In this document: positions 1 through 64,000 of the stretch, piece after piece | Position numbering within the stretch: position 1 is the first letter of the stretch | Layout: every line of letters begins with the position of its first letter | Source: Lysobacter sp. K5869 | GTDB lineage: Bacteria > Pseudomonadota > Gammaproteobacteria > Xanthomonadales > Xanthomonadaceae | Length of the DNA: 64,000 nt | Assembly (NCBI RefSeq): GCF_018847975.1 | Contig: NZ_CP072597.1 | Coordinates: forward strand, 1,054,001 to 1,118,000 | Reading direction: 5' to 3' | Notes under the pieces: generated by a model | The model's database searches: none | Seen by the model: the letters and a program-made list of their open reading frames with translations, nothing else | Told to the model about the DNA's origin: nothing | Translations under genes and position numbers: made by a program

Positions 1-1309
1 CGGTGATTTCACCCAGCGCATCGTGCGCCTGCCGCAACGCCTCGGCGGCCAGATCCAGCATTTCATAATCGAGCTGCGCCCGCGCCTCGCTCAATTCTGC
101 ATCCGCGCGCCGCAACGCATCGACGTGCCGCGCGCGCGCCGTGAACGCGCCTTCGCCCGCATCCGCCGCATCGCCCTGCGCCAGCGCGCGCAAACGCGCG
201 TGCATGAGCTGCAAGCCCGCGCCCGTGTGCGCGGATACGAACACGCGATCTTCGCCGCCGACGTCCGCCGGGCCCGGCGAGTCGTGATCGGATTCGAGCA
301 AGTCGATCTTGTTGTAGACGAACAACCGCGCCGGCACCGCTTCGATCGCATCGGCGACCGCGGCGAGGCCGCCGTGCGGATTGCGCGCGTCGAGCACGAC
401 GATGGCCAGATCGGCGCGGTCGAGTTCGCCGCGCGCGCGGCGCATGCCTTCGCGCTCGATCGCGTCGCCGCCGTCGCGCAGGCCGGCGGTGTCGACCAAG
501 GTCAGTTCGACGCCGTCGAGTTTGATGGTCTCGTGCAGTAGATCGCGGGTGGTGCCCGCGATGTCGGTGACGATGGCGCGTTCGCTGCCGGCCAAGGCGT
601 TCAGCAACGAACTCTTGCCCGCGTTGGGCGGGCCGACGATCACCGCGTGCAATCCGTCGCGCAGGCGGCGGCCGCGTTCGGCCGCGGCCAGCAGCGCTTG
701 CAAGGCTTGCGCGGTGTCGCTCAAGCGCGCGCGCAACGCGGCGCCGCCGAGCGTGTCGATGGGTTCGTCGGCGAAATCGATCGCGGCTTCGATGTGCACG
801 CGCACCGCGAGCAAGTCGCCGGCCAGCGCGTCGACCCTGCGCGAGAACTCGCCGTCGAGCGCGCGCCGCGCCGCCCGCGCCGCGCGCGCATCGGCGGCGG
901 CGATCAGATCGGCGACGGCTTCGGCTTGAGCGAGATCGAGCCGGCCTTCGAGAAACGCGCGTTCGCTGAACTCGCCCGGCCGCGCGCGGCGCGCGCCGAG
1001 CGCGCAGGCGCGCGCGAGCAGTTCTTCCAGCAACGCCGGGCCGCCGTGCGCCTGCAACTCGGCCACGTCTTCGCCGGTGTAGCTGGCCGGCGCGGCGAAG
1101 TAGAGCGCGATGCCGTCGTCGAGCGTTTCGCCGTCGGCGTCGCGGAAGCGCACGTAATGGGCATGGCGCGGCTGCAGTTCGCGGCCGGTCATCGCCTGCG
1201 CGATCCCGCGCGCGTGGCGGCCGGACAAACGCACGATGCCGACGCCGCCCGCGCCGGGCGCGGTGGCGACGGCGGCGATGGTGTCGCGGGCGGGAGAGGC
1301 GGCGGTCAT
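1..1309 (-). CDS. mnmE: tRNA uridine-5-carboxymethylaminomethyl(34) synthesis GTPase MnmE (3' end off window)
   Basis: With MnmG this GTPase modifies U34 in the wobble position of several tRNAs, in the cytoplasm. The reading frame starts at the ATG at 1309 ([16 protein letters not shown]) and stays open to position 1, giving about 436 residues; the family is about 450 long, so only the last roughly 15-20 residues, including the C-terminal CIGK-type motif, are missing. Visible parts are the N-terminal tetrahydrofolate-binding domain ([13 protein letters not shown], then [14 protein letters not shown]), the helical domain, and an inserted G domain with P-loop GPPNAGKS near residue 226, the switch motif [14 protein letters not shown] and NKID. 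The gene points away from oriC, in the usual place next to yidC. The 467-bp gap to yidC holds repeats only. Confidence 0.95.
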
Positions 1310-1402
1310 GGGCGAATGATAGTGGGTGGCGAGGCTGGGGATAACTCGGGGTGGAGCAGGGAACTGGGGAATGGGATTTCGGACTCGGATCGGACCTAGG
1401 AC

Positions 1403-1477
1403 GAGGAGCGAGGAGCGAGGAGCGAGGAGCGAGGAGCGAGGAGCGAGGAGCGAGGAGCGAGGAGCGAGGAGCGAGGA
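1403..1477. repeat. Heptanucleotide tandem repeat (GAGGAGC)n
   Basis: A 7-bp unit, GAGGAGC, is repeated about 10.7 times without interruption. It lies 94 bp upstream of the mnmE start codon, in the gap between mnmE and yidC. An uninterrupted 7-mer array of this kind is prone to slippage during replication, so copy number may vary between strains. Confidence 0.97.
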
Positions 1478-1510
1478 AGAGCCTACAAGCCGCGGCGGCC
1501 GCTACCTACC

Positions 1511-1594
1511 GTCATCTCCGCGAAAGCGGGGATCCAGGGTTTTACCGAGGCACGACGCTGAAGTCTTTGGGTCCCCGCCTGCGGGGGATGACGA
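1511..1594. repeat. REP-like inverted repeat of the 'GTCAT-CCGCGAAAGCGG' type
   Basis: Two arms face each other: about 1511-1535 (GTCATCTCCGCGAAAGCGGG, then GATCC) and about 1571-1593 (GTCCCCGCC...GGGGGATGACG). The left arm is itself a small hairpin (CCGC-GAAA-GCGG). This is a different family from the TGTAGGAGCGGCG repeats found elsewhere in the window. Confidence 0.8.
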
Positions 1595-1710
1595 CTTGGG
1601 AGTTTCTGCAGCTGTCGTGAGGACCGCGTCGTTGCGTGGAACCGTCAGAACGCCGGCCTGCAGCAACGCGTCCAGCTAACGACCCGCCGACGCGCTCCCC
1701 ACCGACTTAT

Positions 1711-1746
1711 CCCCAAAAACACGAAGCCCGCCATACGGCGGGCTTC
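1711..1746 (-). terminator. Rho-independent terminator of the rpmH-rnpA-yidC operon
   Basis: A 10-bp perfect stem, GAAGCCCGCC / GGCGGGCTTC (1723-1732 with 1737-1746), has a 4-nt loop. Read on the minus strand it is followed by GTGTTTTTGG, so the T-run is on the side expected for transcription leaving yidC. It lies about 30 bp past the yidC stop codon. Confidence 0.9.
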
Positions 1747-1776
1747 GCTTCGATCCGTTCGCTCAAGAACGAGCGA

Positions 1777-3507
1777 TCAGCTCTTGTCCTTGTCCTTTCC
1801 GCCGCCGCTACCGCCCGCGTTGTCTTCCGCGTAGCGCTTGGTCGTCGCCCACTGCTGCAGCAGACCCAAACCGCCGTTGGCGACTTGGTACAGCACCAGA
1901 CCCGCCGGCAGGAACGCCAGGATCGCGCCGAACATCAGCGGCATGAACTGCATCATCTTCTGCTGCGCCGGGTCCATGCCGGTCATCGGGGTCAGCTTCT
2001 GCGTCGCCCACATGATCGCGATGTTGCACAGCGGCAGCACGAAGAACGGATCGCGCGAGGTCAGGTCGTGGATCCACAGCATCCACGGCGCGTGGCGCAG
2101 TTCCACCGACTCGGCCAGCATCCAATAGAGCGTCATGAAGATGATGATGCTCGGCAGCAGCGGCAGACAGCCGCCGACCGGGTTGATCTTCTCCTTCTTG
2201 TACAGCTCCATCAGCGCCATCTGGAACTTCTGCTTGTCGTCGCCGTAACGCTCCTTGAGCTGGGCGACGCGCGGCTGGAACTTGCGCATCTTCGCCTGCG
2301 ACTTGTACTGCGCCGCCGACAGCGGATACAGCGCCAGCTTCAGCAGCACTACCAGGCCGATGATCGCCCAGCCCCAGTTGCCGAACAGGCCGTGCAGCTT
2401 GTCGAGCAGCCAGAACAGGCCGTTGGCGAGGGTGGCGAAGATCGAGTAGCTGCTGAAGTCGACCGCGCGGTCCAGACCCTGCACCTTCTGCGCTTCGATC
2501 GCCTTGACCAGCTTCGGGCCGACCCACAGGCGCGCTTCGGTGCTGGCCTTCTGGCCGGGCGCGACGTTGACGCCCGGGCCGAGGTCGCGGATCAGGTACT
2601 GCGGCGCGCCGCCGGCGTTGAGCTGCTCGAGCGAGAACTGGCCCTGGTCCTTGTCGCCCGGAATCCAGGCGGCGAAGAAGTGGTGCTGCAGCATCGCGAT
2701 CCAACCGCCGGAGACCTGCTTGTTGAGGTTGCCGTCGGAGGCGAACTTGTCGAACTTGCGCTTCTCGTACTTATCGGTCGGGCTGTACCACGCCGCGCCC
2801 TGGAAGCTGTACTGCTCGGGGCTGAAGGGGCCCTTGCGCGCGAGCTCGCGCGGCACCCGGCTGAGCTGGCGGTAGACGAAGCCCTGCCACGGCGCGGCGC
2901 CGGCGTTGCTGACGTCGTCGCGGACCTTGATGACGTAGTCGCCGCGACGGAAGGTGTAGGTGCGGGTGATGGTCACGCCGTTGGCGCCGGTCCACACGAA
3001 CGGCACCGCGATGTCCTTGGCGCCGTCGGCGAGCTTGAGCTCGCGCGAATCGCCGGCGTAGCGGAAGCCGCTTTCGTGGGTCGGGGCGATGCCGCCCTGG
3101 CTGACCCAGCCGCTCTGGGCGACGAAGTACAAGGTCGAGTCGTGCGCCAGCAGGCGCATCGGCGGGCTGTTCGGCTCGGTGCCGACCGGGTAGCGCAGCA
3201 GGTCGGCTTCGCTGACTTCGCCGCCGCGCAGGATCACCTTGAACACGTCGGTGCTGATCGTCACCGGCGCGTCGGTGGCCGGCGCGGCGCCGGCGACCGG
3301 GGTGGCGCCCGCGGCGGGCGGCGCGGTGGGCGCGCCCGGCACGCCGGGCTGGGCGGCGAGGCCCGCGGCGCTGGGCACGGTGCTGACCGGCGCGACCGCG
3401 CCCGGCGGCGGAGCCGGCGGCGCCGACTTCTCCTTGCCCCATTCCATCCACAGCAGGGTCGCCACCATCAGCCAGGCGAGGATCAGGAAAGCACGGGTCT
3501 GGTTCAT
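1777..3507 (-). CDS. yidC: Membrane protein insertase YidC
   Basis: 576 residues. YidC inserts and folds inner-membrane proteins, alone or with SecYEG. The N-terminal transmembrane segment (MNQTRAFLILAWLMVATLLWM) is followed by an Ala/Pro-rich linker and a large periplasmic beta-sandwich domain (about residues 75-345), then the conserved core of five membrane helices beginning near GLFWLLDKLHGLFGNWGW and including the MRKFQPR...LKERYGDDKQKF cytoplasmic loop. Length and layout are those of gram-negative YidC. The gene is 15 bp downstream of rnpA and is probably co-transcribed from rpmH. The yidD gene that lies between rnpA and yidC in many bacteria is absent here. The start at 3507 places the signal-anchor helix correctly. 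Confidence 0.97.
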   Translation of the reverse strand: MNQTRAFLILAWLMVATLLWMEWGKEKSAPPAPPPGAVAPVSTVPSAAGLAAQPGVPGAPTAPPAAGATPVAGAAPATDAPVTISTDVFKVILRGGEVSEADLLRYPVGTEPNSPPMRLLAHDSTLYFVAQSGWVSQGGIAPTHESGFRYAGDSRELKLADGAKDIAVPFVWTGANGVTITRTYTFRRGDYVIKVRDDVSNAGAAPWQGFVYRQLSRVPRELARKGPFSPEQYSFQGAAWYSPTDKYEKRKFDKFASDGNLNKQVSGGWIAMLQHHFFAAWIPGDKDQGQFSLEQLNAGGAPQYLIRDLGPGVNVAPGQKASTEARLWVGPKLVKAIEAQKVQGLDRAVDFSSYSIFATLANGLFWLLDKLHGLFGNWGWAIIGLVVLLKLALYPLSAAQYKSQAKMRKFQPRVAQLKERYGDDKQKFQMALMELYKKEKINPVGGCLPLLPSIIIFMTLYWMLAESVELRHAPWMLWIHDLTSRDPFFVLPLCNIAIMWATQKLTPMTGMDPAQQKMMQFMPLMFGAILAFLPAGLVLYQVANGGLGLLQQWATTKRYAEDNAGGSGGGKDKDKS

Positions 3508-3522
3508 GGGCAGCAGGCGGGC

Positions 3523-3957
3523 TCAGCCGGGACCGGGGTCCGGCGTGGGGTGAGAAGGGGAAGCGGCCGGCATTGTGCCGGGGGCCGCAGTCTCGGGCAA
3601 TGCGAGAGCGCTACGCGCGCCGGCGCGCTTGAGCAGACTCTCGAACGCGGCGCGGAGTTCCGGGCCGGACAGCTTGGACGCGCCGGGCCGCGCGACCAGC
3701 ACATAATCGCCCGGCGCGAGCTCGGCGCGCAGGTGGCGGAAGGCGTCGCGGAAGATGCGCTTGATCCGGTTGCGGCCGACCGCGTTCGGATCGACCTTGC
3801 GCGACACCGCCAGGCCCAGGCGCGCGGGCACGTTCGGATCGGCCTGGACATGCAAAGCGAGCACGGGCAGCGCCACGCGCCGTCCATGCTTGAAGATGCG
3901 GTCGAAATCGGAACGCGCGCGTACCCGCGCGGTGCGCGGGAAGCGGGACGAATTCAT
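3523..3957 (-). CDS. rnpA: Ribonuclease P protein component
   Basis: 144 residues, starting MNSSRFPRTARVRARSDFDR. RnpA is the basic protein partner of the RNase P RNA, which removes 5' leaders from pre-tRNAs. The family signature is visible as VGRNRIKRIFRDAFR, preceded by RLGLAVSRKVDPNA. The frame is open further upstream to 4197, but that extension overlaps rpmH and has no homology to the family, so the ATG at 3957 was chosen. The C-terminus carries a low-complexity Ala/Pro tail not essential to the fold. It sits between rpmH (86 bp upstream) and yidC (15 bp downstream). Confidence 0.96.
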   Translation of the reverse strand: MNSSRFPRTARVRARSDFDRIFKHGRRVALPVLALHVQADPNVPARLGLAVSRKVDPNAVGRNRIKRIFRDAFRHLRAELAPGDYVLVARPGASKLSGPELRAAFESLLKRAGARSALALPETAAPGTMPAASPSHPTPDPGPG

Positions 3958-4043
3958 TGCAGGCGGTCGGCCGCGCGGCGCCGGATCGGACTGGTTGGGC
4001 CGGAAGCGGCCAACAGCGATCGCGGCAGGGCGGCCGGCAACGC

Positions 4044-4184
4044 TTAGGCGGTCAGGCGCTTGCGGCCCTTGGCACGACGACGGGCGAGGATCTTGCGACC
4101 ATCGGCGGTCTTCATGCGGGCACGGAAACCGTGGTCGCGCTTGCGCTTGAGGTTGCTGGGCTGGTAGGTGCGCTTGGTGGCCAT
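4044..4184 (-). CDS. rpmH: 50S ribosomal protein L34
   Basis: 46 residues, very basic, starting [20 protein letters not shown] and ending [12 protein letters not shown]: full-length L34. It is a component of the large ribosomal subunit. It is the first gene of the minus-strand operon rpmH-rnpA-yidC and diverges from dnaA across a 328-bp gap, the arrangement usual near bacterial origins. Confidence 0.99.
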
Positions 4185-4512
4185 GACAGGCTCGCAAAGA
4201 TAACGACGAAAGTGGACCGCCGATTCTAGCGGCGCACCCGAGTCAGGGTCAAGCCTTTGTCCCGATTGGGATTCCCGATCCGCGACGGACGCCACCGAAG
4301 CGGCCGGGGACAGCCTGTGTACGAGCTGTGCATGAACCTGTGGATTAGTCCTGTTCCGAACCCGGCCTCGGTGGTAGTCTGACCGACCCCCCGGCTTCCT
4401 GCGTCGCGATGTGCGCATCGTGCGTTGGGCCGCTTTCGTCCGTCGCCGGCGCTGTCGCCGCCGCGGCCGACCGCATCGCGCAGCATCACGCATAAAAGAA
4501 GACACGCTACAG
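4185..4512. promoter_or_regulatory. Divergent promoter region rpmH / dnaA
   Basis: A 328-bp gap between the divergent rpmH and dnaA starts. It contains one near-consensus DnaA box, TGTGGATTA at 4339-4347 (one mismatch to the complement of TTATCCACA), which could support DnaA autoregulation. No convincing -35/-10 pair was identified by eye. An open frame continues upstream of the chosen dnaA start but is Arg-rich and lacks similarity to DnaA. Confidence 0.6.
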
Positions 4513-5865
4513 ATGGAAGCCTGGCCCCGCTGCCTCGAACGCCTTGAAGCCGAGTTCCCGGTCGAGGACGTGCATACCTGGTTGAAGCCGCTGCAAGCCG
4601 CGCAGCGCGACAGCAAGACCGTGCTCTACGCGCCCAACGCGTTCGTGGTCGAGCATGTGCGCGAGCGCTATCTCTCGCGCATCCGCGAATTGCTTTCGTA
4701 CTTCGCCGGCAGCGAAGACGTCAGCCTGGAAGTCGGCTCGCTGCCGCGCTCGCCGGCCAGCACCCAGCCGTTGCCGCTGGAACCGGTGGCGAGCGTGGTG
4801 CGGCAAACGCCGGCCGCGGTGACCGCGCCGGTCGAACCGTTCCAAGGCAATCTCGATACGCATTACACCTTCGATAATTTCGTCGAAGGCCGCAGCAACC
4901 AGCTCGGCCGCGCCGCCGCGTGGCAGGCCGCGCAGAAGCCGGGCGAGCGCGCGCACAATCCGCTGCTGCTGTACGGAGGCACCGGCCTCGGCAAGACCCA
5001 CCTTATGTTCGCCGCCGGCAACGCCATGCGCGACGCCAATCCGGCGATGCGGGTGATGTACCTGCGTTCGGAACAGTTCTTCAGCGCGATGATGAAAGCG
5101 CTGCAGGACAAGACCATGGATGCGTTCAAGCGCCAGTTCCAGCGCGTCGACGCGCTGCTGATCGACGACATCCAGTTCTTCGCCGGCAAGGACCGCACCC
5201 AGGAAGAGTTCTTCCACACCTTCAATGCGCTGTTCGACGGCAAGCAGCAGATCATCCTGACCTGCGACCGCTACCCGCGCGAAGTCGAAGGCCTGGAGCC
5301 GCGGCTCAAGTCGCGCCTGGCCTGGGGCCTGTCGGTGGCGATCGAGCCGCCGGACTTCGAGACCCGCGCCCAGATCGTGATCTCCAAGGCCAAGGAACGC
5401 GGCGCCGCGATCCCCGAGGAAGTCGCCTTCCTGCTGGCCAAGAAGATGCGCTCGAACGTGCGCGACCTGGAAGGCGCGCTCAACACCCTGACCGCCCGCG
5501 CCAACTTCACCGGCCGCGCGATCACCGCCGAGTTCGCCCAGGAGACCCTGCGCGACCTGCTGCGCGCCCAGCAGCAGGCGATCGGCATCCCCAACATCCA
5601 AAAGACCGTGGCAGACTACTACGGCCTCCAGATCAAGGACTTGTTGTCGAAACGGCGCACGCGTTCGCTCGCCCGTCCGCGCCAGGTGGCTATGGCGCTG
5701 ACCAAGGAACTGACCGAACACTCGCTGCCGGAGATCGGCGATGCCTTCGCCGGTCGCGACCACACGACCGTTCTGCACGCCTGCCGTCAGATCCGCACCC
5801 TCATGGAAACCGACGGCAAGCTGCGGGAAGACTGGGACAAGCTGATCCGCAAGCTCAGCGAGTGA
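4513..5865 (+). CDS. dnaA: Chromosomal replication initiator protein DnaA
   Basis: 450 residues. DnaA binds 9-bp DnaA boxes, oligomerises in its ATP form and melts oriC. Domain I is at the N-terminus ([20 protein letters not shown]), followed by a short variable linker and the AAA+ domain with Walker A GGTGLGKT (about residues 155-162) and Walker B LLIDDIQF (about 215-222). Domain IV carries the DNA-binding signature [14 protein letters not shown] (about 414-427). The ATG at 4513 was chosen because the protein then begins with the conserved domain I; the longer frame from 4411 adds 34 Arg-rich residues unlike the family. The abundance of DnaA boxes at 18.7-21.7 kb makes this protein the presumed ligand of that array. 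Confidence 0.98.
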
Positions 5866-6598
5866 TCCGCGGCGCCCGATCGACGGGCGCCGGCCTCGGC
5901 CTGGGATGCGCGGCAGCGCCGACGGCGCGATCCCGACATCGCGCTGCCGGCCGCGTCGCGCGGCCCGCGCCAACGCTGGCGCCGCACGTCCGGCTTTCTG
6001 GCCGGCGAACCGGCCGCGAATTTCCGCTCAGCCCAGGGGCCAGCGCCTCGTTTGCGTTGGGCGGCGCCTAGCCGGACTCCACGACGACGAGCGCGACGCA
6101 GCGGCGCGGCCTTCCGGTCGGCCCGCGGCCGTCCGCGCTCATCCGTAGAGATCGCAGGACCGCAGCATCGAGGCCGGGCGGGGGTTTCGGCGTTGGCGGT
6201 GTCGCTCATCCAGCGGAACCGGCAGGCCAGACGCTCGCGCGGCTCGCGATGGCGGAAGTCCATTGGCTCCGGCGTCTCGGGGTCCGCTTGGACACTTCGT
6301 CGCCGGTGGACACAAGGTAATGGCTAAGTTGCTGATACGAAAGGCATAAGTTGGGGGACTAGATTCGTACAAGCTGTGGATAAAGTTGACGCCGCGCGAC
6401 CGCGCCGCAGTTATCCACAGGATCTACCGGTCCTCCAGGGCCAGTTCTACCCGCTTTTGAAGTACCGAAAAATAGTTGTAAATCAAAGGCTTAAGTCGGT
6501 TTTCAACCGTTTTTCGCCGCTCCACCGCCACTAAGCTTTTGATTTATACATCTCTTTTGTAATTGGGCTTGCGCCCACCGACCGGCCAAGGGGTCCGC
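5866..6598. other. oriC: Predicted chromosomal origin of replication (oriC), dnaA-dnaN intergenic region
   Basis: This 733-bp gap carries two perfect DnaA boxes in opposite orientation, TGTGGATAA at 6375-6383 and TTATCCACA at 6411-6419. An AT-rich stretch follows from about 6454 to 6570 in an otherwise very GC-rich region, a good candidate unwinding element. Genes on both sides point away from it (mnmE to rpmH on minus, dnaN to gyrB on plus). Only two perfect boxes were seen, few compared with the array at 18.7-21.7 kb. The first 300 bp after dnaA are GC-rich and hold nothing recognisable. Function as origin is inferred from position and sequence, not shown. Confidence 0.8.
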
Positions 6599-7699
6599 AT
6601 GCGTTTCAGCCTGCAACGCGAAGTTTTTCTCAAGCCGTTGGCCCAAGTGGTCAATGTCGTCGAACGCCGGCAGACCTTGCCGGTCCTCGCCAACCTGCTG
6701 GTGCAGGTCAAGGACGGCCAGTTGTCGCTGACCGGCACCGATCTGGAAGTCGAAATGATTTCCCGGGTCAACGTCGACGACGCGAAAGACGGCGAAACCA
6801 CGATTCCGGCGCGCAAGCTGTTCGAAATCGTTCGCGCCCTGCCCGACGGCAGCAAGGTCACCGTGAGCCAGGCCGCCGAGAAGATCACCGTGCAGGCCGG
6901 CCGTTCGCGCTTCACCTTGTCGAGCCTGCCGGCCAACGACTTCCCGTCGATCGACGAAGTCGAAGCCACCGAACGCGTGCGCGTTCCAGAAGCCGCGCTC
7001 AAGGAGCTGATCGAACGCACCGCGTTCGCAATGGCGCAGCAGGACGTGCGCTATTACCTCAACGGTCTGCTGTTCGATCTGCGCGAAACCAGCCTGCGCT
7101 GCGTCGCCACCGACGGCCACCGTTTGGCCTTGTGCGAAGCGCCGTTCGAAGGCGGCGCGCAGACCAAGCGCCAGATCATCGTGCCGCGCAAGGGCGTGCA
7201 GGAACTGCAGCGTTTGCTCGAAGGCGGCGATCGCGAGGTCGAGCTGGAAATGGGCCGCGGCCACATCCGCATCAAGCGCGACGATGTGACCTTCACCAGC
7301 AAGCTCATCGACGGCCGTTTCCCCGATTACGAAGCCGTGATTCCGATCGGCGCCGACCGCGAAGTGCGGATCGAGCGCGAAATCCTGCGCGCGTCGCTGC
7401 AGCGCGCGGCGATTTTGTCGAACGAGAAGTACCGCGGCGTGCGCATCGAAGTCTCGCCGGGCCAGCTCAAGATCAGCGCGCACAACCCGGAACAGGAAGA
7501 AGCGCAGGAAGAAGTCGAAGCCGACACCAAGGTCGACGACCTGGCCGTGGGCTTCAACGTCAACTACCTGCTGGACGCCCTGACCGCGCTGCGCGACGAG
7601 CACGTGGTGCTGGCGCTGCGCGACGCCAACTCGTCGGCGCTGGTGCGCGAGGCCTCGAACGAGCGTTGCCGCCATGTGGTGATGCCGCTGCGGCTCTGA
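6599..7699 (+). CDS. dnaN: DNA polymerase III subunit beta (sliding clamp)
   Basis: 366 residues, the standard length for the beta clamp. The clamp dimer encircles DNA and tethers polymerase III, and it also drives regulatory inactivation of DnaA with Hda in other proteobacteria. The sequence starts MRFSLQREVFLKPLAQVVNV and ends with the conserved VMPLRL tail. The ATG at 6599 is preferred over a start at 6563, which adds 12 residues not found in the family. It is followed by a terminator at 7739-7771, so recF is probably transcribed separately at least in part. Confidence 0.98.
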   Translation: MRFSLQREVFLKPLAQVVNVVERRQTLPVLANLLVQVKDGQLSLTGTDLEVEMISRVNVDDAKDGETTIPARKLFEIVRALPDGSKVTVSQAAEKITVQAGRSRFTLSSLPANDFPSIDEVEATERVRVPEAALKELIERTAFAMAQQDVRYYLNGLLFDLRETSLRCVATDGHRLALCEAPFEGGAQTKRQIIVPRKGVQELQRLLEGGDREVELEMGRGHIRIKRDDVTFTSKLIDGRFPDYEAVIPIGADREVRIEREILRASLQRAAILSNEKYRGVRIEVSPGQLKISAHNPEQEEAQEEVEADTKVDDLAVGFNVNYLLDALTALRDEHVVLALRDANSSALVREASNERCRHVVMPLRL

Positions 7700-7718
7700 T
7701 CCACGCCCGGTTCGCTTC

Positions 7719-7734
7719 GGTTCCACGTGGAACA
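7719..7734. promoter_or_regulatory. parS: parS-type ParB binding site 1
   Basis: GGTTCCACGTGGAACA, containing the perfect 14-bp palindrome GTTCCACGTGGAAC. The known parS consensus is TGTTCCACGTGGAACA (Pseudomonas and relatives). It lies just after dnaN. Confidence 0.9.
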
Positions 7735-7738
7735 AAAC

Positions 7739-7771
7739 ACACGCCCGGCTTCTGCCGGGCGTGTTCGTTTT
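7739..7771 (+). terminator. Rho-independent terminator after dnaN
   Basis: An 11-bp perfect stem, ACACGCCCGGC / GCCGGGCGTGT, with loop TTCT, followed by TCGTTTT. It sits 40 bp past the dnaN stop and immediately follows parS site 1. Confidence 0.88.
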
Positions 7772-7818
7772 GGGCTTCCGCGTTCCGACCAGCTCCTGCG
7801 CAAGGTTCCTGAGCCCCC

Positions 7819-7980
7819 TGTAGGAGCGGCGTAAGCCGCGATAAACCGAAGCGGTTGACCTCCGAGAACCGGCCGAAGTGGCTGTTCTGCAAGCGAAAAG
7901 CCCCGCATCGACGCGTTTCGGCCTCGGTTAGCCCCGCTTTCGTACATCGCTTCGTTTTATCGCGGCTCACGCCGCTCCTA
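7819..7980. repeat. REP-like inverted pair, TGTAGGAGCGGCG family
   Basis: Left arm at 7819-7845 (TGTAGGAGCGGCGTAAGCCG, then CGATAAA) and right arm at about 7957-7980 (TTTATCGCGGCTCACGCCGC, then TCCTA). Each arm has an internal small hairpin (GCGGC-GTAA-GCCGC). It fills most of the gap between dnaN and recF. Confidence 0.85.
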
Positions 7981-8038
7981 CCCGGCAGCCCGAGCGCCGC
8001 TCCTGCCCCGCCTCAGCCCAATCTGCGATCATTTCCCC

Positions 8039-9124
8039 ATGCACGTAACCCGCCTGGACGCCCGCGGCCTGCGCCGCTTCGCCGACGTAAGCCTGTTGCC
8101 GGCGCCCGGGATCAACCTGATCACCGGCGAAAATGGTGCGGGCAAGACCAGCCTGCTCGAAGCCCTGCATCTGATGGCGTACGGCCGCAGCTTCCGCGGC
8201 CGGGTTCGGGACGGGCTGATCCGGGCTGGCGATCCGGCCTTGGAGGTGTTCGTCGAATGGCAGGAAGCCCGCCGCGATCAACGCCGCAAGGCCGGACTGC
8301 GCCACAGCGGCCAGGATTGGGTCGGCCGGCTCGACGGGGCCTCGGTGTCCCAGCTCGGCGAACTCTGCGCCGCGCTGGCCGTCGTGAGTTTCGAGCCCGG
8401 CAGCCATTCCCTGATTACCGGGCCGGGCGAAATCCGCCGTCGTTACCTCGATTGGGGTTTGTTCCACGTGGAACCAGACTTCACTCCGCTGTGGCGGCGT
8501 TACACGCGGGCGCTCAAGCAGCGCAATGCCCTGCTCAAGGCTCGCGCCCGCGACGGGCAGCTCGATGCCTGGGATCGGGAGTTGTCCGAGGCCGGCGAAC
8601 CGTTGAGCCGCCGTCGCCAGCAGTATCTGGACGAGCTCCAACCCCGATTCGCCGCCTTCGCGACCGAACTGGCGCCCGGATTGGGGGCGATCCGCCTCGA
8701 TTACGTCCCCGGCTGGCGCCGCGACGAGTTTCCGCTGGCCGATGCTCTGCTGCTGGCCCGCGAGCGCGATCAGCAGCAAGGCTTTACCTCGGTCGGCCCG
8801 CATCGCGCGGATTGGCGGATCGGCTACGGCGGGATTCCGGGGCGCGAGGCCTTGTCGCGCGGGCAGGCGAAGCTGGTCGCCCTGGTCGCGTTGCTGGCCC
8901 AGGCCGAGCAACACGCCCAAATCCAGGGCGAATGGCCGGTGATCGCGTTGGACGATCTGGCCTCCGAGCTGGATCGCAAGCATCAGCGCCGGGTCTTGGA
9001 GCGGCTGATCGCCAGCCGGGCCCAGGTTTTCATCACCGGGACGGAGGCGCCGCCCGCGCTGGCCGAGATGCAGGTCGAGATCGCTCGGTTCCACGTGGAA
9101 CATGGAACCTTGAAGCCGGAATGA
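8039..9124 (+). CDS. recF: DNA replication and repair protein RecF
   Basis: 361 residues, the usual length. RecF is an SMC-like ATPase that, with RecO and RecR, loads RecA at single-strand gaps. Walker A is GENGAGKT (about residues 30-37), the ABC signature lies at LSRGQAKL (about 273-280), and Walker B with the D-loop is VIALDDLASELD. Two parS palindromes fall inside the coding sequence (8460 and 9087) and are read in the same frame both times, giving the peptide FHVE. Next to dnaN and two genes before gyrB, as in most gammaproteobacteria. Confidence 0.97.
   Translation: MHVTRLDARGLRRFADVSLLPAPGINLITGENGAGKTSLLEALHLMAYGRSFRGRVRDGLIRAGDPALEVFVEWQEARRDQRRKAGLRHSGQDWVGRLDGASVSQLGELCAALAVVSFEPGSHSLITGPGEIRRRYLDWGLFHVEPDFTPLWRRYTRALKQRNALLKARARDGQLDAWDRELSEAGEPLSRRRQQYLDELQPRFAAFATELAPGLGAIRLDYVPGWRRDEFPLADALLLARERDQQQGFTSVGPHRADWRIGYGGIPGREALSRGQAKLVALVALLAQAEQHAQIQGEWPVIALDDLASELDRKHQRRVLERLIASRAQVFITGTEAPPALAEMQVEIARFHVEHGTLKPE
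8460..8475. promoter_or_regulatory. parS: parS-type ParB binding site 2 (inside recF)
   Basis: TGTTCCACGTGGAACC, one base from the full 16-bp consensus and with the perfect 14-bp palindromic core. It lies within recF codons for LFHVEP. Confidence 0.92.
9087..9102. promoter_or_regulatory. parS: parS-type ParB binding site 3 (inside recF, near its 3' end)
   Basis: GGTTCCACGTGGAACA with the perfect palindromic core, in the last 13 codons of recF (RFHVEH). Confidence 0.92.
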
Positions 9125-9188
9125 TTCACGGCTGGCGTGGAACCGGCCTCCGCCAGCGTGGAACTTGCGAACGTCGGCTCCACGCACG

Positions 9189-9204
9189 TGTTCCACGTGG
9201 AACA
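9189..9204. promoter_or_regulatory. parS: parS-type ParB binding site 4
   Basis: TGTTCCACGTGGAACA, identical to the 16-bp consensus. It lies 65 bp past the recF stop and about 80 bp before the start of the DUF5694 gene, so bound ParB could also affect that promoter. Confidence 0.95.
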
Positions 9205-9280
9205 CACTGCCGAACCCGCCTCTAAACCCGCCGACCTCCCCGCGCATCCCTTTGAGACGAACCACCTCAGGGACGACCGC

Positions 9281-10351
9281 TTGAACCGCATGCTCTCCGC
9301 TCTGCTCGGCCTGTGCTTCGTCGCCCAAGCCGCGCCTGCCCTCGCCCAGGTCGATCTCGCCGCCCTCAGCCGCGGCACCGTCGGCCCCCGCACCCAAGTC
9401 GCCGTGCTCGGCAGCACCCATCTGAGCGGCTTGCCGAAGGATTACGACCTCAAGGCCTTGGAACCGCTGCTGGAGCGGCTCGCGGCCTTCAAACCCGACG
9501 TGATCGCCATCGAAGCTGTCTCCGGCGAGGATTGCGACCACCTGACCCGCTACCGCGAGCTCTTCGACGGCGCCGACGAGAGCTACTGCGCCGACACCGA
9601 AGCCGCGCGCAAGGCCACCGGCCTGGACGTCCACGCCGCCGTGGTCGCCGTGCGCCAGCGCTATGCCGAGTGGCCGGCCCACCCGACTCCCGCCCAGCGC
9701 CGCGCGCTCGCCAGCCTGCTGCTGGCCGCCAACGACCGGCCCTCGGCGCTGACCCAATGGCTGCAGCTGCCGCCGGCCGAGCGCCGCGCCGGCGACGGCC
9801 TGGACGCGGCCCTCGCGGCCCAGCTCGACCGGCTCGCCACCGACGCCCGCAACGAGAACTACCGCATCGGCGCGGTCCTGGCCGCGCGCCTGGGCCTGCA
9901 GCGGGTCTACGCGGTCGACGACCACCACGCCGACCGCATCACCGCCGACGCCGGCAAGGGCTACGAAGCAGCGGTCAAGGCGGTCTGGGCCGGCTTCGTC
10001 TACCCCTTCGCCGAGCGCGAAAAGGCGCTCATCGACCAGGGCGATCTGCTCGGCCTGTATCGCCGCCTCAACGCCCCCGAATCGCAGCAGGCCGCCATCG
10101 CCGGCGACTTCGGCGCCAACCTCCGCGAGCCCTCGCCCGAGCGCTACGGCCGCCAGTACGTGGCGTGGTGGGAGGCGCGCAACCTGCGCATGGCCGCGAA
10201 CCTGCGCGAGGCCTTCGGCAACCGGCCCGGCGCGCGCGTGCTCGACATCGTCGGCGCCTCGCACAAGCCCTATCTGGAGGCCTATCTGCGCCCGATGCAC
10301 GACGTCGAGGTGGTCGACGTGCAAGCGCTGCTGGCGCCTGGGACGCGCTGA
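9281..10351 (+). CDS. DUF5694 (TraB/Tiki-like fold) exported protein
   Basis: About 356 residues. An N-terminal signal peptide is visible (RMLSALLGLCFVAQAAPALAQ), so the product is probably periplasmic. The domain begins with VAVLGSTHLSGL, where the histidine follows a beta strand, continues with DVIAIE, and ends with RNLRMAANLRE and VLDIVGASHKPYLEAY. These paired GxxH and GxSH motifs are typical of TraB/PrgY/Tiki-like and ChaN-like proteins; DUF5694 is the best match from memory. Function unknown. TTG at 9281 was chosen because AGGGA lies 7 nt upstream; ATG at 9290 is an alternative. Next to recF, ahead of gyrB. Confidence 0.75.
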   Translation: MNRMLSALLGLCFVAQAAPALAQVDLAALSRGTVGPRTQVAVLGSTHLSGLPKDYDLKALEPLLERLAAFKPDVIAIEAVSGEDCDHLTRYRELFDGADESYCADTEAARKATGLDVHAAVVAVRQRYAEWPAHPTPAQRRALASLLLAANDRPSALTQWLQLPPAERRAGDGLDAALAAQLDRLATDARNENYRIGAVLAARLGLQRVYAVDDHHADRITADAGKGYEAAVKAVWAGFVYPFAEREKALIDQGDLLGLYRRLNAPESQQAAIAGDFGANLREPSPERYGRQYVAWWEARNLRMAANLREAFGNRPGARVLDIVGASHKPYLEAYLRPMHDVEVVDVQALLAPGTR

Positions 10352-10403
10352 GAGCCCTTCTGCCCGCGCGGGGCTGGGGACCCAGGGGGCAGGGGGCGCG
10401 AGG

Positions 10404-10412
10404 TGCTATAAT
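10404..10412 (+). promoter_or_regulatory. Extended -10 promoter element of gyrB
   Basis: TGCTATAAT is a perfect extended -10 element 87 bp upstream of the gyrB ATG. No clear -35 hexamer is seen, which is normal for extended -10 promoters. Confidence 0.65.
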
Positions 10413-10435
10413 TTCCGCTGGATCCCAATAGCTAA

Positions 10436-12931
<2,496 letters not shown>

Positions 12932-12965
12932 GCCCGCGTCGGACGCTCCCCCCGCCGGCGCCGCG

Positions 12966-13838
12966 ATGGCCGCGCCGGCCGACCCCTCGCCTGCGTTCGC
13001 GGGCGAGGCGGGCGCCGCTCCGGCGGCCGGCCGCGGCCTGGGTTCCACGGCCGCATTCGCTGCCCCCGCTTCCGGGCGCGGCTCCGCGGCCGCCCTGGCG
13101 ACGCCCGCGCCCCTGCTGCCGGCGCTGGCCGGTTTCTTCTTCGACCTGCTGCTGTGGGTGTTCCTGCTGGCCGGCGGCTCGCTGCTCGGCACGGTCGCCT
13201 GGGGCTTCGTCCAAGGCCTGAACGGCGCATCGCCCGCGCAAGCGGGGCCGCCGATGGCGGTTTCGCTCGCCATCGGGCTCCTCGCGACCGCTTTCGCGGC
13301 CCTGATCGTCTACTACTTTCGTCGAAATGCGAACGCGGTCGAGCGGAGCGCCGCGTGGCGGGCGTTGTCGCGGCCATTTACGTGGATCTGGATCGCAACG
13401 GCGATCATCGTGCTGCTATCGGGCAGTTCCCTGGCCGATAAGCTGACCCAGGCGCTGACTATCGACGCCACCCCGACCAACGCCGTCCTCAGCGAGCCGC
13501 TGCATCGGCAGCCGGCGCTGTGGCTGGTGTTCGCGGTGCTGATCGCACCGGCCTACGAAGAGCTGATGTTCCGCCGGGTGCTGTTCGGCCGACTGTGGGC
13601 GGCGGGCCGGCCGTGGCTGGGATTGGCCCTGAGTTCGGTCGCGTTCGCCCTGGTCCACGAGCCGCCCGGCCTCGGCGCCGGCCGCGGCTGGGGCGTGCTG
13701 GTGCTGTGGAGCGTGTACGCATTGATGGGCGCGGTGTTCGCCTGGATCTACCGCCGCACCGGCAGCTTGTGGGCGGCTTACCTCGCGCACGCCGGCAACA
13801 ACCTGATCGCCTGCCTGGCGCTGATGGACGGGCCCTGA
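12966..13838 (+). CDS. CPBP-family intramembrane glutamic protease (CAAX/ABI domain)
   Basis: About 290 residues with an Ala/Pro-rich N-terminus of some 50 residues, then several membrane helices. The family motifs are present: EEL-MFRR (APAYEELMFRR) in motif 1, FALVH in motif 2 and HAGNN in motif 3. Such membrane proteases process prenylated or other peptides, and in bacteria are often linked to bacteriocin maturation or self-immunity; the substrate here is unknown. It follows gyrB by 34 bp. The start is uncertain because no strong ribosome-binding site precedes the ATG at 12966. Confidence 0.8.
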   Translation: MAAPADPSPAFAGEAGAAPAAGRGLGSTAAFAAPASGRGSAAALATPAPLLPALAGFFFDLLLWVFLLAGGSLLGTVAWGFVQGLNGASPAQAGPPMAVSLAIGLLATAFAALIVYYFRRNANAVERSAAWRALSRPFTWIWIATAIIVLLSGSSLADKLTQALTIDATPTNAVLSEPLHRQPALWLVFAVLIAPAYEELMFRRVLFGRLWAAGRPWLGLALSSVAFALVHEPPGLGAGRGWGVLVLWSVYALMGAVFAWIYRRTGSLWAAYLAHAGNNLIACLALMDGP

Positions 13839-13937
13839 GGCCGTCAAGCCCGGTTCCCCGCAAACCCGCACCGCTATTGACGATCCGTTAATCCGGCCGG
13901 GGCTACAAAGCCGTTATCGCTTTGGGGACAACCGGCA

Positions 13938-14741
13938 ATGAAACGCATCTTGCTCGCGCTGACGATCGCGGCCGCGGTCGCGGCCTGCGCCACCACCACG
14001 TCGCCGACCGGGCGCACCCAGCACGTCGGCGCGGTCTCCAAGGCCCAGCTCGACCAAATGGGTGCGCAGGCCTTCGCCGAGACCAAGAAAAAAGAGCGCA
14101 TCAGCACCGACCAGCGCCAGAACGCCTACGTGCGCTGCGTGGTGAACTCGATCACGCGCGAACTGCCGCAAGGTTGGCAGGCGAATTGGGAAGTGGCCGT
14201 GTTCGTGGATAGTTCCCCCAACGCCTTTGCGCTTCCTGGCGGAAAGGTTGGCGTAAACACGGGGATTTTCACCGTCGCCAAGAACCAAGACCAACTTGCG
14301 GCGGTGATTTCGCACGAAATCGGCCACGTGGTTTCGCGTCACCACGACGAGCGCATCACCCGCCAGATGGGCAGCCAGGTCGCGCTCAACATCCTCGGCA
14401 GCCTGATGGGCGCGCGCTACGGCGACGGCGCCGCCAGCGCCACCAGCCAGCTCGGCGGCGCGGCCCTGCAGACCGCCTTCCTGCTGCCCGGTTCGCGCAC
14501 CCAGGAAAGCGAGGCGGACGTGGTGGGTCAACGACTTATGGCACAGGCGGGCTACGACCCGCGTCAGGCAGTGGACCTGTGGCAGAACATGATCGCGGCC
14601 AGCAGCACCCGGCCGCCGCAATGGCTGTCCACCCACCCCGACCCGCAGTCGCGCATCCACGAACTCAACGCCCGTGCCGGCGCCTTGATCCCGGTCTACG
14701 AGCAGGCACGCGCGGCCGGCCGTACGCCGAAGTGTGGATGA
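13938..14741 (+). CDS. M48-family zinc metalloprotease, lipoprotein
   Basis: 267 residues. A lipoprotein signal peptide ends in the lipobox VAAC (MKRILLALTIAAAVAAC), so the enzyme should be anchored in the periplasm or outer membrane. The active site HExxH is SHEIGHVVSRHH (about residue 126), with the third zinc ligand in ESEADVVGQRL, the M48 layout. It resembles LoiP/YcaL/BepA-type proteases of outer-membrane quality control; which substrate it cleaves cannot be read from sequence. It precedes the TPR-TonB-ExbBD cluster on the same strand. Confidence 0.9.
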   Translation: MKRILLALTIAAAVAACATTTSPTGRTQHVGAVSKAQLDQMGAQAFAETKKKERISTDQRQNAYVRCVVNSITRELPQGWQANWEVAVFVDSSPNAFALPGGKVGVNTGIFTVAKNQDQLAAVISHEIGHVVSRHHDERITRQMGSQVALNILGSLMGARYGDGAASATSQLGGAALQTAFLLPGSRTQESEADVVGQRLMAQAGYDPRQAVDLWQNMIAASSTRPPQWLSTHPDPQSRIHELNARAGALIPVYEQARAAGRTPKCG

Positions 14742-14876
14742 TGAACGTGTGAAAAAGGCGGCCCGAACCCGTATCGCGCAGCCCCGAATTTCTGTTAGGT
14801 TGGCGGCCCCTTGGCCTTGCGCCGGTCCGCCGCGAGGCTCCGGTCTGCGGCCGCTGAGCCCTTTGAGGTGAGTCAC

Positions 14877-16088
14877 ATGAACAAGCAACCCACCCGTCGC
14901 AGCACCCTGCTCGCCGCCGCCATCGGTGCGGTGCTGGTGTTCGGTGCCGTGACCCAGGTCAACGCCCAGACCGCCTCCGAACGCAGCGCCCAGCGCCGCG
15001 CCTCCAAGGACAGCGGCAAGCCCGCCAAGCAGGAAAACCAGTACCCGAACGCGACCCGCACCGCGCCGGAAGCCAAAGCCTCGTCCAAGGGCGGCGCCAA
15101 GCTGCAGAAGATGATGGACGCGTTCGACAAGGAGAAGTTCCCGGAGGCCCGTTCGCAGGCCGACGCGATCATCGCCGACACCGGTCTCAATCCGTACGAA
15201 CGCTCCTTCGCCGCGCAGATCGGCTTCCAGGTGGCTTACGACGCCGACGACAACAAGGCGGCGATCGAGTACCTGAAGAAGGCCATCGAGATCAACGGCC
15301 TCGACAACAACGCCCACTTCGACCGCATGTTCGTCCTGGCCCAGCTGCAGCTGCAGGAAGAGCAGTACGCCGAATCGCTGGCGACCATGGACCGTTTCCT
15401 CAACGAGTCCAAGAGCACCAAGCCCGAGCATCTGATCGTCAAGGGCAACGCGCTGTACCGCCTGGAGCGCTACCCGGACGCGGCCAAGATCATCAAGCAG
15501 GCCGTCGACGCCTCGCCGGAGCCGAAGCAGGAATGGCTGCAGCTGCTGATGGCGAGCTACGTCGAGAACAACCAGGGCGCCGAAGCGGCCAAGGTCGCCG
15601 AGTCGATCGCCGCCAAGAATCCGAACGACAAGCGCGCGCAGATGAACGTCGCCGCGGTCTATTCGCAGGCCGACATGCTCGACAAGGCCGCCGCGGTGCT
15701 GGAGAAGATCCGCGCCTCCGGCCAGTTCACCGAGGACAAGGATTATCGTCAGCTTTACGCCACCTACCTTAATCTCGACAAGAAGGAGAAGGAGGCGATC
15801 GGTGTGATCAACGAGGGTCTGCAGAAGGGCGTGCTCAAGCCCGACTACCAGGCTTACGTGGCCCTGGCCCAGGCTTATTACTATTCGGACCAGACCGGCC
15901 CCTCGATCGACGCGTACAAGAAAGCGGCTCCGCTCGCGCCGGACGGTGAGACGTACCTGAATCTCGCCCGCGTGCTGTGGCAGGAAGACCGCATCCCCGA
16001 GGCCAAGGAAGCCGCCAAGCAGGCGATCGCGAAGGGCGTGAAAAAGCCCGAGGACGCCAACAAGATTCTCGCGCTGAAAGGCAAGTAA
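14877..16088 (+). CDS. Exported TPR protein of the TonB cluster
   Basis: 403 residues. The signal peptide is RRSTLLAAAIGAVLVFGA up to VNAQ. The rest is alpha-helical with repeated TPR-like units, for example AAIEYLKKAIEINGLDNNAH, EAAKVAESIAAKNPNDKRAQ and PSIDAYKKAAPLAPDGETYL. A basic, disordered stretch (about residues 30-65) precedes the repeats. The ATG at 14877 has a TGAGGTGA ribosome-binding site. It sits 146 bp before tonB on the same strand, and TPR proteins in this position are seen in other Xanthomonadaceae, suggesting a scaffold role with the TonB system. No enzymatic motif. Confidence 0.85.
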   Translation: MNKQPTRRSTLLAAAIGAVLVFGAVTQVNAQTASERSAQRRASKDSGKPAKQENQYPNATRTAPEAKASSKGGAKLQKMMDAFDKEKFPEARSQADAIIADTGLNPYERSFAAQIGFQVAYDADDNKAAIEYLKKAIEINGLDNNAHFDRMFVLAQLQLQEEQYAESLATMDRFLNESKSTKPEHLIVKGNALYRLERYPDAAKIIKQAVDASPEPKQEWLQLLMASYVENNQGAEAAKVAESIAAKNPNDKRAQMNVAAVYSQADMLDKAAAVLEKIRASGQFTEDKDYRQLYATYLNLDKKEKEAIGVINEGLQKGVLKPDYQAYVALAQAYYYSDQTGPSIDAYKKAAPLAPDGETYLNLARVLWQEDRIPEAKEAAKQAIAKGVKKPEDANKILALKGK

Positions 16089-16113
16089 TTTCAGCGTGCA
16101 GGGCCGACCGCGC

Positions 16114-16145
16114 TTGTAAACCTGTGACGCGGTTTGGTATATGCT
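16114..16145 (+). promoter_or_regulatory. Possible promoter upstream of tonB
   Basis: TTGTAA at 16114-16119 and TATATG at 16138-16143 with an 18-bp spacer. No Fur-box-like palindrome was recognised next to it. Confidence 0.35.
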
Positions 16146-16234
16146 AGGAGGTTCCCGCGACTGGAAACGGTTGCAGGAACCGAACGATGGCCCGAGGCGC
16201 CCAGGCGTCCGGTAACACCTCCCGAGCTGACGGC

Positions 16235-16912
16235 ATGACGCAAGACCTCGAACTCCAAGTTAGGAAAAATGACGACCGCGAAGGTTTGAACTGGGCACGT
16301 ATTGCCGGTATCTCCTGCGCGATCGCCGTGCATGCTGCGGCGCTGCTGTTGTTGCTGGCCCCGATGACTCCGCCCGCCCAGCAGCAGGACAAGGAGGAGG
16401 TGACGATGGTGAACATCATCAAGCCGCCGCCGCCGCCCCCGCCGCCGCCGCCGCCGCCGCCGGAGCCGCCGAAGGAAATCAAGCAGCCGCCGAAGGAGCT
16501 GTCGCCGCCGCGTCCGACTCCGACGCCGCCGCCGCCGGAACAGCCGCCGATCGAGAACCTCGATCCGAGCCCGGTCGATCCGCCCGCCCCGCCGCCGGCG
16601 CCGCCCGCGCCGCCGCAGGTGGCCAGCGACATCGGTTCGAGCGTGGATCCGTCCTCGCGCCGCCTGAACCCGCCGAAATATCCGCCGACCGAAGCCCGTC
16701 AGGGCGTGGGTGGTACCGTGGTCCTGGTCATCAGCATCGACGGCCAAGGCAACGTGCTCGACGTGCAAGTCGAGAAGTCCAGCCGCAACCGCAACCTGGA
16801 CCGCGCGGCCATGGATGCCGCACGCAAGTGGCGCTTCAATCCCGAAATGAAAAACGGTCAGCCGGTCGCCAGCCGCGTCCGAGTGCCCGTCGATTTCGTC
16901 CCGCCGACCTGA
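16235..16912 (+). CDS. tonB: Energy transducer TonB
   Basis: About 225 residues. TonB spans the periplasm and passes the proton-motive energy captured by ExbB/ExbD to outer-membrane TonB-dependent receptors. A membrane anchor (IAGISCAIAVHAAALLLLL) near the N-terminus is followed by a long Pro-rich spacer, including a run of 13 consecutive prolines, then the C-terminal TonB domain (YPPTEARQGVGGTVVLVISI ... AARKWRFNP). ATG at 16235 (MTQDLEL) was preferred over the upstream 16187 start because family members begin this way, though its ribosome-binding site is weak. First of tonB-exbB-exbD-exbD. Confidence 0.95.
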   Translation: MTQDLELQVRKNDDREGLNWARIAGISCAIAVHAAALLLLLAPMTPPAQQQDKEEVTMVNIIKPPPPPPPPPPPPPEPPKEIKQPPKELSPPRPTPTPPPPEQPPIENLDPSPVDPPAPPPAPPAPPQVASDIGSSVDPSSRRLNPPKYPPTEARQGVGGTVVLVISIDGQGNVLDVQVEKSSRNRNLDRAAMDAARKWRFNPEMKNGQPVASRVRVPVDFVPPT

Positions 16913-16986
16913 TCGGGGTCGCGGGGCCGTTGTGAGTCACACGTAATACCTTCTTTCCTTTCCACGACATTACAAAGGTAAGCGTC

Positions 16987-17736
16987 ATGCTGCAGCAAAC
17001 CACCACCGCCGCCGCCGGGGGCTCCAACGCAGAAGCTCTCCAGCAGATGAGCTTCATGCATCTGGCGCAGAACTTCGACTTCGTCGGCTGGGTCGTGTTC
17101 ATCACGCTCCTGCTGATGTCGGTTCTGTCGGTCTACTGGATCGTCATCAACTTCGTGAAGAACCTGCGTCTGCGCGGTTCGTCCGACCGCGTCGTCAGCA
17201 CGTTCTGGGAAACCCCGAACGCGCAGGACGCCATCCGTTACATGGAAGAGCAGTCGCGCAGCGAGCCGTTCTCCAAGATCGCGCTCGACGCCGCTCAGGC
17301 CGCCGCTCACCACCAGCGCCACGAAGGTTCGCGCCTGGTCGAGTCGCTGAACCGCTCGGAGTTCGTGGATCGCGCCCTGCGTCAGGCCGTGACCCGCGAG
17401 AGCTCGCGTCTGGAAGCCGGTCTGACCGTGCTCGCCACCGTCGGTTCGACCGCTCCGTTCGTCGGTCTGCTCGGCACCGTGTGGGGCATCTACCACGCGC
17501 TGCTGCGCCTGGGCGCCTCGGGCGAATCGTCGATCCAGGCCGTCGCCGGCCCGGTGGGCGAGGCGCTGATCATGACCGCGATCGGTCTGTTCGTCGCGAT
17601 CCCGGCCGTGCTCGCGTACAACTTCTTCGTGCGTCTGAACCGCGTGACGAACAACAAGTTCGACACCTTCGCGCACGATCTGCACGACTTCTTCGCCACC
17701 GGCTCGCGCGTCGGCGAAGTGTCGAACAAGCGCTAA
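16987..17736 (+). CDS. exbB: TonB-system biopolymer transport protein ExbB
   Basis: 249 residues, MotA/TolQ/ExbB family, inner membrane. It has an N-terminal transmembrane helix (FVGWVVFITLLLMSVLSVYW), a cytoplasmic loop, and the conserved pair of helices containing GSTAPFVGLLGTVWGIYHAL and ALIMTAIGLFVAIPAVLAYN. It forms the proton channel complex with ExbD. Preceded by AAAGGTAAG, 74 bp after tonB and 43 bp before exbD. Confidence 0.97.
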   Translation: MLQQTTTAAAGGSNAEALQQMSFMHLAQNFDFVGWVVFITLLLMSVLSVYWIVINFVKNLRLRGSSDRVVSTFWETPNAQDAIRYMEEQSRSEPFSKIALDAAQAAAHHQRHEGSRLVESLNRSEFVDRALRQAVTRESSRLEAGLTVLATVGSTAPFVGLLGTVWGIYHALLRLGASGESSIQAVAGPVGEALIMTAIGLFVAIPAVLAYNFFVRLNRVTNNKFDTFAHDLHDFFATGSRVGEVSNKR

Positions 17737-17779
17737 GCGCAACACGCCTCCCATTTAGCGTAGCTCCCGGAGTTCGGAC

Positions 17780-18196
17780 ATGGCCTTTAGTTCAGGCAAC
17801 GACAGTGGCGGCCCTATGGCCACGATCAACGTCACGCCCCTTGTGGACGTGATGCTGGTGCTGCTGATCATCTTCATGATCACTGCGCCGTTGATGACGC
17901 ATAAGGTCGAGATCAAGCTGCCGGAAGCCACGCTGAAAAAGATCGAGGAAGCGCCGAAGACGCCGCCGATTACTTTGGCGGTACAGGAAGACGGCCATCT
18001 CTACTGGAACGATGAGCCGATCACCGCCGAACAGCTGGAAAGCCGTCTTTCGGTCGAGGCGCAGAAGACCCCGCAGCCGCAGATCAACGTCCGCGGGGAC
18101 CGCACCACCAAGTACCGCACGATCAACAACGTGGTGACCATCGCGCAGAAGCAAGGCATGCGTAAGGTCGGCTTCGTCGCGATCAAAGAACGCTAA
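17780..18196 (+). CDS. exbD: Biopolymer transport protein ExbD (copy 1)
   Basis: 138 residues. One N-terminal transmembrane helix ([20 protein letters not shown]) carries the essential proton-relay Asp in PLVDV; the periplasmic domain follows ([12 protein letters not shown]). Partner of ExbB. 14 bp before the second copy. Confidence 0.96.
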
Positions 18197-18210
18197 TCGG
18201 AGATAGGAAC

Positions 18211-18627
18211 ATGGCTTTCAGCAACAATTCCTCCTCCGATGGAGCGATGGCGGACATCAACGTCACGCCGCTCGTCGACGTGCTGCTGGTGCTGTTGATC
18301 ATCTTCATGGTCACGGCGCCGACGGTGTCCTACCCGATCGATGTCAATTTGCCGCAGCCGACGCTCAACCCGCCGCCGCAGACCGTCGAACCGCCGCCGC
18401 CGATCAGCTTGAAGATCGACGGCACCGGCCAGGTGTTCTGGAACAGCAACCCCACGCCGCTCGCGGCGATCCCGGGGATGATGAACGAGACGGTTCAGCG
18501 CGATCCCACGAACCAACCTCTGCTAGAAATCGACACCAACGACGACGCCGAATACGGCGTTCTCGCCAAGGTGCTGGCTTACGCCAAAAACGCAGATATG
18601 AAAAAGATCGGTTTCGTCCAGAAGTAA
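18211..18627 (+). CDS. Biopolymer transport protein ExbD (copy 2)
   Basis: 138 residues, same architecture as the preceding copy ([20 protein letters not shown]) with the PLVDV Asp retained. Its periplasmic part is distinct, with [20 protein letters not shown] and WNSNPTPL. A strong ribosome-binding site (GGAGATAGGAAC) precedes it. Two adjacent exbD genes behind exbB are known in Xanthomonas, where the second is needed for only some TonB-dependent functions; a similar specialisation here is inference. A terminator follows at 18661-18688. Confidence 0.94.
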
Positions 18628-18660
18628 TTCCGCTCGGAACCGACGCTTACCGTCGTGAAA

Positions 18661-18688
18661 CGCCGCCCGCATGGGCGGCGTTTTTTTT
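18661..18688 (+). terminator. Rho-independent terminator of the tonB-exbB-exbD-exbD operon
   Basis: An 8-bp perfect stem, CGCCGCCC / GGGCGGCG, with loop GCAT, directly followed by eight T residues. Confidence 0.95.
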
Positions 18689-19015
18689 GGTGCGGTCGCG
18701 GAGTCTGGGGATAACTTCGGTTGTGGATAACGGGGCCGGGCGATCGACAGCGAACTGGGGATCGAAGCGGCTAGGAGCCGAAACCGGCATGAAATCGGCT
18801 ACGGGGCGTGCCGCTGCGCTGAAGAGCCGCCGGGCTTGTGGATAAGAGCGCGGTTGAGCGGGCCTGGAAGCGTTGGTGCGTATGCCTCGCGATGGGTGGC
18901 TCCATGCGTCGCAGCCGGACCTCAAAAGTTTCGCCCTCAGCGGGGCGCTTGCGGACCGGCCCGCCGCGGGACTAACGTGAAACCGGGTATCCCGCCCCAA
19001 GGATGGAGGTAGCTC

Positions 19016-19420
19016 ATGGCCGTTTCCGCGTACTCCGCTGCTGGCCGGTTCCGCAACGACACCGTTGCCGAGATCAACGTGACCCCGCTGGTCGATGTGA
19101 TGCTGGTGCTGTTGATCATCTTCATGGTGACGGCGCCGGCGCTGACCGGGCAGCTCAAGCTCAGCCTGCCCTCCCCTAACCCGCACCCGGACAAAGAACT
19201 GCCGAAAGCCGAGTTGAGCGTGCAGCAGGACGGCAGTTTCGTTCTCGACGGCCGCTCGCTGACGCGCGCGCAGTTGTCCACAGCGCTGACGGCGCTGGCC
19301 GCGGAAAATCCCGACACCGTGTTGAGCGTGGACGCCAACGCCGATGCCGACTATCAGGCCTTCGCGCACGCGCTGGCCGCCGCCGATGAGGCGGGCATCC
19401 GCAATTTGTCGACGAAGTAA
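19016..19420 (+). CDS. ExbD/TolR-family protein (third copy)
   Basis: 134 residues with the family layout: one transmembrane helix ([20 protein letters not shown]) with the proton-relay Asp, then a periplasmic domain (VQQDGSFVLDGRSLTRAQLS). The ribosome-binding site is GGATGGAGGT. It lies 388 bp after the other exbD genes, behind their terminator and two DnaA boxes, so it is separately transcribed. No ExbB/TolQ partner accompanies it; it may share the ExbB at 16987. One exact DnaA box (19274-19282) lies within its coding sequence, which makes the array overlap a real gene. Confidence 0.92.
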   Translation: MAVSAYSAAGRFRNDTVAEINVTPLVDVMLVLLIIFMVTAPALTGQLKLSLPSPNPHPDKELPKAELSVQQDGSFVLDGRSLTRAQLSTALTALAAENPDTVLSVDANADADYQAFAHALAAADEAGIRNLSTK

Positions 19421-19462
19421 AACGCCACGCGCGCCGCGCGTTCGCGGCGATACGGAATCGAA

Positions 19463-19490
19463 GACGGCTGCCTAATGGGCGGCCGTTTTC
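19463..19490 (+). terminator. Probable terminator after the third exbD
   Basis: Imperfect stem ACGGCTGCC / GGGCGGCCGT around loop TAAT, followed by TTTCGTTT, about 45 bp after the stop codon. Confidence 0.6.
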
Positions 19491-20547
19491 GTTTGCATGG
19501 AAGCGGCCGTTATCCACAGCGGAAACGGATTTTGAGTTTGATCCACGGGCGGTCGGGTATGCGACGCTCGCTTTTTTAGGCAGGCGAAAGCGCTTATCCA
19601 CACGGGCCGTGTGCCAGCGGATCGAGAAGAAACCGGCGGCCAACGCGTCGGCTGGATGCTCAGCGTGCCTTGTGCATAACCTGCACCGGCGAACCTCATG
19701 ACGGGCCGTCGACGACGCGAATGCCGCGGCGCCGTGGCACTCGCGAATACAAGGCTGAGGTCGACGGACAAGGCCCGTCTTATCCACAATGCATATCGCG
19801 GGTCGAGGTCGCAGTGAGCCGACTATCCGTGCGCGCGCGAGGTACGGTTGTGCATAAGTGAGTTCGTCTGCGCACGCGCTTAGCGCACTCGACAAGAGCG
19901 CGGTTCGATTGTCCACAGACCTGCGAACCACATTGCGGATGCGCGTCCGCCCGCAAGAAGCAGCCCATAAGCGGCATCGCGCCAACGGTGTCCGAACACT
20001 TGTCCACACCGAAATCCGCACCGTGCCGAACCCCCAGAAAACGCCTGAAAACAGCGGGTTTCGCGAGGGGCGCGCGAAGACTTATGACAAGACTTGTCCA
20101 CAACCCTGAGGGACGTCGTCCCTGGCGCGGATCATCGACCGCTGCGCGATGGTGAGCGGTCCATCGCAAACGGCGGCGGACACTTGTCCGTATCGGTCGT
20201 GACGGCGACGAAAGCGAGTCTCGGCGCGTGCGGGGTTGCGTATGCACCTGTCCACACGCGAGCGAGGATGCGCGGGCTTCTGGCGGGAAGCGCGTCAAGA
20301 TCGATGCCGAACCGGGGCGTACGCAGAACCAGCAGGCCGTTCGATATCCACAGCGAAGTCTCGTCGCCGGGTTCGGCTCGGCCGACGCATTTGTCCACAG
20401 GTGGAAAGATGCGCGCAGCCCGTCGTCCGGCGGCGATCTTGGTGGCATCGAATGAACGTCTCCTCTCGCTATTGCGCAGCGGCTTATCCACAAACGGGGC
20501 GAACTCGGGGCGCATATCGCGTGGAGACGGGCGTCGGCGCGCGGGTG

Positions 20548-20565
20548 TTATCCACATGTGGATAA
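20548..20565. promoter_or_regulatory. Head-to-head double DnaA box, perfect 18-bp palindrome
   Basis: TTATCCACATGTGGATAA: two exact consensus boxes abut with no spacer and opposite orientation. It is near the centre of the DnaA-box array and the only such pair in the window. Confidence 0.95.
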
Positions 20566-21192
20566 GCGGCGCGCGCGTGGCCGCGGCGCGGGATGAGGGC
20601 CGCGTGCGCAAATGGATCGCCAGCCTGAGGTAAACCGATGGATGTCGCTCTGCGCAACACCGCATCGGCTGTTGTCCACAAGCCGAGTGGGTTCGCTGCA
20701 TCAGGTGGCGGCGGTGCGAGGGGGTGTCCGCAGGGACTCGTGCCGATGCATTCGTACGCGTCGAAACCTCGCCGGCCAAAAAACGGCACCGGCGTTTGCC
20801 CACAGCGTCATTAATACGGCTACTCCGAGCTGTTCTCGAAAAACGGATTGCGCAACCCTCGCTCGATAGGCGCGCTCGCCGCGCGCGCGGTTTGTCCACA
20901 AAGATCGCAGCGCGCGACAACGCGCCGAAACGCTTTGCACGACGCGTTCCGCGCCCGCGTCGCGAAATGTTGTCCACAAGAGATCAGCGACGCGGGCGTC
21001 GCGAACATCCGCGGGATCCCGCGTGCGCACGACGACTCACAGAAGCGCCGCTAAGACCGGTTATGCACAGGCGATATCAACCACTTCGCCGAGCGCGGCC
21101 GTGTGCATTTCCGAGCCCAAGGCATCGCCGCTTGTCCACAAGCGCGAAGCCGACACACCGCGCGCCGCTTTCGCGATGCCATCGGCGCACGC

Positions 21193-21720
21193 AGTGGATA
21201 AGTCGATGCATTGCCTATGCGGCGCCAGCACCGTCTAAAACGAACTCAGATTGTGCTTGTCAGCAAACCGCCAGGCATCGCTGCTGCCGTCGCAACCCGC
21301 GTCCACGGTGGATAAGTCGAACGCCTACGAGTGGCGGCGCGGCAATCGCCGAAATGGACGCGGACCGCGCTCATCGCCGAATAGCCGGACATCGCCGCTT
21401 TCGCGTCGCAACGCGCGCCCACAGTGGATAAGTCGCACGCCTAGGAGCAGCGGAGAGGCAGTCGTAGAAACGAGCGTGGACCATGCCCACCACCCGATAG
21501 CCGCGTCGCACTGCTTCTGCGTCTTAGCTAACGCGCGCAGTGGATAAGTCGAACGGCCACGAGCGGCAGAGCGGCAGAGCGGCAATCATCGAAACGAACG
21601 CGGATCGTGCTCAGCGCCAATAACCGCACCGCTTCCGCGTCTTAGCCAGTGCGAGCAGTGGATAAGTCGAACACCCCGCGAACGCAGGGCGCGATCCGCC
21701 GCGACGCCGCGAACCGCGCT
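21193..21720. repeat. Degenerate ~116-bp tandem repeat, each unit headed by GTGGATAAGTCG
   Basis: Five units start at 21193, 21307, 21423, 21539 and 21657 (steps of 114, 116, 116 and 118 bp). Each begins (A/G)GTGGATAAGTCG, usually followed by AACGCC or a variant, and shares scattered blocks such as CGAAA, GGACC/GGATC and GCGTC further in. The head is a minus-strand DnaA box with one mismatch (TTATCCACT or TTATCCACC). The last unit runs into the 3' end of pdxJ. Confidence 0.85.
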
Positions 21721-22475
21721 CAGCGGCTCGCCGCGATCACTGCCAGGTAGCCGCGCACCGTAGCGTCGAGACCGTCGTACAAGGCCTCGCCGATCAAGGC
21801 ATGCCCGATCGACACTTCCAGCACGTTCGGCACCGCGCGCAGGAACGCGCCGAGGTTGGCCTGGCTGAGGTCGTGGCCGGCGTTGACGCCCAGGCCCACC
21901 GCTTGGGCGCGGCGCGCGGCGGCGGCGAATTCGGCCAGCGCCGCGCTGGCGTCGCCGGCGGCGAAGGCTTCGGCGAACGGGCCTGTGTACAACTCGACGC
22001 GTTGCGCGCCCAGTTCGGCGGCGCGTTCGATGCCGTCGCGGTCGGCGTCGGCGAACACGCTGACCCGGCAGCCGAGTTCGTGCAGTTCGGCGATGCGCGG
22101 GCGCAGCGCGTCGGCATCGCGTTCGAAGTCGAAGCCGTGGTCGGAGGTGATCTGGTCGTCGCCGTCGGGCACCAGCGTCGCTTGCGCGGGCCGGGTCTGG
22201 CGGCACAGTTCCAACATGCCGGGGTAGCCCGCGCGCGGCGGCGCGAACGGGTTGCCTTCGATGTTGAATTCGATGCCGCGCGCGTGGGCCAGTTCGGCCA
22301 ACGCATAGACGTCGTAGTCGCGGATGTGGCGCGCGTCGGGACGCGGGTGGACGGTGATGCCGTGGGCGCCGGCGTCGAGGCAGGCGCGCGCGGCGCGCAC
22401 CACGTCCGGCTCGGAACCGCCGCGCGAGTTGCGCAGCACGGCGATCTTGTTGACGTTGACGCTGAGGACGGTCAT
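21720..22475 (-). CDS. pdxJ: Pyridoxine 5'-phosphate synthase PdxJ
   Basis: 251 residues. PdxJ condenses 1-deoxyxylulose 5-phosphate with 3-amino-2-oxopropyl phosphate to give pyridoxine 5'-phosphate, the last ring-forming step of the DXP-dependent vitamin B6 pathway. A TIM-barrel sequence with the family motifs: [67 protein letters not shown] and [11 protein letters not shown]. Full length. Its 3' end converges on the DnaA-box array. Confidence 0.98.
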
Positions 22476-22540
22476 GGCGAAAGCCTAGCGCGCGCGGCGC
22501 TCAGCGGCGAGTGCGCAATCGGGCCGCCGCGTGCGCGGCC

Positions 22541-22549
22541 TGTGGATAA
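22541..22549 (-). promoter_or_regulatory. Isolated exact DnaA box upstream of pdxJ
   Basis: TGTGGATAA (complement of TTATCCACA), 66 bp upstream of the pdxJ start codon and so inside its likely promoter region. Confidence 0.7.
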
Positions 22550-22585
22550 GCGATGCGGGCGGGCCTTCCGGCCCGAACCGGCGGC

Positions 22586-22852
22586 TCAGCGCTGCGGCGG
22601 TTCGGACTGGCTGGCGGCGGCGGCGAGCTTGCGCGCTTCGGCCTGCTCGCGCAGGCGGCGCAGTTCGGCCGGGTCGATCATCGAGGAGACGTCGCGGCTG
22701 CTGTTGTCCAGGCGCCGGGCCAGCAGGCCCATGACGCCGGCGACGAGCAGGCCGAGCGCGGCGATCAGGCCGACCGCCATCAGCGCCGGGGAGGTGGTCT
22801 TCAGCGCCAGCCCGAAGGCGGCGAAGGCCAGCAGCAGATAAACGAAAGGCAT
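22586..22852 (-). CDS. Small two-helix membrane protein
   Basis: 88 residues: two hydrophobic segments (MPFVYLLLAFAAFGLAL and LMAVGLIAALGLLVAGVMGL) and a charged C-terminal tail with SSMIDPAELRRLREQAE. ATG at 22852 has an AGGGAG ribosome-binding site at good distance; the frame extends upstream but that part reads as low-complexity. Family not recognised, function unknown. It lies upstream of pdxJ on the same strand. Confidence 0.7.
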   Translation of the reverse strand: MPFVYLLLAFAAFGLALKTTSPALMAVGLIAALGLLVAGVMGLLARRLDNSSRDVSSMIDPAELRRLREQAEARKLAAAASQSEPPQR

Positions 22853-23154
22853 TGCGGCGTGCTCCCTGACGAAAACGGCGTTCCCCTGTCCGGGCCGGTC
22901 GCGTCGAGGCGCCCGGCCGGGGCCTCGAACGGGCCCGGGTCCGAGTGTAGCGCGCGTCGGTGCAGGCCACAGCCGGCGCGGTGCGCGGCTTGCGACCGCC
23001 GGCACATCGGGGTGGAACAGCGGCTGGGTGGGGCCGGGCTGAATGCGGCGGCGGTTGAGGGACGGTCGCGGCTTCGGGCGTTCGGCGCGGGATTGAAGGC
23101 TTGCGGAGGGGCACGCGCGGCAACGCGTTCGTGCGTGTGGCTGCGAAGTCCGAC

Positions 23155-23369
23155 TGTAGGAGCGGCGTAAGCCGCGACTGCGACATCGGGCGTCCGGCGC
23201 AAGATTGAAGTCCCTCGGTCGCGGCTCACGCCGCTCCTACTGGGGTGCGTGTGGCGGCGTGTTCGTGGCCGCGAGGTCCGTCTGTAGGAGCGGCGCGAGC
23301 CGCGACTGCGACATCGGGCGCGCGTCGCGAGCTTGAAGTTTCGCGGTCGCGGCTCGCGCCGCTCCTACA
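23155..23369. repeat. Two REP-like inverted pairs, TGTAGGAGCGGCG family
   Basis: Pair 1: arms at 23155-23178 and about 23215-23240. Pair 2: arms at 23283-23306 and about 23342-23369. They occupy the gap between the small membrane protein and the cardiolipin synthase; the rest of the gap (22853-23154) shows nothing recognisable. Confidence 0.88.
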
Positions 23370-23444
23370 GGGAGCGTTCGAGACAACGCCGAAGGGGGCG
23401 CAACCGCGAGATTCGAGGGAAGGAACGACGCGTTCGGCGGCGGC

Positions 23445-24893
23445 TTAGAGCAACGGCGACACCAACCGCGCCAGCGCCTCGGGCAGCCGCACCCGCCACA
23501 GCGAGCGGTCGCGGTCGTTGCGTACGCGCGGGGCGCGCGAGCATTCCTGTTCGATCAGCGCCGCCAGCCGGCCGCCGAGGTCGGCGTTGTAGAACATCAC
23601 CGAGATCTCGAAGTTGAGCCGGAAGCTGCGGTGGTCGAAGTTGGCCGAGCCGATGATGACGCTCTCGTCGTCGCACAGCAGCGCCTTGGTGTGGAGCATG
23701 CGCGGGCCGTATTCGTGGATCTTGACCCCGGCGTCGAGCAGTTCGTCGAAGTAGGAACGCGCGGCATAGGTGACCAGCCGGCTGTCGCTGAGCTTGGGCA
23801 CCAGCAGGCGCACGTCGAGGCCGCCGAGCGCGGCCGAGGTCAGGGCCATGCGCGCGGCTTCGCCGGGGACGAAGTACGGCGTCGCCAGCCACACGCGGTG
23901 GCGCGCGGCGTGGATCGCGCCGACGTGGACGCGGTGGATCGCTTCCCAGTTGGAGTCCGGCCCGGAGCTGACCACCTGCGCGGCGATCGTGCCCGGTTGC
24001 GGCGCCAAGTGCAGTTGCTTGAGCGGCGGCTGGCCGGTGGCGTAGCACCAGTCCTCGATGAAGACGAGCTCGAGCTCGCGTACCACGTCGCCTTCCAGGC
24101 GCAGATGCAGATCGCGGTAGGCGTCCTTGCGCGCGCGCTCGTCCTCTTCGTCGGTGATGTTGATGCCGCCGGTGTAGCCGATGCGGCCGTCGACGACGAC
24201 GATCTTGCGGTGGGTGCGCAGGTTGAGCCACGGCCGGTGCCAGAACCAGCGCAGCTTCATCGGGTGGAACCACGCCGCCTCGCCGCCGGCATCGATCAGC
24301 GGCTGCAGGAAGCGCTGGGAGGTGCTGCCCGAACCGACCGCGTCGAGCAGCAGCCGCACCTTGACCCCAGCGCGCGCGCGTTCGACCAGCGCGTCGCGCA
24401 GCGCGGTGCCGATGCCGTCGGGTTGATAGATGTAGTACTCCAGGTGGATGTGCTCGCGCGCGGCGGCGATGTCGGCGAGCAGTTCGGTGTACTTGGCGCC
24501 GCCGTCGATCAGCAGGCGCGCCTGCGTCGCCGTGGTCGGCGGCAGGCCGGTGGTGGCTTGGCCCAGGCGCGCCAGTTCGATCGCTTCGGGCGACGGCGTC
24601 AGCCCGGGCGGCGGCGGCGGCAGCGCGGCGCGCGCGCGGACCCGGCGCAGCCGCTGGCGATGGATGCGCTGCGGGCCGAAAAAGAAATAGATGAGGAAGC
24701 CGATGTAAGGCAGCAATGCCAGACTGAACAACCAGCTCAGGGTCGCCACGGGCTCGCGCTTTTGCAGCACGATCCAGGTGCCCAGCCACACCAGGTACAC
24801 CATCCAGCCGACGGTGAGATACAAACCCAGGTGAGGGATGCGGACCAGGTGTTGCCACAGCGCGGTCAGCGATTCGGGCACGGGGAGCTCCAT
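23445..24893 (-). CDS. cls: Cardiolipin synthase (PLD family)
   Basis: About 482 residues. It condenses phospholipids to cardiolipin at the inner membrane. Two N-terminal membrane helices (GLYLTVGWMVYLVWLGTWIV, then a second ending GFLIYFFFG) precede two phospholipase D domains with complete HKD motifs: HRKIVVVDGRIGYTGG (about residue 225) and HTKALLCDDESVIIGSANFD (about residue 408). ATG at 24893 (MELPVPESL) gives the length typical of ClsA; the frame is open further upstream but without family similarity. Confidence 0.95.
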   Translation of the reverse strand: MELPVPESLTALWQHLVRIPHLGLYLTVGWMVYLVWLGTWIVLQKREPVATLSWLFSLALLPYIGFLIYFFFGPQRIHRQRLRRVRARAALPPPPPGLTPSPEAIELARLGQATTGLPPTTATQARLLIDGGAKYTELLADIAAAREHIHLEYYIYQPDGIGTALRDALVERARAGVKVRLLLDAVGSGSTSQRFLQPLIDAGGEAAWFHPMKLRWFWHRPWLNLRTHRKIVVVDGRIGYTGGINITDEEDERARKDAYRDLHLRLEGDVVRELELVFIEDWCYATGQPPLKQLHLAPQPGTIAAQVVSSGPDSNWEAIHRVHVGAIHAARHRVWLATPYFVPGEAARMALTSAALGGLDVRLLVPKLSDSRLVTYAARSYFDELLDAGVKIHEYGPRMLHTKALLCDDESVIIGSANFDHRSFRLNFEISVMFYNADLGGRLAALIEQECSRAPRVRNDRDRSLWRVRLPEALARLVSPLL

Positions 24894-25054
24894 CGGGGTG
24901 TGAGGCGGCCGCAGGCGGCGCCGGGCTAGGCTAGCCCGAGCGCGCGACAGCGCAAAGTGTGCGGGCGGTCGCTGCTTGCGGCACGCGCGAACGGTCACGG
25001 CCTGTGGATAGGATGACCCGGATCGAAAACGCGGACTCAAACGGAGACGGGACG

Positions 25055-25594
25055 ATGACGGCCGCTTTGCTGGTGATCGACGTACAACGCGGCCTGTTCG
25101 ACACTCAGCCGCCACCGGCCGAGGCCGCGGCAACGATCGCCCGGACCAACGCCCTGGCCGAGCGCGCCCGCGCCGCCGGCGCGCCGGTGGTGTTGATCCA
25201 GCACGAAGGCCAGCGCGGCTTCCTGACCCACGCCAGCGACGATTGGCAGCTCGACCCGCGCCTGCGCACCGCCGCCGGCGACCAACGCGTGCGCAAGACC
25301 ACGCCCGATTCCTTTCTCGGCACCGACCTGCAATCGCGCCTGCAGGGCTTAGGCGTGGACCGGCTGGTGATCGCCGGCTACGCCAGCGAGTTCTGCGTCG
25401 ACACCACGGTGCGCCGCGCCGCCGCGCTCGGCTATCCGGTGACGATCGCCGCCGACGCGCACACCACCCACGACAAGCCGCACGCCGACGCGGCGCGGAT
25501 CCGCGAGCACCACAACGCCACCTTGTCGGACCTCACCAGCTTCGGCCCGCCGATTCGCGCCGAGCCGGCCGAGGCGATCGATTTCGCGCGCTGA
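25055..25594 (+). CDS. Isochorismatase-family cysteine hydrolase
   Basis: 179 residues with the family catalytic triad visible: Asp in LLVIDVQRG near the N-terminus, Lys in RVRKTTPDSF, and the nucleophilic Cys in ASEFCVDTTVR. Members include nicotinamidases, isochorismatases and N-carbamoyl hydrolases; the substrate cannot be assigned from sequence. ATG at 25055 was chosen because it places the first motif at the N-terminus. A relaxed DnaA-box-like TGTGGATAG lies at 25002-25010 upstream. Confidence 0.9.
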   Translation: MTAALLVIDVQRGLFDTQPPPAEAAATIARTNALAERARAAGAPVVLIQHEGQRGFLTHASDDWQLDPRLRTAAGDQRVRKTTPDSFLGTDLQSRLQGLGVDRLVIAGYASEFCVDTTVRRAAALGYPVTIAADAHTTHDKPHADAARIREHHNATLSDLTSFGPPIRAEPAEAIDFAR

Positions 25595-25664
25595 GCCCGG
25601 CGCGCCCTCGCCGTACGCCGGCCCGCGCCGGCGCCGCCTCCCAACGCCGCACTGAAGGAGTCTT

Positions 25665-26438
25665 ATGTCGCGTTCGACCTTATGGTTGCTGTTCGCCGTG
25701 CTCGCCGTCGCCGCCCGTCCCGCCGCCGCGGCGTTTCCGGCCGATGCCAACCCCGACCCGCGCAGCATCAGCGTGAGCGGTTCGGCCGAGATCAAAGTGC
25801 CGCCGGACGAAGTGCTGCTGAGCGTCGGCGTGGAGTCGCGCGCGATCGTCCTCGCCGACGCCAAGCGCACCAACGACGCCGACGTCGCCAAGGCCTTGGC
25901 CTTCCTGCGCGCCAGCGGCGTCGCCGACAAGGACGTGCAGACCGACTACGTCAACATCGAGCCGCGCTATCCCTACGACAGCGGCGCCAAGGTCGTCGCC
26001 CGCCTGCAGCCGGAGTTCTACGTGGTGCGCAAGAGCATCGGCGTGCGCCTGACCCGGGTCGGCGCCTACGAAGAGGTGCTGGCGGGACTGCTGGCCAACG
26101 GCGCGCAGTACGTGCACGGAATCGAATTCCGCACTTCGCAGCTGCGCAAACACCGCGACGCGGCGCGCGCGCTGGCGATCCGCGCCGCGCAGGAAAAAGC
26201 CGACGCGCTGGCAAGCGAACTCGGCGTGCGCCGCGGGCCGGTGCGCTCGGTGTCGGAGTCCTACTCCGGCGGCTGGTGGCGCGGCGGCAGCGGCGGCTGG
26301 GGCAATGTCGGCGGCGGACAGGCGATGCAGAACGTGATCCAGCAGACCGGCGACGGCGGCAACGGCGAAGACGGGACGCTCGCGGTGGGGCAGATCAGCG
26401 TCAATGCGACGGTGTCGGCGAGTTTCGCGATCGAGTGA
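25665..26438 (+). CDS. SIMPL domain (DUF541) exported protein
   Basis: 257 residues. A signal peptide (LWLLFAVLAVAARPAAAA) leads into the SIMPL domain: SISVSGSAEIKVPPDEVLLS, DVQTDYVNIEPRY and KADALASELGVRRG. A Gly/Trp-rich insertion (SGGWWRGGSGGWG) precedes the last strand, VNATVSASFAIE. Family members form periplasmic oligomers linked to envelope stress; the exact role is unknown. Strong ribosome-binding site GAAGGAG. It follows the isochorismatase by 70 bp. Confidence 0.9.
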   Translation: MSRSTLWLLFAVLAVAARPAAAAFPADANPDPRSISVSGSAEIKVPPDEVLLSVGVESRAIVLADAKRTNDADVAKALAFLRASGVADKDVQTDYVNIEPRYPYDSGAKVVARLQPEFYVVRKSIGVRLTRVGAYEEVLAGLLANGAQYVHGIEFRTSQLRKHRDAARALAIRAAQEKADALASELGVRRGPVRSVSESYSGGWWRGGSGGWGNVGGGQAMQNVIQQTGDGGNGEDGTLAVGQISVNATVSASFAIE

Positions 26439-26451
26439 GTCGCGGGTCGGG

Positions 26452-26930
26452 TGTGGATAACCGGTTTTCGCGCGGAGCCGGGTGTTCGACGGTAGGAGCG
26501 GCGTAAGCCGCGACCGCGAAACCCGGGTGCCGGCGCGAGCGTGAAACCTCGCGGTCGCGGCTTGCGCCGCTCCTACAGGGGGCGGCCCAGCCGGCGTCGG
26601 CTCGGGTTGTGGATAACCGGGTTTTCGCGCGGAGCCGGGTATCCGACGGCAGGAGCGGCGTAAGCCGCGACCGCGAAACCCGAGTGCCGGCGCGAGCGTG
26701 AAGCCCCGTGGTCGCGGCTTGCGCCGCTCCTACAGGGGGCGGCCCAGCCAGCGTCGGCTCGGGTTGTGGATAACCGGTTCCCGCGTGGAGCTGGGTTTCC
26801 GACTGTAGGAGCGGCGCGAGCCGCGACCGCGAAACCCGGCTGCCGGCGCGAGCGTGACACCCCGCGGTCGCGGCTCACGCCGCTCCTACAGGGGGCGAAC
26901 CGGGCCTGCGTCGGATCGGGCTGTGGATAA
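26452..26930. repeat. 157-bp tandem repeat combining a DnaA box and a REP pair
   Basis: Units start at 26452, 26608 and 26765 (steps of 156 and 157 bp), and a fourth partial unit starts at 26922. Each opens with TGTGGATAACC, an exact DnaA box on the minus strand. Inside each is a REP inverted pair: arms at 26491-26518/26550-26578, then the same layout in units 2 and 3. The units are about 90% alike by eye. The pattern means DnaA box and REP pair were duplicated together. Confidence 0.95.
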
Positions 26931-27047
26931 CCCGCTTCCGCAGCGGCCGGGAGCCCGCCAAACGCCGGCTCACGGCGCCGCCCGATCCCGCGCCGAAACC
27001 CCCGCTCCGACCCTACAAACCGCGCAAAATAGAACGCTGAACAATCT

Positions 27048-27209
27048 TGGGGATAAGTGCCTGCCCGCGATGTGCGTAAAACGCGCAAACCGAACGCCGG
27101 TGCGGGTTTCCCTGAATGGGGCGCTTGGGGATAACTGCTGTCGATAAGCCAAGACTCGTTCATCTTCCTGGCTAGTTGTCCACACCCCGCCGCGCAGCGG
27201 TTATCCACA
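27048..27209. promoter_or_regulatory. Satellite DnaA boxes before the radical SAM gene
   Basis: Two exact boxes on plus (TTGTCCACA 27176-27184 and TTATCCACA 27201-27209) and two TTATCCCCA variants on minus (27048-27056 and 27126-27134). The rest of the gap 26931-27264 shows nothing else. Confidence 0.75.
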
Positions 27210-27264
27210 ACCCCGCCGGGTTCCGTCGCGTCTGCTGCGACACCGGCGGCGTAGCCTGGGACGC

Positions 27265-28368
27265 ATGGATTCGGCGCGCAAAACCCAGATCTCGATGCAG
27301 CCGGCGGCGATCAAGGGCCGCGGCGCGGCGAGCTATGTCGAAGGCCGCTTCGCCGTGCGCACCGCCCACGGCGAGGACGACGGCTGGGGCTCGGTCTACG
27401 AAGACGCCGACGACGCCTCGCGCCCGGACACCGTGGTGACCGAGGAAACCGCGCGCAGCATCATCAGCCGCAACGAGTCGCCCGACATCGCCTTCGGCCA
27501 GTCGATCAACCCGTATCGCGGCTGCGAACACGGCTGCGTCTACTGCTTCGCCCGCCCCTCGCACGCTTACCTGGAACTGTCGCCGGGCCTGGATTTTGAA
27601 ACCCGGCTGTTCGCCAAGACCAACGCCGCCGAGCGCCTGCAGAACGAACTGGCGCGGCCGGGCTACCGGTGCGCGCCGATCGCGCTGGGCATCAACACCG
27701 ATTCGTATCAGCCGATCGAGCGCCGCTACCGCATCACCCGCGGCGTGATCGAGGTGCTCGACGCCTGCTCGCATCCTTTCAGCCTGATCACCAAGAACGC
27801 CTCGATCGTGCGCGACGTGGACGTGCTGGCGTCGATGGCGCAGCGCAAGCTGGTGTCGGTGTATTTCTCGGTGACCACGCTCGACAACCAACTCTCCGCG
27901 CGCATGGAGCCGCGCGCCTCGGCGCCGCATTCGCGGCTCAAGGCGATGCGCACGCTGGCGCAGGCGGGGATTCCGGTCGGCGTGATGGTCGCGCCGGTGA
28001 TTCCGATGATCAACGACGGCGAGATGGAGCGCATCCTCGACGCCGCGCACGAGGCCGGCGCGCGCGCGGCCGGTTACGTGCTGCTGCGCTTGCCGCACGA
28101 GCTCAAGCAGGTCTGGCGCGATTGGCTGCGCCTGCACTACCCGGACCGCGCCGCGCACGTGATGAGCCTGATCCAGCAGATGAACGGCGGCAAGGATTAC
28201 GACGCGCGCTTCGGCCACCGCATGCGCGGCGAAGGGCCGTTCGCGCAGTTGATCGAACAGCGTTTCCAGAAAGCGTGGCGGCGGCTCGGATTCGGGCGTT
28301 TGCCGCCGCTGGACACCGCGCAGTTCGTCGCGCCGCGCAAACCGACGCCGCAGATGGAATTGTTCTGA
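27265..28368 (+). CDS. PA0069-family radical SAM protein (SplB-like)
   Basis: 367 residues. The radical SAM iron-sulfur motif CxxxCxxC is GCEHGCVYCFARP (about residue 89), on a background resembling spore photoproduct lyase-like proteins: NPYRGCEHGC, GINTDSYQPIERRYRITR, FSLITKNASIVRD and SVYFSVTTLD. The conserved C-terminus is present. This family is widespread in proteobacteria and its substrate is not established. It is flanked on both sides by pairs of DnaA boxes. Confidence 0.92.
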   Translation: MDSARKTQISMQPAAIKGRGAASYVEGRFAVRTAHGEDDGWGSVYEDADDASRPDTVVTEETARSIISRNESPDIAFGQSINPYRGCEHGCVYCFARPSHAYLELSPGLDFETRLFAKTNAAERLQNELARPGYRCAPIALGINTDSYQPIERRYRITRGVIEVLDACSHPFSLITKNASIVRDVDVLASMAQRKLVSVYFSVTTLDNQLSARMEPRASAPHSRLKAMRTLAQAGIPVGVMVAPVIPMINDGEMERILDAAHEAGARAAGYVLLRLPHELKQVWRDWLRLHYPDRAAHVMSLIQQMNGGKDYDARFGHRMRGEGPFAQLIEQRFQKAWRRLGFGRLPPLDTAQFVAPRKPTPQMELF

Positions 28369-28375
28369 GACGGGC

Positions 28376-28448
28376 TGTGGATAGATCGCCGCGCGCGCGG
28401 AGCGCGGCGCTTATCCACACGAAGCGCTAAGCGGCGCGCTTATCCACA
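28376..28448. promoter_or_regulatory. DnaA boxes after the radical SAM gene
   Basis: Exact TTATCCACA at 28411-28419 and 28440-28448 (29 bp apart, same strand), and a relaxed TGTGGATAG at 28376-28384. These are the last close matches noticed when moving away from the origin, apart from isolated weak ones. Confidence 0.75.
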
Positions 28449-28486
28449 ACGACGCATCGCCGCGCGCATTCGCATCGCATCGCGAC

Positions 28487-30079
28487 TCAACCCGCGCCGT
28501 CCTCGCACAAGGCGTCGGCCGGTACCGCGATCTGTTCCGCCGCGGTCGCGCCCGCCGGCCCGAGCAGCGCATACACCACCCACGCCACCACCGCCGTCGC
28601 GCCGGCCAGCGCATACATCAACCACGCGAACGCGCTGTCGTACGCCGCGCGCAACGCCGCCGGCGCGAACTGCGGCAGCAGCGCCTGCGCGCGCGCCGCG
28701 TCGCCGGTGGCCAAGCGCTGCGCGGCTTGGTTGAGCGCGTCGCCGGCGAGCGCGCCGGCGTGGCCGAGCCGCCACTGCAGCAAGCCGGCCAGCGCCGCGG
28801 CCACCACCGCCAGGGCGATGCCCTCGCCCGACACGCGGCTGGCGCCGAACACGCCGGCGGCCATGCCGGCGCGTTCCTTCGGCACCACGCTGATCGCCAG
28901 GCCGTCCATCAGGCCCCACGGAATCGCCGAGCCGGTGCCGATCAACAGCATCGGCGCGACCAGCCCGGCGACTTCGCCGCGGCCCGCGGCCCAGCCGAGC
29001 CAGGCGAGGCCGGCGGCGGCGAGCAGCAACCCCGCCGCGCACAAGGTCGAGGCGGCGACGCGATGGTTGAGCACGGCGGCGAGCATCGGCACCACCAGCA
29101 TCGGCGCCGACAGCGCGATCATCATCAGGCCGGCGTCGAGCGTGCCGAGGCCGTGGATGCCGATCAGCCGCACCGGCAGCAGCACGATCAGCGCGAGGTA
29201 ACACAGCCCGGTGCCGATCGGCAGCAACTGCGCGCCGACGAAGCGCGGGTAGCGCAGCAAACTCAAATCGAGCATCGGCCGCGCGGCGCCGGCTTTGGCG
29301 AGCGTGGTCTCGATGCGCACGAACCACACCAGCAGCAGCGCCGAACCGATCAGCGCCGCCAACACTCGCGCATCGCTCCAGCCGCGCTCGGGCGCTTCCA
29401 GCACGCCGATGGTCAGCAGCGCCAGCATCGCGGTCGAACTCAGGCTGCCGCGCCAATCCAGGCCGCTGGCGTCGGGGTCGCGCGACTCGCGCATGCGCGG
29501 CACGCCGAACACGGTCGCCAGCACCGCGATGACCACGCTCGACAGGAACACCGAGCGCCAGCCTTGCGTCTGCACCAGCCAACCGGCGAGGCTCGGCCCG
29601 AACGCGAGGCCCAGGCCGAACGCGGTGCCGAGCAGGCTGAAGGCGCGGATCCGCGCCGGCCCGTGGAATTCCTGCGACAAAGCCGCGTTGCCGCCGGCCA
29701 GCGCCAGCGCCGCGGCGACGCCCTGCAACACGCGCAGGCCGTTGAGCGCGGCCAGACTCGGCGCCAGCGCCAGCAGCAGCGAGACCAGCGCGTAAGCCAC
29801 GATGCCGGTGGCGAACACGCGCTTGCGGCCGTAGGTGTCGGCGAGCGTGCCGGCCGCCATCAGACAACTGCCGAAGGCGAGCATGAAGGCGTTGGTCATC
29901 CAGTTCAGCGCCACCGGGGTGCCGCCGAGTTCGGCGGCGATGGCCGGGATCGCCACCGGCGGCGCGGTGAAGCTCAGCGGCAGCACCAGCCCGGCCAGGC
30001 AGATGGCGCCGAGGATCCAAAAACGGTCGTGGCGGCCGGGCGCGGGCGCGGGCGCGGCGGAAGAGGCGGAAGCGGACAT
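28487..30079 (-). CDS. MFS transporter, DHA2-type (14 helices)
   Basis: 530 residues, about 14 hydrophobic segments. The family signature between helices 2 and 3 is GTLADTYGRKRVF, and the N-terminal half carries NWMTNAFMLAFGSCLMAAG. DHA2 drug:H+ antiporters have this length and layout; the substrate is not predictable. It diverges from a LysR-type regulator gene starting 126 bp away, which is the usual arrangement for a regulator controlling its neighbour. Confidence 0.9.
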   Translation of the reverse strand: MSASASSAAPAPAPGRHDRFWILGAICLAGLVLPLSFTAPPVAIPAIAAELGGTPVALNWMTNAFMLAFGSCLMAAGTLADTYGRKRVFATGIVAYALVSLLLALAPSLAALNGLRVLQGVAAALALAGGNAALSQEFHGPARIRAFSLLGTAFGLGLAFGPSLAGWLVQTQGWRSVFLSSVVIAVLATVFGVPRMRESRDPDASGLDWRGSLSSTAMLALLTIGVLEAPERGWSDARVLAALIGSALLLVWFVRIETTLAKAGAARPMLDLSLLRYPRFVGAQLLPIGTGLCYLALIVLLPVRLIGIHGLGTLDAGLMMIALSAPMLVVPMLAAVLNHRVAASTLCAAGLLLAAAGLAWLGWAAGRGEVAGLVAPMLLIGTGSAIPWGLMDGLAISVVPKERAGMAAGVFGASRVSGEGIALAVVAAALAGLLQWRLGHAGALAGDALNQAAQRLATGDAARAQALLPQFAPAALRAAYDSAFAWLMYALAGATAVVAWVVYALLGPAGATAAEQIAVPADALCEDGAG

Positions 30080-30204
30080 GCGGGCGGGCCGTGGGGGACG
30101 GCTGGACAGCTTAGGCAGGCCGCAATCGGCGAAAAATACCGCGTCGGTTCATGCTTTATGGAGCAAACGGACATAATGGCGGCCTCGCCCTCGGGACCCG
30201 CCGC

Positions 30205-31107
30205 ATGGACAAGTTCGGCAGCCTGCTCGCCTTCGTCCGCACCGCCCACGCCCGCAGCTTCGTCGCCGCGGCGCGCCAGCTCGGGGTGTCGTCGTCGGCC
30301 GTGGGCAAGAGCGTGGCCCGGCTCGAACAGCAGCTCGGCGTGCGCCTGCTCCAGCGCAACACCCGCAACGTCCAGCTCACTGAGGAAGGCCGCCAGTTCT
30401 ACGAGCGCTGCAAGCCGTTGCTGGACGAACTCGAAGACGCCGAGGCCGCGCTCACCCACGCCATGCAGGCGCCGCGCGGCCGCCTGCGCATCGCCCTGCC
30501 GACCGTGGGCTACCGGTTCCTGATGCCGGTGCTGGGCGAGTTCCGCCAGCGCTATCCCGAGGTCGAACTGGAACTGGATTTCAGCGACCAGATGGTCGAT
30601 GTCATCGACGGCAGCTTCGACGTCGCCATCCGCAGCGGCGACATGCCCGACTCGCGTTTGCGCGCGCGCCGGCTCGGGCCGTTCTGCTTCATGTTGTGCG
30701 CGTCGCCGGAGTACCTCGCGCGCCGCGGCGAACCGCGCGCGCCGGCCGATCTGGCCGGGCACGACTGCATCCACTTCCGCTTCGCCAACAGCGGCAAGCT
30801 GCAGGAATGGTCGCTGCGGCTGGAGCCCGGCGAAACCGCGCCGCATCTGCCGGCGGCGCTGATCTGCAACAACAGCGAGGCCGCGGTGCAGGCCGCGCTG
30901 CACGGGCTCGGCATCGTGTACTCGGTGGATTTCCTGGTGCGCGAGCATCTCGCCGCCGGCCGTCTGCAGCGCGTGCTGCCGGGGTTCGAGGCGCAGCGCG
31001 GGCAGTTCTGGGCCTTGTGGCCGGAGCACCGGCACGTGTCGCCGAAGCTGCGCGCGTTTCTGGATTTCGTCGGCGAGCGATTGTTCCGGCATGCGCCGAT
31101 CGCGTGA
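30205..31107 (+). CDS. LysR-family transcriptional regulator
   Basis: 300 residues: N-terminal winged HTH (SFVAAARQLGVSSSAVGKSV, LEQQLGVRLLQRNTR) and a C-terminal effector-binding domain (RGRLRIALPTVGYRFLMPVL onward). Most like the DsdA/AaeR-type group that starts MDKFGSLLAFVRTA. ATG at 30205 chosen to start the HTH domain. Divergent from the MFS transporter at 28487-30079, which it probably controls. Confidence 0.93.
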   Translation: MDKFGSLLAFVRTAHARSFVAAARQLGVSSSAVGKSVARLEQQLGVRLLQRNTRNVQLTEEGRQFYERCKPLLDELEDAEAALTHAMQAPRGRLRIALPTVGYRFLMPVLGEFRQRYPEVELELDFSDQMVDVIDGSFDVAIRSGDMPDSRLRARRLGPFCFMLCASPEYLARRGEPRAPADLAGHDCIHFRFANSGKLQEWSLRLEPGETAPHLPAALICNNSEAAVQAALHGLGIVYSVDFLVREHLAAGRLQRVLPGFEAQRGQFWALWPEHRHVSPKLRAFLDFVGERLFRHAPIA

Positions 31108-31509
31108 GCGCGTAGCCGGCGCGGGTCGGCTGCGCGGCTCGCGGGACACGGCTTGCATCGACTCGCATGAGGCTGAGCAGAGGCCTGGCGAAGCTATCCA
31201 CAGCATCGCGGCGATGACGGGCCGGCAAGGTCCGCGCAACGCGACTCGCACCGACTCGCCGCGACCACGGCCTGATCGAATCTGTCCACCGCCTCGCCCG
31301 CGGTGGCATGCGCGCGCGGCGTGGCCGACAATGCGCCAGCGCGCTGCCGCACCGGACGCGCCTTCGCCGATTCGCCGGACTGCGCAAGGATGCCCACGCT
31401 CCCGATGTCTCCCGCACGTTCCCCCGCCCGCTCCCGCCGCCCCCGCGTGCGGCCCGATGCGGCGCGCCCGGCTTCTCGCGTTTCCTTCTCCCTGCCGCAA
31501 GGACTCCGC
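31108..31509. other. Intergenic gap, no gene seen
   Basis: 402 bp. It contains one relaxed DnaA-box-like CTATCCACA at 31194-31202. Otherwise nothing recognisable; the last part precedes the LprI-like gene and may hold its promoter. Confidence 0.5.
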
Positions 31510-32349
31510 ATGTTCCGATCCCCCGCCTTCCGCGCTTGCGCGGCGCTGGCCCTGCTCGCCGCCGCCGCGGCGAGCCACGCCGTCGGCTTCGATTGCCGCC
31601 GCGCCCGCACCCAGGTCGAAAAGACGATCTGCGCCGACGCCGAGCTGTCGCGCCTGGACAGCGAAATGAACGACCTCTACCGGCAGATCCGCGCCGAAAC
31701 CCGCGGCGTCGACGGCGAAACCGGCCGGCGGGTCGATCCCATCGCTGCCGAGAACGCGCGCTGGCTCGAAGGCCGCAACGAATGCCACGACGCCGCCTGC
31801 ATCCGCGACGCCTATCAACAGCGCATCGCGCAGATGCGCCGCGACTGGGGCGACGCCTTGACTCCGACCCAGGCCGCCGCCGCGCCGGCCAAGAGCAAGA
31901 ACGACTACCGCTACGACCGCCACGGCGACTTCAAGATCTTCATCGCCGACCTGCGCAAGGCGGTGGCCGCCGACGACCGCGCCGCGGTGGCGAAGATGAT
32001 CGCGCAGCCGTTCGCCGACTTCAGCCGCGGCAGCAGCTGCCTGCCCGGCAACGACCCGTGCGACGAGCAGCAGCGCAAGCAATCGGCCAGCGCGCGCAGC
32101 GAGGCCGAGGCGATCGCCAAGTACGACCGCATCGTCACCGCCTCGGTGCGTTCGGCGCTCAAGGCCAACCGTGTGCGCGCTTACTCGCGCAAGCTCGATT
32201 CGGGCGAGGACGAGAACGGCGAGGTGCAGGCGCCCGGCGTGATCGAGCCGGGCGAGTACCTGCTGGAAAACGACGACGCCACCCAGCAGCGCGTGTTCAA
32301 GCGCGTCAACGGCGTCTACAAGCTGCAACGCATTCCGTTCTATTCCTGA
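31510..32349 (+). CDS. LprI-like (DUF1311) exported protein A
   Basis: 279 residues. Signal peptide (AFRACAALALLAAAAASHA), then a cysteine-containing LprI-like domain: FDCRRARTQVEKTICADAEL ... RWLEGRNECHDAACIRDAY (residues about 25-115). The four cysteines fit the two disulfides of this family, which includes Mycobacterium LprI, an inhibitor of lysozyme. The C-terminal half (about 130-279) is unassigned, with a Cys pair in SSCLPGNDPC. It is 14 bp before a second LprI-like gene. Lysozyme inhibition is inference from the family name. Confidence 0.8.
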   Translation: MFRSPAFRACAALALLAAAAASHAVGFDCRRARTQVEKTICADAELSRLDSEMNDLYRQIRAETRGVDGETGRRVDPIAAENARWLEGRNECHDAACIRDAYQQRIAQMRRDWGDALTPTQAAAAPAKSKNDYRYDRHGDFKIFIADLRKAVAADDRAAVAKMIAQPFADFSRGSSCLPGNDPCDEQQRKQSASARSEAEAIAKYDRIVTASVRSALKANRVRAYSRKLDSGEDENGEVQAPGVIEPGEYLLENDDATQQRVFKRVNGVYKLQRIPFYS

Positions 32350-32363
32350 GGCAGGACGCTTCC

Positions 32364-33461
32364 ATGACGATGTCTTCGCGTATCGCCGCCGCCGCGCTGC
32401 TGCTCGCCGCGCCGGCCTTCGCCCACGCCGCGCCGGCGGCGTCCTTCGACGGTTTCTGGGAGGCCTGCCAGCGCTATCAGGGCGAGCTGTGGTGCCAGAG
32501 CCTGCAACTGGAACAGCGCGGCGCGCAGATCCGCGGCGCGTGGAACTGGCGCGCCAGCAACACCGGCGGCACCAATCTGTTCAAGGGCCGTGTGGTCGAC
32601 GGGCGGGTCGAGTTCGATCCCGAAGGCTGCGTGATCGGTTACGACCGCTGCGATCCGCGCACGCCGTCGGAGCAGCCGAATTACCTGCTGCACTGCGGCG
32701 CCGAATTGCATTGGGTCGGCGCCGATACCGACAGCTGCCAGGCCAAGATCGCCGAAGGCTCGCGTTACCGCCGCATCCCGCGCGCCAAGGCCGACCCGGT
32801 GAACTTCTCGGCCTACGCGTACTTCGACGACGGCAAGGCGCATCCCTCGTTCGACTGCGCCAAGGCGCAAACGCCGGTGGAACGCGCGATCTGCGCCGAC
32901 CCCGCCGCCGCGCGCAGCGACGCGGCCATCGGCCATCGCTACGCCGATCTGCTGCAACGCCTCAGCGGCGAAGCCGGCAAGGGGCTGCGCGAGGACCAGC
33001 GTTACTTCATGGCCGTGCGCGACGCCGCATTTGAAGGTGCGGAGCGCGGCGACCGCGCCAAGACCTTGCGCGAGCAGCTCGATTCGCGGCTCAAGGAACT
33101 CGAACGCATTCGCGAGCATCCGGCCAAGGGGTTGCTCGGCGACTGGAACAACTTCGCCGGCGGCGTGGAAATCCGCCGCGGCGCTAAGGGCGAGTACCTC
33201 GTGCGCGGCAACGCGGCGCATCCCATCGACGGACGCTGGGTGTGCGACGCGCAGCTGAGCGGCCGCGGCAGCGACGAGCGCGTGCTCGCGCGCGCCGAAG
33301 ACGACAGCGAAGGCAGCGGCCTGGAACTGACCCGCGTCGGCGACGCGCTGCGCGTGCGCGAGCTCGACGTCAAAGGCCAGCCGAAGGCCATGTCGGAATT
33401 TTGCGGCGTCAACGGCACGTTGGACGGGTGGTATTTCCAATCGATGTCGCAGGCGCATTGA
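32364..33461 (+). CDS. LprI-like (DUF1311) exported protein B
   Basis: 365 residues. Signal peptide (RIAAAALLLAAPAFAHA), an N-terminal unassigned domain with several Cys (WEACQRYQGELWCQSL, GCVIGYDRCD, LLHCGAEL), a central LprI-like motif (FDCAKAQTPVERAICADPAA, about residue 170), and a C-terminal beta-rich region (LLGDWNNFAGGVEIRR to the end) resembling small calycin-like repeats. It is spaced 14 bp after its relative and is probably translated from the same transcript. Function unknown. Confidence 0.78.
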   Translation: MTMSSRIAAAALLLAAPAFAHAAPAASFDGFWEACQRYQGELWCQSLQLEQRGAQIRGAWNWRASNTGGTNLFKGRVVDGRVEFDPEGCVIGYDRCDPRTPSEQPNYLLHCGAELHWVGADTDSCQAKIAEGSRYRRIPRAKADPVNFSAYAYFDDGKAHPSFDCAKAQTPVERAICADPAAARSDAAIGHRYADLLQRLSGEAGKGLREDQRYFMAVRDAAFEGAERGDRAKTLREQLDSRLKELERIREHPAKGLLGDWNNFAGGVEIRRGAKGEYLVRGNAAHPIDGRWVCDAQLSGRGSDERVLARAEDDSEGSGLELTRVGDALRVRELDVKGQPKAMSEFCGVNGTLDGWYFQSMSQAH

Positions 33462-33478
33462 GGGCGCGGCGGATCGCT

Positions 33479-33881
33479 GTCGTAGGCGCGGCGTAGGCCG
33501 CGACCGCGGGATCGCAAGGTCGCGCCGTCGACCGATTTTCGCGGTCGCGACTCGCGTCGCTCCTACGGTCGCCCCGCCGCAACAACGACGCCATCGGGAA
33601 CGCTCCCTGTAGAAGCGACGCAAGTCGCGACCGCGAAGTCACAAGCGCGCGCCGCAACCCACGATTCGCGGTCGCGGCTCACACCGCTCCTACAGCTGCA
33701 ACAACGAGGCCATCGGGAACGCCCCTTGTAGGAGCGGCGTAAGCCGCGACCGCGGAGCCGCAAGATCGCGTCGTCGAGCAATTTTCGCGGTCGCGACTCG
33801 CGTCGCTCCTACAGTCGCCCCGCCGCAACAACGACGCCATCGGGAACGCTCCCTGTAGGAGCGACGCAAGTCGCGACCGCG
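33479..33881. repeat. Run of seven REP-like arms in a ~245-bp duplicated block
   Basis: Arms, alternating in direction, lie at about 33479-33508, 33540-33567, 33608-33636, 33667-33695, 33727-33755, 33785-33813 and 33854-33881. The whole block repeats with an offset of about 245 bp: the spacer text GCCCCGCCGCAACAACGACG occurs at about 33570 and 33815. The hairpin cores differ (GCGGC-GTAA-GCCGC and GCGAC-GCAA-GTCGC) with compensatory changes that keep the pairing. Confidence 0.9.
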
Positions 33882-33959
33882 GGGTCAGAAGCTCGCGCCG
33901 CAACCCACGATCCGCCATCGCGCCCCACCCCTCGCCCACAACACCCGATACCCACCAAC

Positions 33960-33992
33960 GAAAAAGCGCCGGAACCGAAGTCCCGGCGCTTC
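33960..33992 (-). terminator. Rho-independent terminator of the M4 protease gene
   Basis: Read on the minus strand: AAGCGCCGG, a 10-nt loop, CCGGCGCTT, then TTTCG. It lies about 50 bp past the protease stop codon. Confidence 0.85.
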
Positions 33993-34041
33993 CTTTCCGC
34001 CATCGAAAAACGCCGCGGCTACCGGGCCGCGGCGCCTACGA

Positions 34042-35949
34042 TCACTTCTTGCAACGCGCCGCGTCCGAACCTTCCGGCAGCCCGACGTTCACCGCTTCCC
34101 ACGCGCACGCCACGGTCTTCACCGCGCTGGCCTTGAGCAGGCCGCGATCGACCAGATCCTGCGCCGCGGTCTGCGTCGCCACGCGCGCGTCCGGGTAGCT
34201 CGCCTGCGAGGTCAGGTACAAGGTGTTGGCGCGGTACCAGATCTGCCCGGCCACCACCGGCGTCAGGCCCTTCAGGCCGGTCGCGCCGTTGCAGACCAGA
34301 TCGGCCGGCAGCACGCTCTTGCGGTGCGACTTCGGCACCTTCTGGCCTTCGGCCAGCAGGTAGAAGAAGTGGTTGCCGATGCCCGAGGTGTAGTGCGGAT
34401 CTTCCTCGGTGAAGCCGCCGGCCGGGTAGCAGTCGAACGAACCGTTGCCGTCGGCGTCCACGTCCAGGCTCGGCTTGAACATGTAGCGCAGCGGCTTGCC
34501 GTCGAGCATCACGTTCTCGCCGATCAAATAATCCGGCGGATCCTTCGGGCTGTTGTCGAAGAACTCGACCAGGGTGCCGTGGATGTCGGAGGTGGCTTCG
34601 TTGAGGCCGCCGGCGTCGCCGGAGTACATCAGGCCCGAGGTCGCCTGGGTCACGCCGTGCGACATCTCGTGGCCGGCCACGTCGATGGCCACCACCGGGT
34701 TGGACACGCCGAAGTCGCCGTTGCCGTAGACCATGCGCTTGGCGTCGCCGTCCCAGAACGCGTTGGTGCCGCCGATGTCGAAGAAGAAATAGCTGAAGGT
34801 GACGTTGACGAAGCTCTGCACGCCGACGCCGTCGCCGAAGATGCCGACGCGGTCGTAGTACTTCTTGTAGTAGTCCCAGGTGCGGGCCACGCCGTAGTGA
34901 GCCTCGACGCCGGTGCGCTCGACGTTGCTCATCTGCTCGTTGCCCCAGACGTTGTCGGCGTCGAACATCGCCGGCGCGCTGAAGTCGCCGCCGCCGAAGA
35001 TCAGGTCGACCACGGTGCCGCCGGTGTTGTGGGTGCTGCCGCCGCCGCGCTTGTCGTCGCGCAGCAGATAGCCCGGGCCGCGGCCGTCGCTTTCTTCCGC
35101 GCCGACCTTGGCGGTGGTGATGTTCACCTTGCCGCGGGTGATGGTGTAGCCCTGGGTCTCGGTGGTTTCGGCGCTGTAGATGCGGCTGTCGCGGCCGAGC
35201 AGGCCGCCGCTGTCGGCGTCGACGTAGATCAGGTCGTGGACCGGACGCTGCGCCTTGTTGAGGCCGCGGAAGGTGACTTCATAGGCCAGCTTGGGCTGGT
35301 TGTCCTTGGCGAAGTAGACCATGCGCGACTTGGGCTGTTCGAGGAAACGCCCGGCGAAATGCACGCCGGCGTCGGCGACGGCCTGGGCGGAGGACAGCTT
35401 CGGCGTCGGCGCGGCGGCGTTGCCGCCGACCACCAGATCCAGCGTCTTGCTGATCGAGGTCAGCAGGCCGTTCTTGGCGTGGGTGACCAGATCGCCGCCG
35501 ATCACCGGCAGGCCCTGGTAATCGCGCTCGAAGCGCACGTGTTCGCTGCCGTCGGCTTCGACCACGACGTCGCGCGGCTTATAGCTTTCCGCGGCCAGCG
35601 CGTTGCCGGCGTTGGCGCCGCCGATGCCCTGGGCGGCGGCGCTGCGGGCCTTGTCGGCCTGCAGCAGTTCGCGCGCGCGCTGCACCGCCGGGTGCTGTTC
35701 GAGCTGCGCGCGCGGCGTCGCGCCCGAGCGCGCCGAGGCGTCGGCGAAGGGATGGTCGAGGCTGGCCTGCGCGGCCGACGCGTGCGCGTGGCGCGGCGCG
35801 GCGGCGTTGGCGGACGGCGCGCCCGCGGTGCGCGAGGCGCTGCCCGCGCCGGCGTCCGCATCGCGCTGGGTGGCGATGAACGCGGTCGCGGTGGTGCCGG
35901 TGATGGCGAGCAGGATCGATGCGGTGAGCACCTTGTGCTTGATCGACAT
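34042..35949 (-). CDS. Secreted M4-family (thermolysin-like) neutral metalloprotease
   Basis: About 635 residues as a pre-pro-enzyme. An N-terminal signal segment (VLTASILLAITGTTATAFIA) and a propeptide with FTP/PepSY-type features (HVRFERDYQGLPVIGGDLV, KLAYEVTF) precede the catalytic domain. The zinc motif is HEMSH (GHEMSHGVTQ), with the third ligand Glu in GLNEATSDIHG, and the conserved HYTSGIGNHFFYLLA follows. Lysobacter and relatives secrete such proteases for predation and nutrient release; that role is inference. ATG at 35949 (MSIKHK) has GGAG upstream; 35970 is the alternative. Single gene with its own terminator. Confidence 0.93.
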   Translation of the reverse strand: MSIKHKVLTASILLAITGTTATAFIATQRDADAGAGSASRTAGAPSANAAAPRHAHASAAQASLDHPFADASARSGATPRAQLEQHPAVQRARELLQADKARSAAAQGIGGANAGNALAAESYKPRDVVVEADGSEHVRFERDYQGLPVIGGDLVTHAKNGLLTSISKTLDLVVGGNAAAPTPKLSSAQAVADAGVHFAGRFLEQPKSRMVYFAKDNQPKLAYEVTFRGLNKAQRPVHDLIYVDADSGGLLGRDSRIYSAETTETQGYTITRGKVNITTAKVGAEESDGRGPGYLLRDDKRGGGSTHNTGGTVVDLIFGGGDFSAPAMFDADNVWGNEQMSNVERTGVEAHYGVARTWDYYKKYYDRVGIFGDGVGVQSFVNVTFSYFFFDIGGTNAFWDGDAKRMVYGNGDFGVSNPVVAIDVAGHEMSHGVTQATSGLMYSGDAGGLNEATSDIHGTLVEFFDNSPKDPPDYLIGENVMLDGKPLRYMFKPSLDVDADGNGSFDCYPAGGFTEEDPHYTSGIGNHFFYLLAEGQKVPKSHRKSVLPADLVCNGATGLKGLTPVVAGQIWYRANTLYLTSQASYPDARVATQTAAQDLVDRGLLKASAVKTVACAWEAVNVGLPEGSDAARCKK

Positions 35950-36244
35950 AGCGATGGGTCTCCGAGTCATGCAAAGCGAAAGTGAGAAAAGAACGCAAAT
36001 CGCCGACGCGCGGTGGGCCGCGCGTGGCGTTACTGCACAACGGCAGGGAGTTGTTCGTGCCTGACGGCGGCGTCTTACGACGAGTGAAGGCGCATCCGTT
36101 GCAGCTGTTCCCCATAGCTGCGAACGCGGCGCCATGCGTATCCCCCCACCTCGCAGGGACGAAACGGGTGGGTGGGATGGAAGAAATGGGATGCGCGTCT
36201 AAGAGCGCGATGGTCGGTCGGCGACGTTCGCGACGGACTTGCCT

Positions 36245-36410
36245 TGTAGGAGCGGCGTAAGCCGCGACCCACCGCAGCGACGTTCGAAAGCGCCTTCGCC
36301 GAAGCCCGGCGGGTCGGCGAAAACAGCCGGAAGCGGCCGATTGACCGGTCTTCGTGCGAAAGCGCTTTCGAACGTCGCTGCGGTGGGTCGCGGCTTACGC
36401 CGCTCCTACA
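36245..36410. repeat. Perfect 49-bp inverted repeat, REP family with extended arms
   Basis: Arms 36245-36293 and 36362-36410 are exact reverse complements over 49 bp, separated by 68 bp. The outer 20 bases are the TGTAGGAGCGGCGTAAGCCG family core; the inner part (CCACCGCAGCGACGTTCGAA) is specific to this copy. It lies upstream of the M4 protease gene, in a 482-bp gap that otherwise shows nothing recognisable. Confidence 0.95.
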
Positions 36411-36431
36411 CGGGCTTCGGGCGACCGCGCT

Positions 36432-36650
36432 TCAGCGCTGCGGCGCCGGCATGATGTGCGACAGATAGATGCGGCTGTCTTCGTAGATGCGGATCGCCAC
36501 CGCCACGCCGAGCTGCATCGACAGATCGAAGGCTTCGGCCTTGGCCGCGGCCGAGGCGGACGCCGCGTCGTCGAAGCGCGCGTCGGCTACGTCGCAAGAC
36601 AGCGTGCGGCCGTGATAGGTGGATTCGTTGAGTTGCACCGTGAAAACCAT
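36432..36650 (-). CDS. Small hypothetical protein
   Basis: 72 residues, starting MVFTVQLNESTYHGRTLSCD. Composition is ordinary, with no signal peptide or membrane helix; an Ala-rich helical middle part (AASASAAAKAEAFDLSMQ) and a C-terminal AVAIRIYEDSRIY. Not recognised. The frame reads more like protein than its rivals in this stretch, but support is modest. It is transcribed toward the M4 protease promoter region. Confidence 0.5.
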   Translation of the reverse strand: MVFTVQLNESTYHGRTLSCDVADARFDDAASASAAAKAEAFDLSMQLGVAVAIRIYEDSRIYLSHIMPAPQR

Positions 36651-37217
36651 GACGCACCGCGTGGATGGCGAACGATAGGCCCCGGCCCAGCTGCGCCGCT
36701 TGCTCAAGGCGACGACTCACTACTTCACTGCGGATAAGTCGAGCGGCGTCCGTTTCCGGCGCGTGAGTCGTGCTTCCGGGGCGCGGATAAAGTGACGCAT
36801 GCCGCAGTCGTTTACCCTCGGAAGAAGCGCGGGCGCGGTGTAGGAAATTTCTGATCGCGGGCTCGGTTTTGGCGAAAGTTCGGGTAAGGCGATGCGCATC
36901 TTCGCTGCGCGATGCGCATCTTCGCTGCGCGACTGAACGCCCGCTGTAACCCGCGCCTCCCCCACGACTTTCGACGGATCACCTCCACGTCGCCCACCCC
37001 TACCGTGTCGCCTGCCGCACCGCTCGCCCACCGAAGGACCGACCATGCCCGCCAACGCCAGGACGACGGCCGCGCCCTCCGCCCGCAGACGCGCGCGGCG
37101 CCGTCGCCGCGCTTGGTGGGCGCTGGCCTTGCTGTGCGTCTGGGCCGCGGCGCCGGCGACGACCGGCGCGGGCACGGTGAGTCTGGTCGCCGGCGAACTC
37201 GAACCGCGCGCGCTGGT
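36651..37217. other. Intergenic gap with a 20-bp tandem duplication
   Basis: 567 bp without a convincing gene. The 20-bp unit GATGCGCATCTTCGCTGCGC occurs twice in a row at 36891-36930. A plus-strand open frame from 37045 overlaps the transporter gene and was not accepted. Confidence 0.6.
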
Positions 37218-39014
37218 TCAGCCGCCCGGCCAGAGCGGCCCGCCGAGCCACAGCCAACGCGCCATCCAGGCGCTGACGAAGGCGATGAGCACGGTCAAAG
37301 GCAAGCCGATCCGCAGGAAATCGCTGAAGCGGTATTGGCCGGGGCCGAGGATCAGGAGATTTCCGTGGTGACCGATCGGCGTGAGGAAGGCCACCACCGC
37401 GCCTAGCGCCGTGCACACCACGAACGGCGTCGCCGGCTGCCCCAGCGACTGCGCCAGCGAGATCGCGATCGGCCCCAGCAGCACCGTCGTCGCCGCGTCG
37501 GAGAGGATTTGGGTCAGCAACGCCGCCACGGTGAACATCACCAGCAAGATCGCCAGCGGCGGCCAGCCCGCGATCACGTGCAGCATGCCTTGCGCGAGCA
37601 ATTGCGCGGTGCCGGTCTGCTCCATCGCCACGCCGAGCGGAATCACGCCGGCGATCATCACGAAGATGCGCACGTCGATCTCGCGATACGCCTGTTCGAC
37701 ATCGACGCAGCGCGTGGCCACCATCGCCACCGCGCCGAGCAGGAACGCCAGCGGCGCCGGCAGCCATTCGGTCGCCGCGGCGACCACGGTCGCGGCCAGG
37801 ATCGCCAGCGCGACCGGCGCGCGCAGCCGCCGCCGCGCTTCGCCGGCGAACGGCACCAGCATCAGGAAGCCGTGGTGCGCGGCGAGTTCGGCGAAACGCG
37901 CCGGCCGGCCCCACAGCACCAACAAATCGCCCTCGCGCAGGCGCGCGTCGGCCAGCCGCGGCGCCACCGCGCCCTGGCGCCGCCACAAGCCGGCGATGAC
38001 GGCGTTGAAGCGGCGGGCGAAGTCGAGCTCGCGCACGCTGCGGCCGACGAACTCCGAACCCGGCGCGACCAGCGCCTGCACCAACTGCGCCTCGCCGTCG
38101 CCTTGCGCGTGTTCGCCGAAGCGCGCGATCGCGTTGAGATCGAGGCCGGGATCGTCGTGCAGCGAGGCCAACGCGTCGGCCGAGGCTTCCACCAACAGGA
38201 TGTCGCCGCTGATCAGCGGGCTGCTCGGGCCGAGGTCTTGCCGGCGCACGCCGTCGCGCAGCCAGCCGGTCAGCACGAAGCGGTCGCCGAGCGCTTTTTG
38301 CAGCTCCGCGAGCGGACGCGTGCTCCAGCGCGAGCCGTCGACCACCAGCAGCTCGGTGCGGTAGCGATCCAGCCGCAGATAGCCGTCGTCGCCGTGTTCG
38401 CCGCTGCGCTTGGGCAGGATCCAGCGCGCGGCCAGCATGTACAGCACGCCGACCACGACCAGGGCCAAGCCGATCGGCGTGATCGAGAAAATGCCCAGGC
38501 CCGGCGCGCCGGTGCGTTCGATCAGGTTGTCGGCGAGCAGGAACGCCGGCGCGCTGACCAGGGTGAGGGTGGTGCCGAGCGAGGCGGCGAACGACATCGG
38601 CATCAACAGGCGCGAGGCCGACAGGCCGCGCGACTTCGCGAACCGGGTCAGGATCGGCAGCATCATCGCCGTGACCATGACGTGGTGGGTGAACGAGGAC
38701 AGCGCCGCCACCGCCGGCATTGTGACGGCGATCGCACGTCCCTCGCTGTGGCCGGCGGCGCGGCCGATCCACTGGCCCAGCCGTTCCGTGATGCCGGTCG
38801 CGGCCAGTCCGCCGGAGATCACGAACACCGCCGCGACGATGATCGCCGGTTCGCTGGCGAAGCCCGACAGCGCCTGCTTGGCGTCGAGCACCCCGGTCAG
38901 CACCAACGCCAGCAAGGTCAGCATGGCGGTGACGTCGACCCGCAGCCGTTCGCTGACGAACAAGTACAAGGCGCCGGCCAGGATCAGGAGGAACGCGATC
39001 TGAGAAAAGTCCAT
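37218..39014 (-). CDS. SLC13/DASS-type transporter with two RCK_C domains
   Basis: 598 residues. Membrane helices at both ends (SQIAFLLILAGALYLFVSER at the start; the last third is a second helical half) flank a cytoplasmic middle section, about residues 200-380, with two TrkA-C/RCK_C-type domains: LAELQKALGDRFVLTGWLRD and GSEFVGRSVRELDFARRFNA. This is the common layout of bacterial SLC13 permeases annotated as sodium:sulfate or dicarboxylate symporters; the substrate is unknown. It diverges from the histidine kinase gene at 39140 with 125 bp between. Confidence 0.92.
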   Translation of the reverse strand: MDFSQIAFLLILAGALYLFVSERLRVDVTAMLTLLALVLTGVLDAKQALSGFASEPAIIVAAVFVISGGLAATGITERLGQWIGRAAGHSEGRAIAVTMPAVAALSSFTHHVMVTAMMLPILTRFAKSRGLSASRLLMPMSFAASLGTTLTLVSAPAFLLADNLIERTGAPGLGIFSITPIGLALVVVGVLYMLAARWILPKRSGEHGDDGYLRLDRYRTELLVVDGSRWSTRPLAELQKALGDRFVLTGWLRDGVRRQDLGPSSPLISGDILLVEASADALASLHDDPGLDLNAIARFGEHAQGDGEAQLVQALVAPGSEFVGRSVRELDFARRFNAVIAGLWRRQGAVAPRLADARLREGDLLVLWGRPARFAELAAHHGFLMLVPFAGEARRRLRAPVALAILAATVVAAATEWLPAPLAFLLGAVAMVATRCVDVEQAYREIDVRIFVMIAGVIPLGVAMEQTGTAQLLAQGMLHVIAGWPPLAILLVMFTVAALLTQILSDAATTVLLGPIAISLAQSLGQPATPFVVCTALGAVVAFLTPIGHHGNLLILGPGQYRFSDFLRIGLPLTVLIAFVSAWMARWLWLGGPLWPGG

Positions 39015-39139
39015 GCGCACGATTGTGCGGGACTTGGCCGTGTCCGCGCCGTGTGCGCCGTCTACCCTGCCGTCACGGGTCGATTGGCTACACTTCCCGG
39101 TCACTTCGCCGCCGATGGCCGACGCTACGCTCCAATACG

Positions 39140-40321
39140 ATGAGCCTGCCGCATCCCCTGCCGACCGCCACGCAGGCCGGAGACGATCCGGTCCGCGACG
39201 ATCGTTTCCGTCAGGCGATGAAGGCGTCGAACATCGGCATGGCCATCGTGTCGCTCGACGGCATCTGGCTGGACGCCAATCCCGCGCTGTGCGCGATGCT
39301 CGGCTATCGCGAAGACGAATTGCGCGGGCACCACTACGCCGAAGTCACCCACCCCGACGATCTGGCGATCAGCCATAACCTCGTCGCCGCCCTGGTCAGC
39401 GGCGAGCTGGCGTCGGTGGACGAACACAAGCGCTACGTGCACCGCGACGGCTCGGACGTGTGGGTGCAGCTCAACGTCGCGGTGATGCGCGCCGAGGACG
39501 GCGCGCCGCAGTATTTCATCTCGCACATGCGCGACATCCGCGGCGAACGCGAGGCCGGCATCGCGCTGAGCGCGCGGGTGGCCGAGCACGGCGCCGCGCT
39601 GGACGCCTCGCACCGGCAATTGCAGTTGTTCGCCGACGCGGTCGCGCACGACCTGCGCGCGCCGCTGCGTTCGATCGAAAGCTTTTCCGCGCTGCTGGCC
39701 GATCGCGCCGGCGAGCGCCTGAACGAAACCGACCGCGATTATCTGACCCGCATCCGCGCCGCCGCGACCCGCATGACCGGTTTGCTGGCGATGCTCACCG
39801 AGCTGTCGCACGTGACCCGCGCGGAGATGCGGATCGGCCCGGTCGATCTGAGCCTGCTCGCCGACTGGGTCGGCGCCGAGCTGCAGGACGCCGATCCCGC
39901 GCGCCGCGGCGAGGTCCGGGTCCAGCCCGGCCTGCAGGTCGAAGGCGACGAGCGCCTGCTCAAGCTGATGCTGACCCAGCTCATGCACAACGCCTGGAAA
40001 TTCTCGACGCTCGAGGCCGACGCGCAGGCGCCGGTGCGGATCGAGATCGAAGGCGAAACCCGCGACGGCACGCTGTCGGTGAGCGTGCGCGACCACGGGA
40101 GCGGTTTCGACATGCGCTATGCTCACAAGCTGTTCGAGCCCTTCCAGCGCCTGCACGGGCCGGATCAGGGCGGCGGCCACGGCCTCGGGCTGGCGATCGC
40201 GCGACGCGTGGCCGAGCGCCATCGCGGGCAACTGCGCGCCCACTCCGAGCCCGGCGCGGGCAGCACGTTCACAGTCGAGTTGCCGCTCGTGTCGAGGGGC
40301 GAGGAAAACGCTGATGCATAA
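39140..40321 (+). CDS. PAS-domain sensor histidine kinase
   Basis: 393 residues without membrane helices, so cytoplasmic. PAS domain with PAC (about 20-140: FRQAMKASNIGMAIVSLDGI ... YFISHMRDIRGERE), HisKA with the phospho-acceptor His in AVAHDLRAPLRSIESFS (about 170-235), and HATPase_c with NAWKFS, DHGSGFD and GHGLGLAI. The kinase type resembles bacteriophytochrome-related enzymes. Its stop overlaps the start of the response regulator gene, which argues for a direct signalling pair. Confidence 0.93.
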   Translation: MSLPHPLPTATQAGDDPVRDDRFRQAMKASNIGMAIVSLDGIWLDANPALCAMLGYREDELRGHHYAEVTHPDDLAISHNLVAALVSGELASVDEHKRYVHRDGSDVWVQLNVAVMRAEDGAPQYFISHMRDIRGEREAGIALSARVAEHGAALDASHRQLQLFADAVAHDLRAPLRSIESFSALLADRAGERLNETDRDYLTRIRAAATRMTGLLAMLTELSHVTRAEMRIGPVDLSLLADWVGAELQDADPARRGEVRVQPGLQVEGDERLLKLMLTQLMHNAWKFSTLEADAQAPVRIEIEGETRDGTLSVSVRDHGSGFDMRYAHKLFEPFQRLHGPDQGGGHGLGLAIARRVAERHRGQLRAHSEPGAGSTFTVELPLVSRGEENADA

Positions 40322-40748
40322 GGAAATCCTGCTGGTCGAGGACAACCCCGACGACGTCGAGCTGACCCGGCTCGCCTTCGACGAGGCCAAGATCGCCAAC
40401 AGGCTGGTGGTGATGGGCGATGGCGCCGAGGCGCTGGATTACCTGTTCGCCCGCGGCCGCTATTCCGATCGCGACCCCAACGACTTGCCGTCGATCGTGC
40501 TGCTGGACCTCAACCTGCCCAAGGTCGATGGCCGCGAAGTGCTGCAGGCGATCCGCGCCCACGAACCCACCCGCACCCTGCCGGTGGTGGTGCTGACCAC
40601 CAGCACCGAGCCGTTCGACGTCGAGGCCAGCTATGCGCTCGGGGTCAACAGCTATATCCAGAAGCCGGTGGATTTCGAGCAGTTCGTGTGGGCGGTCAAG
40701 CAGGTCGGGCTGTACTGGCTGGTGTTGAACCATCCGCGCAATCCCTGA
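40314..40748 (+). CDS. Single-domain response regulator (Rcp1-like)
   Basis: 144 residues, receiver domain only: acidic pair EDNPDD near the N-terminus, phospho-acceptor Asp in VLLDLNLPKVDG, TTS motif and Lys in YIQKPVDFEQF. The extended loop after alpha-2 (ARGRYSDRDPNDLPS) is typical of Rcp1-type partners of phytochrome-like kinases. It overlaps the kinase gene by 8 bp and has no output domain. Confidence 0.93.
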   Translation: MHKEILLVEDNPDDVELTRLAFDEAKIANRLVVMGDGAEALDYLFARGRYSDRDPNDLPSIVLLDLNLPKVDGREVLQAIRAHEPTRTLPVVVLTTSTEPFDVEASYALGVNSYIQKPVDFEQFVWAVKQVGLYWLVLNHPRNP

Positions 40749-40881
40749 CGTCGAGCGCCGCGGCCGCGGACCGTAAGCGGCGCCCCCGGCCTCGCTGAGG
40801 TTTGCCGACGCCGGCAGCCGCGCGTCCCCGCCCTGGCCGGGCGGCCCGCCGAGCCCGGTCCGGCTCCCTGCGTTCATCCCC

Positions 40882-40904
40882 AAAACCGCCCGTGAGGCGG
40901 TTTT
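40882..40904 (+). terminator. Terminator after the response regulator
   Basis: A 9-bp perfect stem, AAAACCGCC / GGCGGTTTT, with loop CGTGA; the A/T ends allow termination in both directions. It lies in the 339-bp gap before the APC permease, which otherwise shows nothing. Confidence 0.8.
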
Positions 40905-41087
40905 CGCATGTCTGGAGCGTGGCGATCCTGCGCCGCGGAGCACAGATCCTGCCGCCGGCATGTCCGCGCCGCGGCGCCCCGGTTCGATAGGCGTATTGCG
41001 TCCACATCGGTGCCGCCGCCCTGACGGCGCGGCCGGACGCGTCAGCCCGCCGGCCGGCGGCGGGCCCGCCACGGGACTCCAGGACGC

Positions 41088-42506
41088 ATGCGCGATACCG
41101 CTGAGCAACGCTTGAAGGCCGGTTCGGTCGGTGGACCGCAGATCCTGGCCTTGGTGTTCGCCACCACCGGGCCGTTGATCGGCCTGATCGGCGCGATGCC
41201 GGTCGCGCTGACCCAGGGCAACGGCATCGGCCTGGCCGGCTGCTTGCTGCTCGCCGGCCTGGTCTATCTGGTCTTCGCCGCGGGCTTCGCCGCCTTGACC
41301 CGCGAAGTGGTGGACGCCGGCGCGTTCTACGCCTGCGTCGCGCGCGGCGTGTCGCGCCCGGCCGGGCTGGTCGCCGCGGCGCTGGCGACCACGGCGTACA
41401 TGGCGCTGCAGCTGTGCTGCTACGGCGTGATCGGCTTTTTCATCGGCCAACTCAGCGAACGCGCCTGGGGCGAAAGCCTGCCGTGGTGGTTCAACGCGTT
41501 GCTGGTGAACGCGGTGGTGCCGTTCTGCGCGCAGCGCAACCTGGGTTTCGCCGCGCGCTTGCTGGGCGTGCTGTCGCTGGCCGAGGTCGTGCTGATGGCC
41601 GCGTTCGCGGTCTCGGTGCTGTGGCGCGGCGGCGGGCCGGAAGGCCTGAGCGCGGAGCCGTTCGCGCCGTCGCGGGTGTTCTCGGCCGGCTTCGGCGCGG
41701 CGATGGTGTTCGCCGTGGCGGCCTTCGCCGGCTTCGAGACCGCGGCGGTCTACGGCGAGGAAGCGCGCGCGCCGCGGCGCACCGTGCCGCGCGCGCTGTT
41801 CGCGGCGATCCTCGCCGTCGCCGCGACCCTGGCCGGTTCGGCGTGGATGTTGATCGCCGCCTACGGCCCCGGCGAAATCGTCGCCGCGGCCGCGCGCGAT
41901 CCCGGCGGGCTGTGGTTCTCGGCGGTGTCGCGCTTTCTGTCGCCGGACCTGGGCGCGGCCACGGCCGGATTGCTGCTGACGAGTCTGTTCGCGTCGATCG
42001 TCGGCCTGCAGAACGTGGTCTCGCGCTATCTCTACGCGCTCGGCCGCGACGGCGCGATCTGGCCGGCGCTGGCGCAGATGCATCCGCGCCAGGAGACGCC
42101 GTACATCGCCAATCTGGCGCAGGCGTCGGTGTCGATCCTGGCGCTGGCGGGATTGGGCTCGATCGAGAACGACCCGCTGCGCATCGCCTTGGGATCGGCC
42201 TCGGCGCTGGCGGTGATCGCGCTGCTCGGCGCGCAGATCTTGGTCAGCCTCGCGGTGATCGGTTACTTCCGCGGACGCGGCGGCGGCGCGTGGAGCACGC
42301 GGATCGCTCCGGCGGCGAGCGTGGCCGCGCTGTCGGCGCTGTTGTGCACGGTACTGGCCAACCTGCGCGCGCTGACCGGCGGCAGCGCGGCCGCCGTGTG
42401 GGCGATCGCGATCGCCTTGCTGGCGTTGGTCGCCGCCTGCGTGTTGCGCGCCTGGACGATGCGACGGCGCGACCCGGCCGCGTACGCGCGGCTCGGCGGC
42501 GGATAA
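41088..42506 (+). CDS. APC-superfamily amino acid permease
   Basis: 472 residues with about 12 hydrophobic segments, inner membrane. The family N-terminal motif is seen as FATTGPLIGLIGAMPVALTQGN, and FAGFETAAVYGEEARAPRRT is the conserved loop after helix 6. Substrate unknown. Preceded by a CAGGAC ribosome-binding site. It converges on the oxygenase gene, 17 bp apart. Confidence 0.9.
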   Translation: MRDTAEQRLKAGSVGGPQILALVFATTGPLIGLIGAMPVALTQGNGIGLAGCLLLAGLVYLVFAAGFAALTREVVDAGAFYACVARGVSRPAGLVAAALATTAYMALQLCCYGVIGFFIGQLSERAWGESLPWWFNALLVNAVVPFCAQRNLGFAARLLGVLSLAEVVLMAAFAVSVLWRGGGPEGLSAEPFAPSRVFSAGFGAAMVFAVAAFAGFETAAVYGEEARAPRRTVPRALFAAILAVAATLAGSAWMLIAAYGPGEIVAAAARDPGGLWFSAVSRFLSPDLGAATAGLLLTSLFASIVGLQNVVSRYLYALGRDGAIWPALAQMHPRQETPYIANLAQASVSILALAGLGSIENDPLRIALGSASALAVIALLGAQILVSLAVIGYFRGRGGGAWSTRIAPAASVAALSALLCTVLANLRALTGGSAAAVWAIAIALLALVAACVLRAWTMRRRDPAAYARLGGG

Positions 42507-42523
42507 CGCGCGTCGCCGCGGCG

Positions 42524-43273
42524 TCAGCCGCCGCCGTACAAGCGTTCGGCGCGCTGGAACAGAATCCAGCTGGTGGCGATGTACTTGTCGCCGCCCTTGG
42601 GCCGGTTGCCGCGATGGGTGTGGGTGAACGCGGCCGGCGCGATCAGCAGGTCGCCGGCGCGCGGCGCGATCTTGCGGCGCTGGTAGAGGAACTCGGTCTC
42701 GCCTTCCTCGAAGCCGTCGTTGAGGTAGATCGTCCACAGCACGTGGCGGTGCAGGGTGTCGGCGTGCGGGTCGCGCGGGTACAGCTCGCAATGCCAGTAG
42801 GGATACCCGCCGCGGCCGTCGGTGTAGCGCTGCAGATTGATCGCGCCGGGACGGAACACGGTCTGCGCGACCGGCGCGAGCTGGCTGTCGTCCATCTGCG
42901 CCATGCGCTCGGCGGTGAGGCGGTGGCGCTTGCCGTCGGCGTCGGGCGCTTCCAGCATCAGCGGCGCGATCAAGGTGTGCGGATAGCGGCGCAGGTACTG
43001 CAGCAGGCCGCGGAACACCGCCAGATTCAACGCCACTTCGATGTCTTTCCAGCCTTCGCGCCCGGTGATGGTGAGGTCGCGGCTGTCCTTCAGATCCGGC
43101 ATTACTCCGCCGCCGACGCGGCCGGGTTCGCTCTCGCGGCTGGCGTCGAAACGCCGCACCAGCTCGGCGCATTGCTCGCGGCTCAGCGCCTGCGGATAGA
43201 CCTCGATGAAATCGTCGCCGCCGTGGGCGGCGGCGGGCAGGGCGTCGCGGACGGCGTCGGGTGCGGAAGACAT
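42524..43273 (-). CDS. 2OG-Fe(II) oxygenase
   Basis: 249 residues. Iron ligands are likely the His and acidic residue of YWHCELYPRD (about residue 160) and the distal His of AAFTHTHRGNRP (about 217), with KYIATSWILF providing the 2-oxoglutarate contact. This resembles PKHD/prolyl-4-hydroxylase-type oxygenases. The N-terminal part (DDFIEVYPQALSREQCAELV) is typical for the fold. Substrate unknown. ATG at 43273; the frame is open further upstream without family similarity. Confidence 0.8.
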   Translation of the reverse strand: MSSAPDAVRDALPAAAHGGDDFIEVYPQALSREQCAELVRRFDASRESEPGRVGGGVMPDLKDSRDLTITGREGWKDIEVALNLAVFRGLLQYLRRYPHTLIAPLMLEAPDADGKRHRLTAERMAQMDDSQLAPVAQTVFRPGAINLQRYTDGRGGYPYWHCELYPRDPHADTLHRHVLWTIYLNDGFEEGETEFLYQRRKIAPRAGDLLIAPAAFTHTHRGNRPKGGDKYIATSWILFQRAERLYGGG

Positions 43274-43582
43274 GGGACCAACCTGAAGAGACGGAGCGGG
43301 TAAGACACAAACGCGCGCGGGCGGCGTTTCCCCATCCTCGCACGCGCGATGAGGTTGCGAAAACGCAACGCGGCCGGCGCGCGTAGGCGCGAGCGTGCGT
43401 GAGCGCCGGCGAAGCCAAGCGCGGCGCGCATGCGCGGGTGCGACGGCGACAAGCTGAGTGGGGGAATCGCGCGCTTCGCGTGTTAGCGGCGCGTTACGGG
43501 GGCGCAACGTTTCGTCGCGCCGGCGCCGGCCAAATGCGATCGCGCGCCGGCGAATCGCTTTCGGATCAATCGCTTGCGAAGT

Positions 43583-43597
43583 TGGCACGGGATTGGC
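43583..43597 (+). promoter_or_regulatory. Sigma-54 promoter of the Fap amyloid operon
   Basis: TGGCACGGGATTGGC matches the consensus TGGCACG-N4-TTGC at every fixed position except one (T to G before the -12 GC), with the required GG-to-GC spacing. Transcription would start near 43609, about 60 bp before the first gene. The facing gene at 49616-51073 encodes a sigma-54 activator with the GAFTGA loop. Confidence 0.8.
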
Positions 43598-43668
43598 GTG
43601 GGGAATCTCCGCCGGCCGCGCCTGCCCCGCATCCGGTGTTTCGAGCATCCCCCGTCTCGGAGTCCGCC

Positions 43669-44217
43669 ATGTCCGCCGCCCTCGCCCGCGTCGCCGCCGT
43701 TCGCGCCGCCCCGTTCCGCCGCCGCCGCGCGCTGGCGTTCGCCGCGCTCGCGTTCGCCTGCGCCGCCGCCCTGCCGGGCGCGCGCGCGGCCGAACCCGGC
43801 GCCGACACCACCGTGGTGATCGCCCGCACCGTCCATCCGCGCATCGCCTATCGCGCGTTGCCGGCGCAAGACAACCCGGTGCGCACCGAGGCGACGACGT
43901 TCCCGGGCCAGGTGTTCCACGCCACCCTCGACCGTTCGCTGGCGCCGTTGCTCGACGACGCCGCGCTCGGCCAGCACGGTTCCGGCGGCATCGGCGTCGG
44001 CGCGGCCACCGACGCGGTGACCGGCCTGCTGGTGCCCGGCGCCGGCCTCGGCGCGGGCAACGCGCTCGGCGGGCCGGCCGCGTCGGCGCCGCTCGGCGCG
44101 AGCGCCAGCGTCGGCGGTGCGGTGATCGGCGCGACCGCGGGCCTGGGCGACACGATCACCGGTGCGGTGATGCAAGCGGTGATGCCGGCCGCCGCGCCGC
44201 CGGGGAGCGGGCGGTGA
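43669..44217 (+). CDS. First gene of the Fap operon, exported, FapA position
   Basis: 182 residues. Signal peptide (RRRRALAFAALAFACAAALP to ARAA), a short beta-like part (TTVVIARTVHPRIAYRALPA) and a Gly/Ala-rich C-terminal third (GIGVGAATDAVTGLLVPGAG onward). By position it matches FapA, the periplasmic chaperone-like protein of the Pseudomonas fap operon, but sequence similarity cannot be judged by eye. Its stop codon overlaps the GTG start of the next gene, so the two are translationally coupled. Confidence 0.7.
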   Translation: MSAALARVAAVRAAPFRRRRALAFAALAFACAAALPGARAAEPGADTTVVIARTVHPRIAYRALPAQDNPVRTEATTFPGQVFHATLDRSLAPLLDDAALGQHGSGGIGVGAATDAVTGLLVPGAGLGAGNALGGPAASAPLGASASVGGAVIGATAGLGDTITGAVMQAVMPAAAPPGSGR

Positions 44218-44834
44218 ACGCGCGCGCCCGTCCGTTGCGGCATGCGCCGCTGTGGTTGATCGCGTGCTTGCTGGCGACCGCGGTGGTCGCCGACGGCCGC
44301 GCGCAGCCGCCGCTCGACAGCGCCCGCATCGGCGCCGCCGGGCGCGGCCTCGACGGCCGCGCGGCGATCAATCAGGCCGCCGGCGCCGGCAATGCGCAGG
44401 CCAATCAGGCCGCGCTGTCGCTGTCCTCCGACGGCGCCGCGTTCGCCGCCGCGCGCGCCGACCAACGCATCGACTCGTCCGCGGCCCTCGCCGCCGCGCG
44501 CCGCGCGCAAGCGCGCATCGACGCCGGCGCGTTCGCCGACGCCCACGGCTTGCTGCAACTCAATCAAAGCGCCGGCGCCGGCAACGCCCAGCTCAACCAG
44601 TTCGCGCTCGCGCGCGGCGGCGGCGGCGCGCTCGACGACGCGGCCTTGGCGCAAGTCGCCGGCCCCGCGACCGCGCCGCTGGAAACCCGGCGCGCGCCGG
44701 GCCTGCGCGACGCCGCCATCGCCGACGACGCCTTCCGCGGCGGCCAAGGCGTGCTGCAACTCAACCAGACGGCGGGGATCGGCAACGCGTCGGTCAACGC
44801 CATCGTGCTCCGACTGCCGGGGAGCGCTCCATAA
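44214..44834 (+). CDS. Fap-type minor repeat protein
   Basis: 206 residues starting at GTG (overlap GTGA with the preceding stop). Signal peptide (LWLIACLLATAVVADGRAQ). Three short amyloid-like repeats: AINQAAGAGNAQANQAAL (about residue 44), LQLNQSAGAGNAQLNQFAL (about 118) and LQLNQTAGIGNASVNAIVL (C-terminus). The N-Q/G-N-x-Q-N pattern is that of curli/Fap-type fibre subunits, but the repeats are shorter than in the two following genes and the C-terminal CxxC is missing. It could be a nucleator or minor subunit; inference only. Confidence 0.75.
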   Translation: MNARARPLRHAPLWLIACLLATAVVADGRAQPPLDSARIGAAGRGLDGRAAINQAAGAGNAQANQAALSLSSDGAAFAAARADQRIDSSAALAAARRAQARIDAGAFADAHGLLQLNQSAGAGNAQLNQFALARGGGGALDDAALAQVAGPATAPLETRRAPGLRDAAIADDAFRGGQGVLQLNQTAGIGNASVNAIVLRLPGSAP

Positions 44835-44886
44835 CGACAACGGCGGAACGCAGTCGCGACACCCACCACCCTTCAGGAGAGAGACC

Positions 44887-45648
44887 ATGAAAGCGCAACT
44901 GACCCTGCTCGCCCTCGCATTGGCCGTCGCCGCGCCCGCTTACGCCGAAGGCGACGACGCCCGCATCCACAGCGATACCTACGTGAGCAACCGCATCCAC
45001 GTCGGCGGCCACGTCGAAGTGAAAGGCAAGATCCGCGTCGCGTCCGAATCCGCCGCGACCGTCGATCAGGACCAGAACACCCTGGCCAACACCTCGCTCG
45101 GCGACGGCGACCACGACGCCCGCATGGGCGGCAACGCGATGTCCAGCGCGCAGGGCAACATGGGCGCGAACATCGCCGCCGGCGTCGGCAACGCGCAGAG
45201 CAACGACACCGCGCTGTCGGCGGTGGACGGCGAGAAAGTGTTCGCCTCGGCGATGGTGTTCAACGATCAGAAGGCCGGCTTCAACTACGCCTATTCCAGC
45301 CAGCAGGACACCTATTACAGTGCCACCCTCGACGGCAACGCGCTGTCCAACGCCAAGGGCAACATCGGCGTGAACGTCGGCGCCGGCGTCGGCAACGCGC
45401 AGAGCAACGGCATGGCCGCCTCGGTCAACAGCTCCGGCACCATCGCCAAGGCCGCTTCCGACAGCGAGCAGCACAGCTGGCTCAACGAACTGGCCGCGGC
45501 CTGCGACCTGGACACCTTCGCCACCCTCGGCGGCAACGCGCTGTCGGGCGCGCAGGGCAACATCGGCGCCAACGTCGCCGCCGGCGTCGGCAACCTGCAA
45601 CACAACGGCTTGTCGATCGCCACCGCGTCCTGCGGCAGCTGCCAATGA
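44887..45648 (+). CDS. Fap functional amyloid subunit (FapB/FapC-like), copy 1
   Basis: 253 residues. Signal peptide (LTLLALALAVAAPAYA). Three long Fap repeats: GGNAMSSAQGNMGANIAAGV (about residue 79), DGNALSNAKGNIGVNVGAGV (about 149) and GGNALSGAQGNIGANVAAGV (about 218), each continuing GNxQxN, separated by non-repeat linkers. The C-terminus ends in CGSC, the CxxC of Fap subunits. These repeats stack into the cross-beta fibre outside the cell. Strong ribosome-binding site AGGAGAGAG. Nearly the same first 60 residues as copy 2. Confidence 0.88.
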   Translation: MKAQLTLLALALAVAAPAYAEGDDARIHSDTYVSNRIHVGGHVEVKGKIRVASESAATVDQDQNTLANTSLGDGDHDARMGGNAMSSAQGNMGANIAAGVGNAQSNDTALSAVDGEKVFASAMVFNDQKAGFNYAYSSQQDTYYSATLDGNALSNAKGNIGVNVGAGVGNAQSNGMAASVNSSGTIAKAASDSEQHSWLNELAAACDLDTFATLGGNALSGAQGNIGANVAAGVGNLQHNGLSIATASCGSCQ

Positions 45649-45725
45649 CCCGCGCGCGGCCGCGGCGCGCGCCGCCGCGGCCCTGCGCATCCGAGCGGAA
45701 CGAATCGGCTTGACGGAGAACTTCG

Positions 45726-46541
45726 ATGAAACTCCAGCACTCCTTGTTGGCGCTCGCGCTCGCGGCCCTGGCCGGACCGGCCTTCGCCGAGGGCGACGAC
45801 GCGCGCATCCACAGCGATACCTCGGTGAGCAACCGCATCCACGTCGGCGGCCACGTCAACGTGAAGGGCAAGATCCGGGTGGCGTCCGAATCGGCCGCGA
45901 CCGTGGATCAGGACCAGACCACCGAAGCCAACGCCTCGCTCGGCGACGGCGACCACAGCGCGCATCTGGGCGACAACGCCTTGTCGAACGCGCAGGGCAA
46001 CATCGGCGCCAACGTCGCCGCCGGCGTCGGCAACGCGCAGAGCAACGACACCGCGCTGTCGGCGGTGGACGGCGAGAAAGTGTTCGCCTCGGCGATGGTG
46101 TTCGACAAGCAGTCCACCCTCGCCAACTACGCCACCACCAACACCGACGAGACCTTCTACCGCGCCACCCTCGACGGCAATGCGCTGTCGAACGCCAAGG
46201 GCAACATCGGCGTCAACGTCGCCGCCGGCGTCGGCAACGCGCAGAGCAACGGCATGGCCGCTTCGGTCAACAGCTCCGGCACCGTGGCGCTGGCGACCTC
46301 CGACAGCGAGCAGCACGCCTTGTCGAACCTGCTCGACAGCGACGGCCGCCGCATCAGCCTGGATCTGTACGCCTCGCTCGGCGGCAACGCGCTGTCCGGC
46401 GCGCAGGGCAACATCGGCGTCAACGTGGCCTCGGGCGTGGGCAATCTGCAGCACAACGGCCTGGCGATCGCCACCGCCTCGTGCGGCGCCTGCGCACCGC
46501 CGCCGCCCCCGCCGCCGACCTGCACCCATTGCGGCGACTGA
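45726..46541 (+). CDS. Fap functional amyloid subunit (FapB/FapC-like), copy 2
   Basis: 271 residues, a tandem paralogue of the preceding gene with the same signal peptide type, N-terminal block (EGDDARIHSDTSVSNRIHVG) and three repeats: DNALSNAQGNIGANVAAGVG, DGNALSNAKGNIGVNVAAGV and GGNALSGAQGNIGVNVASGV. It differs mainly in the linkers, and its C-terminus is longer: CGAC, a proline run, then CTHCGD, so it has two CxxC motifs. Which of the two copies is the major FapC-type subunit cannot be told from sequence. Confidence 0.88.
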   Translation: MKLQHSLLALALAALAGPAFAEGDDARIHSDTSVSNRIHVGGHVNVKGKIRVASESAATVDQDQTTEANASLGDGDHSAHLGDNALSNAQGNIGANVAAGVGNAQSNDTALSAVDGEKVFASAMVFDKQSTLANYATTNTDETFYRATLDGNALSNAKGNIGVNVAAGVGNAQSNGMAASVNSSGTVALATSDSEQHALSNLLDSDGRRISLDLYASLGGNALSGAQGNIGVNVASGVGNLQHNGLAIATASCGACAPPPPPPPTCTHCGD

Positions 46542-46617
46542 CCTCCCCCGCCGCACCGCGATGGCCGCGCGTCGGCCATCGCGGCCTTCCGAGATCCATT
46601 CGCCGACCGATGCCGCC

Positions 46618-47355
46618 ATGCACGCGACCGCCTCCCTCGCTTTGTCGCTCGCCCTCGCTCTCGCCGCGTGCGGCGGCGCGCGCGCGCAGAGCGCGGTCTC
46701 GCCGGGCGAGCGCTACAGCGCGGTCGATCTGACCCGGCTCACCGGCGCGACCGCCACGCCCGTGGTCAAGCCGATGCGCACCCTGCGCGACCTGCGTTAC
46801 CGCGAACTGCTGCGCCAGCGCTACGACTTCAGCTGCGGCTCGGCCGCGCTGGCCAGCCTGCTGCACTACGGCTACGGCCTGGACGTGGACGAACCGGCGC
46901 TGATCGAAAAGATGATGGTCGGCGTGGACCCGCACGAAGTGGTGCGCAACGGCTTCTCGATGCTCGACATGAAGCGCTACGTCGAAGGCATCGGCCTGCG
47001 CGCGCACGGCTTCCGCATCGACGCCGACGCGCTGTACCGCTTGCAGATGCCGGTGATCGCCCTGCTCGACATCCGCGGCTATCGCCATTTCGTCGTGGTC
47101 AAGGGCGCGGCCGGCGGACGCGTGTTCGTCGCCGATCCCGCGCTGGGCCACCGGGTGATGCCGGAAGCCGAATTCGTGCGCGGCTGGAACGGCATCGTCC
47201 TGGCCGTGGTCGGCGATAAGCCGATGCGCGCCGATTCGTATTTGGTCGGCGACCGCAGCTCGCCGGCGCTGCGACGCCGCGGCGACGCGCTGGAACGCGC
47301 CACCGCCGCGCCGCGCGCGGTCGAGTACACGCTGTCGCTGTACGACCTGTTCTGA
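46618..47355 (+). CDS. fapD: C39-family peptidase of the Fap operon (FapD)
   Basis: 245 residues. A signal sequence with LAAC at residues about 14-17 suggests a periplasmic lipoprotein or cleaved export. The C39 catalytic Cys is in YDFSCGSAALASLLHYGYG (about residue 72), the His in GYRHFVVVKG and the Asp in VADPALG. FapD is needed for fibre secretion in Pseudomonas. The ATG at 46618 places the signal peptide first; 46561 is an alternative start. Confidence 0.85.
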   Translation: MHATASLALSLALALAACGGARAQSAVSPGERYSAVDLTRLTGATATPVVKPMRTLRDLRYRELLRQRYDFSCGSAALASLLHYGYGLDVDEPALIEKMMVGVDPHEVVRNGFSMLDMKRYVEGIGLRAHGFRIDADALYRLQMPVIALLDIRGYRHFVVVKGAAGGRVFVADPALGHRVMPEAEFVRGWNGIVLAVVGDKPMRADSYLVGDRSSPALRRRGDALERATAAPRAVEYTLSLYDLF

Positions 47356-47401
47356 ACCGCAACGTCCGAACCGCAATGAAGAGCTTCGTTCGAGGTGCCC
47401 G

Positions 47402-48154
47402 ATGAACCGCCCATCACTCCCCCGTGCCCTGTTCTCGGCCCTCGCGGCAGCGGCGGCCGCGGTCCAACCCGCGGCCGCCCTGCCACCCTTGCGCGCGCAG
47501 ATCGTCGACGACGCCACCTTGGCCACGCTCAACGGCCGCTACTACGACGCGCACATGCTGATCGGCCTGCGCGTGGATCTGATCTCCAGCGTCGCCACGC
47601 CGCAGCAAGGCGCGGCGATGGCCAGCGGCTCGCTGCTGGTGCTGCGCGACGGCAACGGCTTCAGCGTCAGCACCGATGCGCGCAGCAGCGCGGCGGCCGG
47701 CGCCGATGTCGCCGACGCGAACGCCAACGCGAGCGGCGCCGAAGCGGTGCGCCTGCAAGGCATCGGCCAGATCGCGCAGATCGCCGGCGACGGCAATCGC
47801 CTGTCGAATCTGGCCGCGATCGAATTCGTCGATCCCGCGCGCGCCGATCGCGACGCGGCCGGTTTCAACGGCCAGACCCACAGCGACAGCGCCGCCGGCG
47901 GCGTGCGCGCGCAGGTGACCTTCCTCGACGGCGGCGCGACGCTGGGCGTGCAGGCGCCGGGCGTGTCGCTGCAACAACGGCTCGACGGCGGCGCGCTCGG
48001 CGGCATCGCCCAGAGCGGCCGCATCGCCGGCGACGGCGTGGTCGCCGGCAACCGCCTGCAACTGCAGATCGTGACCGCGGCGATGACGCCGCAGATGACC
48101 CGTCAACTCGGTTTGCAGCAGGCGCTCGACGGCCTGCGCGGACTGCCGCGCTGA
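47402..48154 (+). CDS. Exported protein in the FapE position
   Basis: 250 residues. Signal peptide ending near AAA-LPPLRAQ. The segment VDDATLATLNGRYYDAHMLI resembles the 'D..L..xxGxY' start found in Fap-associated secreted proteins, and QGIGQIAQIAGDGNRLSNLA recalls the short N-Q/G-N repeats. The rest is beta-rich. By order it corresponds to FapE. Function in fibre biogenesis is inferred. Confidence 0.7.
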   Translation: MNRPSLPRALFSALAAAAAAVQPAAALPPLRAQIVDDATLATLNGRYYDAHMLIGLRVDLISSVATPQQGAAMASGSLLVLRDGNGFSVSTDARSSAAAGADVADANANASGAEAVRLQGIGQIAQIAGDGNRLSNLAAIEFVDPARADRDAAGFNGQTHSDSAAGGVRAQVTFLDGGATLGVQAPGVSLQQRLDGGALGGIAQSGRIAGDGVVAGNRLQLQIVTAAMTPQMTRQLGLQQALDGLRGLPR

Positions 48155-48187
48155 CATCCGCCGTACCGCTGGCAAGGAGGCACGATC

Positions 48188-49525
48188 ATGCGCGTCGCTC
48201 CGCTGTCCCTCGCTTTGGCCTTGGCGCTGAGCGCGCCGGCCCGCGCCGACGAAGCAACGCCGGCGCCATCCGAATTCAAATCGCTGCACCAGCGCATGCT
48301 CGACATGAGCCGCGAACTGGCCGAGCAGCGCGCGCAGATCCAACGCCTGAGCGAGGAAGTCGACCGGCTCGAACTGGCCCAGCGCGGCCGCGGCCTGGAT
48401 GCGCCGCAGAACGACACCGCCGCCGCCGCGCCCGACGGCGCCCAGCAAAGCGTGCCGCGCGATGCGCGCGAACTCGCCGAAGACGCGCGGCGCAAGGCCG
48501 CGGACAAGGACGGCGCGAGCGGCGAGCCGATCCAGGTCGGCCAGGCCCAGCGCGAGGAGGACGCACAGCGCCGCGAGCAGGAAAAAGCGCTGGTGGTGCG
48601 CGAACACGCGCCGCTGTTCGAGCGCAAGTTCACCCTCGACGCCGGTTTCAGCTACAGCTACTACGACCGCCGCCAACTCGCGCTCAGCGGCTTTCTCGCG
48701 CTGGACGCGATCTTCCTGGGCAGCATCAACCTGGATCAAACCAAGGCCAGCATCGGCACCTTCGAACTCAGCGGCCGCTACGGCCTCACCGACCGGCTCA
48801 GCATCGAGGCCACGTTGCCTTACGTCTACCGCGATTCGCGCTTCGTCAGCGGCGGCGCCGGCGGCGCGTCGAGCGTGGTCAGCGAAGTCAGCCTGCGCTC
48901 GCAAGGCTTGGGCGACGCCAGCGTGGCGGCGTACTACCAGTGGGTGAAGGAATCGCAGCGCTGGCCCGACATCGTCACCAGCCTGCGCGTGCGCGCGCCG
49001 ACCGGGCGCGATCCGTTCGGGCTCAAGCTGGTGCAGCCCGACGGCAACAACAACAACCTCAACATTCCCGAAGACCTGCCGACCGGTTCGGGCATGTGGG
49101 CGGCGACGTTCAACGTCTCGGCGCTGCGCACCTACGACCCGGTGATCCTGTTCGGCAACATCGGCTACACCTACAACCAGCCGGCCAACTTCGACGACAT
49201 CTCGCCAGTGGCCGAACAGGTCTCGCCCGCGCGCGTGGCGCTGGGCAACACCGTGCAGCTCAGCGGCGGCCTGGCGATCGCGCTCAACGACCGTTCCGCG
49301 GTGAGCTTCAGCGTCGCCACCGCCGCCACCGGCGCCACCCACACCACCGCGCCGGGCGGGCCGAAGCGGCGCGTCGCCGGCAGCTCCAGCAATTCCACCA
49401 CGCTCAACATCGGCGCCAGCTACGTGCTGCCTTCGGGCTGGACCTTCAACGGCCAGATCGCCGCGGGCCTGACCCCCGACGCGCCGAATTTCGTGTTCTC
49501 GCTGCGCGGCTCGCGCTCGTTCTGA
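48188..49525 (+). CDS. fapF: Outer-membrane amyloid secretion channel FapF
   Basis: 445 residues. Signal peptide (LSLALALALSAPARA), an N-terminal coiled-coil (about 28-60: FKSLHQRMLDMSRELAEQRA followed by heptads), a charged linker, then a beta-barrel from FTLDAGFSYSYYDRRQLALS to the C-terminal LRGSRSF, which ends in Phe as outer-membrane barrels do. This is the architecture of FapF, a gated trimeric barrel exporting Fap subunits. Excellent ribosome-binding site AAGGAGG. Last gene of the operon; a terminator follows. Confidence 0.88.
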   Translation: MRVAPLSLALALALSAPARADEATPAPSEFKSLHQRMLDMSRELAEQRAQIQRLSEEVDRLELAQRGRGLDAPQNDTAAAAPDGAQQSVPRDARELAEDARRKAADKDGASGEPIQVGQAQREEDAQRREQEKALVVREHAPLFERKFTLDAGFSYSYYDRRQLALSGFLALDAIFLGSINLDQTKASIGTFELSGRYGLTDRLSIEATLPYVYRDSRFVSGGAGGASSVVSEVSLRSQGLGDASVAAYYQWVKESQRWPDIVTSLRVRAPTGRDPFGLKLVQPDGNNNNLNIPEDLPTGSGMWAATFNVSALRTYDPVILFGNIGYTYNQPANFDDISPVAEQVSPARVALGNTVQLSGGLAIALNDRSAVSFSVATAATGATHTTAPGGPKRRVAGSSSNSTTLNIGASYVLPSGWTFNGQIAAGLTPDAPNFVFSLRGSRSF

Positions 49526-49576
49526 GCGCGCCGCGCGGCTTCGTTTACGGGAGTGGCGTCGCGCTGTGCCCGGGGA

Positions 49577-49605
49577 CGGGGCGGAAATGTCCGCCCCGGT
49601 CTTTT
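49577..49605 (+). terminator. Terminator of the Fap operon
   Basis: A 9-bp perfect stem, CGGGGCGGA / TCCGCCCCG, with loop AATG, followed by GTCTTTTC. It separates the operon from the converging activator gene. Confidence 0.9.
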
Positions 49606-49615
49606 CGCCGCGCGC

Positions 49616-51073
49616 TCAGGCCTGGGCTTCTTCGTTCAGCGCTTCTTCGCTGCCGCGCATCGCCAACCGCTGCATCAACCGATACAGCGTCACCCGCGAC
49701 ACGCCCAATTCGCGCGCCGATTCGCCCAAGCGCCCGCGGTTGCGCTGCAGCGCGCGTTCGATCGCCTCGCGGGTGGCGACGTCGCGGGCTTCGTCGAGGG
49801 TCATCGGCGCGCCGACGACGGCGTCGCCGATGTGCAGGTCGGCGGCGGTGAGGTAGCGGCCTTCGGCCATGACCACGGCCTGGCGCACGCGGTTGATGAG
49901 TTCGCGCACGTTGCCCGGCCAGTCGTGCCGGTGCAGCGCGAGCCGCGCGCACGGCGAGAAGCCCTTGATGCCGCGCGAGGTTTCCTGGGCGTAGCGTTGC
50001 AGGGCGTGGTCGGCGAGCAGGTCGATGTCGCCGCCGCGTTCGCGCAGCGGCGGCTGGCGCAGGCGCAGCACGCACAGGCGGTGGTAGAGGTCGGCGCGGA
50101 ACTTGCCGTCGGCCACGGCTTGGTCGAGGTCGTGGTGGGTGGCCGAGACGATGCGCACGTCGACCGCGACTTGCTCGTGGCCGCCGAGGCGCTCGATCGT
50201 GCCTTGCTGCAGGAAGCGCAGCAGCGAGGCCTGGCTGTCCAGCGGCAGGTCGCCGATTTCGTCGAGGAACAAAGTACCGCCGTGGGCCATCTCGATCCGG
50301 CCGAGCTTGCGTTGCTGCGCGCCGGTGAAGGCGCCGCGCTCGTAGCCGAACAGTTCCGACTGGACCAGATTGTGCGGAATCGCGCCGCAGTTGATCGCCA
50401 CGAACGGCTGGCGCGCGCGGTGCGAGTGGCGGTGCACCGCCATCGCCGCGAGTTCCTTGCCGGTGCCGGTTTCGCCGGCGATGAACACCGGCGCGTCGGT
50501 GCCGGCGGCCTTGTGCAGGCCGCGGCACAGCGCGCGGATGGGTTCGCTCTCGCCGATCATGCCGTCCAGGCCGGTCTCGCCCGGCGCGCCGTGCGCGTCG
50601 GCGCCGCAGGCCAGCGCGGCCATGCCGTAGGCGTGGCCGATCACGGTGTGCAGCACCGCTTCGGGGCACGGCAGGGTGACGTAGTCGTAGCAGTAATCGC
50701 GGATCAGCCGGCGCGCGGCCTCGTGTTCGAGCTGGGCGGCGGCGACGCCGGCGATCCAGCCGGCGTTGTGCGCGGCCAGGGCCGGGCCGAGTTCGTCCAG
50801 GTCGCGCGCCTCGAAGCCTTCGCGCAGGTCGATCAGCACCGCGTGCGGCAGGCGCGGGCTGGATTGCAGCTGGCGCAAGGCGGCGCGCGCGTCGTGGGCG
50901 CGGCGCAGCGACCAGCCCAGGTTCTGCAGCGGGGCCAGCGCGTGCATGCGGCCGGCGCCGCCGGGGCTGAGGTAGAGCAGTTCGCGGGCGCCGTCGGCGC
51001 GCGCGGGCGGCCGCACGGCGGGCGACGCGGAGGCGTGGCGATACGCCAGATCGCTGCGGATCCCATTGGCCAT
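49616..51073 (-). CDS. Sigma-54-dependent activator, VpsR-like
   Basis: 485 residues. An N-terminal receiver-like domain without an obvious complete phosphorylation site (about 30-150), a central AAA+ domain with Walker A GETGTGKE, the sigma-54 contact loop GAFTGA, Walker B GGTLFLDEIGDLPL and the arginine-finger region FRADLYHRL, and a C-terminal Fis-type HTH (LGESARELGVSRVTLYRLMQ). VpsR-type activators respond to cyclic di-GMP and drive biofilm genes. Convergent with the Fap operon, whose first promoter is of sigma-54 type, so it is the natural candidate activator. Confidence 0.93.
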   Translation of the reverse strand: MANGIRSDLAYRHASASPAVRPPARADGARELLYLSPGGAGRMHALAPLQNLGWSLRRAHDARAALRQLQSSPRLPHAVLIDLREGFEARDLDELGPALAAHNAGWIAGVAAAQLEHEAARRLIRDYCYDYVTLPCPEAVLHTVIGHAYGMAALACGADAHGAPGETGLDGMIGESEPIRALCRGLHKAAGTDAPVFIAGETGTGKELAAMAVHRHSHRARQPFVAINCGAIPHNLVQSELFGYERGAFTGAQQRKLGRIEMAHGGTLFLDEIGDLPLDSQASLLRFLQQGTIERLGGHEQVAVDVRIVSATHHDLDQAVADGKFRADLYHRLCVLRLRQPPLRERGGDIDLLADHALQRYAQETSRGIKGFSPCARLALHRHDWPGNVRELINRVRQAVVMAEGRYLTAADLHIGDAVVGAPMTLDEARDVATREAIERALQRNRGRLGESARELGVSRVTLYRLMQRLAMRGSEEALNEEAQA

Positions 51074-51384
51074 GTGCGTGTCCCCGCGGCGCTAAAAATG
51101 CGCAATCGATCTCAGTTCTTACTCCAACGCAACGGCCTGCGGAAGCCGGCCACCGACGGCCGGTCGCGCCGGCGCGGTGCGTTTTAGCGCGCGCCCGCGG
51201 CGGGGGCGCGGCGGACGCCAGATGTTGGGGCGAACGCGCGCGGCGGGCGCATTGGATCGTGGCAATCCCAGCGCCGGGTTCTGCGTCGCGGGGGCGGGGA
51301 ACGCGCCCGCCGCGCCGCGGGATCGGCGGAAAACGCAGCGAATGCGCGGCGCCGGCGCGAACCGGCCGCCGCGCGGATCGCGGT
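51074..51384. other. Intergenic gap, nothing recognised
   Basis: 311 bp between the activator start and the fbp stop. Very GC-rich. No hairpin, promoter or box was identified with confidence. Confidence 0.4.
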
Positions 51385-52422
51385 TTACGGCTGCTCGCTG
51401 TCGAACTCGTGGTGATAGCGCACCGCGGCCTCGACTTCGTTCTTGCTGCCGAGGAACACCGGCACGCGCTGATGCAGGCCGGTCGGCTGCACTTCCATCA
51501 TGCGCTGGCGGCCGGTGCTGGCGGCGCCGCCGGCCTGTTCGACCAGCATCGCCATCGGGTTGGCTTCGTACATCAGCCGCAGCTTGCCGCCCTTGTCGGC
51601 GCACTTGGCGTCGAGCGGATAGCTGAAGAGGCCGCCGCGGGTCAGGATGCGGTGCACGTCGGCGACCATCGAGGCCACCCAGCGCATGTTGAAGTCCTTG
51701 CCGCGCGGGCCTTGCTTGCCGGCCAGCAGGTCGGCGACGTAGCGCTGCATCGGCGGCTGCCAGTGGCGCTGGTTGGACATGTTGACCGCGAATTCCTGGG
51801 TGTCGGCCGGAATCTGCATGTCGCGCGTGGTCAGCACGAAGCTGCCGACTTCGCGGTCCAGGGTGAAGGCGTGGGTGCCGTTGCCGATGGTCAGCACCAG
51901 CATGGTGCTGGGGCCGTAGGTGGTGTAGCCGGCGCAGACCTGTTCGGTGCCGGCCTGGAGGAAATCCTTGTCCTCGGCCTGGGTCACGCCGTCGGGCGCG
52001 CGCAGCACCGAGAAGATCGTGCCGACCGAGATGTTGACGTCGATGTTGGACGAGCCGTCGAGGGGATCGAACAGCAGCAGGTAATTGCCGCGCGGGTAGA
52101 CGTCGGGGATCGGGTGCGAGGTGTCCATCTCCTCCGAAGCCAGCCCGGCGAGGTGGCCGCCCCAGGCGTTGGCTTCGAGCAGGATCTCGTTGCTGAGCAC
52201 GTCGAGCTTCTTCTGCGCTTCGCCCTGGATGTTGCCGGTGCCGGCATCGCCGAGCACGCCGCCGAGGGCGCCCTTGCCCACCGCGATGGAGATCGACTTG
52301 CAGGCGCGCGCGACCACTTCGATCAGCAGGCGCAGGTCGGCGTTGATGCGGCCGGCGCGTTGTTCTTCGATCAGGTAGCGGGTCAGGGAGATGGCGGAGC
52401 TGGGCGTGAGAACGGCGGACAT
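51385..52422 (-). CDS. fbp: Class 1 fructose-1,6-bisphosphatase
   Basis: 345 residues. It hydrolyses fructose 1,6-bisphosphate to fructose 6-phosphate in gluconeogenesis. The metal-binding signature is [16 protein letters not shown], with SEEM upstream; other conserved blocks are [11 protein letters not shown] and [20 protein letters not shown]. Full length, no oddities. Confidence 0.97.
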
Positions 52423-52501
52423 GGACTCGGGCGCTGGCGGCGAGGGGGCGCCATTGTCGCCGATGTCGGCGCTGCGCCGCTGTGCGCGGGCGCCAGCGCG
52501 T

Positions 52502-52810
52502 TCAGTTTGAGCCGGGCGCGGGGGCGTCGAAACGGCGCACCTGGCTGAAATAGAAGGCGCTGTTGTACCAATCGACGAAGCGGCCGGCGTACTCGCCGGC
52601 CTGCGGATGCGGCGCGGCGACCTCGATCCAGTACCACGATCCGGCCTGCGGAAACCCGCCCAGGTCGGCGACGAAGACCGTGGCCTGGGCGCGGTCCGGG
52701 TCGAGGTCGAAATCGACGGCGGCGTGCAGCACCCGGCGGCCGCGCGGGCCGTCCAGGCGCACCGTCACCGGCCGCGCGGACAGCGCCGGGCGCGCCGGGG
52801 CCGCGGTCAC
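52502..52810 (-). CDS. Small hypothetical protein coupled to the upstream HTH gene
   Basis: 102 residues starting with GTG, whose first bases overlap the stop of the upstream gene (GTGA), so translational coupling is likely. Beta-rich: [40 protein letters not shown] and [20 protein letters not shown]. No signal peptide. Family not recognised. Confidence 0.7.
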
Positions 52811-53328
52811 TGCCGCGCGGCCGGCGCCGCCGCGTCGCTGGCGCGCACCTGCAGCGAATCGACTTCGCGGCGCAGATGGCGCTCGGTGACGCCGAAGGCA
52901 TGGGCGATCTCGCGCTGGTCGATGCCGGCGCGCAGCGCGGCGCGGATCGCGACCCGGCGCAGGGCCACGAACACGCCCCAGGCCGAGGGGATTTCGATGG
53001 TGCCGGCGGCGCTGGCGCGGTCGAGCAGGCGCCGGTGCGCGGACGCGTCCAGCTCCAGGCCCAGGCGCGCGGCGCAGGCGTTGCGGCCGCGCGGCAGGTA
53101 GACGCGGCGGCCGCCGTGGCGGTGCACCAGCCGCAGCATCGCGGCGAAGCCGCACGACTGCGCGACCTCCGCCGCGACCCACGGCAGCGCCGCCAGCACT
53201 TCGATGCGGTGCGATTCGCAGAACGCGCTGAGGGTGTCGAAATCGTCGCTGTCCGGCGCCGGCAGGCCGGCGAAACAGGGCGGAGCCGCGCTGGCGGCGG
53301 TGGGAACGGGCGAGGCGTGCAGGTTCAT
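52807..53328 (-). CDS. Mor-like HTH protein
   Basis: 173 residues. The middle has RLVHRHGGRRVYLPRG, which recalls the 'GG-x-x-x-Y-I/V-P' motif of the Mor transcription activator family, and the C-terminus holds a plausible helix-turn-helix (GIDQREIAHAFGVTERHLRR). Mor is a phage Mu activator; relatives occur on chromosomes. Most likely a DNA-binding regulator. Its stop overlaps the GTG start of the next gene. ATG at 53328. Confidence 0.65.
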   Translation of the reverse strand: MNLHASPVPTAASAAPPCFAGLPAPDSDDFDTLSAFCESHRIEVLAALPWVAAEVAQSCGFAAMLRLVHRHGGRRVYLPRGRNACAARLGLELDASAHRRLLDRASAAGTIEIPSAWGVFVALRRVAIRAALRAGIDQREIAHAFGVTERHLRREVDSLQVRASDAAAPAARQ

Positions 53329-53466
53329 GCCCCGGATGAACGCGCCGGCGGCGGCGACGTGAACGGCGCGGCGCCGATGCGGCGGACCGCGTTCGCCATG
53401 GCGGCGCGCGCGGCCCCGGGCTAGGTTCGCCGCGCGGCATTCCGCCGCGGATTCCGGAGCGCAGCC

Positions 53467-53910
53467 ATGCCGTACACGATCGAGTTCTGCAACACGCCGC
53501 TGACGATCCCCGAGCGCCGCTGGGGCCAGGCCGACAACGTGCCGCCGCTGGACGGCGACACCCAATCCACGGTCCAGTTCACCGCGTTCTCCTCCTGCAT
53601 CGGCATCTGCGCGCGCAACGAGAACGGCGCGCGGGTGATCGGCATCCACCTCAGCGTGACCGACGATCAGGGCAACGTGTTCGCGGTCAACGACGTGCCC
53701 ACGGTCAGCGAAATCCTGCAGACCTGGGGCTACGACCCGCTCACCGTGTTCGTGATCGGACAGGCGCAGGTGTGGCAGGAGAGCGTGCCGCAGGCCTATG
53801 CGGCGCTGCTGGCCTCGCTCGGCCAGCCGCAGGTCTACAGCTACGGCGACGGCACCTACGGCGCCGGACTCAACCCCGCCAACGTGCTGGTGCCGACCTA
53901 CGCGGAGTGA
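53467..53910 (+). CDS. Hypothetical protein
   Basis: 147 residues, acidic, no signal peptide or membrane helix. Blocks that look structured: YTIEFCNTPLTIPERRWGQ, FSSCIGICARNENGARVIGI and VFAVNDVPTVSEILQTWGYD. A Cys following the small loop and a GARVIGIHLSV strand resemble the beginnings of several deamidase-like or CheD-like folds, but this is a weak impression. It diverges from the Mor-like gene with 138 bp between. Confidence 0.7.
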   Translation: MPYTIEFCNTPLTIPERRWGQADNVPPLDGDTQSTVQFTAFSSCIGICARNENGARVIGIHLSVTDDQGNVFAVNDVPTVSEILQTWGYDPLTVFVIGQAQVWQESVPQAYAALLASLGQPQVYSYGDGTYGAGLNPANVLVPTYAE

Positions 53911-53995
53911 GCGCGGCGGGCGCCGTCGCAGGCGGCGCGAGCGGACGGGCTACCATGCGCGCATCGCTCGCTCCCCGCCGCTTCCGCCGCCGCCC

Positions 53996-55132
53996 GTGTC
54001 CGCCGCTCCGCGCAAAGTCCTGCACGTCGACATGGACGCGTTCTACGCGTCGGTCGAACAGCGCGACGACCCGTCGCTGCGCGGCCGCCCGGTGGTGGTG
54101 GCCTGGCGCGGCGCGCGCTCGGTGGTGTGCGCGGCCAGCTACGAAGCGCGGAAGTTCGGCGTGCGCTCGGCGATGCCGGCGGTGCGCGCGGAGCGGCTGT
54201 GCCCGCAAGCGGTGTTCGTGCCGCCGGATTTCCTGCGCTACAAGGCGGTCTCGCGTCAGGTGCGCGAGATCTTCGCCCGCCACACCGATCTGATCGAACC
54301 CTTGTCGCTGGACGAGGCCTATCTCGACGTCACCCAGACCAAGACCGGCCTGCCCTCGGCCACCGCCACCGCGCAGGCGATCCGCGACGCGATCCGCGAA
54401 GAGACGCGGCTCACCGCCTCGGCCGGCGTCGCGCCGAACAAGTTCGTGGCCAAGATCGCCTCGGACTGGAACAAGCCCGACGGCCTGTTCGTGGTCAAGC
54501 CGCATCAGGTCGAAGCCTTCCTCGCGCCGCTGGCGGTGGGGCGGCTGCCGGGCGTGGGCAAGGTGATGGAGCGCAAGCTGGCCGAACTGGGCGTGGCCAC
54601 GGTCGCCGATCTGCGCGCGTTCGGCGGCGAGGAGCTGCAGCAACGCTTCGGCCGCTGGGGCCGGCGCCTGCACGAGTTGGCCTACGGCATCGACGAGCAT
54701 CCGGTCGAACCCGAACGGCCGACCTTGCAGATTTCCTCGGAAGACACCTTCGAGCGCGACGTGCCGCTGGAACGCACCGAGGACGAGATCCGCGGCTTGG
54801 CCGGCAAGACCTGGGCGGGCTATCGGCGCGAATTGCAGCGGCATCCCGGGCGCATCGCGCGGACCGTGGTGCTCAAGCTCAAGACCTCCGACTTCCGCAT
54901 CCTCACCCGCAGCCTGACCCCGCCGCAGCCGCCGGGGAGCGAGCGCGAGCTGGCGGACATCGCGTGCGGGTTGCGGGCTCGGGTCGAGCTGCCGGTGGAG
55001 ACGTTGTATCGCTTGGTCGGCGTGGGCTTGTCGGGCTTCGCCGAAGAGGGCGAGGCGTTGGCGCAGTCGGATTTGTTCGCCGCGTCGTTCGAGTCGAATG
55101 CGATGGCGATGGAGGACGAAGAGGACGAGTGA
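53996..55132 (+). CDS. dinB: DNA polymerase IV
   Basis: 378 residues. Y-family translesion polymerase. Metal-binding Asp/Glu residues in HVDMDAFYASVE (N-terminus) and SLDEAYLDV; the LGVATVADLRAFGGEELQQRFG helix-hairpin-helix part and the little-finger domain follow. The start is GTG at 53996; no in-frame ATG gives the conserved N-terminus. The C-terminus is acidic (MEDEEDE), where clamp-binding motifs are often found, though none was clearly seen. Confidence 0.95.
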   Translation: MSAAPRKVLHVDMDAFYASVEQRDDPSLRGRPVVVAWRGARSVVCAASYEARKFGVRSAMPAVRAERLCPQAVFVPPDFLRYKAVSRQVREIFARHTDLIEPLSLDEAYLDVTQTKTGLPSATATAQAIRDAIREETRLTASAGVAPNKFVAKIASDWNKPDGLFVVKPHQVEAFLAPLAVGRLPGVGKVMERKLAELGVATVADLRAFGGEELQQRFGRWGRRLHELAYGIDEHPVEPERPTLQISSEDTFERDVPLERTEDEIRGLAGKTWAGYRRELQRHPGRIARTVVLKLKTSDFRILTRSLTPPQPPGSERELADIACGLRARVELPVETLYRLVGVGLSGFAEEGEALAQSDLFAASFESNAMAMEDEEDE

Positions 55133-55150
55133 CGCGGGGTTTGCGTTATT

Positions 55151-55268
55151 CGTCGTGGTTGGGTTGGCGCGGTCGCAGCTCGCGCAGCTCCTACAGGGGC
55201 TGCGGCCGGTTTCGTATCCGACTGTAGGAGCTGCGCGAGCTGCGACCGCGCCAACCCAACTACGACGA
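55151..55268. repeat. 47-bp inverted repeat, REP-like, between dinB and the GNAT gene
   Basis: Arms 55151-55197 and 55222-55268 are reverse complements over 47 bp with one mismatch, separated by 24 bp. Core CTGTAGGAGCTGCGCGAGCT, a variant of the TGTAGGAGCGGCG family. Between two convergent genes (stop at 55132 and stop at 55289) it could serve as a bidirectional terminator. Confidence 0.93.
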
Positions 55269-55288
55269 ACCCCCCGCCACCGCCGCGC

Positions 55289-55822
55289 TCAACCCTGCGC
55301 GAACTCCTCTTCCATCCGCACCACATACCGCACCGCCTCCACTCGCACCGCGCGCAACGGCGCTTCCAGTTCGCGCGCCGCCTCGCTCCACTGCGGCGAC
55401 TGGCATTGCAGGTTCAGGCAGCCGAAGCGCCGCGCCGCGGCCATCGCCTGACGCAGCAACGCGGTCTCCACCCCGCGCTCCAGCCACGGCTCGCGCACGT
55501 AGGGATCGTCGAGCTGCAGGCAATACGCGCGTTCCAGCATCGAGAAGCCGGCGGTGGCGCTGGCGTAGCCGACGACGTCGCCGTCGGCCTCGGCCAGCCA
55601 CGCCCAGGCGCCGAACGGCGGCTCGAACAGCACCTCCATCAGCTCCAGCGCGTCGCTGCGCGGCGGGCCGTAGGGGCGGCGCTCGAGCGCGCGGCGGTCG
55701 GCGTGCTCCTGGCACAGCGCGATCAGGGTCGCGGCGTCGGCGCGGGTCACCGCGCGCACGGTCAGGCCGGCAGCGGGCGCGGCGGCGGGGTCGGAACGGG
55801 TCACGGCGAGCTGGGGGTTCAT
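55289..55822 (-). CDS. GNAT-family N-acetyltransferase
   Basis: 177 residues: TVRAVTRADAATLIALCQEH at the N-terminal beta-alpha start, FGAWAWLAEADGDVVGYASA, and the acetyl-CoA loop region YVREPWLERGVETALLRQAM (motif A, atypical). It ends with VRYVVRMEEEFAQG. Substrate unknown. ATG at 55822. Confidence 0.85.
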   Translation of the reverse strand: MNPQLAVTRSDPAAAPAAGLTVRAVTRADAATLIALCQEHADRRALERRPYGPPRSDALELMEVLFEPPFGAWAWLAEADGDVVGYASATAGFSMLERAYCLQLDDPYVREPWLERGVETALLRQAMAAARRFGCLNLQCQSPQWSEAARELEAPLRAVRVEAVRYVVRMEEEFAQG

Positions 55823-56031
55823 CGCGGATTTCCGGTAAGCGGCGGGTGAGGGACGCGGCGACGCGGTAGCATCCAGGCCGGAGACCGCGGACGCGGCGGA
55901 CTTCGGAGCGGGCGCGAGCATCCTGCGCGCCGGCTTTTAAGAACTTTTTAATCGTGCCGCCGCACAGTGCGCCGGGACGATGCGGCCGAATGCCGCAACC
56001 CAATGCCGCAACACCAAGACGCGACCGGGCG

Positions 56032-56697
56032 ATGAACATCCTGCTGGTGGAAGACGACGCGATGCTGGCCGAGGCCGTGCGCACGGGCCTGAGCGACGAC
56101 GGCTGGCGGGTCGACTGGGTGGCCGACGCGCCGCTGGCCAAGACCGCGCTGGTCGATCACGACTTCGACGCGGTCGTGCTCGACCTCGGCCTGCCCGGCG
56201 GCTCCGGCCTGGGCGTGCTCAGCGCGCTGCGCAACCGCTACGACGCCACCCCGGTGCTGATCGTGACCGCGCGCGACAAGCTCAGCGAGCGCATCGCCGG
56301 GCTCGACGCCGGCGCCGACGACTACATCGTCAAACCCTTCCAGCTCGACGAACTGTGCGCGCGGCTGCGCGCGGTGATGCGGCGCAGCCAGGGCCGGGTC
56401 TCGCCGGTGCTCAGCTGCGGCGCCGTGGTGCTCGACCCGGCGCGGCGACTGGTCACCCGCGACGGCGAGCCGGTCACGCTCAGCGGCCACGAGTTCCGCA
56501 CCCTGATGCTGCTGCTGGAACGCCAGGGCCGCGTGGTCACCCGCGAGCAGCTGGAAGAATCGGTGTACGGCAGCTCCGGCACCATCGAGAGCAACACCAT
56601 CGCGGTGTACGTGCACCAGCTGCGGCGCAAGCTCGGCGAGCAGTTGATCGTGACCGTGCACGGCTACGGCTACCGCGTCGGCGGCGGCCCGAATTGA
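56032..56697 (+). CDS. OmpR-family response regulator (PhoP/QseB type)
   Basis: 221 residues. Receiver domain: acidic pair in LLVEDDAML, phospho-acceptor Asp in AVVLDLGLPGG, Thr in VTARDK and Lys in DDYIVKPFQLDEL. The C-terminal winged helix DNA-binding domain is VTLSGHEFRTLMLLLERQGR ... YVHQLRRKLG ... VHGYGYRV. It is 10 bp before its sensor kinase gene. Confidence 0.95.
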   Translation: MNILLVEDDAMLAEAVRTGLSDDGWRVDWVADAPLAKTALVDHDFDAVVLDLGLPGGSGLGVLSALRNRYDATPVLIVTARDKLSERIAGLDAGADDYIVKPFQLDELCARLRAVMRRSQGRVSPVLSCGAVVLDPARRLVTRDGEPVTLSGHEFRTLMLLLERQGRVVTREQLEESVYGSSGTIESNTIAVYVHQLRRKLGEQLIVTVHGYGYRVGGGPN

Positions 56698-56707
56698 GCG
56701 CGCGGCG

Positions 56708-58207
56708 ATGAGCGCGATCGACGGCCGCGACGCCGCGCCCGAGCGCCCGAGCGAAGGCCCGGAGCGCTGGCGCGCGGGCGCGGCGCGGCGCGAGAGCTGG
56801 CGCGAACGCTGCCGCCGCTCGCGCGAATTCCCGGCCGGCCGCTCGCTGCGCTGGAAGCTCACCTGGGTGCTGTTCAAGGCGGTGCTGCTGGCGTGGTTCG
56901 TGTGGCTGAGCTGCCAGATCTGGCAACTCGGCCGCGAGCGCACCGGCATGCTCGACCACTCCCTGCGCGAGATCGCCGAGCAAGTGCTCGGCTCCATGCC
57001 CGAAGGCCTGGAACGCTTGCCCTCGCGCGATCCGCGGCGGGCGACCGTGCCGGTCCACGCCGACCAGAAGATGAGCTTCCAGGTGTGGGCGCAGGGCCGC
57101 AACGTGGTGTATTCGGCGGCCGCGCCGCTGCAGCCGCTCAATCCCGAATTCAAGGACGGCTTCGCCCGCCGCGTCATCGACGGCGAGCGCTGGCAGGTCT
57201 ACACCCTCAGCGATCCCAAGCGCGGGCTGGTGGTGCAGGTGGGCCGGACCAAGCGCATGGCGATCGAGGAACTGCGCGGCTGGATCCTCGGCAGCCTGCT
57301 CGCCGCGGCGCTGATCCTGGTGCTGTTCGCGCTGGCGACGTGGCTGGTGATCGGGCGCTCGCTGCGGCCGATCACCGCGCTGCGCCGCACTTTGCTGCAG
57401 CGCCAGCCGCTGGATCTCACGCCGCTGCCGACGCACGCCCTGCCCACCGAATTCCACCCGCTGGTGGAGGCCTTCAACGGCCAGCTCGAACGCGTCGACG
57501 CCGCCGTACAGCACGAGCGCCGCTTCATCTCCGACGCCGCGCACGAGTTGCGCACGCCGCTGGCGGTGCTGAGCACCCACGCCGAACTGGCGCTGCGCGC
57601 GACCACCCTGGAAGAGAAGAACGCCGCGCTGCGCAAGCTCAGCGCCGGCGTGCGCCGCAGCGCGCGCCTGTCGGAGCAACTGCTGGATCTGGCCCGGCTC
57701 GACGCCGGCGAGGAAAGCGTGCGGCTGGCGCCGGTGGACCTGTCGGACCTTGTCGTGCTGGTGATCCGCGACTTCGAGACCCTCGCGCGCGAGCGCCGCC
57801 AGCGCATCAGCCTGCGCGCCGGCCCGACCCGCTTGTCGGGCGATGTCGACCAGCTCGGCATCCTGCTGCGCAACCTGATCGACAACGCGGTGCGCCACGC
57901 CGGCGCCGACGGCCAGATCGCGGTGAGCTGCGCCACCGAAGCCGACGGCGCCGCGGTGCTGCGCGTGGCCGACAACGGCCCGGGCGTGGCGACGCACGAT
58001 TGCGAACGCATCTTCGACCGCTTCTACCGCGCGCCGGGCAGCCCGGACGGCGGCAGCGGCATCGGCCTGTCGCTGGTGGCGCGGATCGCCCAGACCCACG
58101 GCGCGAAGATCGAATGCGGCCCGGGCCTGGAGCGCGGCGCCGACGACCCGCGCGGCGCGGGCTTCGGCTTCGAGGTGTGCGTGCGCTTCCCCCCGGTCTC
58201 CGCTTGA
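56708..58207 (+). CDS. Membrane sensor histidine kinase of the QseC/PmrB type
   Basis: 499 residues. Basic N-terminus, transmembrane helix 1 (LTWVLFKAVLLAWFVWLSC, about 52-70), a periplasmic sensor part, helix 2 (LLAAALILVLFALATWLVIG, about 198-217), HAMP-like region, HisKA with the phospho-acceptor His in DAAHELRTPLAVLSTHAELA (about 278), and HATPase_c with NLIDNAVRHA, DNGPGV and GSGIGLSL. Partner of the response regulator just upstream. Confidence 0.95.
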   Translation: MSAIDGRDAAPERPSEGPERWRAGAARRESWRERCRRSREFPAGRSLRWKLTWVLFKAVLLAWFVWLSCQIWQLGRERTGMLDHSLREIAEQVLGSMPEGLERLPSRDPRRATVPVHADQKMSFQVWAQGRNVVYSAAAPLQPLNPEFKDGFARRVIDGERWQVYTLSDPKRGLVVQVGRTKRMAIEELRGWILGSLLAAALILVLFALATWLVIGRSLRPITALRRTLLQRQPLDLTPLPTHALPTEFHPLVEAFNGQLERVDAAVQHERRFISDAAHELRTPLAVLSTHAELALRATTLEEKNAALRKLSAGVRRSARLSEQLLDLARLDAGEESVRLAPVDLSDLVVLVIRDFETLARERRQRISLRAGPTRLSGDVDQLGILLRNLIDNAVRHAGADGQIAVSCATEADGAAVLRVADNGPGVATHDCERIFDRFYRAPGSPDGGSGIGLSLVARIAQTHGAKIECGPGLERGADDPRGAGFGFEVCVRFPPVSA

Positions 58208-58221
58208 TGCGCCCGTAAGCC

Positions 58222-58351
58222 CCTGTAGGAGCGACGCAAGTCGCGACCGCGAACCCGCAACTACGACGCAAGCCGTGGAGCATCGCGGCTAACCGGCGGC
58301 CGGCGCGGGCGGTTGCGGGTTCGCGGTCGCGACTTGCGTCGCTCCTACAGG
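58222..58351. repeat. Perfect 40-bp inverted repeat, REP-like
   Basis: Arms 58222-58261 and 58312-58351 are exact reverse complements over 40 bp, 50 bp apart. Core CCTGTAGGAGCGACGCAAGT. It occupies the gap after the sensor kinase. Confidence 0.95.
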
Positions 58352-58481
58352 CGGCACCCGTGCCTTCGCGGGAGCGTGTGCGGCGATTGCGCATTCGCCC
58401 TTCCCCCTCCCCTGCTGACAACAGGCTGGCAGCAGCCCCCGTCGATCCTGTGCCCCGACCACCCACACGCACGGGGATGCG

Positions 58482-59066
58482 ATGGACGCCCACGGAATCG
58501 ACGCGCTGCGACGGCGCATGCTGCAACTCGGCGCGGCCGCGCCCCTGGCCGCGTTCGCGGGCATCGGCCCAGCCGCCGCCGCTCCTGCCGACAGCGACGC
58601 GCGCGACGGCCGCCACGACTTCGACTTCTACTTCGGCCGCTGGAAAGTCGAGAACCGCCGCCTCGCCAAGCGCCTGGCTGGCAGCGACGAGTGGATCGAA
58701 TTCGACGCCACCGACGAATGCAGTCCGATCCTCGGCGGCCTCGGCAGCGTCGACCGCTACCGCACCCAATGGAACGGCGGTATCGAAGGCTTCGCCCTGC
58801 GCCTGTACCGCCCGCAGACGAAGCAATGGCACGTGTACTGGGCCAGCGACCGCGACGGCGCGCTGGAGCCGCCGCTGATCGGCGGCTTCCGCGACGGCGT
58901 CGGCGTGTTCGAGGGCACCGAAGCGCACGAGGGGCGAATGCTGCCGTCGCGCGCGATCTGGTCGGACATCCGCGCCGACAGCGTGCGCTGGGAACAAGCG
59001 CTGTCGCCCGACGGCGGCCGCAGCTGGGAAACCAACTGGGTCATGCGCATGACCCGACTGGCTTGA
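58482..59066 (+). CDS. Exported lipocalin-like protein, possible Tat substrate
   Basis: 194 residues. The N-terminal LRRRMLQLGAAAPLAAFAGI has a twin-arginine pair followed by a hydrophobic stretch, so Tat export is possible. Beta-rich domain: DGRHDFDFYFGRWKVENRRL, SPILGGLGSVDRYRTQWNGG and SWETNWVMRM at the end. It resembles DUF1579-type or other heme/lipocalin-like barrels. The next gene carries the same domain without the signal. Function unknown. Confidence 0.75.
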   Translation: MDAHGIDALRRRMLQLGAAAPLAAFAGIGPAAAAPADSDARDGRHDFDFYFGRWKVENRRLAKRLAGSDEWIEFDATDECSPILGGLGSVDRYRTQWNGGIEGFALRLYRPQTKQWHVYWASDRDGALEPPLIGGFRDGVGVFEGTEAHEGRMLPSRAIWSDIRADSVRWEQALSPDGGRSWETNWVMRMTRLA

Positions 59067-59082
59067 ACGAGGAGCCGCGACG

Positions 59083-60315
59083 ATGAGCGACGAACACAAG
59101 GCCGCCGACGGCCGCCACGATTTCGACTTCCTGCACGGCCGCTGGCAAGTGCGCAACGAACGCCTGCGCCAACGCCTGAGCGGCAGCGACGATTGGGAGA
59201 TCTTCCACGCCGCGCAAAGCTGCGAGCCGGTGCTCGGCGGGCTCGGCAACGTCGACGCCTTCGTCAGCGATTGGCGGCGGCCGGGCCAGCACGAAGACTT
59301 CCAGGGCATGACCCTGCGCCTGTTCGATCTGCAACGCCGGCACTGGAACATCTGGTGGGCCGGCAGCCACGACGGCGTGCTGGAGCCGCCGGTCGGCGGC
59401 GGCTTCGCCGACGGCGTGGGCACGTTCGAGGGCGAACTCGAACACGAAGGCCGGCCGGTGCGCGCGCGCTTCGTCTGGAGCGGGATCGGCGCGAACAGCG
59501 CGCACTGGCATCAGGAATTCTCCGCCGACGGCGGCGCCACCTGGGAAACCAACTGGCATATGTGGCTGCGCCGGCGCGACGAGCGCGGGCGCTTGCCGCA
59601 CGACCACGCGGTGATCGAGTTGCGCCGCTACACGCTCAAGCCCGGGCGCCGCGACGAGCTGATCGACCTGTTCGAGCGCGAGTTCGTCGAATCGCAGGAA
59701 GCGGTGGGCATGCACCTGATCGGCCAGTTCCGCGAACTCGACGCCGCCGACCGCTTCACCTGGATGCGCGGCTTTGCCAGCCATGCGCTGCGCACCGAAG
59801 CCTTGCAAGGCTTCTACGGCGGCCCGACCTGGAAGCGCCATCGCGACGCCGCCAACGCGACCATGATCGACAGCGACGACGTGCGCTTGCTCAAGCCGGC
59901 GCGGCCGCAATCGATGTTGCCCGCGGCGGCGCGCGAACGCGCGCCGGTCGGCGCGCAAGCAGCGGACGCTGGCGTCGTCTGCATCGGCGTGTGCGAGTTG
60001 AACGCGCCGGCGCAGGACGGGTTCCTGGAACGCTTCGAGCGCGAATTCGCGCCGCTGCTGGCCGAGGCCGGGCTGGCGCCGCTGGGCGTGTACGTCAGCG
60101 ACGACACGCCCAACGGCTTCCCGCGCCTGCCGGTGCGCGAGGGCGAACCGGCGCTGGTCTGGCTCGCGCGCTGCGACGACGCCGACGCGCCGCGGCGCTT
60201 GGCCGACCAGGCGCGTTGGCGGCAAGCGGTCGCCGATGCGCTGTTGAGCGATCTCAAGGCCGCGCCGCAGCTGTTGCGGTTGGCGCCGACCGCGCGCTCG
60301 GAGCTGCGCGGATGA
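59083..60315 (+). CDS. Lipocalin-like domain fused to NIPSNAP domain(s)
   Basis: 410 residues. Residues about 1-165 repeat the barrel of the preceding gene (DGRHDFDFLHGRWQVRNERL, PVLGGLGNVDAF, WETNWHMWL). Then VIELRRYTLKPGRRDELIDL and FTWMRGFASHALRTEALQGF mark a NIPSNAP domain, a ferredoxin-like dimeric alpha/beta-barrel fold, and the C-terminal third (VCIGVCELNAPAQDGFLERF, RLPVREGEPALVWLARCDDA) looks like a second related unit. No signal peptide, so cytoplasmic. The two genes are 16 bp apart. Confidence 0.78.
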   Translation: MSDEHKAADGRHDFDFLHGRWQVRNERLRQRLSGSDDWEIFHAAQSCEPVLGGLGNVDAFVSDWRRPGQHEDFQGMTLRLFDLQRRHWNIWWAGSHDGVLEPPVGGGFADGVGTFEGELEHEGRPVRARFVWSGIGANSAHWHQEFSADGGATWETNWHMWLRRRDERGRLPHDHAVIELRRYTLKPGRRDELIDLFEREFVESQEAVGMHLIGQFRELDAADRFTWMRGFASHALRTEALQGFYGGPTWKRHRDAANATMIDSDDVRLLKPARPQSMLPAAARERAPVGAQAADAGVVCIGVCELNAPAQDGFLERFEREFAPLLAEAGLAPLGVYVSDDTPNGFPRLPVREGEPALVWLARCDDADAPRRLADQARWRQAVADALLSDLKAAPQLLRLAPTARSELRG

Positions 60316-60361
60316 GCCGCCGCGCGCTTGAGCGCGCGCGCGCGGCGCGGGATCATGCGGC

Positions 60362-61060
60362 ATGCGCCGCGCCGACCGCCTGTTCCTGCTGATCCATGCC
60401 CTGCGCGGCCGCCGCCAGGCCATCACCGCCCAACAGCTGGCGCAGACGCTGGAAGTCTCGCTGCGCACGGTCTACCGCGACGTCGCCGACCTGCAGCGCT
60501 CGGGCGTGCCGATCGAGGGCGAGGCCGGCGTCGGCTATCTGCTGCGCAAGGGCGCGGACATTCCGCCGCTGATGTTCAGTCCCGACGAGCTCGAAGCCCT
60601 GGTCGTCGGCAGCCGCTTCGTGCGCGCGTTCGGCGGCGAGCGGCTGGGCCGCGGCGCCACCGCCGCGCTGCTGAAGATCGAAGCGGTGCTGCCGCCGGAG
60701 CTGCGCGAGCGCGCCGCGCGCACCCGCATCTTCGCGCCCGAGCTCGGCAACCGGGTCGAGGCCAGCGGCATCATCGACGCGCTCTACGCCGCGGTGCAGA
60801 ACCGCCACGTGCTGCGGCTGACCTACCGCGACGGCGAGTCGCGCGCGAGCGAGCGCGAGATCGAGCCGCTGTGCCTGTCGTTCTGGGGCGGCAGCTGGAC
60901 CTTGGGCGCGTGGTGCCGGCTGCGCGCGGACTTCCGCAGCTTCCGCCCGGACCGGATCGCCGCGCAGGCGGCGACCGGCGAGACCTTCGACGCGGACGAG
61001 CGGCGCGGGTTGGACGCGTATCTGCGCTCGGTCGGCTCGTCCTTGTCCGATCAGTTGTGA
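60362..61060 (+). CDS. YafY-type transcriptional regulator (HTH + WYL)
   Basis: 232 residues. N-terminal HTH (RRQAITAQQLAQTLEVSLRT, VYRDVADLQRSGVPIEGEAG) and a C-terminal WYL-type domain (RHVLRLTYRDGESRASEREI, EPLCLSFWGGSWTLGAWCRL, RSFRPDRI). WYL domains bind ligands, often nucleic acids or nucleotides. Follows the NIPSNAP gene by 46 bp and may control it. Confidence 0.9.
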   Translation: MRRADRLFLLIHALRGRRQAITAQQLAQTLEVSLRTVYRDVADLQRSGVPIEGEAGVGYLLRKGADIPPLMFSPDELEALVVGSRFVRAFGGERLGRGATAALLKIEAVLPPELRERAARTRIFAPELGNRVEASGIIDALYAAVQNRHVLRLTYRDGESRASEREIEPLCLSFWGGSWTLGAWCRLRADFRSFRPDRIAAQAATGETFDADERRGLDAYLRSVGSSLSDQL

Positions 61061-61092
61061 ATCCGGCGGCGGCCGCGTGCCGGCCGCCGGAT
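61061..61092 (+). terminator. Possible stem-loop after the WYL regulator
   Basis: A 10-bp perfect stem, ATCCGGCGGC / GCCGCCGGAT, right at the stop codon. No T-run follows, so rho-independent termination is uncertain. It lies between convergent genes. Confidence 0.35.
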
Positions 61093-61190
61093 CGTTGCGC
61101 GGTTCGCCACGGGAACCCGTTGCGGCCGAGGCGGTCGAGTAGAAACGCTTCGGCGAACCCGGTGTAGACAGCCTCGCGCCCGCAACGGAT

Positions 61191-62087
61191 TCACTGAATC
61201 CGCACCGCCTCCAGCCGCGCCAGCTTGTCCGGATTGCGCATGATGAAGATGTCGCGCAGCGCGCCGTCCTCTTCGTAACCGAAGCTGATCGCCGCCTCGA
61301 TCTTGCCGGCGCGTTCGAGGATCACGCCGCGCGAGCCGTTGAGGTCGACGAAGGTCCAGCGGTCCTCGCGGCAGGCCGGATGCAGCACCGACTCGATGAA
61401 GCCCAGCACCGCGTCGCTGCCGTGGAGGGCCTGCGCGGCCGCGGTGGCCTTGCCGCCGCCGTCGGCGTGCAGGGCGATCTGCTGCGACAGCAGCGCCGCC
61501 AGCGGCGCGGTGCGGCCTTGCACGATCGCGGTCTCGAACGCGGCCAGCAACTGGTCTTGCTGCTCGGCCGGGGTGACGTGGCGGACCTTGGCCTGCTCGA
61601 TGTTGCCGCGCGCGCGCTGCACCAGCTTGCGGCAGGCGGGCTCTTCGATCTCCAGGATCTTCGCCACCTCGGCATAGGGCTGATCGAAGATCTCGTGCAA
61701 CAGATAGGCCGCGCGCTCCTTCGGCGTCAGCCGTTCCAGCAGCAGCAAGAACGCGGTGGACAGCGACGAGGCCAGGGTCCACTGCGCCTCGGGCTCGCTG
61801 CCGCCTTGCGCGAGCTCGGCCTGGATCGGCTCGGGCAGCCACGAACCGACGTAGTCGACGCGGGTGCGGTGGGCCGCGCGCAGCAGATCGATGCAGCGGC
61901 GGGTGCAGGCGGTGGTCAGCCACGCGGCGGGGTTGTCGACCGCGCCGCGCTCGGCGTCGCGCCATTTGAGGTAAGTGTCCTGGACCGCGTCCTCGGCGTC
62001 GGCGCGCGAGCCGAGGATGCGGTAGGCCAGCCCGGTCAGCATCGGGGCGTGCTGGGCGAAGAGGAGGTCGTCGTCGGTGGCGGTCAT
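61191..62087 (-). CDS. ECF41-family RNA polymerase sigma factor with SnoaL-like C-terminus
   Basis: 298 residues. Sigma domain 2 (LTGLAYRILGSRADAEDAVQ, DTYLKWRDAE) and domain 4 (LTPKERAAYLLHEIFDQPYA), linked by the ECF41 motif YVGSWLPEP, then a SnoaL-like C-terminal domain (residues about 170-298) ending with IFIMRNPDKLARL, which holds the NPDKL motif of the group. In ECF41 the C-terminal part regulates activity, so no separate anti-sigma factor is needed. Targets are unknown. Alone on this strand. Confidence 0.93.
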   Translation of the reverse strand: MTATDDDLLFAQHAPMLTGLAYRILGSRADAEDAVQDTYLKWRDAERGAVDNPAAWLTTACTRRCIDLLRAAHRTRVDYVGSWLPEPIQAELAQGGSEPEAQWTLASSLSTAFLLLLERLTPKERAAYLLHEIFDQPYAEVAKILEIEEPACRKLVQRARGNIEQAKVRHVTPAEQQDQLLAAFETAIVQGRTAPLAALLSQQIALHADGGGKATAAAQALHGSDAVLGFIESVLHPACREDRWTFVDLNGSRGVILERAGKIEAAISFGYEEDGALRDIFIMRNPDKLARLEAVRIQ

Positions 62088-62195
62088 GGGGCGGGTTCGG
62101 GGGATGGCGGGAGAGGGTTATAGCTGGTTCGACGATCCACGCGGGGCGGGCGTGACATCGTTTCGGGGGTTCTTGGCTGGCTCGGCGGTGGAGGG

Positions 62196-62264
62196 TTCGC
62201 GGTCGCAGCTCACGCAGTTCCTACAACAGCCCCCTGTAGGAGCTGCGTAAGCTGCGACCGCGAA
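62196..62264. repeat. REP-like inverted pair, GCAGCTC variant
   Basis: Arms 62196-62224 and 62236-62264, reverse complements with two mismatches over 29 bp, only 11 bp apart. Core GTAGGAGCTGCGTAAGCTGC, as at 55.2 kb. Between two genes on the minus strand (sigma factor start and response regulator stop). Confidence 0.88.
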
Positions 62265-62286
62265 AACCAAACAACGACGCACCCCT

Positions 62287-62925
62287 TCAAATCACCCGCA
62301 ACGTAATCGCCTTCAACACCGCCCGCGTCCGATCCCGCGTATCCAGCTTCTCCAAAATCACCGACACATAGTTCTTCACCGTCCCCTCGGCCAGGAACAT
62401 CGCCTTGGCGATCTCCTTGTTCGAGTACCCGCCGGCCATCAACCGCAGCACCGCCACTTCGCGCTCTGTGAACAAGGCGCGCGGCGCGTCGTCGGCGTGG
62501 TAGCGGTAGCGCGCGCGCACCGGCTCGGTGCTGACCGGCTGCAGCAGGGTCTCGCCGGCGGCGACGCGGGCGATGGCGTCGCGCAGGTCTTCCGGCGCGG
62601 CGTCCTTGAGCAGGAAGCCTTGCGCGCCGGCCTCGGCGGCGCGCAGCAGCAGTTCGCTGTCGTCGAAGGTGGTCAGCAACAGCACCGGGGTGCGGTCGCC
62701 GCGCTCGCGCAGGGCCAGCAGCGCGTCGATGCCGTCCAAGCCGGGCATGCGGATGTCGCTGAGCACCACGTCCACCGGCGCAGCGGCGAGCTTGTCCAGC
62801 AGCGCCTGGCCGTCGTCGGCTTCGAAGACGATGGTCAGGCCCAGGCGTTCGAGCAAGGCGCGCAGGCCGGCGCGGACCAGGGCCTGATCGTCGGCCAGGG
62901 CGAGGCGGATCGGCGCGGCGCTCAT
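62287..62925 (-). CDS. NarL/LuxR-family response regulator
   Basis: 212 residues. Receiver domain with LALADDQALVRAGL, phospho-acceptor Asp in VVLSDIRMPGLDG and Lys in GFLLKDAAPEDL; C-terminal HTH LFTEREVAVLRLMAGGYSNK ... LAEGTVKNYVSVILEKL. Its start overlaps the stop of the upstream kinase gene (ATGA), consistent with a coupled two-component pair. Confidence 0.95.
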   Translation of the reverse strand: MSAAPIRLALADDQALVRAGLRALLERLGLTIVFEADDGQALLDKLAAAPVDVVLSDIRMPGLDGIDALLALRERGDRTPVLLLTTFDDSELLLRAAEAGAQGFLLKDAAPEDLRDAIARVAAGETLLQPVSTEPVRARYRYHADDAPRALFTEREVAVLRLMAGGYSNKEIAKAMFLAEGTVKNYVSVILEKLDTRDRTRAVLKAITLRVI

Positions 62926-64000
62926 GCCGGCCTCGCGACGGCCGCGAGTGCGGGACGGTGCAGCGGAAAACGGGCGTGGATGCGCATGGAGCCTTCGGGG
63001 CCGAGAGAGAAATGGAGTTCGCCGCCGGCCGCTTCGACGCGTTCGCGCATGCCCGACAAGCCGTTGCCTTCGCGCAGCGGCGCGCGCACGCGGCCGTCGT
63101 CGTCGATGCGCAGGTCCAGCGCGGCGCCGTCGCGGTGCAGGGCCACGCGCAGATGCGCGGCGTCGGCGTGGCGCGCGGTGTTGGTCAGCGCTTCCTGGAC
63201 CACGCGCAGCAGGGTTTCGGCCAGGGCGGCGTCGGTGAGCTGCAGGTCGTCGTCCAGTTCCAGCGCCAGCGCCGGCTTGGGCAGCGGCGCGGCCAGCGCG
63301 CGCAGCGCGGTCGCCAGATCCAGCCCGCGCGCGTCGCGCAGCGCCTGGACCACGGCGCGGATGTCGCCGAGCAGTTCCCCGGCCAGTTGCTGCGCCAGTT
63401 GCACTTCGCGGCGCTGGCCCAGTTCGGGTTCGGCCGCCAGCGCGCGCAGGTTGAGCATCATCGCGGTGAGCTTGTGCCCGGCCACGTCGTGCAGCTCGCG
63501 CGCCATGCGCAGGCGCTCGGCGTCGCGCGCGCTGTCGGCGAGCAGGGCGCGGGTCGCGAGCAGGTCGGCGTTGACCAGGGCGAGGCGGTCGCGCGCTTGT
63601 TCGGCGCGGCTGGCGTAGTGCGCGACCAGCACGGCGAAGCCTTGGAAGCCGGCGAAGCACAGAGTGATGATGAGCGCGCCGCGCTGGCCGGCGGCGGACA
63701 GGATCAGGTACAGCGCCACGTCCAGCGCCGCCGCCAGCAGGATCGCGCGGCGCAGCGGATAGGACATCGCCAACTGCGCGACCAGGATCACCAGCAGCGC
63801 CGGCGCCGCGCCGCCGCGCGGGGCCAGCCAACACACCGCCAGCGCCGCGAGCGCCTGCAGGCAGAACCAAAAGCCGCGGCGCGCGCGCTGCGCGCCGAAC
63901 AGTTCGTCGCCGAGGAAGGCGATCAGGAACGCGGCCATCACCGTCCACACCAGCGGCCCTTCGCTGCCGCGGTCGTAGGGCAGCGACAGCCCGACCGCGA
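62922..64000 (-). CDS. NarX/DesK-type sensor histidine kinase (5' end off window)
   Basis: At least 358 residues; the frame is open through position 64000 so the true start lies beyond the window. A membrane part (several hydrophobic segments such as FCLQALAALAVCWLA and GALIITLCFAGFQGFAVLVA), then HisKA_3 with the phospho-acceptor His in RELHDVAGHKLTAMMLNLRA, and HATPase_c (LRVVQEALTNTARHADAAHL, GNGLSGMRERVEAAGGELHF). Overlaps the response regulator gene by 4 bp. Confidence 0.93.
   Translation of the reverse strand, partial: AVGLSLPYDRGSEGPLVWTVMAAFLIAFLGDELFGAQRARRGFWFCLQALAALAVCWLAPRGGAAPALLVILVAQLAMSYPLRRAILLAAALDVALYLILSAAGQRGALIITLCFAGFQGFAVLVAHYASRAEQARDRLALVNADLLATRALLADSARDAERLRMARELHDVAGHKLTAMMLNLRALAAEPELGQRREVQLAQQLAGELLGDIRAVVQALRDARGLDLATALRALAAPLPKPALALELDDDLQLTDAALAETLLRVVQEALTNTARHADAAHLRVALHRDGAALDLRIDDDGRVRAPLREGNGLSGMRERVEAAGGELHFSLGPEGSMRIHARFPLHRPALAAVARPA

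Follow-up and report, generated by a model that had tools for sequence, protein, structure and literature searches.

An oriC-proximal array of putative DnaA boxes in Lysobacter sp. K5869 and its likely role in DnaA titration

Introduction

Titration of the initiator is a long-standing model, for which, as the authors of a 2025 study in Escherichia coli state in one passage, experimental evidence was lacking before their work (PMC12371093). The closest described systems are clusters of DnaA boxes outside oriC. For Bacillus subtilis, a passage of PMC5295017 citing Okumura 2012 relates that deletion of six oriC-proximal clusters (DBCs) leads to early initiation, strong only with all six gone, and the same article says elsewhere that no cluster with a significant part in regulation has been identified in this organism. 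In a passage of PMC5742627, the B. subtilis and Streptomyces box clusters are said to repress untimely initiation. The array described here resembles the B. subtilis DBCs, which are thought to hold free DnaA, in being a cluster of boxes outside oriC, but B. subtilis has six dispersed clusters whereas Lysobacter sp. K5869 has one contiguous array of ~20 boxes and a five-box cluster, both with a putative function. The Streptomyces coelicolor cluster (Smulczyk-Krawczyszyn 2006, as cited in a passage of PMC5742627) is likewise chromosomal and in a high-GC genome, although in an unrelated phylum.

Three further comparisons come from E. coli. Boxes accumulate near oriC, free DnaA is described as controlled by the chromosome, and the layout is read as favourable for titration, according to passages of Olivi 2025 (PMC12371093); this is, however, a broad rise from centisomes 98 to 5 seen with a loose motif, whereas in Lysobacter sp. 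K5869 a zone making up 0.54% of the chromosome contains 58% of strict boxes, the majority of these in a single array. Like the array, the datA locus is a non-coding cluster of DnaA boxes that lies between convergent units and close to oriC, but it has five boxes, an IHF site and conserved spacing, and the arrays have neither a perfect IHF site nor conserved spacing. DARS1 and DARS2 are also chromosomal DnaA-box clusters, but with a fixed three-box core (a facing pair separated by N5, and a third box after N3) that was not found in the array; the facing pair occurs elsewhere in the Lysobacter genome. The best reading by analogy is that the array resembles the titration clusters of B. subtilis and Streptomyces but is larger and fast-evolving. 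Searches over open-licence PMC papers listed no description of this Lysobacter array.

Organization of the locus

We analysed a 64-kb window (C1:1054001-1118000) of the 5.97-Mb single-contig genome of Lysobacter sp. K5869, and coordinates are those of the window unless they exceed it. The gene dnaA (4411-5865, plus strand; Pfam, with the DNA-binding domain aligned to 1j1v) is followed by the dnaA-dnaN gap (5866-6562), the likely oriC, and by dnaN (6563-7699) and recF (8039-9124). The gap contains exact boxes at 6375 (minus) and 6411 (plus), the two perfect oriC boxes reported in the first-pass annotation.

A pattern scan for exact TTRTSCACA boxes finds 20 at 18722-21140, with 15 on the plus strand and five on the minus strand, in agreement with the earlier count. 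Eight one-mismatch boxes had also been claimed; we count nine that are clear of the exact ones (20248, 20344 and 20796, plus; 18706, 21193, 21307, 21423, 21539 and 21657, minus), and the whole array extends over 18706-21665. The claimed enrichment far above chance is borne out, with 31 exact boxes in the window against 0.37 expected and a maximum of three in 100 shuffles. The array is thus a box cluster outside oriC far above chance, as in titration clusters of the DBC type, and it has an early-replicating position near oriC, 12.3-15.3 kb from the oriC boxes, at the same place in four sister genomes.

The leftmost group (18706-18845) lies between exbD2 and exbD3 and has exact boxes at 18722 and 18837 and the one-mismatch box at 18706, all on the minus strand, which is the orientation of the left group in every species possessing one. 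A third exbD of the ExbD/TolR family (exbD3, 19016-19420, plus; Pfam PF02472, E 2.4e-26) contains one box at 19274, and the description of the stretch as mostly gene-free is right except for this gene. The main array occupies the 2299-bp gap (19421-21719) between exbD3 and the convergent pdxJ (21720-22475, minus; Pfam PF03740, E 3.3e-82) and holds 17 of the 20 exact boxes (14 plus, three minus), with two to the left of exbD3 and one inside it. Because the main block sits between convergent genes, gene regulation is an unlikely role for it. Three frames in the array (20094-20633, plus; 20132-20977, minus; 20724-21431, plus) were considered as hidden genes and have no Pfam match, and an Rfam search of 4000-30000 gave no match.

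The best-conserved core (19990-20257, plus) can be aligned in five species and includes boxes 20000 and 20094 and the near-box at 20248. Around box 20094 is a conserved motif, ACTTATGACAAGACTTGTCCACAA (20080-20103, plus), which is present in all five arrays (with one change in G009) and in none of the other sequences compared. Two boxes form a perfect palindrome, TTATCCACATGTGGATAA, at 20548-20565, and the right end is a decayed tandem repeat with a ~116 bp unit (21193-21665, minus) in which each unit carries a one-mismatch box (TTATCCACT/C), accounting for the last five one-mismatch boxes. Farther to the right are an additional exact box (22541-22549, minus), a 157-bp tandem repeat with four exact boxes (26443-26932, minus), and two exact boxes in each of 27176-27209 and 28411-28448 (both plus).

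A spacing of 60-120 bp had been proposed, and this is roughly right, with start-to-start medians for exact boxes of 89-141 bp across the five arrays. Exact boxes are mostly at least 47 bp apart start to start, the closer pairs being at 9 bp in G000 (Lysobacter sp. K5869) and 29 bp in G002. When one-mismatch boxes are added there are one to five pairs per array at 30 bp or less, mostly co-directional at 16-30 bp, and one pair in G009 is 13 bp apart.

Distribution of boxes and of the array

A genome-wide count had been suggested as a check. The total is not high (64 exact boxes against 70 for the reversed pattern) and is therefore ordinary; what is unusual is the concentration near oriC, with 37 of the 64 within 1050024-1082448, 32.4 kb around oriC, as counted from the genome list. 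The boxes of this origin zone that are not in the array are the two at oriC, a lone one at 1052520, a cluster of five ~8 kb before dnaA, and the small groups at 22.5-28.4 kb of the window, including the four boxes in the 157-bp repeat. Outside it, groups of at least five boxes occur only at 5.23 and 5.30 Mb and are differently built.

The array is at the same place in five of 20 Lysobacter genomes, so that the cluster is shared by four sister genomes, a comparison the first-pass annotation had called for. The numbers of exact boxes between exbD2 and pdxJ are 20 in G000, 24 in G002, 18 in G009, 16 in G015 and 22 in G004 (Lysobacter sp. yr284). In fourteen other genus members, for which the full interval was read, the stretch from exbD3 to pdxJ contains 0 or 1 box; G018, in which the contig ends within the interval, is kept apart from these. 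In a tree of 19 genus genomes and one outgroup (1911 columns, three genes; G018 was left out for missing genes) the five array genomes form one clade with support 99/97, requiring one change, and the array arose by one gain in one Lysobacter clade. A search for head-to-tail triple boxes with gaps of 65-95 bp recovers the same five among 395 family genomes, and none with the reversed control.

The origin zone also differs between genomes with and without the array, accounting for 37/64 boxes in G000, 38/69 in G002, 33/61 in G009, 30/60 in G015 and 31/51 in G004, as opposed to 2/34 in G007 and 5/33 in G017. Genome totals are 51-69 in the array genomes and 19-41 in the other 15 genus members. At the place of the cluster 8 kb before dnaA there are 5, 5, 5, 5 and 3 boxes in the five array genomes and 0, 0 and 1 in G007, G001 and G017, which have no array.

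A proposed titration model

We infer from the sequence that DnaA binds the array boxes, and a role in titration is likely. In its full form, the reading we favour, with modest confidence, is that of a homotypic array whose ~20 DnaA sites act largely independently and titrate DnaA next to the origin. DnaA would occupy the sites largely independently; at 12-15 kb from oriC, the array would be duplicated early after initiation. There should then be a jump in strong sites (37 of the 64 strict boxes being in the origin zone), free DnaA would drop, and immediate re-initiation would be damped or delayed. New boxes would come partly from local tandem duplication, and with boxes kept while spacers decay, site number would be conserved more than positions.

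Hda scores above the curated cut-off in 16 of 21 genomes searched, including Lysobacter sp. K5869, and SeqA was not found in the Lysobacter sp. K5869 genome in a search whose E. coli control was positive; Hda-type inactivation thus probably operates in this strain and SeqA sequestration probably does not. The main doubt on titration is stoichiometry. DnaA is typically present at hundreds or more copies per cell, beside which the array sites are few, and titration would work only if DnaA is scarce or if these sites outcompete others. A further counterpoint is that most Lysobacter do without the array.

The clade offers a natural contrast: some species have a 20-box array at one locus and close relatives lack it, so a single deletion could test the titration prediction. 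The array may also provide a bacterial example in which the number of binding sites is conserved while positions turn over.

Turnover and selection

The array evolves quickly. When 500-bp bins are compared with the four sister genomes, those at 19.5-21.5 kb align over 0-51% of their length, whereas across 4-30 kb the majority of bins are alignable over 90-100% with identity 0.69-0.98. The other poorly aligned bins are at 25.0 kb (0-26%), at 12.5-13.0 kb in G009, and more mildly at 18.5, 21.5, 23.0, 25.5, 26.5 and 28.0 kb. With boxes masked, spacer identity is 43-52% between species and 64.5% in the closest pair, G009-G004, against a baseline of 41-44% when one pair was shuffled five times. The array spacers are close to unalignable between species, even though exbB, exbD2 and pdxJ keep 82.9-92.5% identity at their fourfold-degenerate sites among the five genomes.

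One possibility, which we hold only tentatively, goes beyond simple titration: the array may be a self-renewing DnaA satellite, in which boxes are lost and regained through tandem duplication and decay while selection acts on the total number of sites, making it a tunable counter that sets initiation timing. If so, the ~30 origin-side boxes gained in one clade would represent a natural switch toward titration-led replication control. The array totals fall in a narrow range (16-24), which for five species is only suggestive of a conserved site number.

A rather unlikely alternative is a neutral satellite, in which a box became multiplied by chance through tandem duplication close to the origin and has no role. 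The duplication itself is evident. There are tandem sub-blocks of ~100 bp x8 and 55 bp x4 in G004 and of 116 bp x5 in the window, and the strand bias is strong, with 76 plus and 7 minus boxes to the right of exbD3 in the five arrays and 13 minus to the left; both features reveal tandem duplication, a process that can multiply boxes by itself. Neutrality fits poorly, however, with the combination of saturated spacers and exact boxes. The five arrays have 100 exact boxes and 35 single-substitution forms of the two main boxes, the opposite of the outcome expected if boxes had decayed along with spacers of 50% identity.

Boxes are also retained in register, which again argues against neutrality. 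An unmasked alignment draws boxes together, and we therefore relied on alignments with the boxes masked beforehand. In G009-G004, 8 of 13 boxes are in register compared to 113 of 1350 other 9-mers (p 2.7e-6), and in G000-G002 5 of 17 compared to 39 of 1513 (p 7e-5). Three further pairs have an excess with p 0.008-0.018, and five of the ten species pairs have no significant excess in the masked alignment; the pairs share species and the tests are not independent. Within the tandem blocks, box columns give 97% against 51% for spacers in G004 and 100% (eight columns) against 54% in the window, a comparison that is partly circular because the units were cut at boxes, and to which we give no weight. 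Two other observations count against a neutral satellite, namely that the corresponding gap can reach considerable length in genomes without boxes there (2334 bp in G011, 1208 bp in G005) and that the separate five-box cluster 8 kb before dnaA co-occurs with the array. Selection to keep the boxes is thus supported by these alignments, most clearly in the one alignable pair, G009-G004; the array is real and clade-specific, and there is good evidence for selection on its boxes.

Comparison with datA, DARS and the origin

The first-pass annotation had proposed three roles for the array, of which titration fits best; a DARS function is disfavoured by the lack of a box I/II pair, and a part in initiation by the lack of an AT-rich element or perfect IHF site. 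That the array is a regulatory site of the datA/DARS type, at which DnaA oligomers hydrolyse ATP or release ADP, is in our view unlikely. Such a site would also be a non-coding DnaA-box cluster near oriC, and datA is likewise downstream of convergent units. There is, however, no perfect IHF consensus (WATCAANNNNTTR) in any of the five arrays, with 0-1 at one mismatch, so that by this strict consensus the arrays probably lack the IHF site that datA has between its DnaA boxes. The two perfect IHF sites of the window are both in the dnaA-dnaN gap (6481-6493 and 6532-6544). Exact boxes mostly start at least 47 bp from one another, and spacings differ among the five arrays, whereas those of datA and DARS are conserved.

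The common core of DARS1 and DARS2, with boxes I, II and III, is described in a passage of PMC5742627, and we read it from E. coli K-12 as box I, N5, facing box II, N3 and box III in both loci. The scan did not find this core in the five arrays, and the facing I/II pair with N5 is absent from all of them when one mismatch or fewer is allowed per box; the same pair occurs 11 times elsewhere in the Lysobacter sp. K5869 genome. The scan recovers DARS1 and misses the degenerate DARS2, so a degenerate DARS core in the array could escape detection. The assignment of the array to datA or DARS is disfavoured on both the IHF and geometry tests.

A role in origin architecture, either as an auxiliary part of the origin or as a tether coated with DnaA that bridges the origin region or positions it, seems quite improbable. 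It would account for the consistent outward strand bias and for the presence, in the same five genomes, of box groups flanking oriC, one 8 kb ahead of dnaA and the other 12-15 kb past oriC. Against it, the array has no AT-rich unwinding element beside its boxes: the AT-richest 60-mer of the window, at 6456 in the dnaA-dnaN gap, is 67% AT, and the array maximum is 53%. Species that have the array and species that lack it can be aligned with each other across the dnaA-dnaN gap, and the main origin therefore seems unchanged. The array as part of oriC is disfavoured, being without an AT-rich element or perfect IHF site. According to a passage of PMC5742627, 2-4 bp separate interacting boxes at the oriC of E. 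coli. GC skew was uninformative for origin placement at the scale of the window.

Identity of the repeated words

A count of every 9-mer in the five orthologous arrays, with no motif chosen beforehand, gives TTGTCCACA (58 occurrences against 0.12 expected) and TTATCCACA (36 against 0.06) as the top enriched words. The flanks of the 100 boxes have almost nothing in common beyond a weak preference at neighbouring bases, and these unrelated flanks argue against an ordinary genome-wide repeat. At the left oriC box, the alignment shows TTATCCACA in G000 and G009 and TTGTCCACA in G007, G017, G001 and G005; since this box takes either form depending on the species, both forms serve at oriC in the genus. 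The identification of the array words as DnaA boxes is well supported by these comparisons. It is very improbable that a DNA-binding protein other than DnaA uses the array sites: 58 of the 100 boxes have the sequence TTGTCCACA, which does not fit the consensus TTWTNCACA given for E. coli in a passage of PMC12371093, but this form fills the aligned oriC box of four genus members, the A and G forms occur together in the same arrays, and the 11-residue recognition stretch of the DnaA DNA-binding domain is unchanged from that of E. coli DnaA in the 1j1v alignment.

Box clusters in other genomes

Across the phylum, the triple-box pattern is present in 3 of 398 genomes (Lysobacter sp. K5869, G730 and G500) and the reversed pattern in one (G525). 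Within 3 kb around pdxJ there are 22 boxes in Lysobacter sp. yr284, 10 in Stenotrophomonas humi and 7 in Stenotrophomonas sp. Iso1; the remaining 77 of the 80 named pdxJ loci, some of them short, have three or fewer. Of the 89 boxes of Stenotrophomonas sp. Iso1 (G060), 33 fall within 55 kb around dnaA, where they are scattered and do not form a single array, and the flanking stretches of 20 kb on each side have 0 and 2. With the Iso1 boxes gathered around dnaA in this way, the family may have gained origin-side boxes on two occasions and in different forms.

DARS-type sites and other DnaA box clusters

There are 11 DARS-type facing pairs of DnaA boxes in the whole genome of Lysobacter sp. K5869 (G000), and none is found with the reversed pattern, our gauge of chance matches. 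Two tandem-repeat arrays with units of ~175-207 bp contain such pairs. One of these, in the gap between miaA and folP (stretch L032:1683-2757; G000 C1:5227682-5228756), has five facing pairs, and the other, in the gap between phosphatase-like and hemJ-like genes (L033:1603-2178; G000 C1:5297102-5297677), has four, and at N3 each of its four units carries a 9-mer that resembles box III but differs from it at two bases. Box spacings resembling those of the two arrays are also present in G009 and G015, two other Lysobacter genomes with the origin-side DnaA box array.

A pattern match upstream of priA (L034:1424-1455; G000 C1:456423-456454) is a candidate DARS-core site, reading TGCACA-N3-TTATCCACA-N5-TGTGGATAA, which has the geometry of the E. 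coli DARS core; the priA gene call is a TIGR00595 match above cut-off. The strict form of this pattern occurs, at any position and irrespective of priA, in 11 of 121 genomes from the order, spread over four families, with none for the reversed control.

Approximately 8 kb before dnaA there is a cluster of five TTATCCACA boxes (L031:10024-10195; G000 C1:1050024-1050195). Four of them form two pairs, each with both boxes in the same direction (17 bp apart in one pair, 15 bp in the other), and the fifth stands alone. The five array genomes have 5, 5, 5, 5 and 3 boxes in this cluster, and of three genus members that do not have the array, G007 and G001 have none and G017 has one. Two Stenotrophomonas genomes have another form of origin-side enrichment than the Lysobacter array, with many boxes scattered around the origin in both G060 (C1:21326-76307; L199, L200 and L102) and G061 (contigs C40 and C47; L202-L204 and L098); in G060, 33 of the 89 boxes in the genome are within 55 kb at the origin.

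Strand bias and repeats in the window

Summed over window 18706-21140 and its orthologues in the five arrays, 76 boxes on the right side of exbD3 lie on the plus strand and 7 on the minus strand, and on its left side there are 13 minus boxes and no plus box, a bias that may have arisen by tandem duplication. We note that ACTTATGACAAGACTTGTCCACAA (window 20080-20103) is kept amid array DNA that has otherwise diverged, and that its ACAAG-A-CTTGT is an inverted repeat overlapping a DnaA box.

Three tandem repeats, at window positions 23137-23372, 26443-26932 and 33482-33922, have units of 119-157 bp and share a GTAGGAGCG.../...CGCTCCTAC inverted-repeat motif that, judged by eye, looks REP-like. 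Four units of the repeat at 26443-26932 include an exact DnaA box.
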